Positions 1 through 38,022 of a stretch of 38,022 bases of DNA are shown here, in pieces. The stretch's first letter is position 1, and each line of letters starts with the position of its first letter. Source of the stretch: Candidatus Rokuibacteriota bacterium (GTDB taxonomy: Bacteria > Methylomirabilota > Methylomirabilia > Rokubacteriales > CSP1-6); the NCBI GenBank assembly GCA_003221635.1, contig QHSR01000243.1:1-38022 (forward strand), written 5' to 3'. A program made the position numbers and the translations under genes. A model generated the notes under the pieces. It was not told the DNA's origin. It saw nothing but the letters and a program-made list of their open reading frames with translations, and made no database searches.

Positions 1-432
1 GCACTCGAGCCTGGCGGTGGCCGGGCCACTGACATGGCGGGAATCGTCCACGCTGCGCGGGCTGAAGGCCCTTCCGGTAACGTTTTGAGGACGGCATACG
101 TGATTACTCGAGCAGGAGGAGTGGGAGCTTGAGGTAGACGCACCCGGAGGTGACCGAGGTGACCGACTTTCTCACTTTCTAAGGGAGCAAGAATATGAAG
201 TGAAGAGCGTAGGTTTCCTAGGAGGGTCACCTCCTCGCCCACCTGCCCACCCGACCCGTTCAACGAGGTCACAGCCAGTGGGCATCTGGTATTCAAACGT
301 AGCCATTGACGGCAGCCTTCGCCCGTTTTTGGTTCCCGTCAATGCCGTGGTGGCTGGCCCGCACCAAGGTCGTGGGTGGTTCTGAGCCACGCTCGCTGCC
401 GCGCCGATGAGCGATGGACAGCGATCCTGCCC
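1..432. other. Leading region without a convincing gene
   Basis: No open frame here looks like a real protein: the frames present are short, compositionally odd and lack plausible ribosome sites. A tight hairpin lies at 220-235, where AGGAGG pairs with CCTCCT across a four-base loop. A short direct repeat of GGTGACCGA lies near 150-167. The first 88 bases are open in frame 2 and end in TGA, so they could be the tail of a gene entering from the left, but I recognise nothing in it. The density of broken pieces to the right suggests this is decayed or non-coding DNA. Confidence 0.4.
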
Positions 433-516
433 ATGCAACTCCAGGTTGGTGACCGGTTCACCGATGAGGAGGGCGAGTGGGAGGCCACACCAATCGTCCG
501 TTCAGCGGACCGATGA
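433..516 (+). pseudogene. Possible N-terminal remnant of a short conserved protein
   Basis: A 27-codon frame starts at ATG 433 and ends at TGA 514-516. It begins MQLQVGDRFTDEEGEWE, which resembles from memory the start of short (about 80-90 residue) uncharacterised proteins common in Rokubacteria-like genomes. Only the first 20 or so residues fit; the frame then drifts into unrelated residues and stops. There is no clear ribosome site. I read it as a truncated or frameshifted remnant. The family resemblance is recollection rather than a search result, so confidence is low. Confidence 0.3.
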
Positions 517-579
517 CCTCGAAGGATCGGCTAGCAGGGACATAGGCGTGCTCATCTTTGTCGTGGCCTGCACCCGTTG

Positions 580-2334
580 TCAATGAACCGTCAGGCCGGC
601 CGGGGGCGCCGGGAACGACGGGACGGCGCCACCCACCTCAAAGGCGCCAATGTCAGGAGCCGCACCAGAATACGGCCACGCGGAGTCGAGGCTATTGAAG
701 TTGTCGAGGATGAGGCCCCGATCCACACATGGACTCGCCGGGTCGAGGTGCAACGCCTTGTCAATGAACAGTGGGTTCGCGTTGATACTCTGCGCTTCTT
801 GGCCAGTGCCCGTCCGGAACGCCGCGAACGTGCTGTAGGTCGTAGAGTTGTTCCAGCTCGAGGCGTAGTTCCCCGCCGCCGTCCCACAGTTGTAATCCGT
901 CGTGACCGCGTTGGCGGGGCTGGCCTCGAACATCTGCGCCGCAACGGCCGTGGCGTTGTTGAAAATCCAGTAGGGTCCCGAACCGACCGAGGATGTCCCG
1001 CAGCTCATCGCCCAGTTTTCGTTACCGGCGACGCCGGTTCCGTCCATCGAATTATGGAACGCAAAGAGCGGACCCGATGGGCCTTTAAACCCGCATCCCC
1101 CAGCCGATCTGATGATTTTACAGGTGTTGCGAAAGTAGTAGGAGGGGCCGTAGGGGTTAGACGCCGGGCCTTTATCGGTGTACTCATTGCTCATGCAGGT
1201 ATTGCCGCCTACCGTTCCGTTCCCGTCCTGCGTGATAACATTGCCCCACGCTCGCACATTTAGATTCGACCCCTTGAACTCGATCCCGTCGTCCATGTAG
1301 CCACTAACGGTGTTCCGCGCGATATCAACATTCGTCAGCACTTGAGCGCTGTCCTGAGAGAGCGCGTCCCGTGTGCCGTTGCCGACGATCGTGTTGTCAG
1401 CAAAGACACAGGTGTTGCAGGTAAACATCTGAATGCCTGTCCCCGGCCCGTTATAGGAAGGGCTCTGCAGGCAGCCGATGAGGTTCGGATGCCCGATGAC
1501 GGTGTTATTGAGAACGTAGACGTGATTGGCACTTCCGAAGTTAGTGATCTGAATACCTGCGTCTTCCAGGTGCGTCGCGCCAGGGCCGTCGGCGCAGAGC
1601 CGTGAAAAGCCCTGAATTGTATTACCAGTGATACGTAGATCATGATTGCCATTCCCGGTCAGGATGCCGGTGAAATCCGATGGCCCGAGGATGAAGTTCT
1701 TGAGAACGGCGAAGTTGGCGTTGAGGGCGATGTTCTGCGTCGTCCCAAGGCCCGAGATGGTCGCTACGCCACCACCGTCGAGGATGATCCAAGCCCCGGC
1801 GTTGCCTGAGCGTGAGAACGTAAAGGACGCGTAGGAACCAGCAGCCCAGTTCAACGTATCACCGGGGTTCGCCGCCGCGAGCGCCGTCGCCTGCGAAGCG
1901 TTGTCGGTGATGTTGCGCGTCACGCCGCTGCCGGTCGGCGGGGTGTGGCTCAACGTCGAGACCGTGCTAAGAGCGGGTTGACCACCCGAGACACCATCGG
2001 GGTCCGTCCATGTGACCTGCACGTCGTAGGACGTGTTCGCCGTGAGCCCGACGACAGCCCCGCGTGCTTGGTTCACGTTCGGATTGGGGACTCCTGCAAT
2101 CACGACTCGGCGGTCGATGAAGGGCGTATAGGCGTTCTTGAAGGCCCCTGAGCCGGTCACGCGGTACTGGACCGCGACCGTGGCGTTGGCGTTGGCATCC
2201 CCCGTAAACTGTGCCGTCACGCTGATCGACTCGAAGGTCGCAGCGAGCGTCACTACGCCTGGCGTGATGGCGTTCTGCGCCCACGCCGGCGTGGCGAGCA
2301 GCACCACGAACGCAAGAAGAACGAGTGTTTTCAT
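580..2334 (-). CDS. Secreted right-handed parallel beta-helix protein with choice-of-anchor Q-like C-terminus
   Basis: The protein has 584 residues when started at ATG 2334. That start places a standard signal peptide (MKTLVLLAFVVLLATPAWA) at the N-terminus, with GGAG about 10 bases upstream; an upstream in-frame start would add 33 arginine-rich residues that break the signal. After the signal comes a fibronectin-III-like region of about 110 residues ending in YDVQVTWTDPDG. A long Asn/Gly/Thr-rich stretch follows (about 150-520) with spaced N-x-I/V repeats typical of parallel beta-helix (pectate-lyase-like) folds. The C-terminus has SPCVDRG and PDIGAFE, the signature of choice-of-anchor Q proteins. 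It is probably exported and carbohydrate-binding or adhesive. No polysaccharide-lyase catalytic residues can be assigned. It has no operon partners. Confidence 0.85.
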   Translation of the reverse strand: MKTLVLLAFVVLLATPAWAQNAITPGVVTLAATFESISVTAQFTGDANANATVAVQYRVTGSGAFKNAYTPFIDRRVVIAGVPNPNVNQARGAVVGLTANTSYDVQVTWTDPDGVSGGQPALSTVSTLSHTPPTGSGVTRNITDNASQATALAAANPGDTLNWAAGSYASFTFSRSGNAGAWIILDGGGVATISGLGTTQNIALNANFAVLKNFILGPSDFTGILTGNGNHDLRITGNTIQGFSRLCADGPGATHLEDAGIQITNFGSANHVYVLNNTVIGHPNLIGCLQSPSYNGPGTGIQMFTCNTCVFADNTIVGNGTRDALSQDSAQVLTNVDIARNTVSGYMDDGIEFKGSNLNVRAWGNVITQDGNGTVGGNTCMSNEYTDKGPASNPYGPSYYFRNTCKIIRSAGGCGFKGPSGPLFAFHNSMDGTGVAGNENWAMSCGTSSVGSGPYWIFNNATAVAAQMFEASPANAVTTDYNCGTAAGNYASSWNNSTTYSTFAAFRTGTGQEAQSINANPLFIDKALHLDPASPCVDRGLILDNFNSLDSAWPYSGAAPDIGAFEVGGAVPSFPAPPAGLTVH

Positions 2335-2625
2335 TGACCGACTCCAACAGGCTACGCCCTGAGGCCGCCGTCGCCTTGTACGTGCTTCGCGGCGCCGTCG
2401 CGGACTCGGGGTCGCCTGTGTTGAACGAGGCACTCACCCCAGTGGTGTTAAGACGAGGTCGATCGCCGAAATGTCGATGGGGCTCACAATTCGTTCACAA
2501 GAAGCCCTTCGGAGATGGCTCATTCGTGCCTCCCCGTGCACATGTGTGTACAGCGGACGGTCGGGCGCGACCGTACGTCGGCGGCATCCTGGCCGGGAGC
2601 GTGCCCGGCTGACGCTAGTGTTGGA
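2335..2625. other. Upstream region of the beta-helix gene
   Basis: This 291-base gap separates two minus-strand genes and should contain the promoter and leader of the beta-helix gene. I could not place a convincing -35/-10 pair. A perfect inverted repeat is present, ACGGTCG (2557-2563) pairing with CGACCGT (2568-2574) across GGCG. It could be an operator or a weak terminator-like hairpin for the upstream gene, which ends at 2626. There is no T-tract after it. Confidence 0.35.
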
Positions 2626-2937
2626 TCAGTGGTAGGTCGGGGAGTCTACGGGAGGAGCACGAGGAGAGGCGGCGGGGCGACGCGGCGCTCGGTAGGCTTC
2701 TTGTTTCGGCATCTCGACGCGCGCGATAGGCACCCATAGCGGGAGCTCGGCATCGACGAGTGGCGCTTCCTCGACGGCGGACGCGGTAGCGATGGTGACG
2801 ACAGCGTCGTCAAAATCGCCATCATCCCAGTAGCCCGCGATCCAGGCAGGGTCGGGCGGATCGGCGAACGCGAGCGTCGGGAGGCCGACGAGCAGAGCCC
2901 CGATGAGCAACGCGAAGACGCGACGCGCGAGCAGCAC
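2626..2937 (-). CDS. Small secreted protein of unknown function
   Basis: From GTG 2937 the protein has about 103 residues: a positively charged start, a hydrophobic core (FALLIGALLVGLPTLAFA) and a signal-peptidase-like cleavage site before DPPDPAWIAGYWDDGDFDD. The mature part is acidic at first, then proline/arginine-rich at the end. An ATG at 3003 in the same frame would add 22 residues ahead of the signal and has a GGAG five bases upstream, so the start is uncertain. I prefer 2937 because it gives a normal signal-peptide n-region. From memory the acidic GYWDD motif recurs in small secreted proteins of related metagenomes, but no function is known to me. It is probably exported to periplasm or surface. 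Confidence 0.55.
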   Translation of the reverse strand: MLLARRVFALLIGALLVGLPTLAFADPPDPAWIAGYWDDGDFDDAVVTIATASAVEEAPLVDAELPLWVPIARVEMPKQEAYRAPRRPAASPRAPPVDSPTYH

Positions 2938-3003
2938 AATACATGGTCGCCCGTCTTCCTCGTCAGAGTCAAGAACGACATTCGAGGAAGAACGACATTC
3001 CAA

Positions 3004-3422
3004 TGCTCCACCCGCGCGACATAGGCAGCGGTTCGGTAAGCCCCGTCGCCAAAGGTAAGTTCACGACCCTTTCAAGGCCGAGATCGCTTGGCTCGAGAAA
3101 TTCGGGTCGCACGATCGTAGGTGGCACCGGAAGATGGCGCCTGCTACCTAAGTCCGCGCCACCGTTGGCTGTGGGCTCGCCCCTCTCAAGGCTCCGGCCG
3201 TCGCCGTTCGTCTCGCCTCGCGCGTGCCGGCGCCTCCTGGCGCGCGCCTCGCTGGGCGACATCCCTCTCTCCGCCTGACCGTTCTCCGCGCCGATCCGTC
3301 ACACCGATCGTAGGGAGAAATCTCTGATCGGGGGTCTGTCGTCTGGATACGGAGGACCTTCACGAAGATCGCCATGGGGGCATCCGTAGGCGCCGCTTTG
3401 CGATCGGGCACAGGAGGGTTCC
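3004..3422. other. Intergenic region upstream of the truncated regulator
   Basis: About 420 bases hold no convincing gene. The short frames on both strands are arginine/proline/serine-rich and look like high-GC noise. The only clear signal is an AGGAGGG ribosome site (3412-3418) a few bases before the GTG at 3423. I found no strong promoter pair. Confidence 0.4.
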
Positions 3423-4010
<588 letters not shown>

Positions 4011-4022
4011 AGGAGAATCGCG

Positions 4023-5275
4023 GTGCGCATCGTCGGCCTCACCTGTCTCGTGTTCGTCACGGCCCTCTTGGCTAATGTCGCGGGGGCGCAGGAACGCCTG
4101 ACGCAGCTGACCCTCGCCGAGGCGATTCGCATGGCGCTCGAGCGCAACGCCACGCTGCAGGCCAAGCAGCTCGAGCTTCAATCGACCCACGCGAACGAGA
4201 TTACGGCGGCGCTGAGGCCCAATCCAACGGCGACATACCTCGCTGAACAGTTCGGCGCACCAGGATCACCGCAATACACCATCTCCTTGGGCCAGACCAT
4301 CGAAACCGGCGGCAAACGCGGACGACGAATCGAGAGTGCTCGCGCCGCCACCCGGGTCACCAGTTACGAACTCGAGGATGTCCGGCGCCAGGTCATCTTT
4401 CAGATCAAGAAGGCCTTCAGCGATGCGTTGATAGCACAAGCGAGCGAGGCACTTGCCACGGCAAACCTGGCGACGCTGGACGAGTTAGAGCGCATCCAGC
4501 GGTTCCGGGCTGAGCGCGGCGACATCTCCAAGCTCGAACTCACTCGGATCCAGCTTCAGCGATTCGCCTTCGAGCGCGACGCTGCGGACGCCGCCCAGGC
4601 GATCCAGGCGGCAAAATCGTGCTGCGCAGCGTCATCGGGGCCGAAATGTTCACCGAGGCCTTCAGCATTGTGGGCGAGCTCACCTTTCGCGACGTTCCCA
4701 TCAAGCGAGAAGATCTCTACCGACTGGCCGTGATGAACCGCCCAGACCTCCGCGCGGCCCAGGCGGCGTTCGAGAAGGCGAGGGCGGACGTGAATCTGGC
4801 TCGCGCGAACGCATGGTAGGATGTCACACCTCAGCTCGAATACCAGCGGATTCAAAATGACAACACGATCGGATTCGGGATCAGTATGCCGATTCGAATC
4901 TTCGATCGGAATCAAGGAGAGATCGCGCGGACAAAGGCCGAAGTCCAGCGCGTGAGTGCGGTGAGCCGAGTGGTTGGGCTTCAAGCTCTCGCCGAGGTTG
5001 ACACGGCCTTGTCGACCGCGATGACGGAGCGGGAAAAGGTTCGTCGGCTCCGAGAGGTCTATCTTCCAAAGGCTAGGCAAGCCAGAGACACTGTTGAATT
5101 CGCTTACCGCCAAGGCGGCCTGAGTGTCCTCGATTTCCTTGAGGCGCAACGTTCGTATCGTAAAACGGCCCTCGCAGAGATTCAAGCATTAGGAAACTTC
5201 GAAAGCGCTCTGAACCAGCTCGAGTCCGCGGTCGGGGGATCTCTCGAGGGGCAGCAGTCCCGCCCTCTGCGTTGA
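4023..5275 (+). pseudogene. TolC-family outer-membrane efflux protein, broken by frameshift and stop
   Basis: The original gene starts at GTG 4023 after AAGGAG and encodes a signal peptide ending ANVAGAQ, then LTLAEAIRMALERNATLQ and AALRPNP, hallmarks of TolC/CzcC-type outer-membrane efflux proteins. The first frame holds until about 4615, where a run of four A needs one more base to continue as IVLRSVIGAEMF in frame 2. Frame 2 then carries the second half, including VMNRPDLRAAQAAFEKARAD, an in-frame TAG at 4817-4819, and the tail with VDTALSTAMTEREKVRRLRE and FAYRQGGLSVLDFLEAQRSY, ending at 5275. Total length, about 417 codons, is normal for the family. Two independent lesions point to a pseudogene, though assembly errors remain possible for the homopolymer. 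No membrane-fusion or RND pump genes remain nearby. Confidence 0.85.
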
Positions 5276-5490
5276 GACTGTGACCGAGTCGGTTGGTATC
5301 CCTCTCTCGGAACTGGACGAGCTGCACTTCACGGTCGTACTCCAGGGCTTGGTTGAGGGTCTGCGTCTGGAGCTCGAGCGTCATTAGGTCAGGTGAGGAC
5401 CCGTCCTCTCAAGGCTCTGACGCTTGACCGAGGCGCGGGCCGGGCGCACTATCGCCCCGGTGGTGCCGGCTCGGCCATCGTCGGTGACTC
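5276..5490. other. Gap before the CoA-transferase, with a weak small ORF
   Basis: A 35-codon plus-strand frame runs from GTG 5280 to TAG 5387 and reads as an amphipathic helix rich in Leu and Glu (ending GLVEGLRLELERH). It has no ribosome site and directly follows the broken TolC gene, so I give it little weight. TTGACC (5424-5429) and CACTAT (5447-5452), 17 bases apart, could be a promoter for the CoA-transferase starting at 5491. The -10 match is poor. Confidence 0.25.
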
Positions 5491-6696
5491 ATGGATCAAG
5501 CGCTCAGCGACGTCACGGTGCTCGACCTCGGGCAGGTCATCGCCATGCCCTTCTGCACCATGCTGCTCGCCGACCTGGGCGCCCGCGTGATCAAGGTCGA
5601 GTCGCGGGAGCGCGGGCGAGAGCGCGTGTCGCTGGGGGTGAAGCGCAAGCGCCACGGCGTCGAGGAGCGGGTGCCGGCCGCGCAGTATCGAGAGCGTAAC
5701 AAGCTCGGCATCACGCTCGAGCTCAAGACGCCAACGGGGATCGAGCTCTTCAAGCAGCTGGTCCGCCATGCGGACGTGGTGACCGAGAACTTCAGCGTGG
5801 GCACGATGGAGCGCCTGGGGCTCGGGTACGAGGACCTGAGAAGCGTGAAGCCCGACATCATCTACGCCTCGATCACCGCGTTCGGCCAGCATGGTCCGTA
5901 CGCGACCCAGCGGGGCTACGACATCCTGGCGCAGGCGATCAGCGGGTACATGAGCATCACCGGCTCTCCGGACCAGCCGCCCACGCGGTCGGGCCAGTCG
6001 ATCTCGGACTACTATGCCGGCATGCTCTGCGCCTTCAGCATCGTGTCCGCCCTGCACTACCGCCAGCGCACCGGCACGGGGCAGCGCATCGACCTGGCGC
6101 TGCTCGACAGCCTGCTGGTCGCGCTCGATAACCTCGGCGAGCGCTACACCGTCGGCGGCGAAATTCTCACCCGGGCGGGTAACGTCTCGTTCAGCGGGTC
6201 GAGCTCGGGCGTCTATCCGACGAGCGACGGCCACGTGGCGATCGCCGCCGGGGCGAGCGACGCGGTGTGGCGCCGGTTCTGCGAGATCATCGGCCGCGTC
6301 GACCTCACGCGCGATCCCGGATTCGCCACCGCGGCGGCTCGGCGCGATCGCCGGGACCAGATCGCTGCCCTCATCCAGGGCTGGACGAGTCAGCGTCCCA
6401 AGGCGGAGGTGGTCCGCACGCTGGCGACTGGCGGCGTCCCTGCGGCGCCGGTCAACAACGTGGCCGAGATGGTCGCCGACCCTCAGGTGCGGGCTCGCGA
6501 GATGTTCCTGGAGCTCGACCATCCCACCTACGGACCCCTGAAGACGACCGGGACGCCCCTCAAGCTCTCCGAGACGCCGGGCCGTGTCCGCTGGCTGGCT
6601 CCCCAGCCCGGCGAGCACAACGAGGAAGTCTTCGTCGGCCTCCTCGGTCACTCCCGGGACGATCTCGCGCGGTGGCGCGCCGAAGGGGTCATCTAG
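5491..6696 (+). CDS. CaiB/BaiF family (class III) CoA-transferase
   Basis: The protein has 401 residues, the usual length for family III CoA-transferases, which move CoA between carboxylic acids through a mixed anhydride on an aspartate. The N-terminus VTVLDLGQVIAMPFCTMLLA matches the CoA-binding Rossmann-like domain. GVKRKRHG and RNKLGITLELKT fit the family, and D173 in SISDYYAGM is at the position of the catalytic aspartate (Asp169 in formyl-CoA transferase). The tail around HPTYGPL and LSETPGRVRWLAPQPGEHN is typical. Substrate acids cannot be deduced. It is a single plus-strand gene, convergent with the cupin 5 bases downstream, with no acyl-CoA dehydrogenase next to it. Confidence 0.92.
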   Translation: MDQALSDVTVLDLGQVIAMPFCTMLLADLGARVIKVESRERGRERVSLGVKRKRHGVEERVPAAQYRERNKLGITLELKTPTGIELFKQLVRHADVVTENFSVGTMERLGLGYEDLRSVKPDIIYASITAFGQHGPYATQRGYDILAQAISGYMSITGSPDQPPTRSGQSISDYYAGMLCAFSIVSALHYRQRTGTGQRIDLALLDSLLVALDNLGERYTVGGEILTRAGNVSFSGSSSGVYPTSDGHVAIAAGASDAVWRRFCEIIGRVDLTRDPGFATAAARRDRRDQIAALIQGWTSQRPKAEVVRTLATGGVPAAPVNNVAEMVADPQVRAREMFLELDHPTYGPLKTTGTPLKLSETPGRVRWLAPQPGEHNEEVFVGLLGHSRDDLARWRAEGVI

Positions 6697-6701
6697 CGCG
6701 G

Positions 6702-7052
6702 TCAGCGGAGGGGCACGAAGATCGAGACGCGAGGCTCGGGGCCGACTTCGCGCGTCACGTGACCCTGGCCGGTGAGGTCCTCCGCGATGAGGATGTCGCC
6801 CGGGCCGAGGCGGCGTACCGTGCCATCGCCGATCTCGATGTCCACCGCGCCGGAGAGCGTGAACACGGCGGCGCGCCCGGGCGCGTGGTGCCAGGGGTTG
6901 GATCGGCTCGCGTCGAAGCGGCGGATGACGATGCCGCTGCCCGGAATCAGCTCCGCGCTCTCCGACTTGTCGCCGCGCGGCTCGAAACGCGGGACGACGT
7001 CCTCGAAGTGCGACTTGCCGTCGGGGCCCGTGTGGATGCGGATGATGGCCAT
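6702..7052 (-). CDS. Cupin-domain protein
   Basis: Starting at ATG 7052 after GGAGATCAC, the protein has 116 residues. It is a single-domain cupin: motif 1 covers NPWHHAPGRAAVFTLSG (H55, H56) through DIEIGDG, and motif 2 covers LGPGDILIAEDLTGQGH (H98). The paired histidines suggest a metal-binding site, but the usual motif-1 glutamate is not obvious. Small cupins of this kind are isomerases, dioxygenases or binding proteins, so the reaction is unknown. The downstream end of the LLM gene at 7094 is 41 bases upstream on the same strand, so the two are probably co-transcribed. Confidence 0.85.
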   Translation of the reverse strand: MAIIRIHTGPDGKSHFEDVVPRFEPRGDKSESAELIPGSGIVIRRFDASRSNPWHHAPGRAAVFTLSGAVDIEIGDGTVRRLGPGDILIAEDLTGQGHVTREVGPEPRVSIFVPLR

Positions 7053-7093
7053 GTGATCTCCGAGTCGGAATGCGGGTTGAGGGCGTGATCTCG

Positions 7094-7930
7094 TCACCGG
7101 GAGCTCACGGCCAGCTCGTGGAGCTCCTGAAGATGCGCCGCATCATGGTTCCGGGCGACGAGGACGATGTCGTCGAAGCCGAGCTCACGCAGGCGATGCA
7201 GCCGCGCGCGAGCGTTGTCCCGGGGGCATTTGAGATCGCACGGATCGTCGGGCCCGTCCGGGCTCGGCCGGTCGCTCGCCAGATGCACGACCACGTTGGT
7301 GACGACGGCACGCCGACCGCCCAGGTCGCGGAACCGCACGACACCCTCGCGCAGCAGTCGCCAGCTGCTCCGGGCGCCGGACCCCACCCAGCCGTCGAAC
7401 TCGCGGGCCGCCCGCTCGATCCACCGCGAGCCCGCCCACGAGCCGATCAGCACGGGTGGGCCGCCGAGGGCCGCGGGCCAGACGGGCTCCAGCGAGGCTC
7501 GGTCCACTCGCTCGCCCGCCCAGAGCCGCCGCATGATCGAAAGCGACTCGTCGAGCCGACGGAAGCGCGAGGCGAAGTCGAGGCCGAGCGCCTCGAAATC
7601 CGCGGTGGTCGATCCGGCTCCCACGCCGAGCCGCAGCCGCCCGCCGGACACCAGATGCGTGGTCAGCACGCGCTGGGCAAGCTCCACCGGATTTCGCAAC
7701 GGGACCTGCAGGACTCCCGTCCCCAGCTCGACGTGGCGGGTCACGGTAGCCGCGACGGACAGCGCGGTGAGCGGGTCCGCCAGAAGGAAGCCGCGGCCGA
7801 TGGCATCGAATGCCCAGATGCTTTCGAAGCCGGCCGCTTCGATCCGCCGGGCGGCGCCCGCAAGACTCTCGGCCTCCAGCGCGGGCCCACTTCGCCCCCC
7901 GGAGGGCAGGATGATCCCGAAACGCGTCAC
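7094..7930 (-). CDS. Luciferase-like (LLM) flavin/F420-dependent oxidoreductase
   Basis: The protein has 278 residues from GTG 7930. It shows the bacterial-luciferase-like TIM barrel: MTRFGIILPSGG at strand 1, AAGFESIWAFDAI, TRHVELGTGVLQVPLRNPV, then GGRLRLGVGAGS before ADFEALG. Such enzymes use FMNH2 with oxygen or F420H2 to oxidise or reduce small substrates. It is slightly short because the C-terminal end is trimmed compared with 300-340 residue relatives. It lies divergent to a second LLM gene at 8041 with 110 bases between, and upstream of the cupin gene. Cofactor choice between FMN and F420 cannot be settled from these motifs. Confidence 0.87.
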   Translation of the reverse strand: MTRFGIILPSGGRSGPALEAESLAGAARRIEAAGFESIWAFDAIGRGFLLADPLTALSVAATVTRHVELGTGVLQVPLRNPVELAQRVLTTHLVSGGRLRLGVGAGSTTADFEALGLDFASRFRRLDESLSIMRRLWAGERVDRASLEPVWPAALGGPPVLIGSWAGSRWIERAAREFDGWVGSGARSSWRLLREGVVRFRDLGGRRAVVTNVVVHLASDRPSPDGPDDPCDLKCPRDNARARLHRLRELGFDDIVLVARNHDAAHLQELHELAVSSR

Positions 7931-8040
7931 GGTTCTCTCGAGGCTCCGAGGGCAAGATATGCCAAAGCCGCGGGAAAGACGAGCCCAGTTGCGATAGTAT
8001 GGCTGTCCACTGGGAGATCGAACCCGAATAGGAGAACGAT

Positions 8041-8976
8041 ATGCGCTTCGGTCTGTTCACGAGCATGGGCGGCCAGACTTGGTCGGGCGTGCTGGATCTC
8101 TGGCGGCACCTCGAGGCGACCGGGTGGGACATCGCCTGCGTCACCGACCACTTCTTGCCGAACACGAAGGAGCGCGAGGGCGCCATGCTCGAGTCGTGGA
8201 GCACCCTCAGTGCGCTGGCGGCCCTGGTGCCACGCCTCCGCGTCGGCACCATCGTGCTGGGTAACACGTATCGCCATCCGGCGGTGGTGGCGAAGATGGC
8301 CGCGCAGGTCGACATCATTTCCGGCGGCCGCCTCCTGCTGGGCCTCGGCGCGGGCTGGCAGCAGAACGAGCACGAGGCCTACGGCATCCCCTTCTACACG
8401 CTGCGCGAGCGGCTCGAGCGCCTGGACGAGGCCTGTCAGGTGATCCGGTCGCTGTGGACCGAGCGGCGCGCCACCTTCGAGGGGCGCTACTACCAGCTCT
8501 CCGACGCCCCGCTCGATCCCAAGCCCGTCCAGACGCCGCACCCCGAGCTGATGATCGGCGGCGGGGGCGAGCGCGTCACCTTGCGTATCGTCGCCAAGCA
8601 CGCGGATCACTGGAACGTCTGGGGCGGTCCGAGCGTCGCGACGCGAAAAGGAAAGATCCTCGACGAGCACTGCGCCGCGGTCGGTCGCGACTCGAAGACC
8701 GTCAAGCGCTCGGTCAACATGGCGCTGCTCATCACCGACAGAAAGGACGAGATCGAGCGGCTCGCCGACACCATCGCCAAGCGCATGGGCCGCCACGCCG
8801 CCGACGCCCGTGACACCTGCCTGGCCGGTACGCCGGACCAGATCCGCGACCAGCTCGATCAGCTCCGAGCCGCTCGGGTCGACACGGTCTTCGTTCCGAG
8901 CATGTTCCGTCCGCTGGACGAGCTGCGTCGCGACCTCGATCGGTTCAGCGCCGAGATCGCGCCCGCGTTCCGGTAG
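8041..8976 (+). CDS. LLM-class flavin/F420-dependent oxidoreductase
   Basis: The protein has 311 residues, with ATG preceded by AGGAGA. Family motifs are MRFGLFTSMGGQTW, GWDIACVTDHFLP, PRLRVGTIVLGNTYRHPAVVAKMAAQ, SGGRLLLGLGAGWQQNEHEAYGIPF and MIGGGGERVTLRIVAKHADHWN. These are the hallmarks of F420-binding members, sometimes grouped with TIGR03560-like proteins, although flavin use cannot be excluded. It is probably co-transcribed with the phosphotriesterase-family gene that begins 73 bases downstream. It shares this with other LLM genes in the window but is not a close tandem duplicate of them. Confidence 0.9.
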   Translation: MRFGLFTSMGGQTWSGVLDLWRHLEATGWDIACVTDHFLPNTKEREGAMLESWSTLSALAALVPRLRVGTIVLGNTYRHPAVVAKMAAQVDIISGGRLLLGLGAGWQQNEHEAYGIPFYTLRERLERLDEACQVIRSLWTERRATFEGRYYQLSDAPLDPKPVQTPHPELMIGGGGERVTLRIVAKHADHWNVWGGPSVATRKGKILDEHCAAVGRDSKTVKRSVNMALLITDRKDEIERLADTIAKRMGRHAADARDTCLAGTPDQIRDQLDQLRAARVDTVFVPSMFRPLDELRRDLDRFSAEIAPAFR

Positions 8977-9049
8977 GCGCCTGGCCAAATCCTCGTGGCC
9001 CGGCTCTCGACGGGGCCGCACTGACGGACTCAACCGAGGAGAACCGCGC

Positions 9050-10102
9050 ATGCCCGGACCGCTCGCCGGACAGATCCAGACTGTGCTCGGCGCCGTGGCG
9101 CCGGACGCGATCGGTGTCACCCTGCCGCACGAGCATCTCCTGATCGACTTCAAGGTGATGTTCGCGGAGCCGCCCGCGGCAAGCGACAAGGGACGCGCGT
9201 GGGAGCCGGTGAGCCTGTCGAACCTGGGCTGGGTCCGCCAGAACTTCAACGCCAACCTCGATAACCTCCGGCTCCTCGACGAGCAGGTGGCCCAGGACGA
9301 GATCCTGTTGTTCAAGCGGGTGGGCGGCCGCACCGTGGTCGATCCGACGCCGAAGACGCTCGGCCGCGATCCACGGGCGCTCGCCCGCATCGCCCGCGCC
9401 ACCGGCCTCAACGTCATCATGGGCGCGGGCTACTACGTGGCCGCGTCTCACCCGGCCGACATGGACCGGCGCTCGGTCGACGAGCTCGCGCGCGAGATGA
9501 TCGCCGACGTCACCACCGGTGTGGGCGACACGTCCATCCGCTCGGGCCTCATCGGCGAGATCGGCACGACCTACCCCTGGACGGAGAACGAGAAGAAGGT
9601 CCTGCGCGCGGCCGTCATCGCCCAGCGGGAGACCGGCGCGCCGCTCATGATCCATCCCGGACGTCACCCCGGCCTGCCCATGGAGCTGGCGGAGTTCGTC
9701 CGGAAGGAAGGCGGCGATCTGCGCCGCACGATCATGTGCCACCTCTGTCGCACGATCGCCGACGTACGGGCGGTGATCGACCTCGCCCAGACGGGCATCT
9801 GGCTCGAGTACGACCTCTTCGGGCTGGAGAACTCGTTCTATCCGTACAATCCAAGCTTCGACATGCCCAACGACGGCGGACGCATGGCCCACGTCCTCGC
9901 CCTCGTCGCCGCCGGCCACCGCGATCAGATCCTCATGTCGCACGATATCGCCTACAAGACCTCGCTCGTGAAGTACGGCGGCTACGGCTATCACCACCTG
10001 CTCGTGAACGTGGTGCCTCGCCTGCGCGCCAAGGGCATGGACGACGCGGGGCTCACCCGGCTCCTCGTCGAGAACCCCGCTCGCGCCTTCGCCATCGCAT
10101 GA
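9050..10102 (+). CDS. Phosphotriesterase-family metal-dependent hydrolase (PHP-like)
   Basis: Start ATG 9050 follows GAGGAGAACC and gives 350 residues; an upstream frame reaching 8810 overlaps the LLM gene and is not used. TIQTVLGAVAPDAIGVTLPH-type starts are typical of the phosphotriesterase homology family. The first metal pair is H27-x-H29 (PHEHLLIDF). LIGEIGTTYPWTENEKKVLRAA carries a Glu at the bridging-ligand position instead of the carboxylated Lys of true phosphotriesterases. MIHPGRHPG and CHLCRTI carry further ligands, and LMSHDI supplies the catalytic aspartate. The natural role is likely lactone or ester hydrolysis rather than organophosphate cleavage. The TGA stop overlaps the ATG of the fragment at 10099. 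Confidence 0.9.
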   Translation: MPGPLAGQIQTVLGAVAPDAIGVTLPHEHLLIDFKVMFAEPPAASDKGRAWEPVSLSNLGWVRQNFNANLDNLRLLDEQVAQDEILLFKRVGGRTVVDPTPKTLGRDPRALARIARATGLNVIMGAGYYVAASHPADMDRRSVDELAREMIADVTTGVGDTSIRSGLIGEIGTTYPWTENEKKVLRAAVIAQRETGAPLMIHPGRHPGLPMELAEFVRKEGGDLRRTIMCHLCRTIADVRAVIDLAQTGIWLEYDLFGLENSFYPYNPSFDMPNDGGRMAHVLALVAAGHRDQILMSHDIAYKTSLVKYGGYGYHHLLVNVVPRLRAKGMDDAGLTRLLVENPARAFAIA

Positions 10103-10290
10103 CCTCGGGGCTGGGCCGGGGCACGGGCCACCGCTTCGGCTCGGGCTGGACCAGCGGTGTCCTGGCGGCCACGTGCGGCGCGCTGGGCTACGGGGGCGTG
10201 CTGTGCCTCCTCTTCCCGGACTGGCTGACGACACCGTCGGCGCGCGCGCACTATCCGATGGACGTGGTGCGCGCCGTGATCTACGTGACG
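10099..10290 (+). pseudogene. Truncated head of a sterol desaturase-like membrane protein
   Basis: The ATG at 10099 overlaps the stop of the phosphotriesterase-family gene (ATGA), the normal arrangement for translational coupling. About 64 residues follow that look like a real membrane-protein N-terminus: SGVLAATCGALGYGGVLCLLFPDWLTTP then YPMDVVRAVIY, i.e. one hydrophobic helix and the start of a second. From memory this pattern matches the first helix of bacterial sterol desaturase/fatty acid hydroxylase-like proteins. The real sequence ends at about 10285-10290, exactly where the oppositely oriented flavoprotein gene ends. Beyond that the frame continues only as antisense of that gene and loses all membrane character. 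The most economical reading is a rearrangement that removed the rest of the gene. Confidence 0.45.
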
Positions 10291-12735
10291 TCAGGCGCGC
10301 ACGCGAAGCGACGTCGGGTCGTAGGGCGGCGCGAGCTGAGCGCGAGCGGACATCCGCTCGCAGGCGATCTCGACCTCCCAGCGACCGCTCGCGACGAAGG
10401 CGTCGGTGGCGCCGTCCGCGCACGCGACCCAGCCGAGTCCGACGGCGCGGCCCAGCGTGTGGCCGTACGCGCCCGAGACGATGCGCCCGACGAGCGTGCC
10501 GTCGCGCCAGATCGGCTCGTCGTGATAGAGAAGGGGCTCCGGATCGTCGAGGATGAGCACCACGAGTCGCCGCGCGAGCGGCTTCTCACGCTGCGCCAGC
10601 AAGGCGTCGCGGCCGGTGAAGGGCGCGCGCTTGTCCAAGCGCACCGCGAACCCCAGCCCGGCCTCCAGCGGGGTGTCCTCGCTGGAGACGTCGTGACCCC
10701 AGGCGCGGTACGCCTTCTCCATACGCAGCGAGTCCATGGCGTGGTAACCGGCATGGCGGAGCCCGAGGTCCTCGCCCGCCTCCACGATGGCGTCGTACAC
10801 GCCCGTCGCGAGCTCGGTGGGAACGTACAGCTCCCAGCCCAGCTCGCCGACGTAGGTGACACGCGCGGCCCTCACGGGGGCGGAGGCCAGCCAGATCTCC
10901 CGCGACGCGAGAAATGGGAACGCCGGGTTCGAGAGGTCGGCGTCGGTGAGGCGGGCGAGGAGCGCGCGCGACCGCGGACCCATCACCCCGAGGACGGCGT
11001 GGCCCGACGTCACGTCGGTGAGCACGGCGCGCGCGTCGCCGAGGTGGCGCCGGATCCAGTGGGTGTTGTGCGTGGCGGCGGACGCTCCGGTGACGACGAG
11101 GAAGGCATCGGCGGAGAGTCTGGTCACCGTGAGGTCCGCCTCGATTCCCCCGCGGGGGTTGAGCATCTGGGTGTAGACGAGGCGGCCGGGCGGCACGTCG
11201 ACGTCGTTGGCGCAGAGACGCTGGAGGACGGCGAGGGCCTCGGGCCCCTCCAGACGAAGCTTGCAGAACGAGGACTGGTCGAAGAGCCCCACGGCCTCCC
11301 GCACCGCCTGGTGCTCGGCCGCAGCGCACGGAAACCAGTTCTGGCGCCCGTAGCTGTAGCGGTAGACCGCTTCCATGCCCGGCGTCGCGTACCAGTTCGC
11401 GCGCTCCCAGCCCATCACCACGCCGAAGCAGGCGCCGCGGTCGGCGAGCCGGTCGTGGAGCACGCTCTTGCGCACGCCGCGGGCTGTGACCGGCTGAAGA
11501 TACGGCCAGTGGATGGCGTAGAGCGCGCCGACCATCTCCACCGTGCGGTCGCGCAGGTAGCGCGGGTTCGCCTGGAAGGCCGCCACGCGGCGGATGTCGA
11601 CATCCCAGAGATCCATCGGCGGCTCGCCGCCCACGATCCACTCCGCCACTGCGCGGCCGGCGCCTGCCCCCGACGCGATGCCGATGGAGTTGAAGCCGGC
11701 CGCGACGTAGAAGTTGCGACACTCCGGCGCTTCGCCCAGGAGGAACCGACCGTCGGGCGTGAAGCTTTCGGGGCCGTTGACGTGGCGGCGCACCGGCGCG
11801 CTCTCGAGCGCGGGGATCCGGAGCACCGCCTGCTCCATGAGGACCCGAAAGTGCTCCCAGTCCTCGGGCAAGAGCGAGAAGGCGAAGTCGGCGGGGATGC
11901 CCTCCATGCCCCACGGCTTCGCCACCGGCTCGAAGCCGCCCATGAGCAGACCGCCGACTTCCTCGCGCACGTAGATGTAGCCGTCGGTGTCGCGGAGCAC
12001 CGGCAGGTCCGGCGTCACTCCGGCCATGGGCTCGGTGACGATGTAGAAGTGCTCCGAGGCGTGGAGCGGCACCGTGACGCCCGCCATTCGCCCGACCTCG
12101 CGCGCCCACATCCCGGCGCAGTTCACCACGACCTCGCACGCTACGTCGCCACCGGGCGTCCGCACGCCCGTGACGCGGCCGTGCTCCACGCGGATCGCGG
12201 TCACGCCGGTGTTCTCGAGGATGGTCGCCCCGCCCTGCCGCGCGCCGCGAGCCAGCGCGAGCGTCGTGTCGATGGGATTGGTGCGCCCGTCGCGTGGCAG
12301 CCACAGGGCGCCCACGAGGTCGTCGATGCGAATGAGCGGCCAGCGGCGGCCCGCCTCCGCGGGCGTGACGACCTCCACGTCGACGTCGAAGCAGCGCGCC
12401 ATGGAGGCGAGGCGCTTGAGCTCGTGCATGCGCTCCCGCGTCCGCGCGAGGCTCACGCTGCCGGGACGCCGGAAGCCCGTGGCCTGGCCCGTCTCCGTCT
12501 CGAGCCGCTCGTAGAGATCGGCGCCGTACTTCGCGAGCCGCGTGAGGTTCTGCGTCGCGCGAAGCTGGCCGACGAGCCCGGCCGCGTGCCAGGTCGTGCC
12601 ACAGGAGACGTCGCGCCGCTCCAGCAGGAGCACGTCGCGCCAGCCCAGCTTCGCGAGGTGGTAGGCGACGCTGCAGCCGGCGATGCCGCCGCCGATCACC
12701 ACGACCCGCGCGTGCGAAGGGAGCGCGCCCGCCAC
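10291..12735 (-). CDS. FAD-dependent dimethylglycine/sarcosine dehydrogenase-like protein with aminomethyltransferase domain
   Basis: The protein has 814 residues from GTG 12735. Residues 10-380 form a DAO-type FAD domain starting VVVIGGGIAGCSVAYHLAK; TTWHAAGL places H50 where dimethylglycine and sarcosine dehydrogenases bind FAD covalently. A short FAO_M-like middle segment (DLWDVDIRRVAAFQANPRY) follows. Then comes a folate-binding GcvT-like half from about 440 onward, with GLFDQSSFCKLRLEGPEA, MLNPRGGIEADLTVTRL and GVMGPRSRALL, and a GCV_T C-barrel ending about 805. Known relatives oxidatively demethylate N-methylated glycines and hand the C1 unit to tetrahydrofolate. Its substrate here may be another N-methyl amine. 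It is co-oriented with the upstream enolase-type gene, 12 bases away. Confidence 0.92.
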   Translation of the reverse strand: MAGALPSHARVVVIGGGIAGCSVAYHLAKLGWRDVLLLERRDVSCGTTWHAAGLVGQLRATQNLTRLAKYGADLYERLETETGQATGFRRPGSVSLARTRERMHELKRLASMARCFDVDVEVVTPAEAGRRWPLIRIDDLVGALWLPRDGRTNPIDTTLALARGARQGGATILENTGVTAIRVEHGRVTGVRTPGGDVACEVVVNCAGMWAREVGRMAGVTVPLHASEHFYIVTEPMAGVTPDLPVLRDTDGYIYVREEVGGLLMGGFEPVAKPWGMEGIPADFAFSLLPEDWEHFRVLMEQAVLRIPALESAPVRRHVNGPESFTPDGRFLLGEAPECRNFYVAAGFNSIGIASGAGAGRAVAEWIVGGEPPMDLWDVDIRRVAAFQANPRYLRDRTVEMVGALYAIHWPYLQPVTARGVRKSVLHDRLADRGACFGVVMGWERANWYATPGMEAVYRYSYGRQNWFPCAAAEHQAVREAVGLFDQSSFCKLRLEGPEALAVLQRLCANDVDVPPGRLVYTQMLNPRGGIEADLTVTRLSADAFLVVTGASAATHNTHWIRRHLGDARAVLTDVTSGHAVLGVMGPRSRALLARLTDADLSNPAFPFLASREIWLASAPVRAARVTYVGELGWELYVPTELATGVYDAIVEAGEDLGLRHAGYHAMDSLRMEKAYRAWGHDVSSEDTPLEAGLGFAVRLDKRAPFTGRDALLAQREKPLARRLVVLILDDPEPLLYHDEPIWRDGTLVGRIVSGAYGHTLGRAVGLGWVACADGATDAFVASGRWEVEIACERMSARAQLAPPYDPTSLRVRA

Positions 12736-12747
12736 CGGGCGATCCGG

Positions 12748-13899
12748 CTACGGCCCCTCGTCGCGAGGCGTCGGCACGGTGCGCGAGGGGAACTCTCGGT
12801 AGGCGTACCGGGCCAGCACATCCTCGCGGAGCTCGACGCCGAGCCCCGGCGCCGTGGGCACCGGCAGGTAGCCGCGCTCGACCCGGAAGGGATTCACGGC
12901 GACTTCCGCGGCGCGCGACTCGAAGTTCACGAAGTACTCGGTGATCAGGAAGTTCGGGATGACCGCCGACACGTGTAGCGTCGCGGCGAGGCCGACGGTG
13001 GTGCTGTTGTAGTTGTGGGGCGAGACGACCACGTGGTAGGCCTCGGCCATGGCCGCGATCTCGCGGAGCTCCTCGATGCCACCCACGTTGCACACGTCGG
13101 GGTTGATGATGTCGGCGGCGCGGCGCTCGAAGACCTCGCGGAATTCGAAGCGCGTATAGAGCTCCTCGCCGGTGACGATCGGCATCCGGATCTCGCGTCG
13201 GCACTCGGCCAGGGCGCCCACGTCGCGCGCCGACACCGGCTCTTCATACCAGAAGGGATCGAAGGGCTCGAGCAGGCGCGCCACGCGAACGGCGTGCATC
13301 GGCGCCAGCCGACGGTGGACCTCGATCAGCAAATCCACCGTGGGTCCCACCGCGTCTCGCACGGCGCGGACGGTCTCCACCACCTGCTGCTCGGTGTCGC
13401 GCGAGATGTGCGTGCGCCACGGGCCCGGGAACGGGTCGAACTTGAGCGCGCTGAAGCCCCGGGCCACCGTCTCCTTCGCCTTCGCCGCGTAGGCGTCCGG
13501 GGTCTTGGCGCCCGAGTACCAGCCGTTCGCGTAGACGCGGATCCGTTCGCGGCACGGCCCGCCGAGCAGACTCACGACGGGCACGCCGAGACGCTTGCCG
13601 GCCAGGTCCCAGAGCGCCTGCTCGATGCCGCTCACGGCGCTCCAGAAATCCATGGCGCCGCGCTTGGACGCGAAGTCGTGGTACGCCCAGTGCGTGAAGT
13701 GACGGATGTGGCCGGCGTCCCGGCCAACGAGGTAGCGTCCGAGCTGTCGCAGATGGGCGGCGATCGACTGGTCCCGATCCGCCTGCGTGTAGCACTCGCC
13801 CCAGCCGTGCAGCCCATCGGAGGTCTCGACCTTCACGAAGAGCCAGTTCTTCCCGTATCCCGGATCGACGATGAACGGCGTGACGGCCGTCACCTTCAT
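12748..13899 (-). CDS. Enolase-superfamily (mandelate racemase/galactonate dehydratase-like) enzyme
   Basis: The protein has 383 residues from ATG 13899, with GGGAGG upstream; longer frames from further upstream are read-through of antisense DNA. The N-terminal capping domain covers about 1-115 (FVKVETSDGLHGWGECY). The barrel shows K153 in ALKFDPF. Metal ligands are E193 (LLIEVHRR), E219 (FWYEEPV) and E245 (VTGEELYTR), with H295 in VVSPHNYNS as catalytic base. This pattern fits the mandelate racemase/galactonate dehydratase branch, which dehydrates aldonic acids or racemises alpha-hydroxy acids. The exact substrate is not visible. It leads an operon with the flavoprotein gene and is divergent from the ModE-like gene at 13975. 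Confidence 0.9.
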   Translation of the reverse strand: MKVTAVTPFIVDPGYGKNWLFVKVETSDGLHGWGECYTQADRDQSIAAHLRQLGRYLVGRDAGHIRHFTHWAYHDFASKRGAMDFWSAVSGIEQALWDLAGKRLGVPVVSLLGGPCRERIRVYANGWYSGAKTPDAYAAKAKETVARGFSALKFDPFPGPWRTHISRDTEQQVVETVRAVRDAVGPTVDLLIEVHRRLAPMHAVRVARLLEPFDPFWYEEPVSARDVGALAECRREIRMPIVTGEELYTRFEFREVFERRAADIINPDVCNVGGIEELREIAAMAEAYHVVVSPHNYNSTTVGLAATLHVSAVIPNFLITEYFVNFESRAAEVAVNPFRVERGYLPVPTAPGLGVELREDVLARYAYREFPSRTVPTPRDEGP

Positions 13900-13942
13900 G
13901 AGCTGACCTCCCTCATCTTGGCGTACCCTCGTGCCATGGTAA

Positions 13943-13968
13943 TGCGAGCCGCAGGCGAGGCGAGCCTC
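13943..13968 (+). repeat. Collapsed copy of the GCGAGCC-flanked repeat
   Basis: Just 5' of the ModE-like gene, TGCGAGCCGCAGGCGAGG followed by CGAGCCTC joins the two ends of the repeat seen at 17129-17255 read on the opposite strand. The hairpin between the two GCGAGCC motifs is gone. The orientation relative to the downstream gene is the same as in the full copies. Confidence 0.5.
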
Positions 13969-13974
13969 TAAGCC

Positions 13975-14370
13975 GTGGAGCCTAAACTGAGGGTTTGGGT
14001 CGTGTTCGGCAAGCGCTTGAAGCTCGGCGGCGGACGGGCGCACCTGCTCCGATCGATCGACAGGCGAGGATCGCTTCGGCAGGCAGCGGCGGAGCTCGGC
14101 ATGTCCTACCGCAACGCGTGGGGCTACTTGCAGGAGCTGGAACGCGCGGCCGGCTTCAAGTTCGTCGAGCGCGCGCCGGGCGGCGGGCCTCGAAGCGGTA
14201 TGCGCCTGACCGTCGCCGGCCGCGAGTTCCTGGCGTGCTACCAGAAGTTCCGCCGCGGCATCGAGGAGGCGGCCGAGCGCCACTTCGAGCGCTCCTTCAA
14301 GGGCAAGGAGTTCAGGTCGCGGACGCGACCGCCAGAGCGATCCGCTCGGGCGAGAGCGGCAGTTCGGTGA
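13975..14370 (+). CDS. ModE/LysR-type winged-helix DNA-binding protein
   Basis: The protein has 131 residues from GTG 13975. Residues 5-110 match the N-terminal winged helix of molybdate-responsive ModE: LKLGGGRAHLLRSIDRRGSLRQAAAELGMSYRNAWGYLQELE, followed by the wing with ERAPGGGPRSGMRLTVAGREFL. The molybdate-binding Mop domains of full ModE are absent, as in many stand-alone ModE-N proteins. The final 20 Arg-rich residues run antisense into the last 59 bases of the molybdenum hydroxylase large-subunit gene, so the two genes overlap tail to tail. Location next to a molybdoenzyme suggests it regulates molybdenum-related genes; this is inference. Confidence 0.85.
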   Translation: MEPKLRVWVVFGKRLKLGGGRAHLLRSIDRRGSLRQAAAELGMSYRNAWGYLQELERAAGFKFVERAPGGGPRSGMRLTVAGREFLACYQKFRRGIEEAAERHFERSFKGKEFRSRTRPPERSARARAAVR

Positions 14371-16624
14371 GCCGCACGCCGGTCGCGTCCTCGATCGCGT
14401 TGGCGATGGCGGCCGGCGCCGGCACGATCGGCGGTTCGCCGACACCCCGCGCCCCGAAGGGGCCGTGCGGCGACGGCTTCTCCACGATGATCGTCTCGAT
14501 GTTCGGCAAATCCGCCGAGGTGAGCTTCCGGTAGTCGAGGAGGCTCGGGTTCGTCAGCCGCCCCTTGTCGTCATACATGAGCGCCTCGGTCAGCGCCATC
14601 CCGAGGCTCTGGACGGCCCCGCCCTGCATCTGGCCCTCGATCGCCAGCGGGTTGATGGCCTTGCCGACGTCCTGGACGACGACGAAGTCGTGCAGCGTCA
14701 CCTCGCCGGTCTCGGGATCGACCTCGATCTTCGCCAGCTGGGCGCAGAACGCGGGGGCCTGCACCGAGAAGGCCGGATGGCTGATGCCGAGCACCGGCTG
14801 CACCTTCGACATGTAGAGGTTGCCCTTCTTGCCGATCTGCGCGAGCGTGATGCCCTTGTTCGGCACGCCGCGGACCACGACCTTCTCGTTGTCGATCTCG
14901 AGGTCATGCACCGAGGCTTCCAGCTCCTTGGCGGCGATCTCGAGCGTCTGGTTGCGCGCGTCCTTGGCGGCTTCCATCACCGCGACACCGACGGTGTAGA
15001 TCGTCTTGCTGCCGGCGCTGAGGCCCGTCATCGGCGCCACGTCCGTGTCGCCGGTCGTGATCCGCACCTTGTCGATGTCGATGCCGTAGGCGGTCGCGGC
15101 GATCTGCGCCAGCGCGATATTGGTCCCGGCGATGTCCACCTGGCCGGTCAGCACCTGGAGCGAGCCGTCGGGATTGAGCCGTACGGTGGCGCCGGTCGGC
15201 TGGAGGCCGCCGAGCCAGCCGCCGAGCGATAGTCCGGTCCCGCGCAGCCGGCCCTTCGGGCTGCTCGCCTTCCACTCGGCGCGCTTCTTCCAGAGCGGAT
15301 GCTCGGCGAGGCGGGTCAGCACCTCGACGCCGCCGTTGCTCAGCCAGGGCTGGTTGTTGGCCATCTTGTCGCCTTCGCGCTGCAGATGGCGGAGCCGGAA
15401 CTCGACCGGATCGACGCCGAGCGCCTTCGCGAGCTGCTCCATCTGCGAGTCGATCGCGAAGATCGTCTGCGGCGCGACCGGCGCGCGGTAGGCGGCGATG
15501 CTCGGCTTGTGCGTGAGCACCTCGAATCCCTTGACGTCGAAGCTCGGCCAGAGATAGAGGCTCGCGAGGAACACGCCGCTCACCGCCAGCACCGCGCCGG
15601 AGAAGGCGCCGGACTCGAGGATCGCCTCTCCTTCGAGCGCCATGAGCGTGCCGTCGCGCTTCACGCCGGTCTTCAGGCGGATGATGACCTGGGGCGCCGG
15701 CATGCCGGCCTCCAGCTCCTCGCGCCGGGTCATCACGTAGCGCACCGGCCGCCCGGTCGCGCGCGCCAGGATCGCCGTGATCGGCTCGCAGAGGGCGCGG
15801 ATCTTACCGCCGAAGCCGCCGCCGCACTCCATCGGGATCACCTTGATGCGGTTCTCCGACAGCTCCAGGACGTCGGCCACCTCCGAGCGCGTGTTGAACG
15901 AGCCCTGCGTGCTCGCCCAGAGCGTCAGGAACCCGGTCGTGTCCCACTGGGCCAGCACCGCGTGCGGCTCGAGGTAGCCCTGATGGACCATCGGAACGCG
16001 GTACGTCTTCTCGATCACGACGTCCGACTCGGCGAAGCCCTTCGCCACGTCGCCGCGCTGGATGCGCGCCTGCTGGGAGATATTGACCGCCTTCGCCGGC
16101 TTGGCCTCGGTCGTCACGCCCGCGACACTGCCGTGAGCCTGAGCCTCGCTCGTGTCCGCCTCGGTCCCCGCGTCGGCGACCGGCGGCGCGCCGGGCTTCA
16201 TCGCCTCGAGCGGATCGGCGGAGACCGCCAGGACCTCGTACTGCACGTCGATGAGGTCGAGCGCTTCCTCGGCGATCGCCAGCTCGTCGGCGGCGACGGC
16301 GGCGACCGGCTGGCCCGCGAAGACCACCCGGTCGATCGCCAGCACCGCGTGCGCGCGCGTCGGCGCCTTCCGCTTCAGCTCGGGAATGTCGGCGGCGGTC
16401 AGGACCGCGCGCACGCCCGGCAGCGCGCGCGCCCGGCTCACGTCGATGCGGAGGATCCGCGCGTGCGCGTGCGGGCTGCGGAGGAGCTTGGCGTGCAGGA
16501 GCCCGCGCGGGTTGAGATCCGCGACGTACTGGACCTGGCCGGTGACCTTCTCGGGCCCGTCCGGCCGCAGGATCGACAGTCCAATTCCCTTCACGTCGCG
16601 GGTCGTCTTCATCACGCTGGACAT
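14312..16624 (-). CDS. Molybdenum hydroxylase large subunit (xanthine dehydrogenase/aldehyde oxidase family)
   Basis: The protein has 770 residues from ATG 16624 after GGAGGAG. The first about 125 residues form the a/b hammerhead domain (RPDGPEKVTGQVQYVADLNPRG), followed by the molybdopterin-binding domain. GGGFGGKIRALCEP is the first MCD-cofactor loop. The catalytic glutamate is E730 in GARGVGEPPIVPAP. The active-site loop reads SIAAYRAPVAPQT and lacks the AYxCSFR motif of form I CO dehydrogenase, so CO oxidation is unlikely; an aldehyde or N-heterocycle hydroxylase is more probable. It is the third gene of an M-S-L operon with the subunits at 16628 and 17259. Confidence 0.93.
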   Translation of the reverse strand: MSSVMKTTRDVKGIGLSILRPDGPEKVTGQVQYVADLNPRGLLHAKLLRSPHAHARILRIDVSRARALPGVRAVLTAADIPELKRKAPTRAHAVLAIDRVVFAGQPVAAVAADELAIAEEALDLIDVQYEVLAVSADPLEAMKPGAPPVADAGTEADTSEAQAHGSVAGVTTEAKPAKAVNISQQARIQRGDVAKGFAESDVVIEKTYRVPMVHQGYLEPHAVLAQWDTTGFLTLWASTQGSFNTRSEVADVLELSENRIKVIPMECGGGFGGKIRALCEPITAILARATGRPVRYVMTRREELEAGMPAPQVIIRLKTGVKRDGTLMALEGEAILESGAFSGAVLAVSGVFLASLYLWPSFDVKGFEVLTHKPSIAAYRAPVAPQTIFAIDSQMEQLAKALGVDPVEFRLRHLQREGDKMANNQPWLSNGGVEVLTRLAEHPLWKKRAEWKASSPKGRLRGTGLSLGGWLGGLQPTGATVRLNPDGSLQVLTGQVDIAGTNIALAQIAATAYGIDIDKVRITTGDTDVAPMTGLSAGSKTIYTVGVAVMEAAKDARNQTLEIAAKELEASVHDLEIDNEKVVVRGVPNKGITLAQIGKKGNLYMSKVQPVLGISHPAFSVQAPAFCAQLAKIEVDPETGEVTLHDFVVVQDVGKAINPLAIEGQMQGGAVQSLGMALTEALMYDDKGRLTNPSLLDYRKLTSADLPNIETIIVEKPSPHGPFGARGVGEPPIVPAPAAIANAIEDATGVRLTELPLSPERIALAVASAT

Positions 16625-16627
16625 GAA

Positions 16628-17110
16628 TCAGCTCCTCCGGCCGGCCGCGGCGCCGGCGGTCTCGGTGATCGCGGCTAGCATCTTCGTGTAGCCGGTGCAG
16701 CGACAGAGATTGCCGGCGATCCCGTAGCGGATCTCTTCCTCGGTCGGATGCGGGTTCTCCGTCAAGAGCGCGGCGGCGGCCATCAGCACGCCCGGGATGC
16801 AGAAGCCGCACTGGGGCACGCCGTGGCGGACGAACGCGTCCTGCAGCGGGTGCAGCGCGCCCGGACGCCCGAGTCCTTCGATCGTGAGCACGGCGTGGCC
16901 ACGAGCCTGCATGGCGAGCAGGAGGCAGCTCGCGATCGGCTTACCGTCGAGGTGCACCGTGCAGGCGCCGCAGTCGCCGGTGCCGCACCCTTCCTTCGGC
17001 CCCGTCAGGCCCATGCGCTCCCGCAGGGCGTCCAGCAGAGTGTCCCAGGGCTGAACCAGTACCTCGGCCGACTCGCCGTTTACCGTGCAGTTCAGAACTA
17101 GCTTCGCCAC
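16628..17110 (-). CDS. Molybdenum hydroxylase small subunit, two [2Fe-2S] clusters
   Basis: The protein has 160 residues from GTG 17110, with GAGGGGATC upstream. The plant-type ferredoxin domain carries C42, C47, C50 (GCGTGDCGACTVHLDGK) and C62. The all-helical second domain carries C101, C104 (PQCGFCIPG), C136 and C138 (NLCRCTGY). All eight cysteines expected for the family are present. It passes electrons from the molybdenum centre of the large subunit to the FAD of the medium subunit. It ends four bases before the large-subunit start, so the pair is coupled. A repeat-rich 148-base spacer separates it from the FAD subunit gene upstream. Confidence 0.95.
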   Translation of the reverse strand: MAKLVLNCTVNGESAEVLVQPWDTLLDALRERMGLTGPKEGCGTGDCGACTVHLDGKPIASCLLLAMQARGHAVLTIEGLGRPGALHPLQDAFVRHGVPQCGFCIPGVLMAAAALLTENPHPTEEEIRYGIAGNLCRCTGYTKMLAAITETAGAAAGRRS

Positions 17111-17128
17111 GTCTGATCCCCTCTTTTT

Positions 17129-17255
17129 ATAGGCTCGCCTCGCACGCGGGGGCCCGAGCCCCCGGCCGTGCTGCGGCTCGCACTGCCACTTTCATAGGCT
17201 CGCCTCGGCCGGCGGGGCCCCAGCCCCGCGACGGCTTGCGGCTCGCACTGCCACT
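17129..17255 (-). repeat. Two tandem copies of a hairpin-containing repeat
   Basis: Copies lie at 17129-17190 and 17194-17255, 65 bases apart, each about 62 long. The ends are almost identical (ATAGGCTCGCCTCG at the left, CTGCCACT at the right). The centres differ but each forms a strong hairpin: on the minus strand GCGGGGC-TGGG-GCCCCGC in one and GGGGGC-TCGG-GCCCCC in the other. GCGAGCC occurs on both sides of the hairpin. The block sits between the FAD-subunit and iron-sulfur-subunit genes of one operon, directly 5' of the latter. Confidence 0.8.
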
Positions 17256-17258
17256 ACA

Positions 17259-18125
17259 TCACGCGCTCGCACGGGCGAGCGCGGTGGTCAGGGTGCGACG
17301 CGTCAGGACACGAACGAGATGACGGCGGAACTCGGCCGAGCCACGCTGATCGCTGATCGGGCGCGCGACCTCCACCGCGAGGTCGGCCGCGCGCGCGATC
17401 CGATCGGGCGTCACCGGTTGGCCCTCGAGCGCCTGCTCGGCCGCCGTCGCGCGAACCGGCACCGGGGCCACGGCGGCCAGCGCGATCCGGGCCTTCGTGC
17501 AGACGCCGTTCGCCAGCGTGAGCTGCGAGGCCACGCCCACCACGGCGATGTCGAGCTCGCGCCGCGGCGTGTGCCGCAGATAGTTGCCGCCGCTTCGCGG
17601 CCCGGGGGCCGGCACGACCAACTCCACGAGCAGCTCGTCCGGGGCCAGCACCGTGCGCCGGACCCCGGTGAAGAACGCCGCGATCGGCACGCGCCGCTCG
17701 CCCTTGGGGCCGGTGATCACCGCCTCGGCGTCGAGGGCCAGGAGCGGCGGCGCCATGTCCGCCGACGGCGCCGCGTTGCAGAGGTTGCCGCCGAGCGTCG
17801 CCAGGTTGCGCACCTGCACCGAGCCCACGAGGGCGCCGCTCTCGGCGAGCGAGAGATAGCGGGCGCGGACGGCGCGGTCGAGCTCGAGCGTCCGGGCCGT
17901 CACCGCGGATCCGATCCGCAGCCCCTGCCCGTCCGCGGGCTCGATGGTGCGCAGCCGCGCCACGCCGGACAGATCGATCACGCGCGCGGGCTTGAGCAGG
18001 CCGTTCTTGAGCTGCGGCAAGAGGTCCGTCCCTCCCGCCAGCAGCTTCGTCTCGGGCCCGCGCTGGGCGAGGGCCCGCACACAGTCGTCTACGCTCTCGG
18101 GGAGGACGAGCTCGAATCGTCGCAC
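17259..18125 (-). CDS. Molybdenum hydroxylase medium (FAD-binding) subunit
   Basis: I chose GTG 18125, which has GGAG about 8-11 bases upstream and starts VRRFELVLPESVDD in register with the family; a TTG at 18152 would add nine residues. The protein then has about 288 residues, normal for CoxM/XdhB-type subunits. FAD motifs are LLAGGTDLLPQLKNG near residue 30 and TLGGNLCNAAPSADMAPPLL near residue 110. The C-terminal CO_deh_flav_C domain occupies about 170-285. It transfers electrons from the iron-sulfur subunit to an external acceptor. It is the first gene of the M-S-L operon and is divergent from the dehydrogenase operon at 18337; a promoter with a palindrome lies in the gap. Confidence 0.93.
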   Translation of the reverse strand: MRRFELVLPESVDDCVRALAQRGPETKLLAGGTDLLPQLKNGLLKPARVIDLSGVARLRTIEPADGQGLRIGSAVTARTLELDRAVRARYLSLAESGALVGSVQVRNLATLGGNLCNAAPSADMAPPLLALDAEAVITGPKGERRVPIAAFFTGVRRTVLAPDELLVELVVPAPGPRSGGNYLRHTPRRELDIAVVGVASQLTLANGVCTKARIALAAVAPVPVRATAAEQALEGQPVTPDRIARAADLAVEVARPISDQRGSAEFRRHLVRVLTRRTLTTALARASA

Positions 18126-18188
18126 GCGAGGTCTCCGCGAAGACTCGGCCAAGCCACGGGGCGCCGAGCCGGCTCTACTGCGTCTCGG

Positions 18189-18218
18189 ACCATACTATGC
18201 TCACCCGAGCATAGTCAA
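18189..18218 (-). promoter_or_regulatory. Promoter with embedded operator-like palindrome
   Basis: Reading the minus strand, TTGACT (18213-18218) and TATGGT (18189-18194) are separated by 18 bases. A perfect palindrome, ACTATGCTC (18194-18202), four-base spacer, GAGCATAGT (18207-18215), lies almost exactly between them. This is a classic layout for a repressor operator. It would control the molybdenum hydroxylase operon starting at 18125, and could also affect the divergent operon at 18337. The cognate regulator is not obvious; the ModE-like protein and an unlinked GntR/TetR regulator are both possible. Confidence 0.6.
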
Positions 18219-18336
18219 CGCGCCCGGGCCCGCTCGCCAACAACCCGGGCCGGCGTTGGTGTACCTTAACACATCGTCCTGAAGCTTATCATCTCGGTGG
18301 AACCCGAGAGACGGTCGAGGCGAGGAGGAGACACGC

Positions 18337-19245
18337 ATGCGTATCGGCTTCATCGGGCTGGGCAACATGGGCGGGCCGATGGCCCTCAACGTTCTCAAGG
18401 CTGGACACACCATGGTGGTGACGGACCTCCGCCACGAGCTCGCCAAGCCGCACCTCGCCCAGGGCGCCACGTGGGGGGATACCCCCAAGGCGGTCGCGCA
18501 GGTGAGCGAGGTCGTCTTCACCTCTCTGCCCGGGCCCCGCGAGGTCGAGGCGGTCGCCCTCGGCGCGGGCGGCATCCTGGAGGGCGCGGCGCGCGGCACG
18601 GTCTACGTCGATCTCTCCACCAACTCGGCGACCCTCATCCGCAAGATCCACGGCGTGTGCGCCGAGCGCGGCGTCGACGTGCTGGACGCGCCGGTCAGCG
18701 GCGGCGTGCCCGGGGCGCGCTCCGGGAAGCTCGCGGTGCTGGTCGGCGGGGACGCGGCGCTCTACCGCCGGGTCAAGCCCGTGCTGGACTCCATCGGCGA
18801 CAAGGTGACCTGGGTCGGCAGCATCGGCTGCGGCACCGTCGCGAAGCTCGTGCACAACATGGTGTCGGCGTGCTCGCGCATGGCCATCGCCGAGGGCATG
18901 ACCCTCGGGGTCAAGGCCGGCGTGGCGCCCGAGGTGCTGCTCGACGCGCTGTCCAAGGGCTCGTTCGGCCAGGGCCGCGTGCTCAAGGACATGATTCCCA
19001 ACACGGTCTTCCCGGGCGCGTTCGACGACGTGAACTTCGCGCTCAAGCTCCTGCGCAAGGACGTGGGGCTGGCCACCGAGCTCGGCCGGGAGTATCACGT
19101 GCCCATGATGATCGCGGCGCTGGCCGAGCAGCAGCTGGAGGAAGCGCTGCGGCGCGGCTGGGGCGACAAGGATTCGATGACGTTTTTCCGTCTCCAGGAG
19201 GAGCGGGCCGGGGTCGAGCTCCGGACGGGGAAGCGAGGAGCCTGA
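18337..19245 (+). CDS. NAD(P)-dependent beta-hydroxyacid dehydrogenase (3-hydroxyisobutyrate dehydrogenase family)
   Basis: The protein has 302 residues from ATG 18337 with GAGGAGGAGA upstream. The Rossmann motif is IGFIGLGNMGGPMA. D30 at the end of the second strand followed by LRH suggests NAD or NADP could be used. The substrate-binding loop is DAPVSGGVPGARSGKLAVLVGG, and the catalytic lysine is K170 in CGTVAKLVHNM. The family oxidises 3-hydroxyisobutyrate, tartronate semialdehyde, glycolaldehyde-type or related beta-hydroxy acids. It heads a plus-strand operon with the SMP-30 lactonase gene (4-base gap) and an LLM gene, suggesting sugar-acid or aldehyde metabolism; the substrate is unknown. 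Confidence 0.92.
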   Translation: MRIGFIGLGNMGGPMALNVLKAGHTMVVTDLRHELAKPHLAQGATWGDTPKAVAQVSEVVFTSLPGPREVEAVALGAGGILEGAARGTVYVDLSTNSATLIRKIHGVCAERGVDVLDAPVSGGVPGARSGKLAVLVGGDAALYRRVKPVLDSIGDKVTWVGSIGCGTVAKLVHNMVSACSRMAIAEGMTLGVKAGVAPEVLLDALSKGSFGQGRVLKDMIPNTVFPGAFDDVNFALKLLRKDVGLATELGREYHVPMMIAALAEQQLEEALRRGWGDKDSMTFFRLQEERAGVELRTGKRGA

Positions 19246-19249
19246 CACC

Positions 19250-20122
19250 ATGAGCGACGCGCTGTCCGGGATCCTCGAGACGACCAACGCAGAACGCCTG
19301 GCCACGGGATTCGTCTTCACGGAAGGCCCGCTGTGGCACCCCGACGGCTTCTACTATTTCGTCGACATCCGCCAGAGCCACCTGCACCGCCTGACGCCCG
19401 GCAAGCAGCCGGAGCTCGTGCGGGCGAATACCGGTGAGGGCAACGGCACGACGTTCGACCTGCAGGGCCGGCTGGTCATCTGCGAGGGCGGCAACCGTCG
19501 CGTCACTCGCTGGGCCGCCGGCGGGCAGAGCGACGTCCTCATGGACCGCTTCCAGGGCAAGCGGCTGAATCGTCCCAACGACGTGGTGTGCAAGTCTGAC
19601 GGGAGCATCTACTTCACCGATCCGGGCTTACGCGTGCCGCTGGGCGAGCGCGAGCTACCGTCCGCGGGCGTCTATCGCATCGCCCCGGACGGAACGACCA
19701 CGCTAGTGGCGGACTGCGAGTACCCGAACGGGCTCGCCTTCTCGCCGGACGAGCGCGTGCTCTACGTGGCCAACACCCGCTGGACCCAGTACATCCACGC
19801 GCTGGAGCTGGATGCCGGCGGCGGGCTCGTACGGCGCCGGATCTTCGCCGATATGTCCTCCGATGAGACCGACGGCGTCCCCGACGGCATGAAGGTTGAC
19901 GTCGAGGGCCGCGTCTTCTGCACGGGCCCGGGCGGCACCTGGGTCTTCGCGCCCGACGGCACCCGGCTCGGAATCATTCGCACGCCGGAGGTCCCGGCGA
20001 ATCTCGCGTTCGGCGGTGCCGACCTCCGGACGTTGTTCTTCACCGCCCGCACCTCGGTCTACACGTTACGGATGAAGGTTCCGGGCCAGCCCCACCCCTG
20101 GTATCGTGTCCGAAAGCGATAG
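19250..20122 (+). CDS. SMP-30/gluconolactonase/LRE family protein
   Basis: The protein has 290 residues, forming a six-bladed beta-propeller. The metal site is intact: E25 (VFTEGPLWHPDG), N110 (NRPNDVVCK), N160 (YPNGLAFSPDE) and D212 (GVPDGMKVD). Family members hydrolyse sugar lactones or other esters with a divalent metal. The gene starts four bases after the dehydrogenase stop, so the two are almost certainly made from one message. The enzyme probably opens a lactone produced by, or feeding, the neighbouring dehydrogenase. No signal peptide is visible, so it should be cytoplasmic. Confidence 0.93.
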   Translation: MSDALSGILETTNAERLATGFVFTEGPLWHPDGFYYFVDIRQSHLHRLTPGKQPELVRANTGEGNGTTFDLQGRLVICEGGNRRVTRWAAGGQSDVLMDRFQGKRLNRPNDVVCKSDGSIYFTDPGLRVPLGERELPSAGVYRIAPDGTTTLVADCEYPNGLAFSPDERVLYVANTRWTQYIHALELDAGGGLVRRRIFADMSSDETDGVPDGMKVDVEGRVFCTGPGGTWVFAPDGTRLGIIRTPEVPANLAFGGADLRTLFFTARTSVYTLRMKVPGQPHPWYRVRKR

Positions 20123-20154
20123 CGAAAGCGGGTCGTGGAAGGAAAAGATCGACC

Positions 20155-21180
20155 ATGAACTTCGGAACGTTCCTGCTGATGCAATCGCCGTCGGCGCGCT
20201 CCTCGCAGGAGATCTACGCGCGCGGGCTCGAGATCGCCCAGGCGGCCGAGACGCTCGGCTTCGGCAGCGTATGGCTCGCCGAGCACCACTTCTCGACCTA
20301 CGGCTATCTCTCGCGGCCGGCCCAGCTCGCGACATACATCGCGGCGAAGACGACGCGGCTCCGGGTGGGCACGGCGGTCATCGTGGTGCCGCTGCATCAT
20401 CCGCTGGTCATCGCCGAAGAGATCGCGACGCTGGACCTCCTGTCCGGCGGGCGCCTCGACGTGGGGCTCGGGCGCGGTTACCAGCCCTACGAGTTCGAGC
20501 GCTTCGGCCTCGAGCTGGAGGGCGGCCGCGCGCGCTGGGAGGAATCGATCGACATTATCTTGAAGGCCTTCAGCGGTCAGCCCTTCAGCTACGACGGTAA
20601 GCTCTTCAAGATCCCGGAGACCACGGTGTTCCCACAGCCGCTCCAGCAACCGCGCCCGCCGATCTGGATCACGGCGCAGAGCCCGGAGTCGGTGGAGGCG
20701 GCCGTGCGCCGCGGCTTCAACGTGCTCACCGGCGGCTTCGGCGTCCCCATCGAGCGGATGGCGGAGTTCCGCCGGCTCCTCGACCGCCTGGTCGCCGAGA
20801 ACAAGCCCTCGCACCCGCTCCAGGTCGGCGTGCAGCGCGCGGTCTACGTCGCGGAGAGCCAGGCCGACGCGCGCGCCGCGGTCGAGGAGGCCCGCTGGAA
20901 CATGCGCGTGACGCTCTCCCTGCGCAACCAGTACGAGCGCGTGGAGCGGGGCCGCGCCATCCCGGTGCCGGCGCCGAAGGAGCCCGACACCGACGATCTG
21001 CTGGACCGCTTCCTGGTCATCGGGACGCCGGACACGTGCATCCGCCAGATCAAGCGCGTCAAGGACCTCGTCGGCATCACGCACTTCAACTGCAGCTTCT
21101 GGTTCGGCGACCTCGAGCACGCGCGCGTGATGCGCTCGATGGAGCGCTTCGCCCGCGAGGTGATGCCGGAGTTTGCGTGA
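20155..21180 (+). CDS. LLM-class flavin-dependent oxidoreductase
   Basis: The protein has 341 residues from ATG 20155 with AAGGAAAAG upstream. Luciferase-like motifs are MNFGTFLLMQSPS, GFGSVWLAEHHFSTYGYLS (the EHHF sequence is typical of the FMN-using alkanal monooxygenase-like branch), RLRVGTAVIVVPLHHPLVIAEE, LLSGGRLDVGLGRGYQPYEFERFG and PPIWITAQSPESVEAAVRRG. Relatives oxidise alkanals, sulfonates or sulfones, or act on xenobiotics with reduced flavin from a partner reductase; none is encoded here. It is the third gene of the 18337-21180 operon and is convergent with the MetE-core gene 9 bases away. Confidence 0.9.
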   Translation: MNFGTFLLMQSPSARSSQEIYARGLEIAQAAETLGFGSVWLAEHHFSTYGYLSRPAQLATYIAAKTTRLRVGTAVIVVPLHHPLVIAEEIATLDLLSGGRLDVGLGRGYQPYEFERFGLELEGGRARWEESIDIILKAFSGQPFSYDGKLFKIPETTVFPQPLQQPRPPIWITAQSPESVEAAVRRGFNVLTGGFGVPIERMAEFRRLLDRLVAENKPSHPLQVGVQRAVYVAESQADARAAVEEARWNMRVTLSLRNQYERVERGRAIPVPAPKEPDTDDLLDRFLVIGTPDTCIRQIKRVKDLVGITHFNCSFWFGDLEHARVMRSMERFAREVMPEFA

Positions 21181-21189
21181 GGCCCGGCG

Positions 21190-22293
21190 CTAGGCGGAGC
21201 CCCAGACGTCCCGCGCGACCTCGAGCGCCAACGCGAGCTTGCGGCGCTGATCGTCGACGGTGATCTTGTTGCCGTGGTGCGTGCTCGAGAAGCCGCATTG
21301 GGGGCTCAGGCAGAGGTTCTCCAGCGGCACGTACTTCGCGGCCGCCTCGATGCGGCGCTTGAGATCGTCCTTCTTCTCGAGCTCGGGGACTTTCGAGCTG
21401 ATCAGCCCGAGCACCACTTTCTTCCCCTGCGGCACGAACCTGAGCGGCTCGAAGCCGCCCGCGCGGCCCGTGTCGTACTCGAGGAAAAACGCGTTCACGT
21501 TCAACCGGGTGAACACGGTCTCGGCGACCGGGTCGTAGCCGCCGCTCGCCATCCAGGTGCTCTTGAAGTTGCCCCGGCACGTGTGGATGGCGACCGTGAC
21601 GTCACGCGGGACGTCGCGGAGGACGGCATTGACCGCGTCCGCGTAGGTCGCCGGCAACCGATCGGGATCGTCGCCGAGCTTCGTGACCTGCTCCCTCACC
21701 TTGGGGTCGCACATCATCGCGACGGTGGTGTCGTCGACCTGCAGGTACGTGCAGCCGGCCTCGCACAGCGCGCGAATCTCCTCCCGGTACGCGGCGATCA
21801 GGTCCGCCCAGAACTCACCGAGGTCCGGATAGGTGGCCTGGAGCGTCGGCCGGTCGCCCCGCGCGTGCAGCATGACCGGAGACGGGAGGCAGAATTTCGC
21901 CGTCCGCGTCGTGGCCGACTTGAGAAAGGTGAAGTGATCGAGCATGCTCGGCTTCGTGCGCCGGATCTTCCCGGTCACCCGCATGAGCGGCGGCTGCTCG
22001 TCGGCGCCCTCGAACTTCACGCCGAAGCTCCGGGTGGACGTCTCCACGCCGTCGAAGCCGCGCAGGAAATCGATGTGCCACCAGTCCCGCCGGAACTCCC
22101 CGTCGGTGATGGATTGAAGGCCGACCGATTCCTGGAGGAGGACGGCGCCGCGGATCGACCGGTCCTCCACGGCTCGCAGCGCTGCGCGGTCGATCTCGCC
22201 CCGTGCGGCGCGGGCCCGCGCCTGCTGCAGCTCGGCCGGACGGAGGAGGCTGCCCACGTGATCGGCGCGAAACGGCGGCTTCGCTGCGCTCAT
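21190..22293 (-). CDS. MetE-core methyltransferase, YxjG/YxjH-like
   Basis: Start ATG 22293 (GAGGAGGCGACG) gives 367 residues, the size of stand-alone proteins that match only the C-terminal catalytic half of cobalamin-independent methionine synthase MetE. The substrate end is FRADHVGSLLRPAEL. Zinc ligands are all present: H237 and C239 (VAIHTCRGN), E272 (FFLEYDTG) and C333 (LSPQCGFSS). It resembles Bacillus YxjG/YxjH, which methylate a thiol such as homocysteine. The methyl donor is unknown, since it lacks the N-terminal half of MetE; core-only methionine synthases that do not need folate are known. It shares a minus-strand operon with the gamma-glutamyltransferase gene upstream. Confidence 0.9.
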   Translation of the reverse strand: MSAAKPPFRADHVGSLLRPAELQQARARAARGEIDRAALRAVEDRSIRGAVLLQESVGLQSITDGEFRRDWWHIDFLRGFDGVETSTRSFGVKFEGADEQPPLMRVTGKIRRTKPSMLDHFTFLKSATTRTAKFCLPSPVMLHARGDRPTLQATYPDLGEFWADLIAAYREEIRALCEAGCTYLQVDDTTVAMMCDPKVREQVTKLGDDPDRLPATYADAVNAVLRDVPRDVTVAIHTCRGNFKSTWMASGGYDPVAETVFTRLNVNAFFLEYDTGRAGGFEPLRFVPQGKKVVLGLISSKVPELEKKDDLKRRIEAAAKYVPLENLCLSPQCGFSSTHHGNKITVDDQRRKLALALEVARDVWGSA

Positions 22294-22324
22294 CGTCGCC
22301 TCCTCTCGGACGTCAGCAGCGGCT

Positions 22325-24127
22325 CTACCAGGCGAGGGCATAGGTCGGGCGGCGCGGATCGGCCCCGGCCGAAAGCACCCCCGTCTCCGGATCGCGACGA
22401 GTCACCACCGCGCCGATGCCGCAGGCTCCGATCTCGCTGACCGTGTGGCCGAGCACGCGCAGCTCCGCGCGGGTGCTCTCGGCGATCCCCGACTCGACGT
22501 TGAGCTGCCCGGGCCGGTAGACGCGCGGATAGAACGAGTTGACCAGGGTCTGGGTCGAGAAGCGCGGGGCCTCCACGGCTTGCTGTGGGTTCATCCCGAA
22601 GACCAGGAGGTTCAGGACGAGCTGCAGGTCGGCCTGGCTCTGATCGTCGCCCCCCGGACAGCCGACCGTCATGATGGGCGCGCCGCCCTCACAGATCAGA
22701 TAGCTCACGAGCGTGGTGCGCGGCCGCTTGCCCGGGGCGAGCGCATTCGGGTGCCCCTCCTCGAGGACGAACATTTCGCTCCGCGTGCTGAGCGTGCAGC
22801 CGAGCTCCGGAGCGAACGCCGACTTTCTGAACACGCCACCGCTCGGCGTCAGACACATCATGTTGCCGTCGCGATCGATGGCCGCGATGTGCGTCGTCCC
22901 GTCGGCGGCCGCCTCGGGGGCGGCAGCTCCGGAGGCGCGCAGGCCCGCGGCCGCCCCGCCGCGTGACACGCCGTCGTGGCTCCGCGGGTCGCCGGGCGAC
23001 GGCGCCACGGCCGTGGCGCGGTCCATGCGGATGAGCGCTGCTCTCGCCTGAAGGTACGCGGGAGCCAGTAACGCGCCGACCGATGCGAGAGCGTCCTCGC
23101 GGTCTCCGTAGTGCCGCTCGCGGTCGGCGAACGCGAGCTTGAGCGCCTCTGATACCACGTGGATGTACCGCGCGGAGTTGTGTCCGAGCCCGCGCAGGTC
23201 GACGCTCGAGAGCATCCCGAGCGCCTGCATGAGCACGGGCCCTTGCGTCCACGCGGACTGCCCGAGGATCTCCCGCCCCGCGAAGGTCGTCCGCAGCGGC
23301 GGCTCGAGCCGCGCCCGGTACCCTGCAAGATCGGAGGCGCGCAGGAGGCCGCCCAGCCGCTCGGAGAAAGCGCCGATGCTCGCAGCGATGTCACCGCGGT
23401 AGAACCGGGCCCGCGCGGCGGCGATGCCGGCGGCACGATGGCCGCGGCCCCGACCGTCGGCCTCGACGAGGCGCCGGAGGGTGCCGGCGAGCGCCTCCTG
23501 CACGAACAGGTCGCCGACGTCGGGCACCCGACCACCCGGGTAGAACACCGCGGTGCCGCCGGGCGGATAGATATCGAACTGGCTCCGGCTCTCCGGGATC
23601 GCGAGCAGCCGGTGCATGTACTCGTACATCGGGAATCCGCGCTCGGCGTATTGGAGCGCCGGCGCCAGCACCTCGCTCACGGTCTTCGTGCCATGCGTTT
23701 CGAGCACGGTCAGGTAGGCGTCGACGGCTCCGGGAACGGTAAACGATAGATGCGCGTCCGGTCCCGGCCCGGTCGGGATGCGGTCGAGCCCCCGCCCGCG
23801 AAAGAACGCGAGTGTCGCGAGAGCCGGCGCCGTGCCCTGGCCGCTCACCGCGACGCTCTCTCGCTTCCGGGCGTCGTGGATGAGCGCCACGCACTCGCCG
23901 CAGAGCGTATAGGACGCCGTCGGCTCGACCACGGCGGCAGCGAAGCCGGCGGCCACCGCAGCGTCGAATGCGTTGCCCCCCGAGAGCAGCATGCGCATGC
24001 CGGCCATCGATACCAGCGGATGGCCCCCCGCGACGACGCCCTGGGTGCCCGACACCACCGGGCGCGTGGTCGCCCGGTCAGCCGTGTGGTGCTCCAGCTC
24101 TTGAATCCGTCCGCTCGGTCTGGTCAT
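22325..24127 (-). CDS. Gamma-glutamyltransferase family protein
   Basis: The protein has 600 residues from ATG 24127. It follows the ggt pattern: GVVAGGHPLVSMAGMRMLLSGGNAFDAAVAA near residue 30-60, PGAVDAYLTVLETHG, then the autoprocessing site TTHIAAIDRDGNMMCLTPS with T411 as the likely nucleophile. The C-terminal half has PRTTLVSYLICEGG and GCPGGDDQSQADLQLVLNLLVFGMNPQQAVEAPRF. Proteins like this cleave gamma-glutamyl bonds or acyl groups of related compounds. No signal peptide is evident, so a cytoplasmic role in thiol or gamma-glutamyl catabolism is likely. Its start sits behind three 15-base repeats. The MetE-core gene follows 31 bases downstream. Confidence 0.92.
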   Translation of the reverse strand: MTRPSGRIQELEHHTADRATTRPVVSGTQGVVAGGHPLVSMAGMRMLLSGGNAFDAAVAAGFAAAVVEPTASYTLCGECVALIHDARKRESVAVSGQGTAPALATLAFFRGRGLDRIPTGPGPDAHLSFTVPGAVDAYLTVLETHGTKTVSEVLAPALQYAERGFPMYEYMHRLLAIPESRSQFDIYPPGGTAVFYPGGRVPDVGDLFVQEALAGTLRRLVEADGRGRGHRAAGIAAARARFYRGDIAASIGAFSERLGGLLRASDLAGYRARLEPPLRTTFAGREILGQSAWTQGPVLMQALGMLSSVDLRGLGHNSARYIHVVSEALKLAFADRERHYGDREDALASVGALLAPAYLQARAALIRMDRATAVAPSPGDPRSHDGVSRGGAAAGLRASGAAAPEAAADGTTHIAAIDRDGNMMCLTPSGGVFRKSAFAPELGCTLSTRSEMFVLEEGHPNALAPGKRPRTTLVSYLICEGGAPIMTVGCPGGDDQSQADLQLVLNLLVFGMNPQQAVEAPRFSTQTLVNSFYPRVYRPGQLNVESGIAESTRAELRVLGHTVSEIGACGIGAVVTRRDPETGVLSAGADPRRPTYALAW

Positions 24128-24128
24128 T

Positions 24129-24173
24129 GGCTCCCCCTCACGAGGCTCCCCCTCACGAGGCTCTCCCTCACGA
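24129..24173. repeat. Three tandem 15-base units at the ggt translation start
   Basis: GGCTCCCCCTCACGA occurs twice exactly and once with a single change (24129-24143, 24144-24158, 24159-24173). On the gene strand each unit reads as GAGGGGGAG-like Shine-Dalgarno sequence, so three ribosome-site look-alikes are stacked 5' of ATG 24127. The same bases also form the end of a short frame whose TGA overlaps the ATG (ATGA). Confidence 0.7.
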
Positions 24174-24247
24174 CGTCATCGGCGATCATCATACGGGCCT
24201 CGGCCCGCCACATACATGCCGATTCCTCTCGTGTCCACGAGCTCGGG

Positions 24248-24826
24248 TCACGGCAAGAGATCGGCGACCGCGATTCGCGCAGCGGGAGCGGCGAGCGGAC
24301 GCACCATGTCGCCAACGCCCAGCGCCTCCATGCGACCGTAGTCCCACCCGTACGGCGCCGACGCCGACGGCGCGGGATCGCGATGCACTTCGAGCACGCG
24401 GTCGATCAAGTTGACGATCCAGTACTCCGGACGGCCGGCGCGAGCGTAGAGGCTGGACTTGTGCACCCGGTCGGAGACGAGGCTCGTGAGGGCGACCTCC
24501 ACCACCAGGACCGGATCGGCGGGATGGGCCGCCGCGTAGTCACGAAGATCGCCACGTACGACCGCCACGTCGGGCTCGGGCTCCGAGGTGTCGTCGAGCG
24601 CGATTGGCGCCTGGGTGCGCACGTCCCAGCCCTCGCCGAAGGCCCGGGCGAGCGCCCGCTCCACGAGCCGGATCGTGATGTAGTGGGACGAGCTCTGGGG
24701 CTCCGCCACCACCAGCAGGCCGTCGATCAGCTCGATACGATCGCCGGGCATGAACACGCCCTTGTCCACGAGCTGCTCGTACTCGATCCGCTTCCACCGC
24801 TTGAGCTGGAGATCTGGGCCCGGCAT
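24248..24826 (-). CDS. Uma2-family (DUF820) PD-(D/E)XK nuclease-fold protein
   Basis: The protein has 192 residues from ATG 24826; an earlier start at 24895 adds 23 residues that lack family similarity. The Uma2 signature is RWKRIEYEQLVDKGVFMPGDRIELIDGLLV, then SSSHYITIRLVERALARAFG. The nuclease-like core is EPEPDVAVVRG (Asp) and LVVEVALTSLVSDRVHKSSLYARAG (Glu, Lys). Uma2 proteins are very common in cyanobacteria and some soil phyla and are usually stand-alone; their targets are not established. It lies alone between the GMC subunit 3 gene and the ggt gene and has no partner that would indicate a toxin-antitoxin or defence system. Confidence 0.9.
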   Translation of the reverse strand: MPGPDLQLKRWKRIEYEQLVDKGVFMPGDRIELIDGLLVVAEPQSSSHYITIRLVERALARAFGEGWDVRTQAPIALDDTSEPEPDVAVVRGDLRDYAAAHPADPVLVVEVALTSLVSDRVHKSSLYARAGRPEYWIVNLIDRVLEVHRDPAPSASAPYGWDYGRMEALGVGDMVRPLAAPAARIAVADLLP

Positions 24827-24928
24827 GGAGACGCTCACCTTCGAGAAGTCTAGTTGCGCCCGCTGCCACGCGTCAATGTCGCCTGAAGGCGACATCGTGG
24901 TGGCTGCGACGACATCGCTCCCCCTCGC

Positions 24929-25381
24929 CTACGTCTGGCGGTAGATCGGGCCTCGCGCCGAGACCCGCGCGAGATCGGGCAGGGCCGCCGTCTCGACCTG
25001 GTGACCGCGCGGGTGCAGGGGCCCGGGCTCGAGCCCGAGCCGCGCAATGACCGTCGGGTGACCGTAGTACCCGTCGTACGTGTGGCGGACGAGCACCTCG
25101 AAGAGCTCGGGGTGCGACTGCTCGACGCGCCGCAAAATGCTCTCGCGATCGTCGACGCCACGCCGAGCGAAGTCACCGGTGCCGTCGACCCGCGCGGCCT
25201 CCTCCACCGCCTGGAGCGTGCGCGCGAGCCGCGACTCGAGCTCGAGGGACGTCGCGGCGACAGCAAGGACGTGGTCGAGCGCGACCGCGCCCGCGCTCGG
25301 GAATTCGCCGCTCGCCGGCACCAGGGTGTCGAGCACCAGCGCCAGGAGGTCGCGCTGCGCGGCGAGCGCCACCCGTTTCAC
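24929..25381 (-). CDS. GMC dehydrogenase small subunit (gluconate 2-dehydrogenase subunit 3-like)
   Basis: The protein has 150 residues from GTG 25381; that codon overlaps the TGA of the GMC gene (GTGA), the normal coupled arrangement. Residues 5-130 match the gluconate 2-dehydrogenase subunit 3 family: LAAQRDLLALVLDTLVPASGEFPSAG at the start and HTYDGYYGHPTVIARLGLEPGPLHPRGH near the end. I see no Tat signal, although relatives that export the GMC subunit often carry one here. Its role is to support folding or export of the GMC subunit. Longer frames reaching 25579 are antisense to the GMC gene and are not coding. Confidence 0.85.
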   Translation of the reverse strand: MKRVALAAQRDLLALVLDTLVPASGEFPSAGAVALDHVLAVAATSLELESRLARTLQAVEEAARVDGTGDFARRGVDDRESILRRVEQSHPELFEVLVRHTYDGYYGHPTVIARLGLEPGPLHPRGHQVETAALPDLARVSARGPIYRQT

Positions 25382-26976
25382 GCGCGCCTCCGGATCATCC
25401 CCTCGGCGATGTAGAGCGCGACGGCCTGGATCGTCGAGGTGGGGTTCACACCGGCGCAGGTCACCATGGTGCTCCCGTCCACGATGTAGAGATTGGGCAC
25501 GTCGTGACAGCGGCCCTCGGCGTCGATCACCGAGGTGGCGGGATCGCGCCCCATGCGCGCCGTTCCCATGAGATGCCACCCTCCGGCGCGCAGGAGAGGA
25601 TTGAAGGCGACCTCGTGGGCGCCGGCCGCCTCGAGCGCCTCGCGCGCGCGCGCGATGCCGTGGTCGAGCATGCGCCGGCTGTTCTCGCTGAGGGTGTAGG
25701 ACACGCGGGGCGCGGGGATCCCCTGCCCGTCGGCGAGCGTCGGATCGAGATCCACGCGGTTCCCGGCCTCGGGCAGGTCCTCGCCGATGATGGCGACCGT
25801 GATCGTGCGGTCGAACCGGTCGTCGTATGCCCGGCGGTGCTCGCGGCCCCAGGGCACGCGGTCACCGACCGAGCCGCCGTTGGCCGACGCGATCGGCGAG
25901 AGCCCACGGGCCACCTGGAACGAGTAGCCGCGCACGAAGCCGCGCGCGAGATCGGTCTCGTAGAACTCCTGGCTGATGATGCTGCAGCCGATCGGACCGC
26001 GGTGGCCGCCGAGCGGCCCATCGAACACGCCGCGTACCATCGCGTAGGGGTGGAACATGAGGTGGCGGCCGACGAGACCGCTGCGATTGGCCAGGCCATC
26101 GGGAAATCGCGCCGAGCGCGAGTTCAGCAGGAGGCGCGGCGTGCCGACTCCGTTGGCGGCCAGCACCAGGGCGCGCGCCTTCTGCGCGTGCAGGTTTCCC
26201 GCGCGGTCGTAGTAGACCGCGCCGTCGGCGAGCCCGTCCGGACCGAGCGTGATCTCGCGGACGCGGGCGCGTGTCAGGAGCCGCGCGCCCGCGGCGAGCG
26301 CCTTGGGCCAGTACGTGACGTCGGTGCTCGCCTTGGCGCCGATCGGGCAGCCGAGGTCGCAAGGGCCGCAGTTGTTGCAGGCGCGGCGGCCGTCGTAGTC
26401 GCGCGTCAGGATCGCGCTGTCCGACGGCCACCAGTGCCAGCCGAGCCTCTCGAATCCTCGCGCGATGGTGACGCCGAGCGTATCGAGCGGAATCGGCGGT
26501 GTCTGGCGGGGCGACTTCGGGGGATAGGCAGGATCGCCCGTGATCCCGGCCACGCCCATCATGCGATCGTTGAGGTCGAAGAACGGCTCGAGGGTGGCGT
26601 AGTCGATGGGCCAGTCGTCGGCCACGCCGTCGAGAGTTCGCACGCGGAAGTCCGACGGCCGGAAGCGCGGGAAGTGCGCGCTCCAGTGGATGGTGCTGCC
26701 GCCCACCGCGTTGTACATGAGCGGCGCGATCGACGAGCCCGTGTCGTTGATCGGATAGTCCTGGGGCAGCCGCCGCACGTTCGGCTCGGCGCTCCAGTCG
26801 GTGTGCCGGTGAAGCTCCCAGTCGGCGCCCCAGTGGGGATAGGCGCGCGGGTCGACCCAGTCGCCCTGCTCCAGGCACACCACGCCGATGCCGGCGCGCG
26901 CGAGCCTCCAGGCGACCGCGGCGCCGGCGGCGCCGGCTCCGATCACGAGCACGTCGGTGCGATCGTCGGTGGCCAT
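25378..26976 (-). CDS. GMC-family FAD-dependent dehydrogenase with Cys cluster motif
   Basis: The protein has 532 residues from ATG 26976. FAD binding is TDVLVIGAGAAGAAVAWRLARAG with E36 (CLEQGDW). GMC motifs are NAVGGSTIHWSA and, near the end, GGWHLMGTARMG (catalytic His) and CAGVNPTSTIQAVALYIAEGM. Between residues 200 and 210 is C-x2-C-x2-C-x3-C (RACNNCGPCDLGCP), like the [3Fe-4S]-binding cysteines of FAD-glucose and fructose dehydrogenases. Such enzymes oxidise sugars or polyols and pass electrons to a cytochrome. The small subunit follows directly, but no cytochrome c gene is nearby; a TPR protein gene lies 17 bases upstream instead. Confidence 0.92.
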   Translation of the reverse strand: MATDDRTDVLVIGAGAAGAAVAWRLARAGIGVVCLEQGDWVDPRAYPHWGADWELHRHTDWSAEPNVRRLPQDYPINDTGSSIAPLMYNAVGGSTIHWSAHFPRFRPSDFRVRTLDGVADDWPIDYATLEPFFDLNDRMMGVAGITGDPAYPPKSPRQTPPIPLDTLGVTIARGFERLGWHWWPSDSAILTRDYDGRRACNNCGPCDLGCPIGAKASTDVTYWPKALAAGARLLTRARVREITLGPDGLADGAVYYDRAGNLHAQKARALVLAANGVGTPRLLLNSRSARFPDGLANRSGLVGRHLMFHPYAMVRGVFDGPLGGHRGPIGCSIISQEFYETDLARGFVRGYSFQVARGLSPIASANGGSVGDRVPWGREHRRAYDDRFDRTITVAIIGEDLPEAGNRVDLDPTLADGQGIPAPRVSYTLSENSRRMLDHGIARAREALEAAGAHEVAFNPLLRAGGWHLMGTARMGRDPATSVIDAEGRCHDVPNLYIVDGSTMVTCAGVNPTSTIQAVALYIAEGMIRRRA

Positions 26977-26993
26977 TCGGGAATCGCTGGTCG

Positions 26994-27746
26994 CTAGGAC
27001 CTGGCTCGAATCTCTCCCAGCAGCCGCTGAGCCGTGGGACGGTGTCGCACGACCCAGTCGGCGCGGTAGCTGGGCCGCGGCTCGTCGACGACCCGCTGGA
27101 GCTCCTCGCGCGCCTCTCGGTAGCGGCTCTGCTGGATAAGACAGCGGGCCAGCTCGACGCGGGCGCGCGTGAAGTGTGGGTCCAGCGCGAGCGCCCTTCG
27201 GAGGTACCCTTCGGCGCGCTGGACGTCGCCGCCGAACATCCCGGGCGTCTCGAGGTAGAACGAGCCGGCCAGCGCCAACCCCGGGACGTAGTCGGGATCG
27301 AGCTCGAGGACCGTGTGGATCTCCTCCCTCAGCGTGGAAAGGAGGAACGCGGCGCGAAGCTTTCCCTTGGTGATCGCCCAGCGGCCAAGGTTCGCCGCAT
27401 ACCACAAGTGTGCGTCCGGGCTGCGCGGCGCCAGCTCGATGGCGCGCTTGGCGACGTCGCGACCGCGCTCGTAGCTGGCGAGCTTCGCCTCCGTTGTCAT
27501 CGCGCGGTGGTCGGCCCACGCCAGGTGGGCCCAGGACAGGAGGACCAGCGTCTCCAGGGTCGGCGCCCGCGCGACCTCGCTCTGGAGAAGGTCACGGGCG
27601 TGATCGAGCCTGGCGAGGTCCTCGTGAAAGTTGGTGAGGATCGTCCACGCCTCGGCGGCCGGACCGGTCAGCGCGGCGGCGCAGGCCGCGCCCGGCACCA
27701 GGACGGCGAGCGCGCACGCACCCACGACGCGGAGCACGACTCCCAC
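26994..27746 (-). CDS. Exported TPR-repeat protein
   Basis: The protein has 250 residues from GTG 27746. It has a signal peptide (VLRVVGACALAVLVPGAACA) and then tetratricopeptide-like helices at about 45-80, 95-120, 135-165 and 170-235. Good TPR signatures are AKRAIELAPRSPDAHLWYA, VLELDPDYVPGLALAGSFY and AEGYLRRALALDPHFTRARVELARCLIQQSRYREAREELQRV. It resembles, from memory, TatT-like TRAP-associated periplasmic proteins. It probably serves as a periplasmic scaffold or partner for the GMC dehydrogenase encoded 17 bases downstream on the same strand; that link rests on gene order only. Confidence 0.8.
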   Translation of the reverse strand: MGVVLRVVGACALAVLVPGAACAAALTGPAAEAWTILTNFHEDLARLDHARDLLQSEVARAPTLETLVLLSWAHLAWADHRAMTTEAKLASYERGRDVAKRAIELAPRSPDAHLWYAANLGRWAITKGKLRAAFLLSTLREEIHTVLELDPDYVPGLALAGSFYLETPGMFGGDVQRAEGYLRRALALDPHFTRARVELARCLIQQSRYREAREELQRVVDEPRPSYRADWVVRHRPTAQRLLGEIRARS

Positions 27747-28159
27747 AGGTGCGAACTCTAGCAGGATTCAGCCGCGTCCGTTCGCGCACGCAGCGAGGGC
27801 GAGCGGCTCCGTGAGCGTCCCGGAGCCCTCGCCCTCGTTCAGGGGAAGCGGTAGAACTTACTCGGTCCCCGAGTAGATCCTACCTGACGAGTCGGGCTCG
27901 GACCGCGATCCACGCCTGGCATGACACCCGGTATTCGGCTTGCTCACTCCGTCGTCGAGACTCAGCGGGCGAAATCAACGAGCAGCCCCTCATGCTCGAG
28001 CTCGTCACGGGCGTGGCTCAGCGGTTCGTTTGGGCGCCGTTGTTACACGGTCGTAATGAAAATCTTACGCGGGAGCGCCCGACCGTCCGGGTTCGTACCC
28101 TCTATGTTTCAGGTTCTTGGCCCTGGCATGCCCCTTGTATTGAGGCTCGGCAGACGGCT
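27747..28159. promoter_or_regulatory. Intergenic region with two inverted repeats and a sigma-54-like promoter
   Basis: This 413-base divergent gap contains no gene. A large imperfect palindrome covers 27795-27836 (17- and 16-base arms with one bulged C, nine-base loop). A perfect TACTCGG/CCGAGTA repeat follows at 27859-27875. At 28124-28139 TGGCATG-CCCC-TTGTA closely fits the sigma-54 -24/-12 consensus with correct spacing; only the expected C of the -12 GC and the C at position 6 of the -24 box differ. It would start transcription about nine bases before the histidine kinase ATG at 28160. Confidence 0.5.
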
Positions 28160-29743
28160 ATGGTTGAAAACGCCCGCGCTGGCAAAGAATCGCGGACTGC
28201 TCCGGGCCTGGCGACGAGCCACAGGGATCTTCACCGTCTGCTTGAGGACCTGCCCGCCGGGGCCTACACCTGCGACCGCGACGGGCTCATCACCTATTTC
28301 AATCAGCGCGCGCTCGAGCTCTGGGGCCGGGCTCCCAAGCTGAACGATCCGTTGGACCGCTTCTGCGGCTCGTTCCGGCTCTTCAAGGCCGACGGATCCG
28401 CGATACCGCACGATCAGTGCTGGATGGCGCTGGCATTGAAGACCGACCGGGAATACAACGGCCACGAGATCGTCATCGAGCGGCCGGACGGCCAACGTCG
28501 CACGGCACTGGCTCACGCCAACCCGATACACGACAAGTCCGGCAAGGTCCTCGGCGCGGTCAACATGCTCGTGGACATCACGGCGCGCAAGCAGGCCGAG
28601 GACGTTCTGAAGGTGACTGATCGCTCGAAGAACGAGTTCCTGGCGATCCTGGCTCACGAGCTGCGGAATCCGCTGGCGCCGATTCGCAGCGCCGTCCAGA
28701 TCCTGCAACTCAATGGGACGCGCGGACCCGAATCGCAATGGGCCTTGAGCGTGATCGACCGGCAAGTGCACCAGATGGCACGGCTGATCGACGACCTTGT
28801 GGACATCGCCCGCGTCTCGAGCAATCGATTGGAGCTCCGTAAGGAACGGGTGGAGCTGGCGGCGGTCTTGCGAGCCGCGGTCGAGACCAGTGCCGCGCTC
28901 CTGGAGACCGGCGGCCAGCACTTCGCGCTCACCGCGCCAGCCGAACCGATTCACCTCAACGCCGATCCGACCCGGCTGGCCCAGGCGATCGCAAATCTGT
29001 TGAACAACGCCGCCAAGTACACCCCGCAAGGCGGACACATCCGGCTGGACGCGGAGCGGCGAGGCGACCAGGCGGTCGTCACGGTGCGCGATGACGGAAT
29101 CGGCATTCCCGCGGAGATGCTGTCCTGCGTCTTCGAGATGTTCACCCAGGGCGAGCAATCTCGAGCGCGGGCCCCGGGCGGGCTCGGCATCGGTCTCACG
29201 CTGGTCAAGCGGCTGGTGGAGCTCCACGGTGGGACGGTCACCGCGCACAGCGAGGGTCCCGGCGCGGGCAGCGCGTTCGTCATCCGCCTGCCGATCTCGG
29301 ACGAAGCTCAGCTCACCGGGCCCGGGACGCGCGGGGGGGACGTCCCGTCCGCGGCTTCCTCGCTTCGCATTCTCATCGTGGACGACAACCGGGACGCGGC
29401 GGACGGCCTGGCGATCCTGCTTCATAGCTACGGCAGCGAGACCCGCACGGCCTACGACGGTCTCGAGGCGTTGCAGCTCGCGGAGGAATTCCGGCCCGAC
29501 GTGGTGCTGCTCGACATCGGGATGCCGAAAGCGGACGGCCGGGAGGTGGCCCGCCGGCTCCGACGCGAGCCCTGGGGGGCGCGCACGTGCGTGATCGCCG
29601 TCAGCGGCTGGAGCAACGAGACGGACAGAGCCCGCTCGAGAGATGCGGGCTTCGACCACCATCTCGTCAAGCCTCTGGACACCGCCGAGCTGATGCGGCT
29701 TCTGGTCCCACTCGGGGAAGCCGCGCGGAAGGGGAAGAGCTGA
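28160..29743 (+). CDS. PAS domain hybrid histidine kinase with C-terminal receiver
   Basis: ATG 28160 gives 527 residues; an upstream in-frame ATG at 27992 would add 56 residues lacking any domain. Domains in order: PAS (about 22-140, RLLEDLPAGAYTCDRDGLITYFNQRALELWG), HisKA with phosphoacceptor H166 (FLAILAHELRNPLAPI), HATPase_c with N282-N283 (NLLNNAAKYTPQGG), DDGIGIP and GGLGIGLTLVKRLVELHGG, then receiver (about 402-520). The receiver has D408-D409 (VDDNRDAADG), phosphorylation site D452 (LLDIGMPKADG) and K504 (HLVKPLD). There is no transmembrane segment, so it is a cytoplasmic sensor. No separate response regulator or output gene is adjacent, so the output is unknown. Confidence 0.93.
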   Translation: MVENARAGKESRTAPGLATSHRDLHRLLEDLPAGAYTCDRDGLITYFNQRALELWGRAPKLNDPLDRFCGSFRLFKADGSAIPHDQCWMALALKTDREYNGHEIVIERPDGQRRTALAHANPIHDKSGKVLGAVNMLVDITARKQAEDVLKVTDRSKNEFLAILAHELRNPLAPIRSAVQILQLNGTRGPESQWALSVIDRQVHQMARLIDDLVDIARVSSNRLELRKERVELAAVLRAAVETSAALLETGGQHFALTAPAEPIHLNADPTRLAQAIANLLNNAAKYTPQGGHIRLDAERRGDQAVVTVRDDGIGIPAEMLSCVFEMFTQGEQSRARAPGGLGIGLTLVKRLVELHGGTVTAHSEGPGAGSAFVIRLPISDEAQLTGPGTRGGDVPSAASSLRILIVDDNRDAADGLAILLHSYGSETRTAYDGLEALQLAEEFRPDVVLLDIGMPKADGREVARRLRREPWGARTCVIAVSGWSNETDRARSRDAGFDHHLVKPLDTAELMRLLVPLGEAARKGKS

Positions 29744-29753
29744 CGCAGTTGAC

Positions 29754-30803
29754 CTACACGAATCGAGACATGATCTGCTCACCGAGGATCCGCATGTAGT
29801 GCTGCTGGCTGTCCATGTCGGCCGCCCGGAGACTCACCCAGAGCTTTCGCGCTCCCGCATCGGCGATCTGCTCGATCCGCTTGATCCAGTCGCTCGGATT
29901 GCCCGCGAGCGCGAAGCGCTCCAGCGCGTAGTCCGTCAGACCGAGTTGCGCCATGCGTCTGGGATTCCGGCCCTCGTGGAGCACGTGGTCGTAGAGCTCG
30001 TACCCGTCGACGTATTCCTGGATCTTCGGCCTGAGCGCGTCGGGAACGTGCTTGCCCTCGAGCCCGAATCGCATGGAGTGGTTCAGGATCGACGACACGG
30101 AGGCCTTGACGCCCTGGATCGCCCTGTCTCGATCCTCGTCCAGCGAGGTGCGCGTCGTGAACCAGATATCGACATCGGATGGATTGCGGCCGGCCTCGCG
30201 GGCGCCGGCGTGGACCCTGGCGATGGTGTCCTGGATCACGTCCGGCAGCAGTCCCGTGCCGGCGGTGACACCATCTCCGATCCGCCCGCCCAGGTGCAGC
30301 ATCTTGGGACCCTCGGCGCAGATCGAGATGGGAATGCGCTGGCGTGTCACGGTGGACGCCCAGCGGACCCGCTGCGGTCGGCCCTGATACGTCGCCTCGC
30401 CCGCGGCCAACAGACCCCGCACGCAGCTCACGTAGTCCTCGATACGGGCGCGCGTCGCGACGCCGTAGCCGATGTTGAGCACGGCGCTGTCGCCGCTGGC
30501 CATGTCCATGAAGGCGCGACCGCCGGTCAGGCTGTCGATCGACGCCAGGAAAGACGCCATGACTTGTGGCTCGCGGGTGAGCGGGTTCGTCGGACGCAGG
30601 CCGACACGGGCCCGCGCCGAGCCGAGGGCGATCAGCGTGGCCCGGACGTAGGCGTCACCGCCGATGAAGGCGGTATCGTGCGTGCCGATGGCCTCGGCGC
30701 CGTAATCGTCGGCCATCCTCGCGAGGTCGATGAACCGGCGCGTGTCTTTCTCGTGAAGCAGCGGGGTTCCCGGGCTCAGGCTGATACCGAAGGCCACTTT
30801 CAT
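29754..30803 (-). CDS. LLM-class flavin/F420-dependent oxidoreductase
   Basis: The protein has 349 residues from ATG 30803. Luciferase-like features are MKVAFGISLSPGTPLL, DDYGAEAIGTHDTAFIGGDAYVRAT, ARARVGLRPTNPLTREPQVMASFLASIDSLTGGRAFMDMASGDSAVLNIG, and ICAEGPKMLHLGGRIGDGVTAGTG. These suggest the F420/methylenetetrahydromethanopterin reductase-like branch. It is downstream of a NIPSNAP-family gene (49-base gap) on the same strand and is convergent with the histidine kinase, 10 bases away. The paired NIPSNAP protein suggests a joint role in modifying a small organic substrate. Confidence 0.9.
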   Translation of the reverse strand: MKVAFGISLSPGTPLLHEKDTRRFIDLARMADDYGAEAIGTHDTAFIGGDAYVRATLIALGSARARVGLRPTNPLTREPQVMASFLASIDSLTGGRAFMDMASGDSAVLNIGYGVATRARIEDYVSCVRGLLAAGEATYQGRPQRVRWASTVTRQRIPISICAEGPKMLHLGGRIGDGVTAGTGLLPDVIQDTIARVHAGAREAGRNPSDVDIWFTTRTSLDEDRDRAIQGVKASVSSILNHSMRFGLEGKHVPDALRPKIQEYVDGYELYDHVLHEGRNPRRMAQLGLTDYALERFALAGNPSDWIKRIEQIADAGARKLWVSLRAADMDSQQHYMRILGEQIMSRFV

Positions 30804-30852
30804 TTGTCGTCCTCGCGGTTGGCCGTGTCGGCCGAGAAGCCCATCGCGCCCG

Positions 30853-31173
30853 CTACTGGATGACCGAGTGCGGCGTCGCCACCATGCGCGTGACCTTGAT
30901 CTGCTCCCGGTCGATCAAGGTTGGGACTCTCGGGGAGATCTCGTTCTTCCAGTAGTCGCTCTGGTACACGAGGTCGTAGAGGCGCTTGCGCTCCTGCTCG
31001 TTCTCGAATCGGCGGATCCAGACGTAGACGCTCTCGTCTTCCTCGCCGACGAAGCTGCCGAGGATCACCATTCCCATCTTGACCTGGAACGGGATGATCT
31101 CCTCCTCCATGCACTTGACCCACTTGTCACGCTGACCCGGACGGATGTGGTACTGGCGCAGCTCAAAAAACAT
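30853..31173 (-). CDS. NIPSNAP-family small protein
   Basis: ATG 31173 with GAGGAGGCCGG upstream gives 106 residues, the single-domain length of bacterial NIPSNAP proteins. The family signature is clear: FFELRQYHIRPGQRDKWVKCMEEEIIPFQVKMGMVILGSFVGEED, then VYVWIRRFENEQERKRLY. These have a dimeric ferredoxin-like a+b barrel fold and sit next to oxidoreductase or hydrolase genes, but their role is unclear. The gene is upstream of the LLM gene at 29754. Its leader contains two tandem copies of the hairpin repeat at 31182-31313; the ribosome site is in the first copy. Confidence 0.9.
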   Translation of the reverse strand: MFFELRQYHIRPGQRDKWVKCMEEEIIPFQVKMGMVILGSFVGEEDESVYVWIRRFENEQERKRLYDLVYQSDYWKNEISPRVPTLIDREQIKVTRMVATPHSVIQ

Positions 31174-31181
31174 TCCGGCCT

Positions 31182-31313
31182 CCTCGAATTGGAATCGCGC
31201 CTCGGTCGGCGGGGCCCCAGCCCCGCGACGACCTGCGGCGCGCACCACCTCGAATTAGAGTCGCGCCTCGGTCGGCGGGGCCCCAGCCCCGCGACGACCT
31301 GCGGCGCGCACCA
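31182..31313 (-). repeat. Two tandem copies of a hairpin repeat related to that at 17129-17255
   Basis: Two 66-base copies (31182-31247 and 31248-31313) differ at only three or so positions. The centre on the minus strand is GCGGGGC-TGGG-GCCCCGC, the same as one copy at 17194-17255, and flanking GCCTCGG and GCGACG sequences match too. The shared core is about 50 bases. The block is directly upstream of the NIPSNAP gene and includes part of its ribosome site. Confidence 0.8.
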
Positions 31314-31472
31314 CCTGGGCTCGGGCCCCGATCAGCGGCCCGGCGCCCAAAGGGTATACCACGGCCCGCGTCCTCGGGAGCGTGTATGATCCTGTCCCGG
31401 GTGGGCCAAGGCGACGGCGGAGAGCACGCGTCGTTTCCTGCACGAGTACTATCGCGCCAGGCGGGGGGCTCC

Positions 31473-32633
31473 ATGAAACGAAGTGAGGACCGGATCCTGA
31501 CCACCCATGTCGGCAGCCTCCCCCGCCCGCCCGCGCTCCGCGATCTGCTCGTGCGCCAGGACCGCGGCGAGGCTGTCGACGGCGGCGTCCTCATCCGCGA
31601 GGCCGAGGCGGCCGTACGCCATGTGATCTCCAGGCAGCTCGAGGCGGGCGTCGACGTCGGCAACGACGGCGAACAGCCCCGGGTCGGATTCTCGACCTAT
31701 CCGGCGAAACGGATGCGCGGCTTCGGAGGCGCGAGCAAGCGGCGCATGTCGCGGGACATCGCCGATCACCCGGACTACATGGCGCGGCTGGCCCGCCAGC
31801 GCTCCGGCGCCGCTCGCATCAACGACGCGCCCCAGGCGGTGGCCGAAGTGGCCTATACCGACCTGGGCGAGGCCACGGCCGAATGCGAGTTGTTCCAGCG
31901 CGCCACCTCCGGGGAGCGCAAGGGGTTCGCCGAGCCGTTCATGACGGCGGCGTCCCCCGGCGTCATCGCGACGATCATGCTCGACGCCTACTACGGCTCG
32001 CACGAGCGCTACATCCGCGCGCTCGCCCGCGAGATGCGCAAGGAGTACGAGCTGATCGTCGAGCGCGGGTTCGTGCTCCAGCTCGACTGCCCCGATCTCG
32101 CCATGGAGCGCGTCCGCTTCTTCCAGGACGAGCCGCTGGACCGCTTCCTCGACGCCATCGCCCTTCACATCGACGCGATCAACGAGGCGGTGGCGGCGAT
32201 TCCGCGCGATCGCGTGCGCCTGCACCTCTGCTGGGGAAACTACGACGGGCCGCACACGCACGACGTCGCGCTGGAGCCGCTTCTGCCGATCATCTATCGC
32301 GCGCGGGTCGGTGCGCTCTCGTTGCCGCTCGCCAGCCCGCGGCACCAGCACGAGCTGAAGGCCTTTCGCCGCCATCCCCTCCCGGACGGGATGCTCTTTC
32401 TCCCGGGGGTCATCGATTCGACGACCAATGTCGTGGAGCACCCGGAGGTCGTCGCCGACCGCATCATCGCGGCCGTCGAGGCCGTCGGCGACCGGACGCG
32501 TGTCCTGGCCAGCGTCGACTGCGGGTTCGGCACGTTCGCCGGCTCCCAGCTCGTCGAGGAGAGCGTCGTCTGGACGAAGCTCCGCACCCTGCGCGAGGGC
32601 GCCGACCTGGCCACTGCGCGGCTCTGGGGTTGA
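31473..32633 (+). CDS. MetE-core (cobalamin-independent methionine synthase C-terminal-like) protein
   Basis: ATG 31473 gives 386 residues; an upstream ATG at 31386 would add 29 residues without family similarity. The start TTHVGSLPRPPALRDLL and the DNGEQPRVGF-like segment (GNDGEQPRVGF) identify the MetE C-terminal superfamily. Two zinc ligands are present, H251 and C253 (RLHLCWGN), as is C350 (SVDCGFGT). The fourth ligand, usually Glu in the motif (F/I)E-A-x-N-P-R-H, is replaced by Pro285 in LSLPLASPRHQHE. The methyl donor and acceptor are unknown. It is flanked by oppositely oriented genes and stands alone. Confidence 0.88.
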   Translation: MKRSEDRILTTHVGSLPRPPALRDLLVRQDRGEAVDGGVLIREAEAAVRHVISRQLEAGVDVGNDGEQPRVGFSTYPAKRMRGFGGASKRRMSRDIADHPDYMARLARQRSGAARINDAPQAVAEVAYTDLGEATAECELFQRATSGERKGFAEPFMTAASPGVIATIMLDAYYGSHERYIRALAREMRKEYELIVERGFVLQLDCPDLAMERVRFFQDEPLDRFLDAIALHIDAINEAVAAIPRDRVRLHLCWGNYDGPHTHDVALEPLLPIIYRARVGALSLPLASPRHQHELKAFRRHPLPDGMLFLPGVIDSTTNVVEHPEVVADRIIAAVEAVGDRTRVLASVDCGFGTFAGSQLVEESVVWTKLRTLREGADLATARLWG

Positions 32634-32709
32634 TCGCCGCCCGGGCCGGCCATCGGGCGAGGGGTCGGGCGACCACGCGGCGCGCTCGCCGCCGCGACCT
32701 GAGCGACGC

Positions 32710-33495
32710 TCAGCCGACGAACACCCCGCCCGACGGGTGCAACAGCTCACCGGTGAAATAGGACGCGTCGTCCGAAGCGAGAAACAGCGCGGTGGCCGCG
32801 ATCTCCTCGGGCCGGCCGTACCGCGCCATCGGGGTGACGCTCATCGCCCAGCGCGAGCGCGTCGCGTCCTCGCGCATCGCCGCCGTCATGGGCGTCTCGA
32901 TGAAGCCGGGCCCGATCGCGTTGACGCGAATCCCCTGGCCCGCGAGCTCTTGCGCCAGGCACTTCGTCAGCATCCAGACCCCGGCCTTGCTCACGCTGTA
33001 GGCGCCGCTCGTCGAAGGCATCCTCGACATGATGGACGCCAGGTTGATGATGCTCCCGCCGCGCCGGTTGTCGGTCATCCAGCGAGCCACCGCGCGATTC
33101 GAGAACAACACGCCGTAGAGATTGATGTCGATGACGCGCCGAAATTGCTCCATCGGGATCTTCAGCACCGTGTACGGCTGGTACGCGTCCGATCCCGGCA
33201 CTCGAGGACCTCCGACGCCCGCGGCGGCCACGAGGACGTCCACGGCGCCCAGCGCCTCGACGCACCGCTTGACCATGACGTCGTTGGAGGCTTCGTCGGT
33301 GGTGTCGACCTGAACCGGCAGCGACTTCCGTCCCGCCGCGTCGACCCGCCGCGCGGTTTCCGCGGCGGCCGTCAGATCGATGTCGGCGACACAGACGCTC
33401 GCCCCCTCCTGCGCGAATCGCAGCGCGCAGGCCCGTCCAATGCCGCTCCCGCCGCCGGTGATCACCGCGACCTTCCCCTCGAGCCGTCCAGCCAT
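32710..33495 (-). CDS. Short-chain dehydrogenase/reductase
   Basis: ATG 33495 with GGGAGGGGCGAGAT upstream gives 261 residues, a classical SDR. The nucleotide-binding motif is TGGGSGIG (13-20) and the structural motif around residue 88-97 reads VAAAGVGG. The catalytic residues are N125, S154, Y166 and K170 (INLASIMSRMPSTSGAYSVSK). D38 and D40 at the end of strand 2 (CVADIDLTA) indicate NAD preference. The C-terminus GPGFIETPM and GELLHPSGGVFVG are typical. The usual reaction is oxidation of a secondary alcohol or reduction of a ketone; the substrate is unknown. The gene lies alone between two plus-strand genes. Confidence 0.92.
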   Translation of the reverse strand: MAGRLEGKVAVITGGGSGIGRACALRFAQEGASVCVADIDLTAAAETARRVDAAGRKSLPVQVDTTDEASNDVMVKRCVEALGAVDVLVAAAGVGGPRVPGSDAYQPYTVLKIPMEQFRRVIDINLYGVLFSNRAVARWMTDNRRGGSIINLASIMSRMPSTSGAYSVSKAGVWMLTKCLAQELAGQGIRVNAIGPGFIETPMTAAMREDATRSRWAMSVTPMARYGRPEEIAATALFLASDDASYFTGELLHPSGGVFVG

Positions 33496-33681
33496 ATCTC
33501 GCCCCTCCCACGCATCCTCTGACGCCACGTCGGTCCGAGCCAGCCTCGCCCGAGCCTGCGACCTCTGCCGCGCCTCGTCAAGTCGCACATGCGGAGCCGT
33601 GGGTCATGGCCCGGCCGGGAAATCTGGACGGAAGGATCGCGATCGTCATGGAGTGACGCGGTTGACGTATGATCGGAGCCG

Positions 33682-34542
33682 ATGACCCAGAGGCGCCGTC
33701 CGATGGCCGAAATTCTCAGGGTGCGGACGCCGACGCTGGAGATCGGCTACGAGGCGCACGGTGACGCCCACGGTGTCCCCGTCATCCTGCTCCACGGGTT
33801 CCCTGACGACGCGCGTGCGTGGGACGACGTGGCGCGATCGCTCGCCGCGGCCGGTTATCGGGCGCTGGTTCCGTACCTGCGCGGCTACGGGCCGACGCGG
33901 TTTCTCGACAGCGCGGAGCCGCGGATGGCTCAGCAGGCCGCCATCGGGCAGGACCTTCTCGACTTCATGGACGCGCTCGCCGTGCCCGCCGCCGGCCTGG
34001 CCGGCTACGACTGGGGCGGTCGGGCCGCGTGCATCGCGGCGCTCATCGCCCCCGAGCGGGTGCTGGCTCTCGTCACCATCGGCGGCTACAACGTCCAGAA
34101 CACGGTGACGCCGGCGCCGCCGGCGTCGGCCGTGGCCGAGCGGGCGTACTGGTACCAGTGGTATTTCAATACCGAGCGCGGACGGATGGGCCTCGAACGC
34201 AACCGGCGCGAGATCTGCCGGCTCCTGTGGAAGGAGTGGTCGCCGAGCTGGCGATTCGACGACGCGACCTTCGAGCGCACGGCCGCCTCGTACGGCAACG
34301 CGCCGAGCGATCCGCGCTTCGCCGACGTCGAGCGCCGCCTGTCGGCTCGCCCGCCGATCACCGTGCCCACCATGATCCTTCACGGGGCCGAGGACACGGT
34401 GGGGCCGCCCGGCCGCTCCGAGGGCGAGCTGTCACGATTTCCGGCGGGAACCGAGCGGCGTGTCGTCCCCGGTGTCGGTCATTTCATGCCGCGCGAGGAT
34501 CCCGGTGCCGTGGTCGACGCACTCGTAAAGGTTCTCCACTGA
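33682..34542 (+). CDS. Alpha/beta hydrolase (epoxide-hydrolase-like)
   Basis: The protein has 286 residues from ATG 33682. Features are the oxyanion loop HGFP (38-41), the nucleophile D110 in LAGYDWGGRAA (Asp, as in epoxide hydrolases and haloalkane dehalogenases), the acid D238 (LHGAEDTVGPP) and the histidine H267 (GVGHFMPRED). The cap region around WYQWYFNTERGRMGLERNRREICRLLWKEWSPSW is typical of soluble epoxide-hydrolase-like proteins. TATGAT at 33668-33673 lies only eight bases before the ATG and no ribosome site is visible. The gene is followed 12 bases later by the CinA-type gene. Substrate is unknown. Confidence 0.9.
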   Translation: MTQRRRPMAEILRVRTPTLEIGYEAHGDAHGVPVILLHGFPDDARAWDDVARSLAAAGYRALVPYLRGYGPTRFLDSAEPRMAQQAAIGQDLLDFMDALAVPAAGLAGYDWGGRAACIAALIAPERVLALVTIGGYNVQNTVTPAPPASAVAERAYWYQWYFNTERGRMGLERNRREICRLLWKEWSPSWRFDDATFERTAASYGNAPSDPRFADVERRLSARPPITVPTMILHGAEDTVGPPGRSEGELSRFPAGTERRVVPGVGHFMPREDPGAVVDALVKVLH

Positions 34543-34554
34543 GGATATCGACAA

Positions 34555-35826
34555 ATGCGCATCGAGATCATCTGCACGGGCGACGAAGTCCTGACGGGGA
34601 AGATCGTCAACACCAACTTCAGCTACATCACCCAGAAGCTCGAGGACGCCGGGCTCTCGGTGCAGTGGGAGACGACCGTCGGCGACGATCGGGAGAATCT
34701 GCTGCTGGCATTCAAGCTGGCGGGACAGCGCGCCGACGCGGTCATCGTCAACGGCGGGCTCGGTCCCACGATCGACGATCTGTCCCAGGAGATCGCGGCC
34801 CAGGCCGCGGGCGTCGAGCTCGCGCTCAACGAAGAGTGGCTCACCCGGATGGAAGAGTTCTTCCGCCGGCGCAGCCGTGTCATGCCGGCCAACAACAAGA
34901 AGCAGGCCATGCTGCCGACCACCGCCGAGGTGATCGACAACCCGATCGGCACCGCCTGCGGCTTCGCGCTCGACATCGGCCGTGCGCGCTTCTTCTTCAC
35001 CCCCGGGGTGCCGCGCGAGCTCCGGCGCATGCTCGAGGAGCAGATCATCCCGCGGCTCCTCGCGAAGAGCGGTCTGCAGGCGGCCATCTACCTGAAGCGG
35101 TTCCACTCGTACGGCCTCGGCGAATCGCACGTGGACGCGCTGCTCACCGGCGTCGACGAGCTCGTCGCCGACGGGAGCGTGAAGCTCGGCTTCCGCGCCC
35201 ACTACCCGCAGCTCGAGACCAAGCTGACCGGGCGCGGCACCGACATGGACGACATCCGGGCGAAGCTCGCCCCGGTCGAGCGCGAAGTGCGCAAGCGCCT
35301 CGGCAACTTCATCCTCGCCGAGGACGATCAAACGCTGGAGGGCGTCATTCTGGCGGAGCTCACGAACCGTCAGGGCTCGCTGGCGATGGTCGAGACGTTC
35401 ACCGGCGGACAGATCGCCGCCCGCCTCACGCCCCTGCCGGGCGCGGAGAAGATCGTCCGCCGCGGCATCGTGTCCCGCGATCTCGCCGAGATCTTCGCCG
35501 GCGTCGGCCTCGAGGGGACCCCGCCACCGGGCGAGCTGACCCGCGAGACGGCGGAAGCGGTGGCGCACGCGGCGCGGCGACGCACCGGCGCCACGCACGC
35601 GCTGGCGGTGCTGATCGATCTCGACGACGGCCCGGACCGGATCGACTTCGGGGGCACGATCTGCCTGGCGATCGCGACCGCCGAGGGCGCCGATTCCCGG
35701 CGCAGTCGCATTCTCGGCGGGCGCGAGTGGGTGCGCCTGGGTGCGTGCGAGATGGGGCTCGACTGCCTGCGCCGCCACCTCCAGGGGCTGCCGGTGTACG
35801 AGCGGATCGACTTCGAGAAGACGTGA
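34555..35826 (+). CDS. CinA-family protein, YfaY type
   Basis: The protein has 423 residues from ATG 34555 with GAGGATATC upstream. The N-terminal half (1-170) is the MoaB/MogA-like domain: CTGDEVLTGKIVNTN, IVNGGLGPTIDDLS, PIGTACGFALD and FFFTPGVPRELRRML. The C-terminal half (about 260-420) is the CinA_C/PncC domain. Its active-site motif, usually AESCTGG, reads VETFTGG (279-285), as in the E. coli YfaY branch (SEQFTGG). RRSRVMPANNKKQAMLP also matches YfaY closely. Full CinA proteins deamidate NMN and hydrolyse ADP-ribose, but YfaY-type proteins probably have altered activity. It lies between a hydrolase gene and an oxidoreductase gene on the same strand. Confidence 0.9.
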   Translation: MRIEIICTGDEVLTGKIVNTNFSYITQKLEDAGLSVQWETTVGDDRENLLLAFKLAGQRADAVIVNGGLGPTIDDLSQEIAAQAAGVELALNEEWLTRMEEFFRRRSRVMPANNKKQAMLPTTAEVIDNPIGTACGFALDIGRARFFFTPGVPRELRRMLEEQIIPRLLAKSGLQAAIYLKRFHSYGLGESHVDALLTGVDELVADGSVKLGFRAHYPQLETKLTGRGTDMDDIRAKLAPVEREVRKRLGNFILAEDDQTLEGVILAELTNRQGSLAMVETFTGGQIAARLTPLPGAEKIVRRGIVSRDLAEIFAGVGLEGTPPPGELTRETAEAVAHAARRRTGATHALAVLIDLDDGPDRIDFGGTICLAIATAEGADSRRSRILGGREWVRLGACEMGLDCLRRHLQGLPVYERIDFEKT

Positions 35827-35884
35827 GAGGCTGTCCCGGGCTCCCTGCTGGTTGGCGAGGTGCCGGGATGAAGGAGATGAAAAG

Positions 35885-36874
35885 ATGAAACAGGTACTGC
35901 TCGAGCGGTACGGCCAGCCGGAAGAGGGCCTGCGCTGCGCCGAGGTGCCCGACCTCGGCGCGCCGGACGCCGGCGAGGTGGTGTTCGACGTCCTCGCGTT
36001 CCCGATCAATCCCGCCGACGTCTCGTTCTGCCGGGGCAGCTATCGGCTGAAGCCGCCGCTGCCGGCCACGCCGGGGGCCGAGTGCGTCGGCCGCGTGACG
36101 GCGGTCGGCGCGGGCGTGTCGCACGTGAGCCCCGGCGATCTGGTCATCAACCTGCAGCGCGAGAACTGGACTCAGCGGCGGCGCGTGAAGGCCGATGACG
36201 TCATCGCGGCGTCGGCCGGCATCGACATTCAACAGGCCGCCATGCTGCGCATCAACCCGGCGACGGCGCTCCTGCTGCTCACCGACGTCGTCGACCTGAA
36301 GCCGGGCGACTGGGTCATCCAGAACGTCGCCAACTCGGCGGTCGGCCGCCTGCTGATCCGCCTGGCCCGACCGCGCGGCGTGAAGACCATGAACGTGGTG
36401 CGGCGCGATTCGCTCTTCGGCGAGCTCAAGGCGCTCGGCGCCGACGCCTGCGTCGTCGACGGCCCGGACCTCGCCGACATGGTCAAGGCGCACACGCGCG
36501 AAGCGCCGATCCGTCTCGGCCTCGACGCGGTGTCAGGTCGGGCGACGGCGCGGCTCTCGGCGTGCGTCGGCGAGGGCGGCGTGGTGTGCAACTACGGCTC
36601 GATGAGCGGCGAGGACCCGGTGATGTCCCGCAACGCGCTGATCTCCGGCGGCCAGACGCTGGTCGGCTTCATCCTCGGCCGCGCGCTGGGCACTCGTCCG
36701 CTCGAGCAGATCCGGGCCATCTACGCCGACCTCGGCCAGCAGATCGCGAAGGGCGTCCTGTCGGCGCCCGTCGAGATGGTCTATCCAATCGAGGAGATCA
36801 AGGACGCCGTGGCACACGCGCAGCGTGGCGAGCGCAGCGGCAAGATCCTGGTGGCGCCGAACGGGCCCGTGTAA
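35885..36874 (+). CDS. MECR-like zinc-independent medium-chain reductase
   Basis: ATG 35885 with AAGGAGATG upstream gives 329 residues. It is a medium-chain dehydrogenase/reductase without zinc ligands: MKQVLLERYGQPEEGLRCAEVPDLG, FPINPADVSFCRGSYRLKPPLPATPGAECVGRVTAVGAGV, and the cofactor region DWVIQNVANSAVGRLLIRLAR, which is characteristic of mitochondrial trans-2-enoyl-CoA/ACP reductase (MECR)-like proteins. The reaction is probably NADPH-dependent reduction of an enoyl thioester or quinone. It follows the CinA-type gene by 58 bases and is probably in the same transcript. It could equally be annotated as a quinone oxidoreductase. Confidence 0.88.
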   Translation: MKQVLLERYGQPEEGLRCAEVPDLGAPDAGEVVFDVLAFPINPADVSFCRGSYRLKPPLPATPGAECVGRVTAVGAGVSHVSPGDLVINLQRENWTQRRRVKADDVIAASAGIDIQQAAMLRINPATALLLLTDVVDLKPGDWVIQNVANSAVGRLLIRLARPRGVKTMNVVRRDSLFGELKALGADACVVDGPDLADMVKAHTREAPIRLGLDAVSGRATARLSACVGEGGVVCNYGSMSGEDPVMSRNALISGGQTLVGFILGRALGTRPLEQIRAIYADLGQQIAKGVLSAPVEMVYPIEEIKDAVAHAQRGERSGKILVAPNGPV

Positions 36875-37210
36875 CGCTCGTATGGCTAGCGCAACACCCG
36901 CGTAAGAAGACGCGCTCGCGTCGCCGCCACAGGCGAGTCCCTTGAAGGCTTGGGCCCACGGCCCCGTATCGCGGGAACCGCGCGGCCCCGTCCGTAGTTT
37001 CGGCAGACAGGATACCCGGCGATGACGCGCGCGACCACCTGCCGCACATCCCCGAACTACCCAACTGACGAGTGGACTCGGCGGGCGCCGAGAGCATGGC
37101 ACGCCCGCGGTATCAGACGCTCCGGCGAGCGCAGCGAGAAAGGAGGGTGCAGAGCAACTGAGGTAACCGACAGACGCGGTGTCCCAGTGATCCTTGAAGG
37201 AGGCGTAGGG
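36875..37210. other. Gap upstream of the CHRD gene
   Basis: The 336 bases contain no convincing gene; a frame from ATG 37022 is in phase with the CHRD protein but has no signal-peptide character and is basic and compositionally odd. GAAGGAGGCG (37197-37206) is a ribosome site for the ATG at 37211. The central part is very GC-rich with several short inverted repeats. I do not recognise a riboswitch. TGGCACG near 37104 resembles a sigma-54 -24 box, but no matching -12 follows. Confidence 0.4.
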
Positions 37211-37837
37211 ATGAACAGATTCGTCAGGACCCTCGTGGCGGCGGTCGCTCTGCTCCCCCTCATAGTCCCCGCAATCGGCACGGCGGACGACGACGACCGA
37301 CAGCTGCGGACGAACCTTTCGGGATTCAACGAAGTGATCGCGCCGAGCCTCCCGACTGGTGGCGCATTCAGCGCCGGCGCCGGTGCCGTTTTCACGACCG
37401 GCAGCGGCAGCCTCAAGCTCAAGATCGACAAGCAGAATCGGGAGATCGACTACGAGCTCTTCTACCAGTTCCCCGACGCCCCCGCCACGCCAACGGGCGC
37501 CCAGTTCGTCAACCAGGCGCATCTCCACTTCGGCCAGAAGCACACCACCGGCGGCATCAACGTGTGGCTGTGCCAGTCGGCGGACAATATGGCGCCTCTC
37601 GACGTGAGGCCAAGCACCCCGATGTGCCCGAGCCCCTCCGGAACAGTGACCGGGACCATTCGACCGGCGCAGATCCTCACGCTTGCCGGCCAGGGGTTCC
37701 CCGACGGCGTGGACGCCTTCGATGCCCTTCTCGAGGCCATCGAGAACAATGCCATCTACGCGAATGTCCACACCGACCGCTTCCCCGGTGGGGAAATCCG
37801 CGGGCAGGTGAACGATCGCCACGATCGTCACGACTAG
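37211..37837 (+). CDS. Secreted CHRD-domain protein
   Basis: ATG 37211 gives 208 residues. A signal peptide (FVRTLVAAVALLPLIVPAIG) with cleavage after about residue 25 precedes a short acidic linker DDDDRQ. Residues 30-200 form a CHRD domain: LRTNLSGFNEVIAP, GSGSLKLKIDKQNREIDYELFY, AHLHFGQKHTTGGINVWLC, and the hallmark YANVHTDRFPGGEIRGQV at the end. The two Cys (WLCQ and PMCP) may form a disulfide. The function of bacterial CHRD proteins is not established; they are secreted or periplasmic. It is a single gene with its own ribosome site and ends in a hairpin. Confidence 0.92.
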   Translation: MNRFVRTLVAAVALLPLIVPAIGTADDDDRQLRTNLSGFNEVIAPSLPTGGAFSAGAGAVFTTGSGSLKLKIDKQNREIDYELFYQFPDAPATPTGAQFVNQAHLHFGQKHTTGGINVWLCQSADNMAPLDVRPSTPMCPSPSGTVTGTIRPAQILTLAGQGFPDGVDAFDALLEAIENNAIYANVHTDRFPGGEIRGQVNDRHDRHD

Positions 37838-37850
37838 CAACAGTGGGGTC

Positions 37851-37878
37851 AGTTGGGGGGGCCCGACGCCCCCCAACT
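37851..37878 (+). terminator. Terminator-like hairpin after the CHRD gene
   Basis: AGTTGGGGGG (37851-37860) pairs exactly with CCCCCCAACT (37869-37878) across an eight-base loop. No T-tract follows, so it may work as a factor-assisted or bidirectional terminator between the CHRD gene and a minus-strand gene entering from the right. Confidence 0.5.
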
Positions 37879-37977
37879 CGACCAACCACTCCGAGCAGCA
37901 AGACCTGAATTCCCCCAGCCGTCGCCACCCCTGGACGTTCCGGGCAGCGAACGGCGACTCCGTGTATCATCCTGTCT

Positions 37978-38022
37978 TCACGGCCGCTTGAAGGTATCCA
38001 AGGCCTCGCCCACACGGCGGAG
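37978..38022 (-). CDS. C-terminal end of a gene entering from the right
   Basis: The last 45 bases read on the minus strand as 14 codons, ending LDTFKRP and a TGA at 37978-37980. The residue pattern LRRVGEALDTF is helix-like and plausible as the end of a protein, and it is convergent with the CHRD gene with a hairpin between them. Too short to identify. Confidence 0.3.
   Translation of the reverse strand, partial: LRRVGEALDTFKRP

Follow-up and report, generated by a model that had tools for sequence, protein, structure and literature searches.

The window analysed here, i.e. the whole stretch of 38,022 nucleotides, carries at 17123-17252 on the minus strand two head-to-tail hairpin repeats of about 65 nt each, located between a CoxM-like and a CoxS-like gene. 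These hairpins belong to a family of small hairpin repeats in the uncultured bacterial group Rokubacteria that is mobile, has many copies and had not been described before; a literature search for such repeats in Rokubacteria returned nothing relevant. On the whole, we put the probability at roughly 0.84 that the block represents two units, arranged head to tail, of a mobile hairpin family behaving like the GTAG-tagged REPs. Comparison of related genomes indicates that the repeat is a mobile element and not a cox-specific regulator, and a dedicated switch of the cox subunit ratio is unlikely because the cox site is not conserved.

Table 1. Features of the repeat block at the cox junction and of the second array in the window
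Feature	Coordinates	Strand	Details
Repeat copy A	17123..17187	-	covariance-model match, 65 positions, 77.6 bits, E 7e-16
Copy A layout	17123..17187	-	tag GGCAG, then hairpin, then tail CCTATAAAA
Copy A core GTGCG..GAG	17134-17183	-	minus-strand reading 17183-17134 = GTGCGAGCCGCAGCACGGCCGGGGGCTCGGGCCCCCGCGTGCGAGGCGAG
Copy A apical hairpin	17147..17164	-	arms 17147-17153 and 17158-17164, CGGGGGC/GCCCCCG; loop 17154-17157 TCGG
Copy A middle helix	17142..17171	-	arms 17142-17146 and 17167-17171, GCACG/CGTGC; two-base bulge 17165-17166
Copy A outer helix	17133..17181	-	arms 17133-17139 and 17175-17181, GCGAGCC/GGCGAGC; central tandem G·A/A·G
Repeat copy B	17188..17252	-	covariance-model match, 82.9 bits, E 3e-17
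Copy B layout	17188..17252	-	tag GGCAG, then hairpin, then tail CCTATGAAA
Copy B core	17199-17248	-	minus-strand reading 17248-17199 = GTGCGAGCCGCAAGCCGTCGCGGGGCTGGGGCCCCGCCGGCCGAGGCGAG
Copy B apical hairpin	17212..17229	-	arms 17212-17218 and 17223-17229, GCGGGGC/GCCCCGC; loop 17219-17222 TGGG
Copy B middle helix	17208..17235	-	arms 17208-17211 and 17232-17235, GCCG/CGGC; two-base bulge 17230-17231
Copy B outer helix	17198..17246	-	arms 17198-17204 and 17240-17246, GCGAGCC/GGCGAGC
Upstream gene, CoxM-like (FAD subunit, CO/xanthine-dehydrogenase-type molybdenum hydroxylase)	17259..18125	-	PF00941 and PF03450
Downstream gene, CoxS-like [2Fe-2S] subunit	16628..17110	-	PF01799 and PF00111
Second array, copy adjoining gene	31185..31249	-	85.0 bits; 'GC' type, middle helix GGTCG/CGACC
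Second array, distal copy	31251..31315	-	86.5 bits
NIPSNAP-family gene, downstream of second-array copy 31185-31249	30853-31173	-	

Each unit folds into three stacked helices, namely an outer helix, a middle helix of about five pairs and an apical helix of seven base pairs, with a two-base bulge and a four-base loop; the outer helix has the general form GCG[A/C]GCC/GGCG[A/C]GC (Table 1). The initial annotation had described two minus-strand hairpins with differing arms and four-base loops at this place, and both are indeed present; its apical stem was right, but this was the only part seen of the three helices in each copy. The pair at 31182-31313, which it had taken for further copies, is of the same family, with covariance-model matches at 31185-31315. 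The genes flanking the block are CoxM-, CoxS- and CoxL-like. From the stop codon of the CoxM-like gene to the outer stem of copy B there are 12 nt, and the GTG start of the CoxS-like gene lies 22 nt past copy A's outer stem; AGAGGGGA occupies this gap. Taken singly, each window copy folds slightly better than its dinucleotide shuffles (z -0.3 to -1.5), the margin being small because the DNA is so GC-rich; the evidence for pairing therefore comes from many copies compared with one another.

A single 65-nt query gives 61 matches in the window's genome, and the covariance model R1, built from 39 copies, gives 79 copies there (E<=1e-4, stricter filters), its weaker matches being mostly partial relatives. 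The 78 copies analysed for context occupy 59 sites, 43 of them single, 13 double and three triple. All 16 multi-copy arrays are head-to-tail, and the copy list of this genome holds no close opposite-strand neighbours and no head-to-head or tail-to-tail dimers. Called genes read through the repeat at only 6 of the 59 sites, with genes called by a home-made codon-usage caller, by which individual gene contexts may be wrong. At E<=1e-6 the model is matched in 43 of 60 genomes of the order, and within the genus all nine genomes carry the repeat, in 32 to at least 87 copies each; no matches are found in 21 genomes from other orders of the class. In a scan of public genomes, all 80 stretches among the matches listed come from Candidatus Rokubacteria/Rokuibacteriota.

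A pattern made from the ends only (GTGCGMGCC ... AGGCGMG) occurs at 73 places, against 10 for a reversed control pattern, and it reveals that common ends carry several inner modules. The main one is the GCGGGGC type, to which copy B of the window belongs. Copy A has the GCACG-GC-CGGGGGC module, found also at C38, C155 and C266 of the window's genome; a GGGC..CGGGGGC module occurs at C21, C55, C93, C125 and others, while short modules with shared ends and cores of about 34 nt form arrays at C71, C257 and C18. The window copies, whose differing arms the initial annotation had called compensatory, are thus not one hairpin changed in place but two subtypes standing side by side, each with copies elsewhere. 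As shown by comparison of the copies, inner hairpin parts are swapped between subtypes, with tag, outer stem and tail being kept. At C71:41481-41761 of the window's genome, G000 (L099 2482-2762), five 56-nt tandem units of a short sister subtype form a longer array and share with the window repeat only the tag, the outer stem and part of the tail, and at G000 C107 (L100 2427-2555) three related 41-nt tandem units, TGATGGCAGTGCGAGCCGCAGCCGCAGGCGAGGCGAGTCTG, have the same ends with a minimal interior.

The pairing is kept across the family. Of five pairing measures computed on the 39 copies, four are reached by none of 500 shuffles and the fifth by a single one, and every slid register pairs worse than the true one. 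For 89 copies from other genomes, two-sided changes are found at 11 of 18 pairs and in 77 cells, where shuffles give 16 and none of 500 comes as high, in an alignment that was fitted to the covariance model and so leans towards the structure. About half of the copies have a tandem G·A/A·G mismatch in the outer stem, and in the rest both A are replaced by C, giving a fully Watson-Crick stem. These positions, about 45 nt apart, are coupled: in 170 distinct copies the combination is A/A in 79, C/C in 88, C/A in three and A/C in none. On the strand read here, G·T wobbles number 55 against 15 A·C mismatches, with about 20 of the 55 coming from one pair and thus partly from shared descent. Tandem G·A pairs of the sheared kind are stable in RNA as well as in single-stranded DNA, and on the opposite strand they would read as tandem C·T. 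The tandem G·A and the excess of G·T over A·C therefore suggest that it is the fold of the mRNA-sense strand that is kept.

Covariation over many copies and genomes thus supports selection for the pairing of the hairpin, as the initial annotation had suspected. A covariance-model search of related genomes, as it had proposed, yields many copies with many two-sided changes. It had named two findings that would speak against the idea, namely loss of pairing in related copies and confinement to assembly artefacts; pairing is kept in related copies elsewhere, and copies stand at different sites in independently assembled genomes. The slight folding margin of single copies would suit an assembly artefact or chance palindromes in GC-rich DNA, but many copies at different sites in independent assemblies, the covariation and the clean empty sites described below leave this explanation practically no probability, and the cross-genome data have already refuted it.

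The empty sites come from the repeat-free flanks of sites in the window's genome, which were searched in eight congeners and then aligned. The orthologous sites are mostly empty: 0-16 nt separate the stop codon from the Shine-Dalgarno. This holds for all congeners aligned at C282 (7 of 7), C81 (5 of 5), C327:35089 (5 of 5), C71 (4 of 4) and C326:31061 (6 of 6, one of them with a repeat-derived remnant of the right end). The insertion extends from about GG[T/C]NG through CCTATGAA(CTG), and no target-site duplication is consistent between empty and filled sites in these alignments. As for the cox site, the same two genes stand in G004 and G007 without any insert, G006 has an unrelated spacer of about 30 nt, G002 has one copy with the middle stem GGGCG/CGCCC, and G005 has two copies with the middle stem GATCG/CGATC. 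Lineage-specific insertions and empty orthologous sites support a REP/MITE-like selfish repeat, which had been the second suggestion of the initial annotation.

In G008 (L171/L142) the cox site is GGCAG-CCTCTGAAAGTGGCAG-CCTAAAG, which reads as a remnant of both units, their hairpins probably lost at the stem base with tag and tail left behind. Lineage-specific presence could partly be due to repeated deletion of the kind suggested by this remnant. General precise excision at the stem base, hinted at by the G008 cox site and by C81 in G004 and G002, was rejected, as a scan of 1.4 Mb gave only the G008 case; the same 1.4 Mb contain no direct-repeat slippage products.

In each unit the G[T/C]NG tag is followed by a T, then by the irregular hairpin and finally by an A-rich tail, CCTATGAA. 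The base use of the left tag in 139 copies is G 98%, then T 58 and C 28, then A 47, G 23 and C 18, then G 99, i.e. the second and third positions are degenerate; the tag can supply a TAG stop codon. On the right, a Shine-Dalgarno-like motif is recognised in 57 of 130 flanks, beginning 6-11 nt past the stem in 44 of the 57. Between co-directional genes the repeat mostly lies in the gene sense, with 21 sites against 6 in the window's genome, 56 against 11 in other genomes (p 2e-8), and 40 against 8 in a second, partly overlapping set of other genomes. In other genomes it lies a median of 9 nt from the upstream stop and 23 nt from the downstream start. Divergent and convergent sites number 21 to 6, compared with 81 to 62 in the intergenic background, where divergent gaps are also longer. 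Within divergent regions the repeat is nearer the downstream start in 4 of 8 and 7 of 13 cases in one count and in 11 of 14 in another, which gives no clear bias; therefore the placement rule rests on co-directional gene pairs. The genes concerned are not only cox, as the family stands before unrelated genes. In related genera (stretches L053, L076, L101, L119 and L120), several copies begin directly at the CAT (reverse-complement start codon) of a divergent gene, reading CATGGCAGTG or CATGGTAGTG, and the left tag may have a target preference of its own.

We compare the repeat with the GTAG-tagged REP superfamily on the basis of the sections of Di Nocera et al. 2013 (PMC3733652) drawn on throughout. 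There, GYAG, GYRG, GTRG and GTMG variants are described, stems are mostly 6-9 bp and 12-13 bp at most (in GTAG-24), unpaired GA occurs in the long-stem GTAG-24 elements, G-T pairing is noted, head-to-head and tail-to-tail dimers prevail with head-to-tail ones rare, and the distance to the downstream ORF varies. Like these REPs, the Rokubacteria repeat is short, palindromic and mostly intergenic, with copies in the tens to hundreds (here 79 copies; 59 sites), and it has an irregular stem with complementary changes, a TAG stop, and an unpaired GTAG-like end tag immediately 5' of the hairpin, whose degeneracy the definition in these sections allows. However, the stem of the main subtype is longer, about 18 bp in three helices and outside the 6-13 bp with a short loop (short subtypes also exist); the arrays are head-to-tail only, without the usual dimers; the unit lies near both the previous stop and the next start codon; it is strongly co-oriented with operons; convergent sites are few and exceeded by divergent ones, the reverse of the REP pattern in these sections; and no RAYT is found in the host genus. 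Rokubacteria are not among the host groups of GTAG REPs named in the same sections. Since the tag, stem and TAG stop fit while the long stem, arrays, co-orientation, start closeness and missing RAYT do not, the repeat is REP-like and is not filed under REP/RAYT.

A MITE, which has terminal inverted repeats with target-site duplication, does not fit, since no duplication is consistent between empty and filled sites, and the hairpin is followed not by the T run of an intrinsic terminator but by CCTATGAA, often then a Shine-Dalgarno. A riboswitch or known RNA was rejected on the absence of any Rfam match at gathering cut-offs, with nothing meaningful at E<=1. The CGTC-tagged REPs, in the sections of PMC3733652 used here, lack a dedicated transposase and have stems of 8-9 bp that almost always begin with AT pairs; the main Rokubacteria subtype likewise has CGTC directly before the apical palindrome, but inside the hairpin and not at an unpaired end, and the other subtypes do not have it. 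The E. coli REP/BIME (PMC8266576) also has a strand-specific imperfect hairpin with stem mismatches directly after GTAG; there, TnpA-REP is present and the GTAG tolerates no substitution, in contrast to the degenerate tag here, with no TnpA-REP found. In position, the nearest analogue is the TAACTGA direct repeats of marine Beggiatoaceae (PMC4679880), which are likewise many dispersed sets in forward orientation just upstream of the starts of genes without common function. Those are heptamers without a hairpin that overlap the ribosome-binding site, whereas the Rokubacteria repeat is a hairpin and stops before it.

The Pfam family Y1_Tnp detects RAYTs. With positive controls, no RAYT/Y1 transposase (Y1_Tnp, PF01797) is found in any of the nine genus genomes, which agree on this absence, the window's own assembly being 89% complete. 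Across the order, 11 of 60 genomes have Y1_Tnp, the repeat being scarce or absent in most of these, and most repeat-rich genomes are without it. None of 16 Y1 loci of the order has a real repeat beside the Y1 gene (REPtron); the best match nearby has E 0.008 and lies in unrelated sequence. The enzyme that usually mobilises REPs is therefore not resident in the genomes with the most copies. It is somewhat unlikely that the repeat is a classical REP moved by a RAYT (Y1/HUH transposase) since lost from the genus or acting from elsewhere: the GTAG-like tag, the irregular stem and the tag-supplied TAG stop would agree with this, as would the Y1 proteins in a few other genomes of the family, but insertions are recent in a genus with none of nine genomes having Y1_Tnp, Y1 genes are not flanked by the repeat, and head-to-head or tail-to-tail dimers are missing from the copy list. 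Autonomous copies with a gene between two repeats were also considered and rejected, the intervening genes looking like ordinary metabolic or transport genes from their translations.

Comparison shows that units insert past one gene's stop codon and ahead of the next gene's Shine-Dalgarno with no obvious target duplication, usually with the folding strand as the mRNA strand, and that each insertion is specific to a single lineage. In the mobile reading that we prefer, an enzyme would recognise the folded single strand while the unit is copied, and pairing would be kept through replication success because of this recognition; tandem arrays would come from local duplication. A bolder version, in which this REP-like family spreads without a RAYT, another enzyme taking the folded mRNA-sense strand, as ssDNA or RNA, for its substrate and insertion being aimed at the Shine-Dalgarno region, so that hairpins would be systematically installed between operon cistrons with coupling altered, is decidedly tentative and, taken whole, quite unlikely. 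Within an operon, the unit would be transcribed and would part two previously near-adjacent cistrons, with a stable hairpin placed about 20 nt ahead of the next start codon. In the window, the insert turns a near-adjacent cox gene pair into one about 150 nt apart with two hairpins between. The loss of translational coupling or the protection of downstream mRNA by an operon hairpin is plausible in general, and here either may arise as a by-product; a side effect on operon expression is possible, given that the hairpin sits inside the operon with the mRNA-sense orientation. The predicted accessibility of the start region is unchanged among the natural, insert-free and shuffled-insert forms (48 sites, p 0.42), which rules against insulation of the Shine-Dalgarno by the hairpin.

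These observations bear on two functional alternatives. The family might once have been mobile and now be kept as a general intercistronic insulator, breaking translational coupling or protecting the downstream cistron, with useful orientations retained. Strong co-orientation, tight Shine-Dalgarno spacing and the pairing bias to the mRNA strand would fit, but the sites are not conserved between species, though useful insertions often should be, start accessibility is predicted to be unchanged, and the orientation bias can also come from the choice of Shine-Dalgarno targets or from purging of harmful orientations; we regard this as unlikely. Far less probable is a cis-acting RNA regulator selected at this very place, which by processing, attenuation or stability would set the CoxM:CoxS:CoxL ratio. 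It can draw on the same strand and orientation, with the position between stop codon and Shine-Dalgarno, but it has to face the members before unrelated genes, the same predicted start access with the insert, and the lack of an Rfam match. The subunit-ratio element proposed by the initial annotation finds no support at the cox site itself, which is empty in G004 and G007, has an unrelated spacer in G006 and a remnant in G008, and in G002 and G005 holds copies that differ in number and type.

Among small bacterial repeats the REPs have been studied best, and explanations of how they spread invoke RAYT transposases almost exclusively, with the CGTC class, lacking a transposase, as an acknowledged gap. 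The Rokubacteria repeat offers recent insertions with clean empty sites in a genus with no detectable RAYT, together with a strong rule of placement in the order stop codon, hairpin, Shine-Dalgarno, start. The family is a natural test case for other movers of hairpin repeats, and for the effects of insertions on operon coupling in a large group of uncultured bacteria from soil and groundwater. In addition, at G000 C69:25075-25139 the insertion goes with the loss of the first codons of the downstream frame, which are kept in congeners (AACTTCGACTTC...), and the downstream start codon may have shifted in position there.
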